This document shows, in pieces, positions 1 through 35,653 of a stretch of DNA of 35,653 nucleotides. The stretch comes from Balneolaceae bacterium. Its GTDB lineage: Bacteria > Bacteroidota > Rhodothermia > Balneolales > Balneolaceae. The first letter of the stretch is position 1, and the number at the start of each line of letters is the position of its first letter. The stretch lies in NCBI GenBank assembly GCA_020832415.1, contig JAFIES010000053.1, forward strand, positions 1 through 35,653. Reading direction: 5' to 3'. The position numbers and the translations under genes were made by a program. The notes under the pieces are model-generated. The model was not told the DNA's origin. It searched no databases and saw only the letters and a list, made by a program, of their open reading frames with translations.

Positions 1-643
1 CGGCTGCGGTATCCCACTCCATCGTGGGACCAAATCTTGGATAAATATCAGCCTTTCCTTCAGCAACCAGACATATTTTTAATGAACTTCCGTAAGGGAT
101 CTCTTCAGAGACTTCAATTCCTAATTTGGCAAGGCGCTCTATTGTGTCACTTCCGCCATGAGAACGGCTGACGGCTATTCGTGCAGGTTTGCTCTTATCA
201 TATGGAGTATGCGATATTTTAAAGGCTCTGTCTGCTCCATTCTGCAACCAGGCACCGCTCTCTTTATCTGCAAAGTAAAGACGATCTTGTGCCGGAATAT
301 AGACAACACCTAAAACCGGACTGTCACCTTCAATGAGTGCGATATTTACAGTAAACTCACCATTTTTTTTGATGAACTCTTTCGTTCCGTCCAGAGGATC
401 TACCAGGAAAAACATAGTCCAGTTTTTTCGGGTCTCGTAATCAGGAATTTCACTCTCTTCTGATATGATTGGGATTCCAGGAGCTAATTCCTTCAGGCCC
501 TTTACAATTATTTTATGAGCTGCTAAATCTGCTTTTGTAAGTGGGGAGTTATCATCTTTTCTGTTAAATGAGATATCATCATTATAAAATGTAAGGATGG
601 CTTCTCCTGCCTCAATGGCAATTGCCTTTATCTGTTCAAGCAT
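1..643 (-). CDS. cysQ: 3'(2'),5'-bisphosphate nucleotidase CysQ (3'-truncated by window edge)
   Basis: CysQ hydrolyses 3'-phosphoadenosine 5'-phosphate (PAP) to AMP and so relieves the toxic by-product of sulfate assimilation. The first 214 codons are visible from the ATG at 641-643. They carry the metal-binding signature of the inositol monophosphatase superfamily in order: SEES (E62/E63), VDPLDGTKEF (D82, D85, G86, T87), and EWDTAA at the truncated end, matching the WD-x-A motif. The remaining C-terminal part lies outside the window. It sits 67 nt downstream of the SLC13-type permease on the same strand, which suggests co-transcription and a role in sulfur metabolism. Other members of this superfamily (inositol monophosphatase, fructose bisphosphatase) are less likely because of the SEES and DPLDGTKEF forms. 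Confidence 0.9.
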   Translation of the reverse strand, partial: MLEQIKAIAIEAGEAILTFYNDDISFNRKDDNSPLTKADLAAHKIIVKGLKELAPGIPIISEESEIPDYETRKNWTMFFLVDPLDGTKEFIKKNGEFTVNIALIEGDSPVLGVVYIPAQDRLYFADKESGAWLQNGADRAFKISHTPYDKSKPARIAVSRSHGGSDTIERLAKLGIEVSEEIPYGSSLKICLVAEGKADIYPRFGPTMEWDTAA

Positions 644-710
644 AAGTTAAGGTGATGAATAAGTTGTTAGTTCGAAATTTGTTGCCAGTAAAAATATAAA
701 ACTATTGCAC

Positions 711-2477
711 TTAAAATGGCCAAACAATTGGTATTAGAATGAGTGCAGTTGTACCTACAGCAATGTTTAAGGGAAGTCCTACTTTTACAAAATCAGAAAA
801 TTTGTATCCACCCGGTCCTAACACCATCAAATTGGTTTGATAACCTATTGGAGTTGAAAAACTTGCCGATGCTGCAAATATTATTGCCATCACAAATGGC
901 ATGTAGCTCACACCCATTGAATCGGCCAAAGTGATTGCAATTGGAAATATAAGAGCTGCTGCCGCATTATTTGTAATCATTTCTGTTAACAACCAAGTAG
1001 CAAGGTAGGTCGCGATTAATGCTGTGTAGGGATGCACACCAGCCCATTCGATAAATCCTCCTGCAAGGGTTTCGGCCACACCGGTTATTTGCAAGGCATT
1101 CCCAATTCCAAGAGCCGATGCGATCACAATTAATACCTGCCAGTCGATTGTTCTTCTGGCATCAGAGAGTTTGCAGCATTTAAACAAAATCATTGCTCCG
1201 GCAGCAAGGAACGAAGCTTTAAACATACTTAACAAGCCGGTGGCTGCAAAGAGAACCATCAGGCCGAGAATCAGCCATGCCCTTCCGGCTCTTTTTGTAT
1301 TTGGTGCTCCATTTTCTGATAGTGTACTGACTAATAGAAAATCGTTGGATGAACGAAATCGTTTTGTAAAATCCCTCGGGGTTTCAAGCAATAAGATATC
1401 TCCCGTTCTCAGGCGGATATCTCCAATGCGTTTTTTAATTCGCTCACCATCCCGGCTGACTGCAAGAACCACTGCTCCAAACCGGTTTCTGAATTCACCC
1501 TCTTTGATAGAAAGACCATTTAGCGGATTTGATGGTGCAACTACTGCCTCCACAAGGTTTCTTTCATTTCGGGGTGCATCCAGTTTAAACACCTGCTCGG
1601 TTGCAGGCTGTAGACCAGACATTTGCTGCAGATCCGCCATTGCATCCACCACCCCGGTAAAAATCAATCTGTCATCTTTTTTTAGCCTTTCTGATGGTTC
1701 AACGGCTGCAATTATTCGCTCATTACGAATGATTTCCACCAAAAAAAGTCCGGGAAGCTGTCTTAATCCCGCATCTTCAATGGTTTTTCCAATGAGATTA
1801 CTTTCCTTCGGAATCATCATCTCGATGGTGTATTCCCTGGTATTTTCAAAAGAGGCAAAGCCCGATTTTCGATCAGGCAGCAATTTTCTGCCAATCGTGA
1901 GGAGATAGATGATTCCAACTACAGCAATGGGTAAACCCACAAGAGCAGGGTCAAAAATATTGAGAGAAATATTTTTGGTATCAATAAGTAAGCCGTTGAC
2001 AATCAGGTTGGTACTTGTTCCAATTAGTGTACAGGTACCTCCCAGAATGGCTGCATAACTGAGCGGAATCAACAGCTTGGAGTTGGCAATGTGATGCATC
2101 TTCGACCAATCCTTTAGAGCAGGGATAAATGAAGCAACAATTGGCGTATTATTCAGGAAAGCACTTAATCCCATTACCGGGGCTATGATCCGTGCCTGAG
2201 CTGTAAATTCTGATTTTGTTTGCCCAAGTATTATTTGAATCACATACTGAATAGCGCCGGTCTCTTTTAGCCCATAAGCTACTATATAGAGAGCCGCAAC
2301 AGTAAGCATACCTTCATTCGAAAAACCTACCAAGGCATCACTTACCGGTACAATATTCAGTACGATCACTGCAGTAAGTGCACCGGCAAATACAAAATCA
2401 GCCGGAGCATTTTTTACAATAAGCAGCAAAAATGCAATGAAAAGTATGAGTAAAATCAGCAATCCGGATGGATCCAC
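711..2477 (-). CDS. SLC13/DASS-family anion permease with two internal RCK_C (TrkA-C) domains, probable sulfate transporter
   Basis: A 588-aa inner-membrane protein starting at GTG (2475-2477); no internal Met occurs before residue 57, so the GTG is accepted. It has an N-terminal membrane half (about residues 5-200), a soluble centre (about 212-390) with two repeats resembling TrkA-C/RCK_C domains, and a C-terminal membrane half (about 400-588). DASS signature elements occur in both halves: FLNNTPIVA (108-115) with GTSTNLIVNG (153-162), and TEMITNNAAAALIFP (498-512) with STPIGYQTNLMV (541-552). Permeases of this architecture are commonly found with cys genes and are assigned to sulfate uptake. 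The cysQ gene directly downstream supports that, but other anions are possible. The substrate is inferred, the family is seen. Confidence 0.85.
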   Translation of the reverse strand: MDPSGLLILLILFIAFLLLIVKNAPADFVFAGALTAVIVLNIVPVSDALVGFSNEGMLTVAALYIVAYGLKETGAIQYVIQIILGQTKSEFTAQARIIAPVMGLSAFLNNTPIVASFIPALKDWSKMHHIANSKLLIPLSYAAILGGTCTLIGTSTNLIVNGLLIDTKNISLNIFDPALVGLPIAVVGIIYLLTIGRKLLPDRKSGFASFENTREYTIEMMIPKESNLIGKTIEDAGLRQLPGLFLVEIIRNERIIAAVEPSERLKKDDRLIFTGVVDAMADLQQMSGLQPATEQVFKLDAPRNERNLVEAVVAPSNPLNGLSIKEGEFRNRFGAVVLAVSRDGERIKKRIGDIRLRTGDILLLETPRDFTKRFRSSNDFLLVSTLSENGAPNTKRAGRAWLILGLMVLFAATGLLSMFKASFLAAGAMILFKCCKLSDARRTIDWQVLIVIASALGIGNALQITGVAETLAGGFIEWAGVHPYTALIATYLATWLLTEMITNNAAAALIFPIAITLADSMGVSYMPFVMAIIFAASASFSTPIGYQTNLMVLGPGGYKFSDFVKVGLPLNIAVGTTALILIPIVWPF

Positions 2478-2563
2478 TTACAGAGATTTAGTTAGACAGA
2501 TAATTCTGAATGATAGGAATTTGAACATTAAATAGATAAGATGACTTTGCTCTTTTAAATAGT

Positions 2564-2598
2564 AAAAAAAAAAAGGCTGCCATAACTGGCAGCCTTTT
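2564..2598 (-). terminator. Rho-independent terminator of the OmpA-family gene
   Basis: On the minus strand a perfect 7-bp stem (plus-strand ggctgcc at 2575-2581 pairing with ggcagcc at 2588-2594, 6-nt loop) is followed by a run of eleven T residues (A tract at 2564-2574). It lies 26 nt beyond the stop codon of the OmpA-like gene and separates it from the permease gene. Confidence 0.9.
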
Positions 2599-2623
2599 CA
2601 AACAGATTTATGTAAGTAAAAAC

Positions 2624-3868
2624 TTACTGAATAACCATTTCAACTCTTCTGTTGAGCATTCTGGCTTCTTCGCTTTGGTTTGGTACCAATGGACGAGTTT
2701 CACCATAACCGCTTGTTGAAATTCGGTCAGCAGAAATACCTGAGTTTACGAGATACTCTTTCACAGAGTTTGCTCTTCTTTCAGAGAGTCCCTGGTTGTA
2801 AGATTCTGAACCAATATCGCAAGTGTGGCCTGCTACTGAAAGCTGCTTGTCAGGATTATTGGCAAGTGCTCTTACAATTTTCGCAAGAGTTGGTTTGGCA
2901 TTTTCACGAATCACAGAAGAATCAAATGCGAAGAGAACATCACTATCAATAGTGATATCAACTCTGTCCATTTCAGCAACGAGCTGCTCAAGATTATCCA
3001 TTCTATCTTCAAGTTCATTCATTCTGTCTTCGAGAGCACGGATTAACTGCTCATGCTCATCAAGTCTTGAAGTGTTGTCTGCAACTCTGCCATCAAGGTC
3101 TGTAACTCTTCTGTCAAGTCTGTCGAGTGCTGCAGGATCAACTCCTGGTCTGTATGTATGCCAGTCGGCATCGCGGTCGCTGCTTCCAAATTTAATCTGG
3201 ATACCTGCAGTAACTGTACTCCAGTGATCCTGAGTTCTTCTGTTCAGGTCAATATCCAATTCGGGGCGGGTTCTGTGCCCATCAATCAGGTCATCGTTTG
3301 CGATGTTATAATCGTACTGAGCAAACAGATCAACTCTTCTGCCTAAATTGAAACGAACTCCTGCACCAAAATTGGCAAAAAATGCTGGCTCTGAGTGATC
3401 TTCACCCGTAAACTGCTGCCATGCTCCAATCGGATTTCTAGTTTCTGTTTCAACATCATTAAAAATGAGCCCTAAACCTACTGTTGCATAGAGATTAACT
3501 GTTTCTGATTTAGAACCCAGCATTCTCAGCATATTTATCTGTGAAGTAACAGATGTAATGAAGTAGCTGTTTTCGAAATGTCTGTCGTAGTAGTTCCCCT
3601 GATTGTTGAATCCATCTTCATCGGATGATGTAAATGTTCCAAAAAGGAAATTGGTCTGAATTGCAAAAGTTGGATTTGCAGCGTAACGAAGGTTGAAACC
3701 AAATGTTGGGTCGTATTCAGTTCCAATATTCATGTGTCCCTGAGTAACCCCACCCATCAAACCAATACTTAGCCTGTTGGGCTCTTGATTTTCTTGCGCA
3801 TCAACCGGCGACACTAAAGTAAGTGAAGCAATTAACGCAACGATACATAGTTTGTAAAAGATTTTCAT
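2624..3868 (-). CDS. OmpA-family outer-membrane protein (beta-barrel, coiled coil, peptidoglycan-binding domain)
   Basis: A 414-aa secreted protein. Residues 1-24 form a signal peptide ending VDA before Gln25. Residues about 30-228 alternate aromatic/hydrophobic and polar residues and end in GIQIKFG, as expected for an outer-membrane beta-barrel. Residues about 247-300 form heptad-rich coiled coil (LDRLDRRVTDLDGRV and following). Residues about 303-414 are an OmpA C-terminal domain with FAFDSSVI, YNQGLSERRA and LNRRVEMVIQ. It likely anchors the outer membrane to peptidoglycan. One oddity: the usual GHTD motif reads GHTCDIG, so the position of the diaminopimelate-contacting Asp holds Cys350, with Asp351 next to it; the partner Arg of the LSERRA/NRRVE region is kept. 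The gene is monocistronic, with its own terminator, and is divergent from the tyrosine phenol-lyase gene. Confidence 0.88.
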   Translation of the reverse strand: MKIFYKLCIVALIASLTLVSPVDAQENQEPNRLSIGLMGGVTQGHMNIGTEYDPTFGFNLRYAANPTFAIQTNFLFGTFTSSDEDGFNNQGNYYDRHFENSYFITSVTSQINMLRMLGSKSETVNLYATVGLGLIFNDVETETRNPIGAWQQFTGEDHSEPAFFANFGAGVRFNLGRRVDLFAQYDYNIANDDLIDGHRTRPELDIDLNRRTQDHWSTVTAGIQIKFGSSDRDADWHTYRPGVDPAALDRLDRRVTDLDGRVADNTSRLDEHEQLIRALEDRMNELEDRMDNLEQLVAEMDRVDITIDSDVLFAFDSSVIRENAKPTLAKIVRALANNPDKQLSVAGHTCDIGSESYNQGLSERRANSVKEYLVNSGISADRISTSGYGETRPLVPNQSEEARMLNRRVEMVIQ

Positions 3869-4171
3869 AGCGTGTGATATGTTATAGTTAGTATTAAAGA
3901 CCTAATTGGCAAAGTTTTATATAAAATTACGAAACGTTTGTTCCGCTGGACAACTGGTTATTGTTTTGCAACACATTAGTTACTCTTAATAAAATCCTTT
4001 GTACTCCAAAATATGAATTTAATTTATCATTCGGAATATGTTTATAAGTGTTTAACATAATATAATTTACGCCACGTTCCATGTTTTTTAGACAGAATCT
4101 AAAATGAATGGTTTATTTACAAGGTATAAAAACTCCTTGATGAGTGCTTTATTATAACCTAAATTACAGCC

Positions 4172-5742
<1,571 letters not shown>

Positions 5743-5760
5743 AAATTGGAGTATAAACAA

Positions 5761-6273
5761 TTACGGAGAGAGGTGCCGGATTAGTTCATCATCTGAAATA
5801 TTTTGTTGAAGAAGTGTGGCCAGATCAGATCGTGCTATTACTGCTTTTGTGTAGATGTAATGGATGCCATTATCTGATTCCTCGTGCTCAACTGTAAAAT
5901 CAGCACTATCCAGTGAGAGGTCCCGGATTGTGTTGCGTAGATTGATTATGAATGAGGTGTCGGAATATGGCGATGGATTCTCGTTTGCGAGTTCCTGCCT
6001 TGCTTCTTCTGCAAGCCGATCGATCTCGAATTTAAGATTCTGAACAGCGCTCTTTCTTGAGTATTCTGCTGCGCTTGCTGAATCAGCTGCAGATGCCATG
6101 GCATATCCATATACAGCTGAGGAATCGGAGGATGCATACAGATCGTTGCTGTACCATTCGGGGACAGCGGATACCTCAACAGTTTCTTCCGGTTCGGTTT
6201 CTGTGGTGGCTTCAGGGGTTGCACATGCCGTGAAAAGTATGGCACTTATTACAATAGCTGAAAAATATCTCAT
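5761..6273 (-). CDS. LPP20-family lipoprotein
   Basis: A 170-aa protein with a lipoprotein signal: hydrophobic start and the lipobox LFTAC, giving lipidated Cys16. An acidic Glu/Thr linker (about 17-34) follows. The rest resembles the LPP20 lipoprotein family: PEWYSN (about 38-43), YGYAMASAADSASAAEYSR (about 55-73) and an Ala-rich helix, then a predicted beta-rich tail. Family members are envelope lipoproteins of unknown biochemical function. The gene begins 10 nt after the HtrA protease stop, so it is very likely the last gene of the RND-recO-htrA operon, which suggests an envelope-related job. Family assignment is from the motif pattern only. Confidence 0.6.
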   Translation of the reverse strand: MRYFSAIVISAILFTACATPEATTETEPEETVEVSAVPEWYSNDLYASSDSSAVYGYAMASAADSASAAEYSRKSAVQNLKFEIDRLAEEARQELANENPSPYSDTSFIINLRNTIRDLSLDSADFTVEHEESDNGIHYIYTKAVIARSDLATLLQQNISDDELIRHLSP

Positions 6274-6283
6274 GAAAAACAGA

Positions 6284-7825
6284 TTAGTAGAGTTTATAGT
6301 ACCCGATATTCCCTTCCCGGGTTTGAACTTTCAGGTTCAAAGATCGATTGTTTTGCAGGAAATTAGAAATTTCTTTTTCGATAACGCGCAGGTCGTTTGC
6401 TTCCGCGTTGTTCAGTTCGAGCAGTTCTTTGCCATCGCGCAACCCGCGGTTCCACGCCTCTGAATTGCGGTCTACCCTGTGAATGTAAATATTAAATTTA
6501 TTTGGATCTTCAGGGGTTGATAACGCTCTTAGTGTAAATCCCACTTCATCAAAATATTTCTGTTCAATTCCTCGTGAACGTCCATCTCCGGGAATTTCAC
6601 TCCATTCATCCAGTTCCGGTTCATCATCAAAACGCTCAATACGGGAGGCAACAGGTTCCGGCTCCGGCCTTTCTCTGAGCTTCAATGTTCTATCCAGGGT
6701 TTCTCCGCGCCGCCATACAGTCAACACGATTTCATCATGTGGCCGGAACATCGCCACTTTTTCCTGCAGTTTGTTCGATTCATTTACCCGGTTACCATTC
6801 ACTGCCAGAATCACATCATCGGGCCGTAATCCGGCTTCAGAGGCAGCACTATTATCTCCAATTCCGCTGATCGCAACACCCTCGATCGTTTCAAGGCCAA
6901 TTCTTCGGGCAATTCTTGCATCTACAGTCTGAATGCTTACACCCATCATACCACGCTGAACTTCTCCAAATTCGATGATATCACGGGCAACTTTCAGCGC
7001 GAGGTTACTTGGCACTGCAAATCCATATCCCTGATAGCTGCCACTCTGTGTAGCAATTGCCGTATTTATACCAATCAATTCGCCGCTGGTGTTAACCAAA
7101 GCACCGCCACTGTTACCGCGATTAATGGCGGCATCGGTTTGGATAAAGCTTTCAATTCTGTAATCATCATTTATGATCTGAACATCCCGGCTGAGAGCAC
7201 CAACAATTCCGGCTGTAACTGTAGACCGAAGCCTGAACGGGTTGCCAATGGCCATTACCCACTCTCCTACTTCCACCAAATCGGAATTTCCAACCGTTAC
7301 TGCCGGCAGATTTACTGCGTCAACTTTTAACACGGCGAGATCCGTACTGGGATCGCGCCCTACTACGCGGCCATCGTATGAACGCTTATCGTCTAATGTG
7401 ATGGTAATTCCATCACGAAGGGCATCTTCTATAACATGATTGTTTGTAAGGATGTAACCATCGGATGATATGATTACTCCGGAACCCACAGTTCTTGCCC
7501 GTGGCGGTAAAAACCGTTCCCAAAATCCATCTTCATTTTCTGCTTCCTGCTCTAAACCCCGGTTTCGATTCGAAATAACGGTTTCTATGAATACAACTGT
7601 AGGTGTTACATTTCTCGCCACATTTCTGAATACAAACCGATCATCAATTTTCTCCAGATCTTCATTAGACCAGAACGGAGTTTCACTTCGGTTCACCTCT
7701 GTAAATCGCACCTCGGCCAGATCGAATGAGAAAGATCCCTGACGAAATAGCATCACTATCATTCCAAGCATTATTCCAATTAAAAGCAAAAGAACACTGG
7801 AAAGTATTTTATCTCTAAGTTTCAT
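6284..7825 (-). CDS. HtrA/DegP-like periplasmic serine protease with PDZ domains
   Basis: A 513-aa membrane-anchored protease for envelope protein quality control. An N-terminal hydrophobic segment (about residues 7-27) works as signal anchor. The trypsin-like domain (about 65-265) has the full catalytic triad: His130 in LTNNHVIEDA, Asp162 in DPSTDLAVLKV, Ser239 in NRGNSGGALV. A PDZ domain follows (about 285-385), then a charged linker (about 388-420) and a second, more divergent PDZ-like domain (about 425-510). Its ATG overlaps the recO stop by 4 nt (ATGA type), indicating translational coupling. It is followed after 10 nt by the lipoprotein gene. The protease class is certain; the precise DegP/DegQ/DegS subtype is not. 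Confidence 0.93.
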   Translation of the reverse strand: MKLRDKILSSVLLLLIGIMLGMIVMLFRQGSFSFDLAEVRFTEVNRSETPFWSNEDLEKIDDRFVFRNVARNVTPTVVFIETVISNRNRGLEQEAENEDGFWERFLPPRARTVGSGVIISSDGYILTNNHVIEDALRDGITITLDDKRSYDGRVVGRDPSTDLAVLKVDAVNLPAVTVGNSDLVEVGEWVMAIGNPFRLRSTVTAGIVGALSRDVQIINDDYRIESFIQTDAAINRGNSGGALVNTSGELIGINTAIATQSGSYQGYGFAVPSNLALKVARDIIEFGEVQRGMMGVSIQTVDARIARRIGLETIEGVAISGIGDNSAASEAGLRPDDVILAVNGNRVNESNKLQEKVAMFRPHDEIVLTVWRRGETLDRTLKLRERPEPEPVASRIERFDDEPELDEWSEIPGDGRSRGIEQKYFDEVGFTLRALSTPEDPNKFNIYIHRVDRNSEAWNRGLRDGKELLELNNAEANDLRVIEKEISNFLQNNRSLNLKVQTREGNIGYYKLY

Positions 7826-8571
7826 AAGGGTGGATTCAAAATGGTATCAAAAATTTTGTCTGACCGCCGGGGCTTTACTCCTTCCACGTGGTAACGTATA
7901 TACCTGTCTAAATATTCAATGAGCTCACTTAGTTCATTTTTTGGGAATTTTTTTTTGAGCAGTGTGCTATTATTGGAATGTAGTAATTCTTTGACAAACG
8001 TGAATTGAAAAGCCGACAGCAGTATGGACTCCGCTCCTGTTGATTGATTCGATAACGTACCGGTTTCAATGTTCATGTAACCACTATCACTCTCATCAGT
8101 GCTGTTTGTTTCGTCCGGCTGCAGGCCTATACCAATTTTATCAATTACCCTAAGCTGTACATACGGTATGATCGATTTTGTAACCTCTTGCTGATCATTC
8201 ACCCATTTCAATATGTTTTTAATGAAGATATAAAGAGATTCATTCACTTCGTTTTCGTGCAAAACCTGCGAAGCAAGCTCCATGATGATTGACGAGAGAG
8301 CAATCTTTTCCATATCAAACCGAAGCTGATCGAGCTTCACATGATATGATGCATCAGAAAGTGTTTGTACCGCACGGGTAGATTTATGATAAAAAATTAC
8401 CTCCAAAACCTGACCGGCCTGCAGATAGGCCGAAAATTTACTTTTTGGACGCCGGGCACCTTTGGCAATTACAGCCTGGATGCCATGCGAGCGTGTAAAC
8501 AGCGTGGCGATGAGGCTTGTTTCACCATACTGAATAGCTCGTAAAACGATGGCTTCCGATTTAATGATCAT
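7822..8571 (-). CDS. recO: DNA repair protein RecO
   Basis: A 249-aa protein of the usual RecO length. The N-terminus (MIIKSEAIVLRAIQYGETS) and the segment VIAKGARRPKSKFSAYLQ are typical of the RecO OB-fold domain (about residues 1-80). The remainder is helical, as in RecO. RecO works with RecR to load RecA onto SSB-coated gaps in the RecFOR pathway. The cysteine cluster of zinc-containing RecO proteins is not seen. Its ATG follows the TAA stop of the RND transporter directly with no gap, and its own stop overlaps the start of the HtrA protease gene, so it is translated within a four-gene operon whose other members are all envelope genes. Confidence 0.9.
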   Translation of the reverse strand: MIIKSEAIVLRAIQYGETSLIATLFTRSHGIQAVIAKGARRPKSKFSAYLQAGQVLEVIFYHKSTRAVQTLSDASYHVKLDQLRFDMEKIALSSIIMELASQVLHENEVNESLYIFIKNILKWVNDQQEVTKSIIPYVQLRVIDKIGIGLQPDETNSTDESDSGYMNIETGTLSNQSTGAESILLSAFQFTFVKELLHSNNSTLLKKKFPKNELSELIEYLDRYIRYHVEGVKPRRSDKIFDTILNPPL

Positions 8572-11079
8572 TTAATCATGCATCATTTTCTTGTCTTCAA
8601 GAACCTGAACCATAGATGGCAGGAATGTAAGCGCAGTGAAGAGCGTCATTCCAATTCCTACTACGGCCATAACACCAATGGATTGCAAACCGGGGTGATT
8701 TGTAAAAAGTAGTCCGGCAAAACCCATCATTGTTGTGAAAGAGCCAATTGTGATATGCTGACCGGTACTTCGGAGTACTTCCCACATGTTCTTTTTACCC
8801 TCATCCCGAAACCTGTGTGCAAGGTGAACACCGTTATCACAGCCAATTCCAAGCACGGCAGGCAGTACCACCAAATTGTAGAAATTAAATTTAAGGCCAA
8901 AAATCATCATGATTCCAAACAGCCACAACAATCCAATAATGAGCGGAATGAGTGCAATGAGCGACCATCGCAGATTGCCAAACGAGAAATAAATGAAGAT
9001 AAAGACAATGACAAACGTGGCTGCAACCATATAAGGACTTTCTGCACGCATCAGCTCCAGCATAGATGCCGCTACTATCGAAGTACTTGCAGCGTGATAA
9101 ACTCGGCCGTTTTCAAGGGTTACTTCGGAGATTTCATCCTTAAAAGCAATCGACTTTAAGCCGTCTGATAATCCCTGATTGGGGTAAACTATAACAAAAC
9201 GTCCAATTTCCCCTTCTCTGGTTGTGAACCGATTCTTCAAAAATTCGGGTATCAAATCTTCATTAAGCGGCTCTGTTGTTTGTGATCCGCGCCTGAGAAT
9301 ATCGAGTGTTTCACTCTCCTGCCCCACTATAAAGCTGTTCTGCAGCAGACGCCTTACTTCAGCAATATATTGAAGTTTTTCATTGGCAAGCTCCTGATTC
9401 GGCGGAAACCGCTCCTGAAGGGCCTCAACATCATGAATCATTGTATTGGGGTTGGAACGCTGTCGCTCCCGAAGAATCTCAAGAACTTCAAATACATCAT
9501 CGTCATTATCGGCAATAATGTATGCTGGGTTTCGGCGTGAGCTCTCATTCACGCCACTGGCGAACTCCCTGAACTGCTCATACTCTTCAAAAACAGGCTC
9601 CAAATTCCCAAATTGATACTCGAACTTCAGATTCCAGGATAGTGAGAGTACAATAACGGAGATAAGAACCCCGAAAATTACAATTTGTCGCGAGTAGGGA
9701 TATCTTCGAATAGCCGGTTCAAGCACAACATCATCCGAGCGTTTGATGAGCAAAATCCAGCGCCAGCGGTCAAAAATAACCAGAAGGGCCGGCAAAATGA
9801 ATAACATGCAAAATAGTGCAAGCAGAATACCGGTACCTGCAATAAAACCGAACTCAGAAAATCCTCTGAAGTCGGCAAACATCAAAACAAAAAGAGCTGA
9901 TGCTGTAGTTACTGCGCTCACAAAAATGGCCGTTCCTGTTTTTTGATACGCCTGTAAAACACTCTGCTCCACACCATCACCCGATGCACGGAACTCGATG
10001 TAGCGGGCATAGAAGTGGATCCCATAGTCAATACCAAGACCAAAAAGTATCACGAACAGAACGGAGGTCATTGTGTTCAGCACGCCAAGATGAAAGTAGG
10101 TAATCCCAAACGTCCACATAAGACTGATTACAAGCGGTATGCCAATGATTAAAATGGGGACCGGCATACGAATGATGTGCTGAAATAGTGAATGACGCTG
10201 TTTGTTGCTTGCACCTCTCCTGTAGTTGACCAGCTTTTTGAACCAGAAATAGAACATCACCAACAGAATTACACTGGAAATACCGAGCGCAAAACTGTTG
10301 AAAACATCATCCATGATCGATTCAAATTCATTGAGATGACGCTTCAGGCGGCCACCAAACTGAACTTCCATATCAGGATGGAATGATGCGGGGTCTAATC
10401 GGGAAATGAGTCCGGCATACACCTCAAACATATCCTCGAGATAACGAATATCACTCTGTGAACCGGTTGGGTAAAGAGTTAAGATCACAAGTGTGCTGTC
10501 ATCACTGGCCGGGTATTCCGGCGGAATCAGCTCATCATAACTATCCTGAAACCGGTCGATATTCCGTTCCTCTTCTTCCTCCTCGTCATCAAAATCATCC
10601 AAAAAATCTACAAAAAACGGATTGGCTTCCTGCCGGGCTATTTCAATTTCATCCTCAAGAAATTCAATAATTTCCTGTAATTCAGAAGTTGTGGCAAGAT
10701 AGAGAGCATTATCTTTGAGAACCTCGGTATCGCGTTTAAACTCAGCTCTGTTGAAAAAATTAAAATCGCGCCGCGGGTAGTACAACTGCAAACTCTCTTC
10801 TGCCAGCAGTTCGGCAAATGCCACATTGGCTTCAAAATCGGGCGATTTGATGGCTACTCGCATTTCAGTCTCACCGCCGGCTTGCTCCTGCAACTGGTTT
10901 AACGCCTGCACATTTGGATGAGTAGATGGCAATAGATTGGCAATATCGGTATCAACGGTTAGCTTAACGGCAAAGCTGCCTGCAAAAATTGCAACGGCAA
11001 CCGAAATGGCTACTACCCAAAACGGATGGCGAATATTAAACTGAACTATCGGTTGTAGAAAACTTATAATTTTATGCAT
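8572..11079 (-). CDS. RND-superfamily (MMPL/Patched/HpnN-like) exporter
   Basis: An 835-aa inner-membrane protein with the duplicated RND plan: one TM helix (about 20-40), a large periplasmic loop (about 41-255), five TM helices (about 258-435), a further TM segment near 460, a second loop and a final set of five TM helices. Both halves keep the family motif with a membrane Asp: GLGIDYGIHFYARY (Asp351) and GIGCDNGVHLAHRF (Asp748). Such proteins export lipids or hydrophobic molecules; HpnN moves hopanoids to the outer membrane. No hopanoid gene is seen nearby, so the substrate is open. An unusual run of acidic residues (DDFDDEEEEEER, about 161-172) lies in the first periplasmic loop. It is the first gene of the operon with recO, htrA and the lipoprotein. 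Confidence 0.85.
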   Translation of the reverse strand: MHKIISFLQPIVQFNIRHPFWVVAISVAVAIFAGSFAVKLTVDTDIANLLPSTHPNVQALNQLQEQAGGETEMRVAIKSPDFEANVAFAELLAEESLQLYYPRRDFNFFNRAEFKRDTEVLKDNALYLATTSELQEIIEFLEDEIEIARQEANPFFVDFLDDFDDEEEEEERNIDRFQDSYDELIPPEYPASDDSTLVILTLYPTGSQSDIRYLEDMFEVYAGLISRLDPASFHPDMEVQFGGRLKRHLNEFESIMDDVFNSFALGISSVILLVMFYFWFKKLVNYRRGASNKQRHSLFQHIIRMPVPILIIGIPLVISLMWTFGITYFHLGVLNTMTSVLFVILFGLGIDYGIHFYARYIEFRASGDGVEQSVLQAYQKTGTAIFVSAVTTASALFVLMFADFRGFSEFGFIAGTGILLALFCMLFILPALLVIFDRWRWILLIKRSDDVVLEPAIRRYPYSRQIVIFGVLISVIVLSLSWNLKFEYQFGNLEPVFEEYEQFREFASGVNESSRRNPAYIIADNDDDVFEVLEILRERQRSNPNTMIHDVEALQERFPPNQELANEKLQYIAEVRRLLQNSFIVGQESETLDILRRGSQTTEPLNEDLIPEFLKNRFTTREGEIGRFVIVYPNQGLSDGLKSIAFKDEISEVTLENGRVYHAASTSIVAASMLELMRAESPYMVAATFVIVFIFIYFSFGNLRWSLIALIPLIIGLLWLFGIMMIFGLKFNFYNLVVLPAVLGIGCDNGVHLAHRFRDEGKKNMWEVLRSTGQHITIGSFTTMMGFAGLLFTNHPGLQSIGVMAVVGIGMTLFTALTFLPSMVQVLEDKKMMHD

Positions 11080-11295
11080 TTACAAACAGAATAATATCTT
11101 TATAAACAGAGAAAGATACGTAATTTACCTCAAAAGAAAGTTCAGCTAAACAACTTATTACGATCTCAAAAAATTTCAATACCGCCTGTTTTATAAGCTA
11201 TGAATAGCATTTGTTTCCCGGATGTTCTTCTAAAACTTCAACACCAAGTTAACTGAATGATCACTATTTTATTCTGAACCAAATTCATTCAAGCA

Positions 11296-11772
11296 ATGAC
11301 CCACTCAGAAACACATCGCGGGATGAAAATCATTGGCATTATTCTGATAATTTATGCCGCTCTTGTTGCCACACATGAAGGCGAATTCTGGCCATTCAGT
11401 ATCTACCCAATGTTTTCGCAGGCAGGCAACCCCTGGACACGCGCTATGGTGATGGATATAACCGATCGGTCAGATGATGAAATGTGGGTTCGAACCACCC
11501 TCCAACATAAAGCCGGCGAACCAGTTCCCGTGTTCAACTACGGTGTAGATCAGATCGATTTCTCAAACTTTGTATCAAAAACTGAAGACTGGACAGAATC
11601 GAGAATTCGTGCCATGCATACTATGTTTGGAGGGGAAAATATAGGCGAAAATCGTTGGATGGTTGCGAAAGTTCATGGACGCATGGTTGGCGCTGATTCC
11701 GTAACCGTAGAAATTGAACCACTGATTTTATTGACCGGAGACGATGCAGTTCTAAATCCCGATTACCGATGA
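11296..11772 (+). CDS. Small single-TM membrane protein paired with HTTM-like gene (left pair)
   Basis: A 158-aa protein with one N-terminal TM segment (about residues 11-24 from ATG 11296; a start at ATG 11323, MKIIGIILIIY, is also possible), then a motif EFWPFSIYPMFSQ (about 30-42) and a soluble, probably extracytoplasmic, beta-rich domain ending with SVTVEIEPLILL. I do not recognise a named family. The stop overlaps the ATG of the HTTM-like gene by 4 nt, so the two are translationally coupled. A protein of the same length and plan (TM, then EPWPAFVFPGF) is coupled to a second HTTM-like gene at 13771-14247 in mirror orientation, which suggests that this small protein is an obligate partner of the HTTM enzyme-like protein. 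Confidence 0.7.
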   Translation: MTHSETHRGMKIIGIILIIYAALVATHEGEFWPFSIYPMFSQAGNPWTRAMVMDITDRSDDEMWVRTTLQHKAGEPVPVFNYGVDQIDFSNFVSKTEDWTESRIRAMHTMFGGENIGENRWMVAKVHGRMVGADSVTVEIEPLILLTGDDAVLNPDYR

Positions 11773-12680
11773 GCGAAAAGTGGTATCAAAAAATCGGGAA
11801 AAACCTGTTTGAACCCGACAGGCCTGTATCAAGTGGTGAATTGATCTTTTTCAAGCTTTTTGAACTTTTTGTGGTTTACTACACCATCCGTTTTGTTTGG
11901 GAATGGGCTCTCTACACACAGCTCCGTAATGTTGAAGTGGTTCTGCCGCTTGGAGTGGCGAACTACCTGGATGTAACTCTGTTTTTTGATCATCACATAG
12001 CGCCGGTTTTGGCAGCTATTACTACACTCCTCATTATTTTTTGTTTTTTCAGATATGGCCCAAAATGGCTCTACATGGTGGTTCTGGTTCTGTTTCATCT
12101 GCTCTATGTAATCCGTTTTTCTCAGGGTGAAATACCACACAGCCAAAACCTTATTGGCATGTCAGTATTCTGTTTTGCTGTGGGAGCATGGTTTTTTCCG
12201 GGGAAAGACAGAATGCCGAGATTTGTGCTTGGATCCATCATCTTTTTCATCGGTTTGGGTTACACATCAGCTTTTTTCGCCAAACTTATCGGAACAGGAA
12301 TCCACTGGTTTGATGGGCGCCATCTGTGGCTCTGGATCAGTGAGAAAAGCATCGATATTCTTTCGCGTGATGGAGTGTATCAACCCAACTTTCTTCAGCA
12401 ACTTGCACTGAACAGTACGGCTGTGGCATCAGTCATACTTTTAATCGGATGGTTTACAGAACTAATCGGGTTTACCATGTGGTGGAAAAAGCTGAGGCCA
12501 TACACCACAACGCTTCTCATTTTAATGCATTTTGGCATCACCATGGTTATGAATATCCGGTTTGATGCATTCGTAATGCAACTGATTTTGGTTGGCTATC
12601 CCTGGTATTTACTGATCGATCGCTTCACGAAAGAACTTCCACCCTGGCTCGAAAAGATTATTTATCGGGGGTTTTCCTGA
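11769..12680 (+). CDS. HTTM / vitamin K-dependent gamma-carboxylase-like integral membrane protein (left pair)
   Basis: A 303-aa polytopic membrane protein with about seven hydrophobic segments. It resembles the bacterial HTTM family related to the membrane part of vitamin K-dependent gamma-glutamyl carboxylase (GGCX). Points that match the human enzyme from memory: a Lys after a TM helix followed by Trp (AKLIGTGIHW, Lys172/Trp180; compare GVKKLDADW with the proposed base Lys218), and HFGITMVMNIRFDAF (His254, Asn262; compare FH-x-MN-x3-F). GEIPHSQNL (120-128) corresponds to GKVNHEIVI in the paralogue at 12658-13767. The C-terminal beta domain of GGCX is absent. The reaction is unknown; a carboxylase role should not be assumed. 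Its 3' end overlaps the convergent paralogue by 23 nt. Confidence 0.65.
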   Translation: MSEKWYQKIGKNLFEPDRPVSSGELIFFKLFELFVVYYTIRFVWEWALYTQLRNVEVVLPLGVANYLDVTLFFDHHIAPVLAAITTLLIIFCFFRYGPKWLYMVVLVLFHLLYVIRFSQGEIPHSQNLIGMSVFCFAVGAWFFPGKDRMPRFVLGSIIFFIGLGYTSAFFAKLIGTGIHWFDGRHLWLWISEKSIDILSRDGVYQPNFLQQLALNSTAVASVILLIGWFTELIGFTMWWKKLRPYTTTLLILMHFGITMVMNIRFDAFVMQLILVGYPWYLLIDRFTKELPPWLEKIIYRGFS

Positions 12681-13767
12681 TCTTCTCAATCACCTTTACC
12701 AAAGCTAAAATCACTATAAATAGAAACGCACTGGTCACGACGATAAATTCATGAAGCATCAGGTCTGTCTGGCTTAAAGCATACCCGTTGATACTCACCC
12801 ACTTTATTGGCAGGAAAAGAAACATCAAAATTCCCGTGAAAAGATAAACCGTCCATTTACCCGATTTTGGACCCCGTATTCCTGAGGTTTTTATGGTTGC
12901 TGATCGGATTGATGCATATACTTTATCCCAATTCAGAAATACAACATAAGCCAAAAAGTTGGGTAAAAAAGCGATGTTAAGTGCCATCATCGTAGAGAAA
13001 TGAAAAACTACTGCAAGCCCTACAAACAGCCTGAACCACGAAGCTTTGAAGAGTGCCATAATAAATCCTACTTCAAACAGAACAGTAAACCAATCGAGCA
13101 GTTCCCAGAACAGTGCATGATCAAATCCAACAGCCCGGCCGGCTAACAGTGCCTGCCTTTCGCGTATGAAAAACTGATTAAAAAGATGCCCCTGGGCCGC
13201 CTGCGTTGAAGGGTCTAACCATCCGCCCAATATTTTGGGGAACCCGGCTGTAAACATCATTACCGCGATAAAAAGAGCTAATAGTGTAAGCGGCCAGCTT
13301 TCAGGTTTGATTGAATCTGTTTTTCGCCGGCAATCTACAGAGTACGCAACCCCCCAATTGCTGAACGCCATAATTACCGGCACAAGCGGGATAACGATTT
13401 CGTGATTTACTTTTCCGATGCTGTAAATAAATCCCTGCAGAAAAAGGATTAAGATTCCCGTCAAAATTGAAGCCCACTTTGTGTGATAGCCGATAAGCAT
13501 GGCAAAAAGTGATATCACCAAAATGGTATGCGAAATTTGAAATACTGCCAACGGTGGAAATCCCTCCAGCAATCGCAGCGGGCCGGGCGGTGGCGAATAG
13601 AAATCATTCGGAAGTGATGATAAAAAACCAAAATGGCTCATACTCATGCCGGGTATTAAAAACAGCAATATAAACAGGGATGTAAATATTCTGAGAAGTG
13701 CCAGTCCTTCAGCCGAAACTGTAAATGAGTTAAAAATCCATCTGTCAAATCGCTCTTTATAACTCAT
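12658..13767 (-). CDS. HTTM / vitamin K-dependent gamma-carboxylase-like integral membrane protein (right pair)
   Basis: A 369-aa polytopic membrane protein, homologous in plan to the 303-aa protein at 11769-12680. Shared positions: GKVNHEIVIPL (118-128), AGFPKILGGWLDPSTQ (Lys178, Trp183), DWFTVLFEVGFIMAL (225-239; WFTELIGFTMWW in the paralogue), and FHFSTMMALNIAFLPNF (His256, Asn264). These match the Lys218 region and the FH-x-MN segment of GGCX. It starts 3 nt after the stop of the small TM protein gene, whose partner status it shares with the left pair. The 3' end overlaps the left HTTM gene by 23 nt. The family assignment is good; the substrate and reaction are unknown. Confidence 0.72.
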   Translation of the reverse strand: MSYKERFDRWIFNSFTVSAEGLALLRIFTSLFILLFLIPGMSMSHFGFLSSLPNDFYSPPPGPLRLLEGFPPLAVFQISHTILVISLFAMLIGYHTKWASILTGILILFLQGFIYSIGKVNHEIVIPLVPVIMAFSNWGVAYSVDCRRKTDSIKPESWPLTLLALFIAVMMFTAGFPKILGGWLDPSTQAAQGHLFNQFFIRERQALLAGRAVGFDHALFWELLDWFTVLFEVGFIMALFKASWFRLFVGLAVVFHFSTMMALNIAFLPNFLAYVVFLNWDKVYASIRSATIKTSGIRGPKSGKWTVYLFTGILMFLFLPIKWVSINGYALSQTDLMLHEFIVVTSAFLFIVILALVKVIEKIRKTPDK

Positions 13768-13770
13768 TTA

Positions 13771-14247
13771 TCAAAAGAGTATGGTTATTCGGCCGGTTTC
13801 TATGGCCATATCAAGAACAGCACCATCCCCGGTTTGGCGATAGTACTCAGTCAGTTCGATGATATGCATTGCATTGGGGGTAAATCCGGCAATATCGGCA
13901 GCATTTGATCTCAGCCACGCTTTGCCATCTTCAGAGATATTTTGAACCGATTCATCATCAGAGAAATGTGTGCGTACAAAACCGGGTATTTGTGAAAGCG
14001 GAATTTCAGGGAAGAGCACCTGTGGACTCATGTCATGCGATCGCTGGCGATGGACAGTTTCAACATCAAAAACAGTTCGTGTAATTTCGAAACCATCATC
14101 ATACACATACACACTTTTAAAGCCCGGGAATACAAATGCCGGCCAAGGTTCTGCATCGTAGTAACCAACAATACCAACTACAGCATACTGAAGCGGCAGA
14201 TAGATAAGCAGCGCGATGAAAAGTGTTCGAACAGTTTTTCTGGACAT
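13771..14247 (-). CDS. Small single-TM membrane protein paired with HTTM-like gene (right pair)
   Basis: A 158-aa protein, exactly the length of the small protein of the left pair. It has an N-terminal TM segment (about residues 8-29), then EPWPAFVFPGFKSV (about 33-46), which matches EFWPFSIYPMFSQ of the left protein, and a soluble domain ending in the hydrophobic strand GRITILF. No named family is recognised. It lies 3 nt upstream of the HTTM-like gene and is divergent from the glycosyltransferase gene at 14363. The overall sequence similarity to its mirror partner is low outside the W-P-x-F region, so the duplication, if it is one, is old. Confidence 0.7.
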   Translation of the reverse strand: MSRKTVRTLFIALLIYLPLQYAVVGIVGYYDAEPWPAFVFPGFKSVYVYDDGFEITRTVFDVETVHRQRSHDMSPQVLFPEIPLSQIPGFVRTHFSDDESVQNISEDGKAWLRSNAADIAGFTPNAMHIIELTEYYRQTGDGAVLDMAIETGRITILF

Positions 14248-14313
14248 TCCTGCATTTTTTTCCCGTGCGTATCATCAATCTTAAACGCACCAATTTAGTG
14301 GAACGTAATTTAT

Positions 14314-14321
14314 TATCTTTG
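14314..14321 (+). promoter_or_regulatory. Bacteroidota-type promoter -7 box (TATCTTTG) for the glycosyltransferase gene
   Basis: TATCTTTG at 14314-14321 is an exact TAnnTTTG match, the -7 element used by the primary sigma factor in Bacteroidota. A weak TTAG/TTG-like -33 element lies around 14294-14300. Transcription would begin near 14326 and give a leader of about 37 nt before ATG 14363. Confidence 0.4.
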
Positions 14322-14362
14322 GAATGAAAACCGAAATAAATCGACTTCTCGAAAACCGCTGA

Positions 14363-15475
14363 ATGGCTTCTGTACTGCACTACAAAACAAATTTTCTGAA
14401 CAGTTCAGAAACGTTTATTCATCGACTTGTGAGTAATCATCAGCGATATACACCGGCTGCACTTTGCTACAGAAAAAAAGATTTCTGTGCCGGCCTGCCC
14501 GTTTTTGAAGTGCCTAAAAAAGGTATGGATGGTTTTTTGAATGTTACCTCATTTCACCTTAACCGGCCATTACCTTTTTACAGTAAATCCATTCGGGAGC
14601 TCAAACCGGATGTGATACATGGCCATTTTGGGTATGATGGATACAAGATTCTTTCGATTGCCTGTGATGAAAAGATCCCTCTTGTTGTGAGTTTTTACGG
14701 TTCAGATGTCTCCAGATTGCCAAATGAGTTCGGCTGGAAAAGCAGATATCGAAAACTGGCTCAATATGGATCTCATTTTATTGCAGCATCTGAATTCATG
14801 AAGAAACAGCTGATGGATCTCGGATTCCCTTCAGAGAAAATCAGTGTGATCTATTTTGGCCTTGATCTCGATGAATTACGTTTTAAAAATAAATCGTTCC
14901 CGGATCTAAGGATATTGATGGCCGGCAGGCTGGTTGAAAAGAAAGGATTTGAATATGCACTTCAGGCAATTTCCATTCTGAAATCACGAGGGTTTGAACT
15001 ACCTGTTACAATTTTTGGTGATGGCCCGCTTCTTATAGTACTCAAAGATATAGCAGCAGAATCGGGTATTGAAAATCAGATTCAGTTCAAAGGGTTTCAG
15101 CCTGTTTCTGAGATCATCAAAGCACATGACAGTCACTCTATCTTTTTGGCTCCAAGCGTTACTGCATCCGACGGAGATATGGAAGGTTTGCCCAACACCA
15201 TTCTCGAAGCGATGGCAAAAGGAACACCCGTAGTTTCTACAAAACATGCGGCCATTCCGGAAGCTGTCGTTCATCAAAAATCAGGATTTCTTGTTGAAGA
15301 GAGAGATTCAGAAGCTATTGCAGATTGCATCGAAGAGATCATTCAAAATAAGCTTTCACTAATTGATATTGCAGAAAATGCCAGGCAGGTAATTGAAAAA
15401 ACATTCAGCATCGATCATATGGCAGAACGAGTTGAAGAAGTTTATGATCTGGCAGTTTCCGGCGGTGATAGGTAG
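14363..15475 (+). CDS. Glycosyltransferase family 4 (GT-B fold)
   Basis: A 370-aa cytoplasmic, probably membrane-associated glycosyltransferase. The N-terminal Rossmann half has KPDVIHGHFGYDGYKIL (about 81-97) and VSFYGSDVSRLPNEF (about 109-123). The C-terminal half has ILMAGRLVEKKGFEYAL (184-200), IFGDGPL (217-223) and the nucleotide-sugar binding E-x7-E motif in MEGLPNTILEAMAKGTPVV (Glu274, Glu282). This is a retaining GT4 pattern. The donor and acceptor sugars cannot be read from sequence. Its neighbours are a flippase and two more transferases, so a role in surface polysaccharide assembly is likely. It is convergent with the flippase gene (3 nt between stops). A 12-codon ORF (14324-14362) abuts its start but would overlap the predicted transcription start. 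Confidence 0.9.
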   Translation: MASVLHYKTNFLNSSETFIHRLVSNHQRYTPAALCYRKKDFCAGLPVFEVPKKGMDGFLNVTSFHLNRPLPFYSKSIRELKPDVIHGHFGYDGYKILSIACDEKIPLVVSFYGSDVSRLPNEFGWKSRYRKLAQYGSHFIAASEFMKKQLMDLGFPSEKISVIYFGLDLDELRFKNKSFPDLRILMAGRLVEKKGFEYALQAISILKSRGFELPVTIFGDGPLLIVLKDIAAESGIENQIQFKGFQPVSEIIKAHDSHSIFLAPSVTASDGDMEGLPNTILEAMAKGTPVVSTKHAAIPEAVVHQKSGFLVEERDSEAIADCIEEIIQNKLSLIDIAENARQVIEKTFSIDHMAERVEEVYDLAVSGGDR

Positions 15476-15478
15476 ACG

Positions 15479-16993
15479 TTATCTCAAAAACTTAAGTGAC
15501 AACCACTCTTTCAGTTTTTTCCAATCATCCCCTGATATTACCCCAAATGCAGTGCCTATAACTGCGAACAAGGCCAAAAATGTGAAGAGACTGAATGTGA
15601 GACCGGCAAGGGCATTTTCTGCAGGTATTAACACTACCCTGCTGTACCAAACCGGCAATGCCACTACAAAAGCAATTCCAAGAACTTTCAGATAGAATGG
15701 GAAGGGTAAGACTTTTCGGGCAGGAAGCTGCATATGGCCGCCTATTCGTCGTAAAGTGATGATCCAGTTGTAAAAATTTGCGATAAACGTACCGGCTGCA
15801 GTACCAATAATTCCAAAATAGATGGTAAGTGGTATACTCAAAATAATGTTTGCAAGCACCAGATTTAAACTCAGATAAAATACACCTTTCGTATCACCAA
15901 AAGCCTGTAGAATACTGCCATAATTGGTAACTCTTAATAATACAATAAGATTAAAAATCTGAAAAGGAATCACCGAATTTCGGTATTCAGTCCCTTCTGA
16001 CTCAGCTACAATCGCAATTAAATCCGATGCGATAATTATTGAAGCAACTGTTAGCGGCACTACCATAAGGCTGACTTTTTCAACCCCTTTGTACCACAGA
16101 GCGAGAAGCTCCTCTTTTTTATTTTCAAGCTGAAATGCCACATACCTGCTGATGAGAACAGTACCCACAGCAAATGGAATTACACGAATGATGGGTACTT
16201 CCTGCGCGCCAATGGTGTATTCCGCATATGCCGAAGCCGGTAATAATATAGACACTACAAATTTATCGGTATATCGATTGATTTTGTTAACCAGTGATGA
16301 AAGCCCGAGAGGGATGGCAAAGTCGGCCTGTTGTTTCACAGTTACCGTTGAGTCTGCCATTTTCCCTTCAGGAAGAACAATTTTCATCAGAATCCAGGAA
16401 CCAACAAACCGTATTACGGCATAAAAGGTGAGCCCATAAACAGCTGCTTCAAGTCCAAATCCTAAAGCCAGTGGCCCTACAAGACAAACCAGTGTTAGCA
16501 TACTGGTGATCATTTCATACCAGGCAGAATCTCTCTGTCGATCTAATGCGAGCAGAATATTTGTGACAGGCCAGGTTGGGATTTCCAGCAGAACAACAAG
16601 TGCCATAAACGGCAATAAGTACTGAATCTGCGCGATACTTTCCGAATCCCATTGCGGAAGGATGGCCGGAACAACCAGGCTTACCAGCAGAACAACAGCT
16701 CCTGCAATAAGAGCGGTTGCTCCAAGAATCGCTGTGGTTTGAAGCACAAACCCACGTTTTGCACTACCGGATACCCGCTCAAAGTAGTAAAAGACGCTAT
16801 CGGGAAACCCAAGTGTGGCAACATTTCTCGCAATCTCATGGATCATTAGCAGGTAACCGATAATTGCGAAATCGGTTTTTGACAAGATTTGAATGGTGGC
16901 AATTACAATTGCAAGATCGATAACCGTTGTAATGATTCTCGCGAAGACAACCACACCGGTTTTTTCCGTGAGATTTGTGGATCTACCTGGCAT
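15479..16993 (-). CDS. Oligosaccharide flippase (Wzx/MOP superfamily)
   Basis: A 504-aa integral membrane protein with about 12-14 hydrophobic segments spread evenly over the full length, the pattern of MOP-superfamily polysaccharide exporters. The N-terminus (LTEKTGVVVFARIITTVID) and the segment SSLVNKINRYTDKFVVSILL (about 231-250) are typical of Wzx-like flippases, which move lipid-linked oligosaccharides across the inner membrane. Its ATG lies inside the 3' end of the glycosyltransferase gene upstream (11-nt overlap, 16983-16993), so the two are likely co-translated. The repeat unit transported is unknown. A MATE-type drug exporter is an alternative but does not fit the neighbours. Confidence 0.82.
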   Translation of the reverse strand: MPGRSTNLTEKTGVVVFARIITTVIDLAIVIATIQILSKTDFAIIGYLLMIHEIARNVATLGFPDSVFYYFERVSGSAKRGFVLQTTAILGATALIAGAVVLLVSLVVPAILPQWDSESIAQIQYLLPFMALVVLLEIPTWPVTNILLALDRQRDSAWYEMITSMLTLVCLVGPLALGFGLEAAVYGLTFYAVIRFVGSWILMKIVLPEGKMADSTVTVKQQADFAIPLGLSSLVNKINRYTDKFVVSILLPASAYAEYTIGAQEVPIIRVIPFAVGTVLISRYVAFQLENKKEELLALWYKGVEKVSLMVVPLTVASIIIASDLIAIVAESEGTEYRNSVIPFQIFNLIVLLRVTNYGSILQAFGDTKGVFYLSLNLVLANIILSIPLTIYFGIIGTAAGTFIANFYNWIITLRRIGGHMQLPARKVLPFPFYLKVLGIAFVVALPVWYSRVVLIPAENALAGLTFSLFTFLALFAVIGTAFGVISGDDWKKLKEWLSLKFLR

Positions 16994-18275
16994 TTGCTAA
17001 CAATTCATCAAAAACAGATGCGAGCTGTTTTGTTGTTTGCCGGGCCTCATATATACCGCGATCGGGCAGTTCGGACTCGGGCATGAACAGTGAATCGCTT
17101 CTCTTCTCTTTTTCTTTGGAAAATGATTCCAGCAGCGCCGCTATTTCAATCTTTTCACCCGGATGCACCTGCACACCGGCCTTACTTCTCATGATGATAT
17201 CTGCAACTTCAGGGTTTGGAGCTATTGAAAGAATTGGTGTATCCACAGAAAGGTAATCCCACAGCTTTGCCGGTATAATTTCATCCCGGTCTTCGTCTGT
17301 GCTAAGAAGCAGAATATCAGCATGCTTCAGAACTTCATCTTTTTTCTCCGGTTCAACCGGTTCATGAAATACAAAATTTTTATCCAGCGAAGCCTCTTGA
17401 ATCACTTTTTTATTCAGATCATCAGGAATCCCAAAGCTGTGTATTTTGATTCTTTCAGCTGCCTTTGGATTATTTTTACGAAGTTCTTTCAGCGCTTTTA
17501 CAATAGATTTTACAGGACTCAATCTCCGAAACCGGCCAAAAAATATCATATTCAGATTCTGCGAATCAACGTTACCCTTCCAACCTCCTGAACTTTTTTT
17601 CTCTTTGAGTGCATTCACATATGAATTGTAGATAGTAGTTGTTTTTTCTTCAGGTAAGTTGTAGTGGTCTGAGTATAAATACTCGGTTAGAATAGCTGTA
17701 AAGATTACTTTATCTGCAGAATGGATAATACTCTTTTCAATTTCCATATCCATACCTTCAGAAAAAGAAGAACGGTTTCTCAGAGGTATTTTTGAGAGAG
17801 TCCATGGATCCCTGAAATCAGCAACGAAGGGTACATTTAAAGATTTCGACAGCTTCTCTCCAAGCCAAAAAGATGACCATGGATCACCGGTTGCCCAGAT
17901 CAGGTCGGGTTTTTCTGTTTTAACTCTTTTTTTAATGGACAGATATTTTGAGATAAACAGGAAAATCCAGCTATCCATGGGGGTATGAGTATCAACCCAT
18001 TTCATTAAGGTGTTTGTTCTGCTGCTCTCCTTGTTCTTTTTTTGCGCAGGATGGTTTTTCTCCGTTCTGTCGAACGGCGGGTTGATTTTGATGATATCAA
18101 TTCCTTCAAGGAGTTCTTTCTCCTTATCTGTCATCTCTGATCCGGTAACTCCGATTGTTAAAATAACAGGATTATATCCGTACTCCTTTAGATGAATGGC
18201 AAATTTGAAAGGTCTTTGCGAACCAACCCTTCGCCTGGGAACGAAGTAAGGAGCAATCATTAAGACCTTTTTCAT
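16983..18275 (-). CDS. Glycosyltransferase, GT4-like (GT-B fold)
   Basis: A 430-aa protein beginning MKKVLMIAPYFVPRRRVGSQ, a form common to GT4-like transferases with an N-terminal Gly-rich loop. Further landmarks are KPDLIWATGDPWSSFWLG (about 120-137), PFVADFRDPW (about 148-157), NMIFFGRFRRLSPVKSIVKA (start of the C-terminal domain) and VDTPILSIAPNPEVADII in the donor-binding part. The acidic pair normally seen in EGLP-type GT4 enzymes is less clear (LLLSTDEDRDEIIPAKLWDYL), which is typical of this divergent subgroup. It overlaps the flippase start by 11 nt and follows the GT-A-like gene by 52 nt. Substrates are unknown. Confidence 0.8.
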   Translation of the reverse strand: MKKVLMIAPYFVPRRRVGSQRPFKFAIHLKEYGYNPVILTIGVTGSEMTDKEKELLEGIDIIKINPPFDRTEKNHPAQKKNKESSRTNTLMKWVDTHTPMDSWIFLFISKYLSIKKRVKTEKPDLIWATGDPWSSFWLGEKLSKSLNVPFVADFRDPWTLSKIPLRNRSSFSEGMDMEIEKSIIHSADKVIFTAILTEYLYSDHYNLPEEKTTTIYNSYVNALKEKKSSGGWKGNVDSQNLNMIFFGRFRRLSPVKSIVKALKELRKNNPKAAERIKIHSFGIPDDLNKKVIQEASLDKNFVFHEPVEPEKKDEVLKHADILLLSTDEDRDEIIPAKLWDYLSVDTPILSIAPNPEVADIIMRSKAGVQVHPGEKIEIAALLESFSKEKEKRSDSLFMPESELPDRGIYEARQTTKQLASVFDELLANAR

Positions 18276-18327
18276 AGGTTTTAAGTCCTTTTAATTGATA
18301 TGCTTATTTGCATACCCGGCAGCGAAG

Positions 18328-19305
18328 TTACTTCTCTGTTAATTCTCGCCAGCAGGATTCAGAAAATGATTTGAGTGCTTCTTTTTGATGCATCCATCCA
18401 AAATGCAGGCAGTATGGAGTAACATACAAATGATCACCCTTTCCGGGTAACATAGAGAGAATACGAATCAAAATCTTTTGGATTGTTCGATTTTTCAGTC
18501 CTTTTAAATCATACACAAACTGATCGCTGTAATACAGACACTTTACATCTTCAAAACCTGTACTGTATTGCGTAAAACTTTCAATAAAATCGAGCTGCGG
18601 GCTTTCATATCCATTAAGCCATGGATATACCTGTATTTTACTGCTGGCCATAGCCATAGCCAAACTCCATTCACAACTCTCCTCTTCCCTTCCTTTTTCT
18701 TCTCTTCGGCTTCGAAAGTGGGTTTCATCCTGCCGTTTAAAAAATAACTTCGAAAGTTCACAAATCTTTGATGTTTCATCCTTGTCTGCAGCGTATATCA
18801 TTCCGGCCTGAACACGACTAAGATAGCTCAATCCAAAGCGTTTCAGCGTTCTTTCCCGCCGCCTCATGAGAATATCAATCAATACGGAAAACCCTTTTGG
18901 CCCGCCAAAAAAAACATCCGCTTTTTCGTTACCTGTTATGGTAAATTTATAAGGAGAGAGTGATTGCCAGAGTGTATTGGGGTCCCTGCACCACACGATA
19001 TCTGAATCGAGAATCAGGTTTTTTTCGAATGGCATAAACATGTGGATGTTATGTTTAAAACCGGGAATAGAAGCATGTTCTGCAGAAAGCACTTCTACAC
19101 TTTTAAACAAGTATTCAAGTGAGTATTTGTCCAAAAGTTTTTGATGTTCCTTTGAACAGTATAGAATAACAGGCCTTTTCGTATCGTATCGGCGCAATGT
19201 TATTACACTTGAAATTACATTTTTTAAATACCCGGCAGATCCATAAGAAGCATACACATACCCTTCGGGAGATTTTGTCTGAAAATTGGTAAGATGTTCA
19301 TTCAT
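18328..19305 (-). CDS. Putative GT-A-fold glycosyltransferase
   Basis: A 325-aa protein of uncertain family. The N-terminal part reads like a nucleotide-diphospho-sugar transferase: GYVYASYGSAGYLKNVISSV (15-34), RRYDTKRPVILYCSK (38-52) and, near residues 97-109, NLILDSDIVWCRD, where Asp100-Ser-Asp102 is a candidate metal-binding DxD. The C-terminal third (VTPYCLHFGWMHQKEALKSF) contains a His-Phe-Gly-Trp segment where GT8-like enzymes often keep a metal-binding His. It is first in a minus-strand group with a GT4-like gene and a flippase, supporting a role in polysaccharide synthesis. The codon and charge make-up (REEKGREEES near 205-214) is locally unusual. No named family could be fixed. Confidence 0.55.
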   Translation of the reverse strand: MNEHLTNFQTKSPEGYVYASYGSAGYLKNVISSVITLRRYDTKRPVILYCSKEHQKLLDKYSLEYLFKSVEVLSAEHASIPGFKHNIHMFMPFEKNLILDSDIVWCRDPNTLWQSLSPYKFTITGNEKADVFFGGPKGFSVLIDILMRRRERTLKRFGLSYLSRVQAGMIYAADKDETSKICELSKLFFKRQDETHFRSRREEKGREEESCEWSLAMAMASSKIQVYPWLNGYESPQLDFIESFTQYSTGFEDVKCLYYSDQFVYDLKGLKNRTIQKILIRILSMLPGKGDHLYVTPYCLHFGWMHQKEALKSFSESCWRELTEK

Positions 19306-19491
19306 AAATTACCGGATAAAAGTGCCTCTCTATTACAGTATTGCAGGAAGTACACAATGATATCGCTATTATTAAGCCTGAAAGATAATAAAGTGAAGAC
19401 ACAAAACGGCAGTGTATTGCCCTATTTTATCTGAAGTTTTTACCGTGTTCTGAAGTAAAAACAAGTTGCTGCAAAATGCTCCATATAAGGT

Positions 19492-20076
19492 CTAAGCTCT
19501 TGCTGCACGCCTTCTAAGACTTTCAAGAAGTGCATCGAAACCGCGCTGACGTATGATGCTCTGAAACTGTCTGTTGTACGATTCTGCAGTTGAAACATCA
19601 TCAATAGTCATGTCAGTAATCATCCAAGTACCATCAATCAGCTCCATTTTATAATCAACCGGAGTACGTACATTATCGAGTTGAGCGGAGGTTTCAACAA
19701 ATGCACTGTCACCCTTTACTTCGATATTGTTATATACAACGTCTGCTCTGTATATATCCAGCCTGTTTAGGGAGTTGTCCCGAATTATGGTTGAAAATAG
19801 TGAGATGAATTCGTCTCTTGTCTCTTCTGATAGTTCATCATACGTACTACCAAGGGCAAACTGTGCCATTGTTTTGTAGTGAATCACATCATTGATGATA
19901 TCTTTGAGCTGATCTCTCTGCTCCTGGGTGTAATCCGTTCCGGATGGCCCGAGCAGTTCTTTAATTTCATTATCCCGGCTTTCAAGCATCTCTCTGATTT
20001 CATCTGAACTTGATTGAGCAAACCCTGTTGATGAAAATGAAAAAACTGATAGAATTAAAATTAGTATGATTTTCAT
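19492..20076 (-). CDS. MlaC/Ttg2D-family periplasmic phospholipid-binding protein
   Basis: A 194-aa secreted protein with signal peptide 1-20 (ending GFAQ). The mature part follows the MlaC family pattern: an N-terminal helical region (DEIREMLESRDNEIKELL), HYKTMAQFALGSTYDELS (about 66-83), then beta strands VVYNNIEVKGDSAFVETSAQ and DYKMELIDGTWMITDMTIDD (about 135-155), and a C-terminal SYNRQFQSIIRQRGFDALLE helix. MlaC ferries phospholipids between the inner-membrane MlaFEDB complex and outer-membrane MlaA. None of those partners is in the window. It begins 10 nt after a TolC-family gene, an unusual partner. Confidence 0.85.
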   Translation of the reverse strand: MKIILILILSVFSFSSTGFAQSSSDEIREMLESRDNEIKELLGPSGTDYTQEQRDQLKDIINDVIHYKTMAQFALGSTYDELSEETRDEFISLFSTIIRDNSLNRLDIYRADVVYNNIEVKGDSAFVETSAQLDNVRTPVDYKMELIDGTWMITDMTIDDVSTAESYNRQFQSIIRQRGFDALLESLRRRAARA

Positions 20077-20086
20077 TTTGTTGAAG

Positions 20087-21478
20087 TTAATTAAGTTGTA
20101 ACTGGTTTACTGAAATGCCGCTGGCTTTATACAGCTCTGCAATTCTTTTATTCAATTCAAACACATTTTGTTTCAGTTGTAAACGAAGTTCCAGCTCTTT
20201 TTGTACGGAGTCGAGCAGGTCTTCAATATCTCCAAAACCAATATCATAATTCAACTGTTCATTACGTACCCAGTTCCTCGCAGTTGCTAACGCTACTTCG
20301 GTCTGTTTCATTTTTGCTTCAGCAATAACCGCCTCCCTGTACTTTTCACTTAATTCGAGTGTAATACCATCAGAAACCGCCTGATGTAAATCCTGAACTC
20401 TCCTGTATTCGATCTGAGTGCGTTCAACACTGTTTCGCATGGAAGAAAAATTTAAATTTTGCCTGATTCCAAGCCCAATTCCACCTGAGGCGTAATTCGT
20501 GTTATTGATAATAAAGGGATTTGTTTGCCTGGGCCGGTTAGGTGTATTAGCATAACTTCCTGTTATTCCCAGAAAAACTAATGGGTATTGTTGTGCTTTA
20601 ACAGCATCCACACTGTTTCTCAATGCCTGGATTCCTGATTCAACTCCACGCAGTTCCGGCCTTGCACTCATTGCCATTTGCTGGTAATACTCATACTCTT
20701 CAATTGCAAAAGGAATAGGATCAAGAAAACTCTCTGCAGGCATAAACGTTTGGCCATTGGTTGCTCTCATAGCGTAGTTCCAAACTCTCTTTACATAATT
20801 CAAAGACTCTCTCACTTCAACTATTTGAACCTGAAATTCGGCTTTTAAAATATCGAATTTAAAGATGTCTGATTCCTTCAGGTCCGGATCACCCTCATCC
20901 CTCATTCTGTTAAGAGTACGCTCAACTTGCTGTATCTGATCGTTAGCATCATCAAGAATTCGTGAAATCTCTTTTGCAAGCAGATAGCTGTAGTAAAGCT
21001 CAAACAGCTGAATTTCGGCTTCTGCTTTTACTGCACTGAATTGGTATTCAGCGGCTTTAGCGGCAGACTCAGCAGCTGATACCGCATTATTAATGGCACC
21101 CCAGCTATAAATTGGCTGAATCGCATTGAGTTCGGCTCTTGTAAATATGGCCCAGTCTTCCCAGTCGTTTTCAAGATTTGGATCGAGATAAAATTGGCCC
21201 CGTGGTAAATCAAGCTGACTAACAACACCGGGTATCACACCATGCTGGCTGCTGAATTCCACTCTTGGAAGAATTCGCTGAGAGCGTGCATTATCAACTC
21301 TGTTACCTGCTAGGTCAACTGCTCTGCCTTCATAAGCTACCTGACCGGAATTTTCCATCCCAAATTGTATAAACTCCTGCAGGTTTACCCGCAATGTATC
21401 TTGTGAAAAAACGGTTTGTGGAATTATTAGAAAAGCTATGGCTGTACAGATAATAATTCCAAATATTCGATAGACCAT
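20087..21478 (-). CDS. TolC-family outer-membrane channel protein
   Basis: A 463-aa outer-membrane protein with a signal peptide (about 1-25, ending VFSQ). The mature protein has the long helical hairpins of the TolC fold, duplicated: NNAVSAAESAAKAAEYQFSA and LFELYYSYLLAKEISRILDD in the first half, RPELRGVESGIQALRNSVDA and VALATARNWVRNEQLNYDIG in the second. It would form a trimeric channel for type I secretion, efflux or lipid transport. The gene downstream is MlaC-like (10-nt gap), which hints at a lipid-related function instead of drug efflux, but no adaptor or pump gene is present. It is preceded by tRNA-Ser and its terminator, so it probably has its own promoter. Confidence 0.87.
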   Translation of the reverse strand: MVYRIFGIIICTAIAFLIIPQTVFSQDTLRVNLQEFIQFGMENSGQVAYEGRAVDLAGNRVDNARSQRILPRVEFSSQHGVIPGVVSQLDLPRGQFYLDPNLENDWEDWAIFTRAELNAIQPIYSWGAINNAVSAAESAAKAAEYQFSAVKAEAEIQLFELYYSYLLAKEISRILDDANDQIQQVERTLNRMRDEGDPDLKESDIFKFDILKAEFQVQIVEVRESLNYVKRVWNYAMRATNGQTFMPAESFLDPIPFAIEEYEYYQQMAMSARPELRGVESGIQALRNSVDAVKAQQYPLVFLGITGSYANTPNRPRQTNPFIINNTNYASGGIGLGIRQNLNFSSMRNSVERTQIEYRRVQDLHQAVSDGITLELSEKYREAVIAEAKMKQTEVALATARNWVRNEQLNYDIGFGDIEDLLDSVQKELELRLQLKQNVFELNKRIAELYKASGISVNQLQLN

Positions 21479-21541
21479 TACGATAGATTGTGAATTAAAG
21501 AATTATGCCACAAACGAACCAATCAGCACTTTATTTAAAAG

Positions 21542-21569
21542 AAAAGCCCCGGTTTATGGCCGGGGCTTT
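21542..21569 (-). terminator. Rho-independent terminator downstream of tRNA-Ser
   Basis: A perfect 9-bp GC-rich stem (plus-strand aagccccgg at 21544-21552 and ccggggctt at 21560-21568, 7-nt loop) followed on the minus strand by a T-rich stretch. It lies 6 nt beyond the tRNA 3' end. Confidence 0.88.
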
Positions 21570-21574
21570 AAAAG

Positions 21575-21661
21575 CGGAGGGAGAGGGATTCGAACCCCCG
21601 GAGACCGTGAAGCCTCAACGGTTTTCAAGACCGCCGCATTCGACCACTCTGCCATCCCTCC
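21575..21661 (-). tRNA. tRNA-Ser(UGA)
   Basis: An 87-nt type II tRNA. The acceptor stem pairs GGAGGGA with TCCCTCC, the anticodon loop reads CTTGAAA with anticodon TGA, a long variable arm follows (GAGGCTTCACGGTCTC region), and the T arm holds GGTTCGAATCC. The discriminator is G, as expected for serine tRNA. The 3' CCA is not encoded. It is placed between atpG and the TolC-like gene with its own promoter and terminator. Confidence 0.96.
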
Positions 21662-21670
21662 AATCTTCAG

Positions 21671-21698
21671 ATTGTACTTACTACAATCTAAATTTCAA
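21671..21698 (-). promoter_or_regulatory. Promoter of tRNA-Ser (TTGAAA-N16-TACAAT)
   Basis: On the minus strand TTGAAA (21698-21693) and TACAAT (21676-21671) are separated by 16 nt. The predicted start lies about 3 nt before the mature tRNA 5' end at 21661. The -10 hexamer is also one arm of an 8-bp inverted repeat with a 5-nt loop (21669-21689). Confidence 0.45.
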
Positions 21699-21752
21699 GA
21701 ATCAATAAAGATAAAAAATTTCTCTGATTATTAATCAACTAATCTGAAGTTA

Positions 21753-22661
21753 TCAATTGCCCTCAAGTGCAGCAGCACCGGATACAATTTCAGAGATCTC
21801 TGTGGTAATAGCACTTTGCCGTGCCTGATTGTAACGCAGTTTGAGTTCCTGTTCCAGCTCTTTGGCATTCTCGGTAGCGTTATCCATAGCAGCCATTCTT
21901 GCACCCTGTTCAGATGCATTCGATTCAAGAACTGCTCTCCAAAGCTGCATATTTAAATGAACCGGCAGCATATTTTTTAGAATGGTGTCAGCATCCGGTT
22001 CATAGATGTATTCAGTGAAGGTTTCAATTTTCTTATTTTCTTTTTCAGCCGAATTATCTGTGTTGAGCAGATCTGTTTTGATAGGCAGTACTTCCTCAAC
22101 AAGTCTGTTCTGTGAAATAACAGTTTTAAACTCATTGAACGCTATATAGACACTATCATATTCGCCGTCAGCAAAACTTTGTGAAGCGTGCTCCATTATT
22201 TCGGAAGTATCTTCGTATGTCAGGTTATCAAAAAATCCGGGATGTGAATCCACTACCTTATATTCCCTTTTCTTGAAATATGCGCCTGATTTTCGTCCAA
22301 CTGTTATCAAGTCCAGATTTCCTGATTCATTAAATGAAGCAAGATGATCATGGATATACAGTTCAATCGTTCTGAATAAATTGTTATTAAAACCTCCGCA
22401 CAAACCTTTGTCAGAACCTATCAAAATCATCAGCACCCTGGATGTTTCATCGGGCTGTCTGAGTAGTTTATTCTCTGAACTGTTTGCAGATACAAGCCGG
22501 GCCATCACTTCACGCATTTTATTTGCATATGGGCGTGTTGCCGACATACGCTGCTGTGCTTTGCGAAGCTTTGCTGCAGCCACCATTTTCATAGCTTTGG
22601 TGATCTGCTGCGTGTTTTTAATGGATGAAATCCGGTTTCGTATATCTCGCAGGTTTGCCAT
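21753..22661 (-). CDS. atpG: ATP synthase F1 gamma subunit
   Basis: A 302-aa central-stalk subunit that couples c-ring rotation to catalysis in the alpha/beta hexamer. The N-terminus MANLRDIRNRISSIKNTQQITKAMKMVA region and the C-terminal QARQSAITTEISEIVSGAAAL helix are highly typical of gamma; DKGLCGGFNNN (about 104-114) is the conserved central motif. Length is near the family norm (about 290). It starts 3 nt after the atpA stop. It is the last gene of the atp operon here: beta and epsilon genes are not downstream, and tRNA-Ser follows 91 nt later. Confidence 0.97.
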   Translation of the reverse strand: MANLRDIRNRISSIKNTQQITKAMKMVAAAKLRKAQQRMSATRPYANKMREVMARLVSANSSENKLLRQPDETSRVLMILIGSDKGLCGGFNNNLFRTIELYIHDHLASFNESGNLDLITVGRKSGAYFKKREYKVVDSHPGFFDNLTYEDTSEIMEHASQSFADGEYDSVYIAFNEFKTVISQNRLVEEVLPIKTDLLNTDNSAEKENKKIETFTEYIYEPDADTILKNMLPVHLNMQLWRAVLESNASEQGARMAAMDNATENAKELEQELKLRYNQARQSAITTEISEIVSGAAALEGN

Positions 22662-22664
22662 CTC

Positions 22665-24281
22665 TTATGCCTCAGCTGCTGCTAATAATTGATCGATTGT
22701 ACTGTTGGCTGTTTCGATAAGTTCATTGCCAAATGCGTCATCCAGCACTCCTGAGGCAGCCAGATCGTCCATTTTCTTAGAGAATTTAATCCCGACAGTT
22801 TCAAGGAACATCTGTTCGAATTCCTGGATTTTATTAACAGCAAGTTTGTCGAGCAACCCTTCATTATTGATTTTGAGGAGTGCAATCTGCTGATCAACAG
22901 ACAGTGGCTTGTACTCGCCCTGTTTCATCAATTCAACAGTACGCTCACCTCGTTTCAGCTGACGCTGAGTAGAAGCATCAAGATCGGATCCAAACTTAGA
23001 AAAAGCTTCAAGTTCTCTGTACTGGGCGAGATCAAGTTTCAGTGTACCGGATAGTTTCTTCATCGATTTTACCTGTGCAGAACCACCTACACGAGAAACC
23101 GAGATACCGACATCAATAGCCGGCCTGATACCTGAATTAAATAGATCTGTATCCAAGAAGATCTGTCCGTCAGTAATCGAAATTACGTTAGTAGGAATAT
23201 AAGCAGCTACGTCGCCGGCCTGAGTTTCAATAACCGGTAGTGCTGTTAATGATCCGCCACCTTTTACTTTCGGCACAAGAGCTTCAGGAATGTTATTCAT
23301 CTGCTGAGCCACACCATCATTATCAATAATTTTAGCAGCTCTTTCCAATAAACGGCTGTGCAGATAAAACACATCACCAGGATACGCTTCACGGCCCGGA
23401 GGTCTTCTCAGCAAGAGAGAGAGTTCACGGTAAGCAACAGCCTGTTTTGAGAGATCATCGTAAATTACAAGAGCGTGTCTTCCTGTGTCTCGGAAATATT
23501 CACCAATCGTAGCACCTGCAAATGGTGCAATGTAGCGAAGCGGTGCAGAGGTACTTGCAGGAGCTGATACTACAACTGTGTAATCAAGCGCTCCATACTC
23601 TTTCAGTGTATTTACAATAGATGCTACAGTAGAACCTTTCTGGCCAACAGCCACATAAATACAGAATACCGGCTTATCGGTGTCCTGAGTAGTTTTTTGA
23701 TTGATGATGGTATCAATGGCTACGGCTGTTTTACCGGTTTGCCTGTCGCCAATAATCAATTCACGCTGGCCACGGCCAATTGGAATGAGCGAGTCAATCG
23801 CTTTAATACCTGTCTGGAGAGGTTCGTTTACCGGTTGCCGATAGATAACACCCGGTGCTTTCCTCTCGAGAGGAAGATCGATGGTTTCGCCTGTTATAGC
23901 ACCTTTACCATCAATTGGGCGGCCGAGTGGGTCAATAACCCGCCCGAGAAGCCCTTCACCAACCTGCAATGAAGCGATATTTTTGGTACGGCGAACAGAG
24001 TGGCCTTCTTCAACAATTTTTGAAGATCCAAAAAGAACAACCCCTACGTTGTCTTCTTCGAGGTTAAGTACCATTCCTCTTACAGGGTTACCCTCACTGT
24101 CGAGAGAGTCGGGCAGTTCTACGAGCTCACCTGCCTGCACCTTTGATAAACCATAAACGCGTGCAATACCATCACCCACTTCGAGAACGGTACCTACATC
24201 GTAAACATCAGCTTCTCCGTCGAAACCGGAAAGTTGTTTTCGTAAAATAGCCGATACTTCGTCAGGTCTGACTTGACTCAT
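22665..24281 (-). CDS. atpA: ATP synthase F1 alpha subunit
   Basis: A 538-aa regulatory nucleotide-binding subunit of F1. It has a Walker A motif GDRQTGKT (178-185), the conserved [19 protein letters not shown] region and the alpha arginine-finger motif [10 protein letters not shown] that completes the catalytic site of the beta subunit. It is somewhat longer than the E. coli protein (513 aa), with an extra helical C-terminal tail rich in Ala. It starts 18 nt after atpH and ends 3 nt before atpG. The partner beta subunit (atpD) is not in the window. Confidence 0.98.
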
Positions 24282-24299
24282 TTCTTAATCCTTAATTTT

Positions 24300-24845
24300 T
24301 TAATCTACTGCAGCTGAAGTGAACTTCTCTTTCAGCTGATTTAATTTATATTTAACTGATCCATCAATTACGGTATCATCGATTCGCACCATCAGGCCAC
24401 CAATCATATCACTATCAATTTTAGTGCTGATTATTACTTTTTTGCCTGTAGAACTTTCAAGTTGCTTGATTAAAGCTGTTTTCTGCTTCTCTTCCAGCTC
24501 AGTTGCAGAGTAAATGGTTGCCTCAATTATGCCGTGATGAAGATTATACAGGGAGAGAAAATTCCCGGTAATATCCTTCAAAATCCCCTCTCTCTTTTTA
24601 TCGAGCAGGAGATAGATCAGATTAAATGTACTTTTATCTACATGTTTGGCAAAAATTGACTCCAGAGCTGCTTTCTTTTGAGAATAGTTTACTATCCGGT
24701 TATTCAGAAATCGACGCAGTTCTTTAGAAGACTCAAGTGTATTGCTGATCATCAGCATATCGTCTTTTGCCAACTCTAATTTACCTTCTTCAATTACAGT
24801 CTGAAGAAAAGCATTTGCATAACGTCGTGCTGCAGTTGAACTCAT
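24300..24845 (-). CDS. atpH: ATP synthase F1 delta subunit
   Basis: A 181-aa peripheral-stalk subunit that ties the b dimer to the top of F1. The N-terminal helical domain begins SSTAARRYANAFLQTVIEEG, the typical A-x-RYA-x-A form, and the C-terminal part has DSDMIGGLMVRIDDTVIDGS (about 143-162), the conserved IGG-x4-I-x-D-x4-GS motif. Length is typical. It begins 2 nt after the atpF stop and ends 18 nt before atpA, within the operon. Confidence 0.95.
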   Translation of the reverse strand: MSSTAARRYANAFLQTVIEEGKLELAKDDMLMISNTLESSKELRRFLNNRIVNYSQKKAALESIFAKHVDKSTFNLIYLLLDKKREGILKDITGNFLSLYNLHHGIIEATIYSATELEEKQKTALIKQLESSTGKKVIISTKIDSDMIGGLMVRIDDTVIDGSVKYKLNQLKEKFTSAAVD

Positions 24846-24847
24846 TC

Positions 24848-25360
24848 TTAATTATTCTTAGACAAATCGTTGATAAACGAATCAACCAAATGCTGGCTCT
24901 TCTTTTTATCTAATTCAGATTTGATGATGATTGATGCCGACTGTACAGCCAGCTCAGCAACTTGATTTCTCAGTTCCTTGAGCGCACTTTTCTTCTCCTG
25001 CTCTATCTTGAGACGTGCATTTTCGAGAAGTTTTTCAGCATCTTTTGTGGCTTTATCAATCCGCTCTTCCCGTAATTTTTCAGCATCTTCTATTGCTTCC
25101 TTACGAATTTTCTGAGCTATGACTTCAGCCTCTTTTAATGCTTTCTCGTTATTTTTTGAGATCTCCTCTGCCTGAGCTAAAGCTTTCTCTGCCGTTTCCA
25201 TGGAATCACGGATACGTTCTTCCCTCTCTTTCAATGCGCTCATGATTGGCGGCACAAGCCACTTGTTCATGGCGAACAGAAATATGAGAGTGGTTACGAA
25301 AACCCAAAAGCCAAAGCCCGTGTCAAACGAGAGCAGGCCCCCATTCAGGAAATAATGCAT
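24848..25360 (-). CDS. atpF: ATP synthase F0 b subunit
   Basis: A 170-aa peripheral-stalk subunit. A single N-terminal TM helix (about residues 15-33, FGFWVFVTTLIFLFAMNKW) is followed by a KEREERIRDSM segment and a long, highly charged helix rich in Ala/Glu/Lys that forms the dimer coiled coil. The VPPIMSALKEREERI form is standard for b subunits. It starts 15 nt after the atpE stop and ends 2 nt before atpH. Confidence 0.95.
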   Translation of the reverse strand: MHYFLNGGLLSFDTGFGFWVFVTTLIFLFAMNKWLVPPIMSALKEREERIRDSMETAEKALAQAEEISKNNEKALKEAEVIAQKIRKEAIEDAEKLREERIDKATKDAEKLLENARLKIEQEKKSALKELRNQVAELAVQSASIIIKSELDKKKSQHLVDSFINDLSKNN

Positions 25361-25375
25361 AAAGCTATCCTGATT

Positions 25376-25597
25376 TTACTGACCGATTCCCAGTGCAAGA
25401 ATAATACAAACGATAGCACCGATAAGTGCCACACCTTCAATAAATACTGCTGTTAGAAGCATAGCTCCACGAATATCACCGGCTGCTTCCGGTTGTCTTG
25501 CAATACTTTCTACCGCACTTTTACCGATCATACCGATACCGAATGCAGCTGCAAGTGCAATGATACCAGCGCCGAATCCTGCTGCTATAAAACTCAT
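25376..25597 (-). CDS. atpE: ATP synthase F0 c subunit (proton type)
   Basis: A 73-aa two-helix hairpin that forms the rotor ring. The polar loop reads SIARQPEA (31-38), and the ion-carrying carboxylate is Glu54 in VFIEGVALIG. Sodium-type rings have Gln in helix 1 and Ser/Thr after the Glu; here helix 1 has Ile at the aligned place (FGIGMIGKSAVES) and Gly follows the Glu, so a proton ring is inferred. A clear Shine-Dalgarno (AAAGG) stands before the ATG. It lies 24 nt after atpB and 15 nt before atpF. Confidence 0.97.
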   Translation of the reverse strand: MSFIAAGFGAGIIALAAAFGIGMIGKSAVESIARQPEAAGDIRGAMLLTAVFIEGVALIGAIVCIILALGIGQ

Positions 25598-25621
25598 AAT
25601 ATACCTTTGTTTAATTGTTGT

Positions 25622-26686
25622 TTAGTGATTTTGTATTACTACATCCTTCGCTTTTGCTACAGATGTTTCTTCATGATCGTGATGATGCTCTTCTACGGCC
25701 ATTCCAATGAATACACTTGAAAGAAGTGTAAATACATAAGCCTGAATCAGAGCAACCAAAGCCTTTAGGAAGTAGAGTGCCACTGTTAGAAGCACCCAAA
25801 ATACTCCGGATGATACACCAATCACTGCTCCAAATAGTTCAGTGAAAACAAATATCAAACCGAGAATACAGACAATCATAATTTTGCCCGATAACATATT
25901 GGCAAAGAGACGAATGGCCAGTGCGAAAGGCTTGGTAAATAATCCTAAAATTTCTACAGGCGTTAATATAATTAAAGCCCATTTTGGCACACCGGGAAAT
26001 ACAAATACATGCTTCCAGTGATCTTTACTTCCATTAAGCTGAGTTACCAAAAATGTGATAAATGCCAGGGTAGCTGTCACTGTTAGATTGGCTGTTGCAG
26101 CTGCAGCCCATGGCAACAATCCAAACAAGTTCATCAAGGTGATGGTCAAAAATATGGTATAGAGATAAGGAACAAATTTCTCGTACTTATCGCCAGGGAT
26201 AAACTCTTTGGCTATTTGATCTCTGATAAATACAAAAAGAGCCTCAAACATATTGAGCAAAGCACCTTTTGGCTCACTGTTTCTGCCAATCCCACTCTTG
26301 TACTTTCTGCCCGCTAAGAATGTAATGATAAATGTTACTATCAAACTTAGCCAAACATAGATCAGGTGCGATGTAATTGAGAGATCTAAAGTGATTGACT
26401 GGCCATCAGCGCGAATAATTGCCCCCTCCTCGCCTCTTACAAACTCCCCGGAGTCGATGGCTTTATAGGTATTGCCGTAAAAGTACCATTCACCACCTGC
26501 ATACAATATTCTGGGCAGATATAGTTTAGCGCCAGCGAATTCAAAATAGTCGTGGTTGGTAACCTTGCCCATTACATCAATGGGTGCTTCATTTTGTTCA
26601 GAATCAGCATCTGAAGCTAACAATGCAGGGCTAAAAACCATCAAAAAAATCAGGGAAGCGAGTGCCCGGCGCACAACGTTTATCAT
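25622..26686 (-). CDS. atpB: ATP synthase F0 a subunit
   Basis: A 354-aa proton-channel subunit. The essential stator Arg is Arg259 in PFALAIRLFANMLSGK, and the C-terminal helices end VALIQAYVFTLLSSVFIGMA, with the conserved Gln315. It is about 80 residues longer than the E. coli protein: the first 24 residues look like a cleavable signal (LIFLMVFSPALLAS) followed by an extracytoplasmic segment of about 75 residues, and the C-terminus carries a His-rich tail (VEEHHHDHEE). Both features are common in Bacteroidota and relatives. It lies 24 nt after the atpI-like gene. Confidence 0.96.
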   Translation of the reverse strand: MINVVRRALASLIFLMVFSPALLASDADSEQNEAPIDVMGKVTNHDYFEFAGAKLYLPRILYAGGEWYFYGNTYKAIDSGEFVRGEEGAIIRADGQSITLDLSITSHLIYVWLSLIVTFIITFLAGRKYKSGIGRNSEPKGALLNMFEALFVFIRDQIAKEFIPGDKYEKFVPYLYTIFLTITLMNLFGLLPWAAAATANLTVTATLAFITFLVTQLNGSKDHWKHVFVFPGVPKWALIILTPVEILGLFTKPFALAIRLFANMLSGKIMIVCILGLIFVFTELFGAVIGVSSGVFWVLLTVALYFLKALVALIQAYVFTLLSSVFIGMAVEEHHHDHEETSVAKAKDVVIQNH

Positions 26687-26710
26687 GCTGGATCTTCTGT
26701 TTGGACTAGG

Positions 26711-27088
26711 TTAGTCTAATAGTTTATTATTCAAAAAAATCACTTCGATTACAGAATGGAAAAGATATGAAATAACGAAACTAAATGTAAAACTAATTTC
26801 TTCAATTTCTGTCCAAATTATGATTAATGCATAGAGAATACAGACAACTAAAAAACGAATGAATAAACTCCAGAAATATGCTTTCAAAAAAACGTTTCCT
26901 TCCTTTTTCCCGAAAATGGTGGAACTTGCCAAATGCAACAGTACAGTTGCAAGGCCAAGAAGGTGCCCTATAATCCATGAGCCGACTGATATACCCGCAA
27001 CTGAAAAGGCAGCAATTGCACTCAGAATTGCATAAATAATGATCCCAATCGAAACCTTACGGATTGATTCGGTATTGCTGTAAATCAC
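26711..27088 (-). CDS. AtpI-like ATP synthase accessory membrane protein
   Basis: A 125-aa protein with four hydrophobic segments (about 12-33, 36-55, 68-90 and 97-118), starting at GTG (27086-27088). No in-frame Met occurs early, so the GTG (or a nearby non-ATG) start is needed. The segment GHLLGLATVLLHLASS followed by FLKAYFWSLFIRFLVVCILY fits the UncI/AtpI family that assists c-ring assembly. It lies between atpZ (6 nt before) and atpB (24 nt after), the expected place. Sequence support alone is modest; position makes the call. Confidence 0.7.
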   Translation of the reverse strand: MIYSNTESIRKVSIGIIIYAILSAIAAFSVAGISVGSWIIGHLLGLATVLLHLASSTIFGKKEGNVFLKAYFWSLFIRFLVVCILYALIIIWTEIEEISFTFSFVISYLFHSVIEVIFLNNKLLD

Positions 27089-27094
27089 TCTCTT

Positions 27095-27319
27095 CTATTC
27101 TCGGTTCTTTAGGTTGCCGGTATCTTTAATTACTTTCGAAAAAATTGCAATAAGCAGAATAATGCCCACAAAAATTCCGGTTAGCAGCATCCATGGAGAA
27201 GTCTCCCATCTCAGATCGAGCCAGTAACCAATAAAAATCGGGGCACTTAATGCAACCGCAATTTCGGCACCTAGCCCCAGAAACTGAGCATATTTTTTAT
27301 GCTTGGGATCGTTAAACAA
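27095..27319 (-). CDS. atpZ: AtpZ/AtpI-family F0F1 ATPase-associated protein
   Basis: A 74-aa protein with two TM helices (about residues 13-32 and 43-62). The central sequence GYWLDLRWETSPWMLLTGIFVG (split here as GYWLDLRW and SPWMLLTGIFVG) is the hallmark of the AtpZ family, GYWLD-x-x-x-x-TSP. The start is TTG at 27317-27319: an AGGAG lies 8 nt upstream, inside the end of the bactofilin gene (27328-27332), and supports this choice. AtpZ is thought to help ATP synthase assembly and Mg/Ca handling with AtpI. It begins 2 nt after the bactofilin stop. Confidence 0.88.
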   Translation of the reverse strand: MFNDPKHKKYAQFLGLGAEIAVALSAPIFIGYWLDLRWETSPWMLLTGIFVGIILLIAIFSKVIKDTGNLKNRE

Positions 27320-27321
27320 AA

Positions 27322-27765
27322 TCAGGACTCCTGCAAAGCAGGTTCTTTAATTTCTGTTAGTTTTGCATATTCTGCATCGAGCAGGCCATCAAGCTCTGAA
27401 CTGTTATCACCCATCTTACAACTTCCATTCAACTGTGCACCTTCCTCAACCACAAAAACTTTTGTAAAAATATCACCACCAACCCTCGCACTTTGCCGAA
27501 GGGTAAGCCGATTTGCTACTTTAACTGTTCCATCAACAAAACCTGAGACATCTGCATCTGTTGCAATCAAGTTCCCACTGAGATTCGCTGAAGAGGTAAC
27601 AATGATTTTTCCCTTACAGATGCAGTCTCCATCAATTCTGCCTGCTATGCGTAAATCACTTTTTGAATTTATAGTACCTTTTATATGGGTACCTTCACTG
27701 ATCATGTTTAAAGAGGGGGTTTTTTGAGCTGTATTATTCACTTTGACTGGTTTTTTTTTAAACAT
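27322..27765 (-). CDS. Bactofilin (polymer-forming cytoskeletal protein)
   Basis: A 147-aa protein with a short basic N-terminus, then a right-handed beta-helix core (about residues 22-115) of six-residue turns: GTHIKGTINSKSDLRIAGRI, GDCICKGKIIVTSSANLSGN, DADVSGFVDGTVKVANRLTL, RQSARVGGDIFTKVFVVEEG. A C-terminal tail follows. Bactofilins polymerise without nucleotide and position peptidoglycan-modifying enzymes at the membrane. The M23 peptidase gene ends only 9 nt upstream, a pairing known from other bacteria, and atpZ starts 2 nt downstream. Confidence 0.93.
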   Translation of the reverse strand: MFKKKPVKVNNTAQKTPSLNMISEGTHIKGTINSKSDLRIAGRIDGDCICKGKIIVTSSANLSGNLIATDADVSGFVDGTVKVANRLTLRQSARVGGDIFTKVFVVEEGAQLNGSCKMGDNSSELDGLLDAEYAKLTEIKEPALQES

Positions 27766-27774
27766 TCGTCTTTT

Positions 27775-28623
27775 TTATTGCTGTAATAACATTAACGGAT
27801 TTTGAGGGGTACCATCTTTCCACAACTCAAGATGGAGGTGCGAGCCGGAACTCAGAACACCGCGATCACCAACAAGGCCGATAATGTCACCTTGCAGAAC
27901 AAAATCGCCCTGGTCTTTTAACAGGCGTGCACCGTGTTTGTAAACACTCATCATACCATTGGCATGCTGAATATAGAGAACATAGCCATAATTTATGGTC
28001 CAAATTGCAGAAACAACTACACCATCAGCTATAGCCCTGAATTCAGAATTTGTTTCGGCCGCTATATCTATTCCATAGTGCCCGGTTTCAATGGAAAACC
28101 GCTGTGATATAGTGCCGTTTATCGGGAATGGTGCCGGAAACTCAGAATCCCGATCCAATCTGGATGATGAAATTATTTCGTGCCTTGTTAACATCTCGTA
28201 GGTATTGGCTGACCCGCCATCCGAGAAGAAGCTTCTGTCATCATATATGTAATTCAATAGTGGCCTCTGTTCAACTTCGAAAAGGGTATCCGGCACAGTT
28301 CTAACAAATCCCTTTAAATCATTTAATTGAACTTCGCGAGCATAAAGTGAATCCTGAAGTGCAGCCACTCTTTCACTGATTTCAATCACCTGATCTCGAA
28401 ATCTGTCATCCAGGCGTTGCTGATAAATTGAACTTAGCGGAGTGGCATAAAAAATGGCAATAGTAAATATGATGGCAGCCATAGTGATAGATACCAGCAG
28501 AAAAATCACATCAAATGATTTGAGTTTGAACGTCTTGGCTGCGTCAGGATCGTTCTCATCAAGAACAATAACCGTTACATCACCTTCTTTTTCAGATAAG
28601 ATTTTTTTTAAAAATTGCCACAT
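27775..28623 (-). CDS. M23-family (LytM) membrane-anchored peptidoglycan endopeptidase
   Basis: A 282-aa protein with a cytoplasmic N-terminus (1-37), one TM helix (about 38-60), a periplasmic coiled coil (about 66-105) and a C-terminal M23 domain (about 170-275). Zinc and catalytic residues are complete: His182 and Asp186 in GHYGID, His230 in VYKHG, and His262/His264 in SHLHLELW. It should cut peptide cross-links in peptidoglycan and help shape the cell. The cytoplasmic bactofilin encoded 9 nt downstream is a likely scaffold for it. It lies 37 nt downstream of guaB and may start the long operon that runs into the atp genes. Confidence 0.92.
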   Translation of the reverse strand: MWQFLKKILSEKEGDVTVIVLDENDPDAAKTFKLKSFDVIFLLVSITMAAIIFTIAIFYATPLSSIYQQRLDDRFRDQVIEISERVAALQDSLYAREVQLNDLKGFVRTVPDTLFEVEQRPLLNYIYDDRSFFSDGGSANTYEMLTRHEIISSSRLDRDSEFPAPFPINGTISQRFSIETGHYGIDIAAETNSEFRAIADGVVVSAIWTINYGYVLYIQHANGMMSVYKHGARLLKDQGDFVLQGDIIGLVGDRGVLSSGSHLHLELWKDGTPQNPLMLLQQ

Positions 28624-28660
28624 GTTGATTATTGAAGAATCCGATTAATGCGAACAGCCA

Positions 28661-30160
<1,500 letters not shown>

Positions 30161-30212
30161 TTAGTAAAGATAAAAAAACCATCACAACTTATTTCCTCTT
30201 TATTGGTAAAAT

Positions 30213-30536
30213 CTACAATGGATTGATCCGGATAGAATCCAGTGCTGTATCGAGTGAGCAGATTCCGTCCATATAACTTTTTACCCAAAAATCTACACTC
30301 TCTCTGCGGCGCTGTACATAGGCACAGTTTGTTGAATAGCGTCCATGAAGCTCATCGTAATACGCTTTCACATCTTCTGCTACTGCAAATTTTAACTCGG
30401 CCGGCAGCTGACTCCACCCGAGAAGATCAAACATCTCTTCTGTTTTACTATGATCTTCTTTCGCCTTTTTAATGATACTGAGAAGTGGTGATACCGGCTG
30501 CTTTTTTACTTTGTACTTTTTTGCTGCATTCATCAT
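30213..30536 (-). CDS. Hypothetical 107-aa basic/helical protein
   Basis: I do not recognise this gene. It starts at the ATG at 30534-30536, chosen because AGGAG (30543-30547 on the complement) stands 6 nt upstream; a longer frame up to 30593 has no such site and would run through a palindrome. The first 15 residues are Lys-rich (MMNAAKKYKVKKQ), the rest is mostly helical with FDLLGWSQLPAELKFAVAED, YYDELHGRYSTNCAYVQRRR and DFWVKSYMDGICSLDTALDS. No signal peptide, TM segment or metal motif is seen; there are two Cys. It lies between the inverted-repeat element and guaB and could be a small regulator, but this is not shown by the sequence. Confidence 0.6.
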   Translation of the reverse strand: MMNAAKKYKVKKQPVSPLLSIIKKAKEDHSKTEEMFDLLGWSQLPAELKFAVAEDVKAYYDELHGRYSTNCAYVQRRRESVDFWVKSYMDGICSLDTALDSIRINPL

Positions 30537-30582
30537 GATTAACTCCTTTTGTTTAATGTTCAGGAGTAATCTAACATGCAAC

Positions 30583-30602
30583 GGTGACACCATTATGTCA
30601 CC
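30583..30602 (-). promoter_or_regulatory. Perfect palindrome upstream of the 107-aa gene (possible operator)
   Basis: GGTGACA at 30583-30589 and TGTCACC at 30596-30602 form a perfect 7-bp inverted repeat with a 6-nt spacer, about 47 nt upstream of the start codon. The size and spacing are those of a dimeric regulator site. The binding protein is unknown. Confidence 0.35.
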
Positions 30603-30630
30603 TGTTCATAAAAAAGTTTTCCTGCGTATG

Positions 30631-30767
30631 TAATTAACGTGAGTTCGATATAACATATAGAAAGAATCGTCAGTTAGAGCGCAGTCCCGACGCAGTTCAA
30701 TCGGGATGCGCTCAATATGACGGGTTCAGTCATATTGTTCATTTTTATATCGAACTCACGTTAATTA
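30631..30767. repeat. 137-bp MITE-like element with perfect 23-bp terminal inverted repeats
   Basis: The ends, 30631-30653 and 30745-30767, are perfect 23-bp inverted copies; the inner part of the repeat reads acgtgagttcgatataa. Between them are two further hairpins: gagcgca/tgcgctc plus tcccga/tcggga (30677-30713, one bulged base) and caatatgac/gtcatattg (30713-30721 and 30729-30737, 7-nt loop). It encodes no protein. The outer bases TTAATTAA at both ends are self-complementary, so a target duplication cannot be told from the repeat. It is most likely a non-autonomous transposable element (MITE) or another dispersed palindromic repeat, and may also act as a terminator between purB and the 107-aa gene. 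Confidence 0.75.
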
Positions 30768-30789
30768 ACAAAAAATGTACCCTCAGCCT

Positions 30790-32082
30790 CTATAAACCCA
30801 CCCTCTCAAATATCTCATCCACCCGCCGTGTGTGATGATTAAGATCGAAAGCGGCATCAATTTCTGATGAATTCAAATTCTCTTTGATGGTATCATCTGC
30901 TTCTACAAGATCTCGGAACGTTCTTTTTTCTTCCCAGGCTTTCATGGCCAGCGGCTGAACGGTATCGTACGCCCTTTCGCGGGAGAGGCCTTTTTCGATA
31001 AGCATCAACAGAAGCCGTTGTGAAAAAACGAGTCCGTGAGTTTTCTCCATATTCTCAAGCATATTCTCGGGATAAACCATCAATTTCTCGATTACGCCTG
31101 AGAAACGGTTTAGCATGTAGTCAAGCAGAATGGTGGCATCAGGCAGGATAATTCTCTCTACCGAAGAGTGTGAAATATCACGTTCGTGCCAAAGCGGAAC
31201 ATTCTCGAATGATGAGATCATATACCCGCGCAGAACTCGTGCACAACCTGTAATATTTTCAGAGCTTATGGGATTTCGCTTATGCGGCATAGCTGATGAA
31301 CCCTTCTGCCCTTTTCTGAAATACTCCTCTGCTTCCCGCAATTCAGTGCGCTGCAGATGGCGTATTTCTACGGCAATTTTTTCGAGTGTGGACCCAATCA
31401 ATGCCAGTGTTGCCATGTAGTAAGCATGGCGATCGCGCTGTAGTGTTTGTGTGGAGACCGGCGCCGGGCTAATTCCAAGTTTCTCACAAGTGAATTTTTC
31501 AACTTCAGGTGGTATGTGCGCAAATGTTCCCACTGCGCCGGATAGCTTTCCAAACTCTACATCAGCTGCGGCATGGTTAAAGCGCTCAATATTCCGTTTC
31601 ATCTCGGCATACCAAAGTGCGCATTTAAGGCCAAATGTTGTGGGCTCTGCATGTACACCATGAGTTCGTCCCATCATAACAGTGAGTTTGTGTTCCCTGG
31701 CCTTTTCTGCCAGTGCTTTGGTGAACCGCTCAATTCCTGATTTTAACAGTTCATTTGCCTGTTTTAGGCGGTAACCATTGGCAGTATCCACTACATCGGT
31801 TGACGTGAGCCCATAATGGACCCATTTCTTCTCATCTCCCAATGTTTCTGAAACAGCTCTTGTAAAAGCCACAACATCATGTCGGGTCTCCTGTTCAATT
31901 TCGTGGATCCGTTCTACGTTAAATGAGGCATGCTGATAAAGTTTCTCTACATCTTCAGCAGGAATTTTGCCAATTTGGCTCCATGCCCAGCAAGCCGCAA
32001 GTTCAACTTCTAACCAGGCCTTGAACTGATTCTCTTCAGTCCATATATCGGCCATCTCCTTTCGGGAATATCGTTCAATCAT
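30790..32082 (-). CDS. purB: Adenylosuccinate lyase
   Basis: A 430-aa cytosolic enzyme of the fumarase/aspartase superfamily. It acts twice in purine synthesis, on SAICAR and on adenylosuccinate, releasing fumarate. The superfamily signature [11 protein letters not shown] (261-271) holds the catalytic Ser (Ser262/263), and His141 in [15 protein letters not shown] is the conserved base region. [13 protein letters not shown] (89-101) is also typical. Length matches the short bacterial PurB class. It begins 8 nt after the M48 peptidase stop, so the two are probably co-transcribed, and it ends 22 nt from the inverted-repeat element. Confidence 0.97.
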
Positions 32083-32090
32083 TAAAAAAG

Positions 32091-33581
32091 TTATTGAGTT
32101 GGAATTTTTAGTGTTGTCCCCGGTTCAATCATATCATCCAGGTAAACCTGGTTTATAATTGCAACCTCTTCAGGGTCTATATTCATTGGCAGCGGTGACG
32201 GCAACAAATCTCTGAATCGAGTACGCTGTGTGGTTTGAACCAAATTGATGGTTACCGGCCTGATGTTTAAAATTCGTTGTTCCGTAAGCCTGCTGAACTG
32301 TGAAGTTGTAGCTGAAAAATTCTCTTTATATCGCTCGAACCGATTTTCTGTTGTATAGTTGATGAATCGGTAAACCCTGTCTCCATATTCAAGAGCGTAT
32401 ACATTTACACCGAGATTTTGTTCACCATCCTGAATGGTAAAATTTGCTTCGTAAGCCGGAATTGAACCGCTGCTGGTCATCGATCTCTGATCGCTGGTTT
32501 CAACATTGTTATTAGCCAAAAATGTACGCACAGATTCACGTGCGCTTGATGATTCGTGATCCAGCCTTAAAATCATTACTGCATCGCCTTCTTCACTCAC
32601 CAAAACTACCTGAGAGGGCTGATTGATAACCCGCCAGCCGTTCGGATAAGGGAATAAAAACTCCAAATCGGGATGATAAAAATTTCCATCCTCATGAAAT
32701 CCGTTCCTTGGGTTCTCGCCATATGTAAGGCCCTGTAGCCTCTGCAGGTATTCTTCTGTATTGTATACAGTTTGTTCATACCCTTGTTCTCTCCACTCTT
32801 CGGCTTTCCTCGGAATATTTTGCTCACGCTCACCGGGATCAGGGTGCGTGGATAGTAAATTTGGTAAAGCCTGCCCGGATTGCTCTGAAATTCTTCTGAG
32901 GCTTGTAAAAAAAGCAGCTCCTTCCGCAGCTGCATATCCGGTTTTAGCCGCATACTCAACGCCCAATCTGTCGGATTCGCGTTCATGGTTTCGGCTGTAA
33001 CTTAAAAAGATTAGCTGTGCAGCTTGTCCGCTAAGGTTTAAAATGCCTTCTCCGGGAATTCCCAGTAATTCCTGCCCCAAAATAGCACCCCCAAGAACCA
33101 CAACTGATCCAATGGTTTGCTGCAACCCTCTTTGCGAAGCATGCCTTGCGGCAACGTGGCCAATCTCGTGGCCAATCACCACAGCAAGCTGAGCTTCATT
33201 ATTCATATGCGCAAGCAACCCCCGGGTTACGTAAACATAACCACCAGGCAGAGCAAAAGCATTAATTACAGGGCTATCAAGCACTCTGAATGTAAATTCT
33301 GTGTTTCTGAAACGCTCTGCGGTACCTTCTCTGCGCATGTGGCTGTTTTCAAGAATTTCATGGCTGATCCGATCGAACCACTCCGCAATATCATCGTCCT
33401 CATAAAGGCCAAATTCTGCAACAATTTCACGATCAACCTCACCACCTATTTGCACTTCCTGGTCCCAGGAGTAAGCATAAGCTCGTTTTGTGCCGGTTAT
33501 TGGACTCTCCTGCACCACACACGATGAAGCAAAAATGAGAATTACAATGAGCGGACTGAAATAAGATATAAGTTGTTTCAT
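32091..33581 (-). CDS. M48-family zinc metalloprotease lipoprotein
   Basis: A 496-aa periplasmic lipoprotein: hydrophobic leader with lipobox FASSC (Cys21). The M48 domain (about 45-270) has [17 protein letters not shown] (107-123), the zinc site HEIGH (138-142) and the downstream [12 protein letters not shown] (195-206) with the third ligand. A C-terminal half (about 300-445) has no recognised family but resembles domains seen in BepA/LoiP-like proteases, and the extreme C-terminus ([14 protein letters not shown]) looks like a LysM-type end. Related proteases degrade misfolded outer-membrane proteins. It lies upstream of purB with 8 nt between and 53 nt downstream of the DUF2779 gene. Confidence 0.9.
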
Positions 33582-33634
33582 AGCATTTTGATTTAATCTT
33601 TCAAAAGGTACGGCATTGCAGAGTTTTAACGTAG

Positions 33635-35509
33635 TTACTTCTCATTATACATGATAATTTCTCCTTCATGCTTCGAAATCAGTTTTAAAATATGAATATA
33701 AATGCACACCATCGCGTAAGCATCCAGTGTGCAATATTTACGTAACACGCTTGGCACAGAAACTTGTTCCCCGGTATCAAGCAATCCGCATTTTAATGAA
33801 ATCCAGGCGTTCATAGCAGCTGAGCCGTCCTCAATTCCACTTCCATTTTCCTGAATCGATTTGTAGCTGATATCATCAAATGCTGCCTGAAGTTCATCAG
33901 CTTTGGAAAAAATAGTAGCAAGCGGATCGGAAACTTCATTACAAATCGCAATCGTTTTTTCGAGCTGCATAATGCCCTCGAGAACCTGCTTTAGCCCAAG
34001 GCTGTTTTTCAGAAAACCGTTGTAATAATAATTTCGGATCCATTCACTGAGATCAAAAAAACGGTCGGATCTTTTCGATCCGCTTCTGATCGCCATAAGC
34101 TTTTCAATCCTGTCTGAATGTAACATTGAGTTTCTTTGCAAATCAGAAATCAGCCTGTTGATGGCCTGTTTTTCAAATGGTGAGTATTGTATGATGGTGC
34201 CATCAAAAATTCCCGGGATTTTTCCCAGCTCATCAACAAATATTTCATGTGGATCTGCTGTTTCAGGATCTGTATCGAGCCATTCGCTCACCTCATACCG
34301 GCCATCTTCGAAAAGTGAAATAGCTGAAAACTGGAAATAAACAGAGTTATAGGGGCTGTCTCCACGTTTCATCGGAATGGCATAGGTGGATGCCTCAAAA
34401 TCCATAAAATGAAGCGGATAGTTCAGGTTTTTCATTCCATGAATTCCTTCTTTCATCCATAAAAACGGAACGTCTTCATTTTTCGATTTTAATATCTGAA
34501 GATTTCGCCGCTGCTGAATGGTAATTTTTGGCCCGCCGTGAGATTTCATAATATCAAAAGAGCTGAATCCGTCGGATATTTTCACCTCTTCACTAAACCA
34601 GAGATTCTTCTCAATAAGACCGGTATTGCCATGCCCCATCAGCTCGAAAGTATGGTTCTCGGGGTTTTTGATTGCCTCATCAGAAAAATGAATCTGCCAG
34701 CAGCTTTTTGAAAAATCTTCACTCTCCCTGTAGGCACAATACCCACACTCCCTGCTTCTTTCAACCTCCGGCCAACTTTTGGTTTCAGCAAACTTTTCGA
34801 TTTCATCCATTGCAGAACGGATGCTTTTTCCCGCAAACAGGCTGTGTGCTAATGATGATGGTAACTCTTCGGCTAACTCATCAGCACCCAGTCCGGCAGC
34901 GACTCTGGCAAACAGATTTTTGAAATTCTCTTCTCTCTCTTGCGATGTTTCATCAAAAGCATTGTGCCTGTGAAGCAAATCCATCCCCGATCTGAAATCT
35001 TTTCTCGGGAAATAAAACTCTGCTGAAAATTGGCTCTCCGGAAAGTTTCTATTCAAAACTCCCATCCTGTAAGCCGCTTTCAAAAGATAGCTGTTTTCCG
35101 TTCGATTCAGACCCACTCTGTCGATATTCGCCGCACTTGTTCGCTTTCTGAGTTTTCCATGAATCTGAATTACTGTGAGCTTGTTCCCCTTTTTATATAA
35201 AATAGGTATTCGCGTGAGATAGACACCTGATTTCACAACAGCTCCACAGATAGCAACTTCATCTTCCTCAAGCCAACTTTTCGTTTCCCCTAAAGCCACG
35301 GCTGTTTCGTTGGATGTGTGCCGTACATTCGTAAAAAGAGTTGCAACAGCATCCCGAACATTCAGTTTGTTGCGCTGCCGGTATACAGGCCGGGATGAAT
35401 CAGGAAATTCATCAGAGGTAAGAAATTTGAATTTTAAAGGGCACCGAAGGGTTTCAAGGAAAATGTGATCATTGATAATACCTTCTGATGTATTGGACGC
35501 CGGCATCAT
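33635..35509 (-). CDS. DUF2779 protein: Cas4-like Fe-S/PD-(D/E)XK remnant fused to DEDD-type exonuclease-like domain
   Basis: A 624-aa cytosolic protein. The N-terminal half (about 1-275) has the Cys pattern of Cas4/AddB-type iron-sulfur nucleases: Cys23 in LRCPLKFKF, then Cys255, Cys258 and Cys270 in ECGYCAYRESEDFSKSC. The PD-(D/E)XK core at about 95-120 (VYLTRIPILYKKGNK, VIQIHGK) lacks the expected Asp and E-x-K residues, so it looks inactive. The C-terminal half is DUF2779, with FMDFEASTYAIPM (Asp370, Glu372), a PYNSVYFQFS segment and YCTLDAYAM (Tyr592, Asp596), which fit an RNase H-fold DEDD exonuclease. Its ATG overlaps the murB stop by 4 nt. Function is unknown; nucleic-acid processing is inferred. 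Start may be either of two adjacent ATG codons. Confidence 0.78.
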   Translation of the reverse strand: MMPASNTSEGIINDHIFLETLRCPLKFKFLTSDEFPDSSRPVYRQRNKLNVRDAVATLFTNVRHTSNETAVALGETKSWLEEDEVAICGAVVKSGVYLTRIPILYKKGNKLTVIQIHGKLRKRTSAANIDRVGLNRTENSYLLKAAYRMGVLNRNFPESQFSAEFYFPRKDFRSGMDLLHRHNAFDETSQEREENFKNLFARVAAGLGADELAEELPSSLAHSLFAGKSIRSAMDEIEKFAETKSWPEVERSRECGYCAYRESEDFSKSCWQIHFSDEAIKNPENHTFELMGHGNTGLIEKNLWFSEEVKISDGFSSFDIMKSHGGPKITIQQRRNLQILKSKNEDVPFLWMKEGIHGMKNLNYPLHFMDFEASTYAIPMKRGDSPYNSVYFQFSAISLFEDGRYEVSEWLDTDPETADPHEIFVDELGKIPGIFDGTIIQYSPFEKQAINRLISDLQRNSMLHSDRIEKLMAIRSGSKRSDRFFDLSEWIRNYYYNGFLKNSLGLKQVLEGIMQLEKTIAICNEVSDPLATIFSKADELQAAFDDISYKSIQENGSGIEDGSAAMNAWISLKCGLLDTGEQVSVPSVLRKYCTLDAYAMVCIYIHILKLISKHEGEIIMYNEK

Positions 35510-35653
35510 TCAATAATATTTACTTCCGGGGTGAGTTCTACTCCAAATTTCTCAGAAACCGACTGTTGAATTCTTACTGCATGATTCCAGAGTTCCTCTC
35601 CGGTTGCGCCGCCATGATTAACAAGTACAAGCGCCTGATTTTTATAGGTACCT
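35506..35653 (-). CDS. murB: UDP-N-acetylenolpyruvoylglucosamine reductase MurB (C-terminal fragment; gene runs off the window)
   Basis: Only the last 48 residues are visible. They match the C-terminal domain of MurB: YKNQALVLVNHGGATGEEL, then IQQSVSEKFGVELTPEVNII before the TGA. The Glu in the L-x-PEV segment corresponds to the conserved Glu that donates a proton during reduction of UDP-GlcNAc-enolpyruvate to UDP-MurNAc, the second step of peptidoglycan precursor synthesis. The stop codon overlaps the start of the DUF2779 gene (ATGA), so the two are translationally coupled. The N-terminal FAD domain lies outside the window. Confidence 0.93.
   Translation of the reverse strand, partial: GTYKNQALVLVNHGGATGEELWNHAVRIQQSVSEKFGVELTPEVNIIE

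What the first reader, a model, noticed from the sequence alone, without database searches (positions are those of the whole stretch)
11296..14247. Mirror-image convergent pairs of a 158-aa TM protein and a gamma-carboxylase-like HTTM protein
Two two-gene modules face each other with a 23-nt overlap of their 3' ends. Each module has a 158-aa protein with one N-terminal TM helix and a W-P-x-F-x2-x-P-x-F motif (EFWPFSIYPMF and EPWPAFVFPGF), tightly coupled (4-nt overlap or 3-nt gap) to a polytopic HTTM-like protein. Both HTTM proteins keep a Lys...Trp and an FH/MH...N...F segment that align by eye with the Lys218 region and FH-x-MN segment of vitamin K-dependent gamma-carboxylase. Retention of the proposed catalytic Lys in both, and a dedicated small partner in each, suggest a two-component membrane redox or carboxylase-like system, perhaps heteromeric. 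I know of no described role for such pairs.
Basis: partly seen in the sequence, partly recalled or inferred. Interest (0 to 1): 0.75.

Follow-up and report, generated by a model that had tools for sequence, protein, structure and literature searches.

The report
Twin split GGCX-like membrane enzyme pairs
Two neighbouring gene pairs in a salt-lake bacterium each encode a distant relative of the human vitamin K-dependent carboxylase plus a small membrane-anchored partner; the key catalytic lysine and histidine are kept, and the two pairs appear to work as one system of unknown function near surface-sugar genes.

Summary
In detail: AS 11296-11772 (+), AL 11769-12680 (+), BL 12658-13767 (-) and BS 13771-14247 (-), with a 4-nt overlap, a 3-nt gap and a 23-nt overlap of the 3' ends. 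All four are real, conserved genes of a Balneolaceae genome. BL is an HTTM/GGCX-type membrane protein: orthologues pass Pfam's HTTM cut-off, its profile matches GGCX-like HTTM proteins at E=9e-28, and its AlphaFold2 model matches GGCX cryo-EM structures at Z 16 (next unrelated 6.8). K178, N121-H122, W183 and F255-H256 align with GGCX K218, N159-H160, W223 and F286-H287. AL is a diverged paralogue (E=2e-11) keeping the Lys, both His and the Trp but not the Asn. Small and large partners are paired in every complete locus examined. The modules co-occur, form single operons elsewhere, and in five Salinibacter-like genomes BL and AS are one polypeptide. They lie in glycan/lipid-export loci. Closest known pair by architecture is SdpA/SdpB, but neither SdpB nor SdpC is found here. 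Best reading: a two-module, split GGCX-type, probably quinone-dependent membrane enzyme acting at the periplasmic face on an unknown, perhaps glycan-linked, substrate. Fold and residues are shown; chemistry and substrate are inferred.

The parts
11296..11772 (+). AS: 158-aa small partner of module A; one N-terminal TM helix (about residues 9-27), motif GEFWPFSIYPMFSQAGNPWTRA at the membrane exit, then a predicted periplasmic domain
   Evidence: directly upstream of AL in every complete locus
11769..12680 (+). AL: 303-aa polytopic HTTM-like protein of module A; K172 (=GGCX K218), H124 (=H160), W180 (=W223), H254 (=H287); P123 replaces N159; ends soon after the helix equivalent to TM8
12658..13767 (-). 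BL: 369-aa HTTM/GGCX-fold protein of module B; K178 (=K218), N121-H122 (=N159-H160), W183 (=W223), F255-H256 (=F286-H287)
13771..14247 (-). BS: 158-aa small partner of module B; one TM helix, motif EPWPAFVFPGF, predicted beta-beta-alpha(s)-beta-beta periplasmic domain
12658..12680 (.). 23-nt overlap of the 3' ends of AL and BL; not conserved
14363..15475 (+). GT4-family glycosyltransferase; conserved neighbour of module B, and first gene of the operon GT-BS-[BL:AS]-AL in a Salinibacter-like genome (overlaps BS by 4 nt)
8572..11079 (-). HpnN/MMPL-type RND exporter, divergent from AS; conserved neighbour of module A
15479..16993 (-). Wzx-like polysaccharide flippase, conserved in the neighbourhood

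Best explanation
Each module is a 'split' GGCX/HTTM-type membrane enzyme: a catalytic transmembrane subunit (AL or BL) plus a single-span subunit (AS or BS) that brings a conserved W-P...P-F loop to the membrane surface and carries a periplasmic domain, where GGCX has its luminal substrate-binding domain on the same chain. The two modules function together, most likely as a hetero-complex AS-AL-BL-BS. By analogy with GGCX, the conserved Lys (K172/K178) would act as the base in a (hydro)quinone pocket lined by the conserved Trp and Phe, with the conserved His (H124/H122) facing the substrate pocket at the periplasmic side; quinol oxidation would then drive chemistry on a substrate delivered by the small subunits. 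Gene context makes a surface glycan or glycolipid, or a protein exported with it, the likeliest target. Shown: genes, pairing, operon and fusion linkage of the modules, BL fold, residue correspondence. Inferred: periplasmic active site, quinone use, carbanion/redox chemistry, role of the small subunits, substrate.
For: BL profile vs GGCX-like bacterial HTTM proteins E=9e-28, one of which matches GGCX at E=5e-40; BL orthologues over the Pfam HTTM cut-off (28.2-39.3 bits vs 27.7); BL model pLDDT 93, pTM 0.91, VIA Z 16.2 over 286 residues with all 16 GGCX entries on top and the next unrelated chain at 6.8, Foldseek prob 1.00. AL vs BL profile E=1.8e-11 over 269 columns (controls E 0.1-1). Residue map; H122, K178, W183, F255, H256 invariant in 39 rows from Balneolia/Rhodothermia, Chryseobacterium, Actinomycetota and Pirellulales. 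Roles of K218, N159/H160, W223, F286 in GGCX from PMC12589487. Pairing: 24/24 BL and 30/30 AL in relatives, 43 of 43 loci not cut by contig ends, reverse check. Module linkage: BS-BL-AS-AL, AS-AL-BS-BL and the BL:AS fusion; 18 of 19 B genomes also have A, Fisher p=1e-6, not corrected for phylogeny. Glycan/export context.
Against: No activity, cofactor or substrate data. AL lacks the N159 equivalent and no AL homologue hits Pfam HTTM, so it may be a non-catalytic partner. Many genomes have A without B, and phyla outside the class have B without A, so each module can act alone. The fusion joins BL to AS, not to its cognate BS. The BS model has no PDB match and its profile match to the GGCX-like C-terminal region is weak (E=7e-4). 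In Chryseobacterium B sits beside an RND pump and EF-Tu, not glycan genes.
Confidence: 0.55

Rival explanations
1. An SdpAB-like maturation pair: the small TM protein and HTTM protein process or modify a secreted peptide or protein substrate, as SdpA/SdpB do for the SDP peptide of Bacillus.
For: Same architecture: single-TM protein with an aromatic motif just after the TM helix, translationally coupled to an HTTM protein; SdpB-like HTTM proteins of Bacteroidota mostly have such an upstream partner; BL and AL profiles match SdpB-like proteins (E=3e-19 and 7e-13). SdpA and SdpB are required to process SdpC (PMC6818787).
Against: The SdpB model gives no match in the own genome and SdpC none; SdpA-like partners do not align with AS/BS profiles; no conserved small secreted gene was seen between the modules; the context is glycan/export, not an immunity gene.
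Confidence: 0.2
2. A true vitamin K/menaquinone-dependent gamma-glutamyl carboxylase, making Gla in exported proteins.
For: BL keeps K218, N159, H160, W223 and F286 equivalents and the GGCX fold.
Against: No luminal propeptide-binding domain on the chain; AL lacks N159; SdpB-like HTTM proteins share the Lys region without known carboxylation; no Gla-type substrate identified.
Confidence: 0.07
3. Non-enzymatic scaffold or transporter accessory: AL/BL are degenerate HTTM proteins used as membrane components of the neighbouring HpnN/MMPL exporter or Wzx pathway.
For: Stable linkage to the RND exporter and flippase genes.
Against: Active-site Lys, His and Trp are invariant, which is not expected of a degenerate scaffold; the linkage to these transporters is lost in other phyla.
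Confidence: 0.13

Closest known systems
Human gamma-glutamyl carboxylase GGCX (vitamin K-dependent carboxylase)
   Same: Transmembrane fold of BL (Z 16); Lys218, Asn159-His160, Trp223, Phe286-His287 equivalents in BL
   Different: BL/AL lack the large luminal propeptide-binding domain; a separate single-span protein is present instead; two paralogous modules; about 15% identity; no evidence of carboxylation
SdpA/SdpB of Bacillus subtilis (TIGR04034/TIGR04033, SDP peptide maturation)
   Same: Small single-TM protein with an aromatic motif after the TM helix plus an HTTM protein, adjacent genes
   Different: Sequence models do not match; no SdpC; two linked modules; different motif (EPWPxFxxPGF / GEFWPFSIYPMF instead of GWAFFT); glycan/export context
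HTTM proteins of linaridin RiPP clusters (e.g. crdG of corynaridin)
   Same: HTTM protein in a bacterial multi-gene modification system (PMC9927463)
   Different: Not compared by sequence here; no linaridin genes recognised in the window
Single-chain bacterial GGCX-like HTTM proteins (about 440-470 aa) of Bacteroidota/Balneolota
   Same: Profile homology to BL at E=9e-28, same Lys and Asn-His
   Different: Carry their own C-terminal soluble domain

Membership tests
HTTM superfamily (PF05090), BL | HTTM domain recognised by the Pfam model in the orthologue family | tested here: met
   7 of 22 BL homologues hit (best 2.9e-11), several over the 27.7-bit cut-off. The window BL itself and most close relatives score below threshold.
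HTTM superfamily (PF05090), BL | Shared transmembrane fold with GGCX | tested here: met
   AlphaFold2 model pTM 0.91; VIA Z 16.2, 286 aligned, rmsd 4.3; Foldseek prob 1.00
HTTM superfamily (PF05090), AL | HTTM homology | tested here: inconclusive
   0 of 19 AL homologues hit Pfam HTTM, but profile-profile homology to BL E=1.8e-11 and to SdpB-like HTTM E=7e-13; direct match to the GGCX-like set only E=1e-3. Treated as a diverged HTTM-like paralogue.
GGCX / vitamin K-dependent carboxylase | Active-site base equivalent to Lys218 | tested here: met
   K178 in BL, K172 in AL; invariant
GGCX / vitamin K-dependent carboxylase | Asn159-His160 substrate-carboxylate site | tested here: inconclusive
   Met in BL (N121-H122; the N is sometimes D in relatives); in AL only the His is kept (P123-H124)
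GGCX / vitamin K-dependent carboxylase | C-terminal luminal propeptide-binding domain on the same chain | tested here: not met
   BL and AL end in or just after transmembrane helices
GGCX / vitamin K-dependent carboxylase | Vitamin K-dependent Glu carboxylation | not testable with these tools
   Needs biochemistry
SdpA/SdpB | SdpB model TIGR04033 match | tested here: not met
   No match at E<=0.001 in the own genome; matches in same-genus genomes lie at other loci
SdpA/SdpB | Adjacent small single-TM protein with aromatic motif after the TM helix | tested here: met
   Architecture only; no profile similarity between SdpA-like partners and AS/BS
SdpA/SdpB | SdpC-type substrate | tested here: not met
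   TIGR04032: no match in the own genome, control B. subtilis matched

The most novel reading that the evidence does not exclude
A heteromeric, four-subunit GGCX-type enzyme that uses menaquinol oxidation to drive carbanion-type chemistry on a cell-surface glycan or glycolipid in the periplasm, with the substrate-binding domain of GGCX split off into separate single-span subunits.
Probability: 0.17. Interest if true: 0.85.

Novelty: new variant of a known kind. Interest (0 to 1): 0.52.

Why it matters
HTTM proteins are widespread in bacteria, but outside vitamin K-dependent carboxylases, SDP maturation and linaridin clusters their chemistry is little described. This system keeps the GGCX catalytic Lys, His, Asn and Trp in a minimal, split, bacterial form and has a natural fusion that ties the two modules together, so it offers a tractable place to ask what reaction the GGCX-type membrane site performs in bacteria and whether single-span partners are a general substitute for GGCX's luminal domain. 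If the link to glycan export is right, it would extend GGCX-type chemistry beyond proteins.

Tried and rejected
Direct Pfam/NCBIfam scans of the four window proteins gave nothing, as did PDB sequence searches with BL and with the AL and BL genus-level profiles; broader alignments were needed. The first AL-BL hhalign with genus-level alignments was weak (E=0.057) and was redone with diverse sets. Small-protein homology: AS vs BS is limited to the TM plus W-P...P-F motif (E=6e-4 to 8e-4); SdpA-like partners do not align with AS or BS. The idea that BS equals the last TM helix plus luminal domain of GGCX has only a weak profile match in the right place; Foldseek/VIA found no clear fold for BS and did not list GGCX, so it stays a hypothesis. 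The mirror layout and 23-nt overlap as functional features were rejected. Apparent small proteins without HTTM neighbours proved to be unrelated regulators, a fragment or a decayed locus. Literature searches for HTTM with SdpB, and for DUF5819, found nothing; only an open-access library was searched.

Full report
OBSERVATION. The four ORFs are present exactly as described: AS 11296-11772 (+), AL 11769-12680 (+), BL 12658-13767 (-), BS 13771-14247 (-). AS/AL overlap by 4 nt, BS/BL are 3 nt apart, and AL/BL overlap by 23 nt at their 3' ends. Both small proteins have one N-terminal hydrophobic helix and the motifs EFWPFSIYPMF and EPWPAFVFPGF. The nearest named relatives are Balneolaceae metagenome-assembled genomes and Rhodohalobacter sulfatireducens.

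THE GENES ARE REAL AND OBLIGATELY PAIRED. In 59 related genomes BL homologues were found in 23 and AL homologues in 36. In the loci examined every BL has BS directly upstream (24/24) and every AL has AS (30/30). In a collection-wide scan for BL (45 loci from Balneolia/Rhodothermia, Chryseobacterium and other Bacteroidota, Actinomycetota and Pirellulales) BS was found upstream in 42 loci by HMM and in one more by eye (L228); the other two loci are cut at the contig end. Conversely, 20 further loci brought in by small-protein hits showed a large partner in every genuine case; the exceptions were two unrelated regulators, one fragment and one decayed locus.

THE TWO MODULES BELONG TOGETHER. In the window's genus they are usually convergent, with the AL/BL distance varying from a 36-nt overlap to over 4 kb, and in some genomes they lie on different contigs. 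In other families of the class they form single operons: BS-BL-AS-AL (Roseithermus, Longimonas) or AS-AL-BS-BL. In five genomes of one genus, BL and AS are one open reading frame of 520-565 codons, in the operon BS-[BL:AS]-AL. Eighteen of 19 B-carrying genomes in a 117-genome class sample also carry A, while A occurs in 53 (Fisher p=1e-6, not corrected for phylogeny).

BL IS A GGCX-FOLD HTTM PROTEIN. Seven of 22 BL homologues hit Pfam HTTM (best 2.9e-11) and several exceed the curated cut-off, although the window protein alone does not. A profile of BL homologues matches single-chain bacterial GGCX-like HTTM proteins at E=9e-28; one of those matches human GGCX at E=5e-40. The AlphaFold2 model of BL (39 sequences; pLDDT 93, pTM 0.91) matches 16 GGCX cryo-EM entries at VIA Z 12-16, best 16.2 with rmsd 4.3 over 286 residues; the next unrelated chain scores 6.8. 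Foldseek gives probability 1.00 for nearly all of the same entries.

AL IS A DIVERGED PARALOGUE. With diverse alignments AL matches BL at E=1.8e-11 over 269 columns, while unrelated families from the same loci, including the polytopic exporter and flippase, score E 0.1-1; it also matches SdpB-like HTTM proteins at E=7e-13. No AL member hits Pfam HTTM. AL was not modelled.

ACTIVE-SITE RESIDUES. By hhalign through the bacterial GGCX-like protein: BL K178 = GGCX K218; N121-H122 = N159-H160; W183 = W223; F255-H256 = F286-H287. AL: K172 = K218; H124 = H160 (P123 in place of N159); W180 = W223; M253-H254 = F286-H287. H122, K178, W183, F255 and H256 are invariant in 39 BL sequences from several phyla; H124, K172, W180 and H254 are invariant in AL. 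In GGCX, K218 is the base that deprotonates the hydroquinone, W223, F286 and H160 line the naphthoquinone pocket, and N159/H160 hold the substrate glutamate (PMC12589487). Hydropathy and charge are compatible with the pocket and the small partners' domains both facing the periplasm; this is a rough inference.

THE SMALL PARTNERS. BS is predicted as one TM helix followed by a beta-beta-alpha(s)-beta-beta domain (pLDDT 85, the motif loop itself poorly predicted). No PDB fold matches clearly. Its profile aligns weakly (E=7e-4) with the region of GGCX-like HTTM proteins that spans the last TM helix and the start of the luminal domain, so it may be the detached equivalent; this is not shown. SdpB-like HTTM proteins of Bacteroidota also mostly have an upstream single-TM protein with a different aromatic motif (GWAFFT, W-x-[LFM]-F-A-P), but these do not align with AS or BS. 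A small single-span partner next to a short HTTM protein is thus a recurring architecture of which SdpA/SdpB is the described example (SdpA and SdpB are required to process SdpC to the SDP peptide, PMC6818787).

CONTEXT. Module A lies next to an HpnN/MMPL-type exporter across several families, often with a DUF3047 protein; module B lies next to a GT4 glycosyltransferase that heads the operon in the fused-gene genome; a Wzx-like flippase, another glycosyltransferase, a conserved unknown, MlaC and an outer-membrane efflux protein follow. In Actinomycetota the B pair lies near polysaccharide pyruvyl transferase, an acyltransferase and a glycosyltransferase. Chryseobacterium B loci lack this context. 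The own genome has 20 GT1-type hits in 3.9 Mb, two of them in this window.

VERDICT. A new variant of a known kind: paired, split HTTM/GGCX-type membrane proteins with the catalytic residues kept, linked as one system by operons and a fusion. Activity, cofactor and substrate are unknown; quinone-dependent chemistry on a glycan-linked substrate is the best-supported guess. SdpAB membership was tested and not met; GGCX (carboxylase) membership fails on the missing luminal domain, though fold and residues argue that BL works like GGCX.

Noticed in passing
L182:1514-3211, L183:1675-3369, L184:1619-3313, L185:2467-4029, L190:2502-4196: Natural fusion of BL and AS in one open reading frame in five genomes of one genus
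   Followed up: yes
window 18328-19305: Conserved 325-aa protein with no Pfam or NCBIfam match, found in the MlaC/OEP/glycosyltransferase/Wzx neighbourhood across the class
   Followed up: partly
window 8572-11079: HpnN-like (hopanoid transporter-type) RND exporter; in many relatives a DUF3047 protein sits between it and AS
   Followed up: partly
window 4339-5742: Scores above the NCBIfam cut-off for tyrosine phenol-lyase (778 vs 721 bits)
   Followed up: no
L109-L127: Most SdpB-like short HTTM proteins of Bacteroidota have an upstream single-TM protein with a W-x-[LFM]-F type motif: a general two-gene HTTM architecture
   Followed up: partly
L308:1810-2336: Decayed copy of the four-gene operon (truncated BS and a fragment of AL)
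   Followed up: no
L243:7986-9078: BL split into two frames in a Chryseobacterium genome; frameshift or sequencing error
   Followed up: no
L284:6680-8273: Second BL/BS copy in genome G011 without an A module beside it
   Followed up: no
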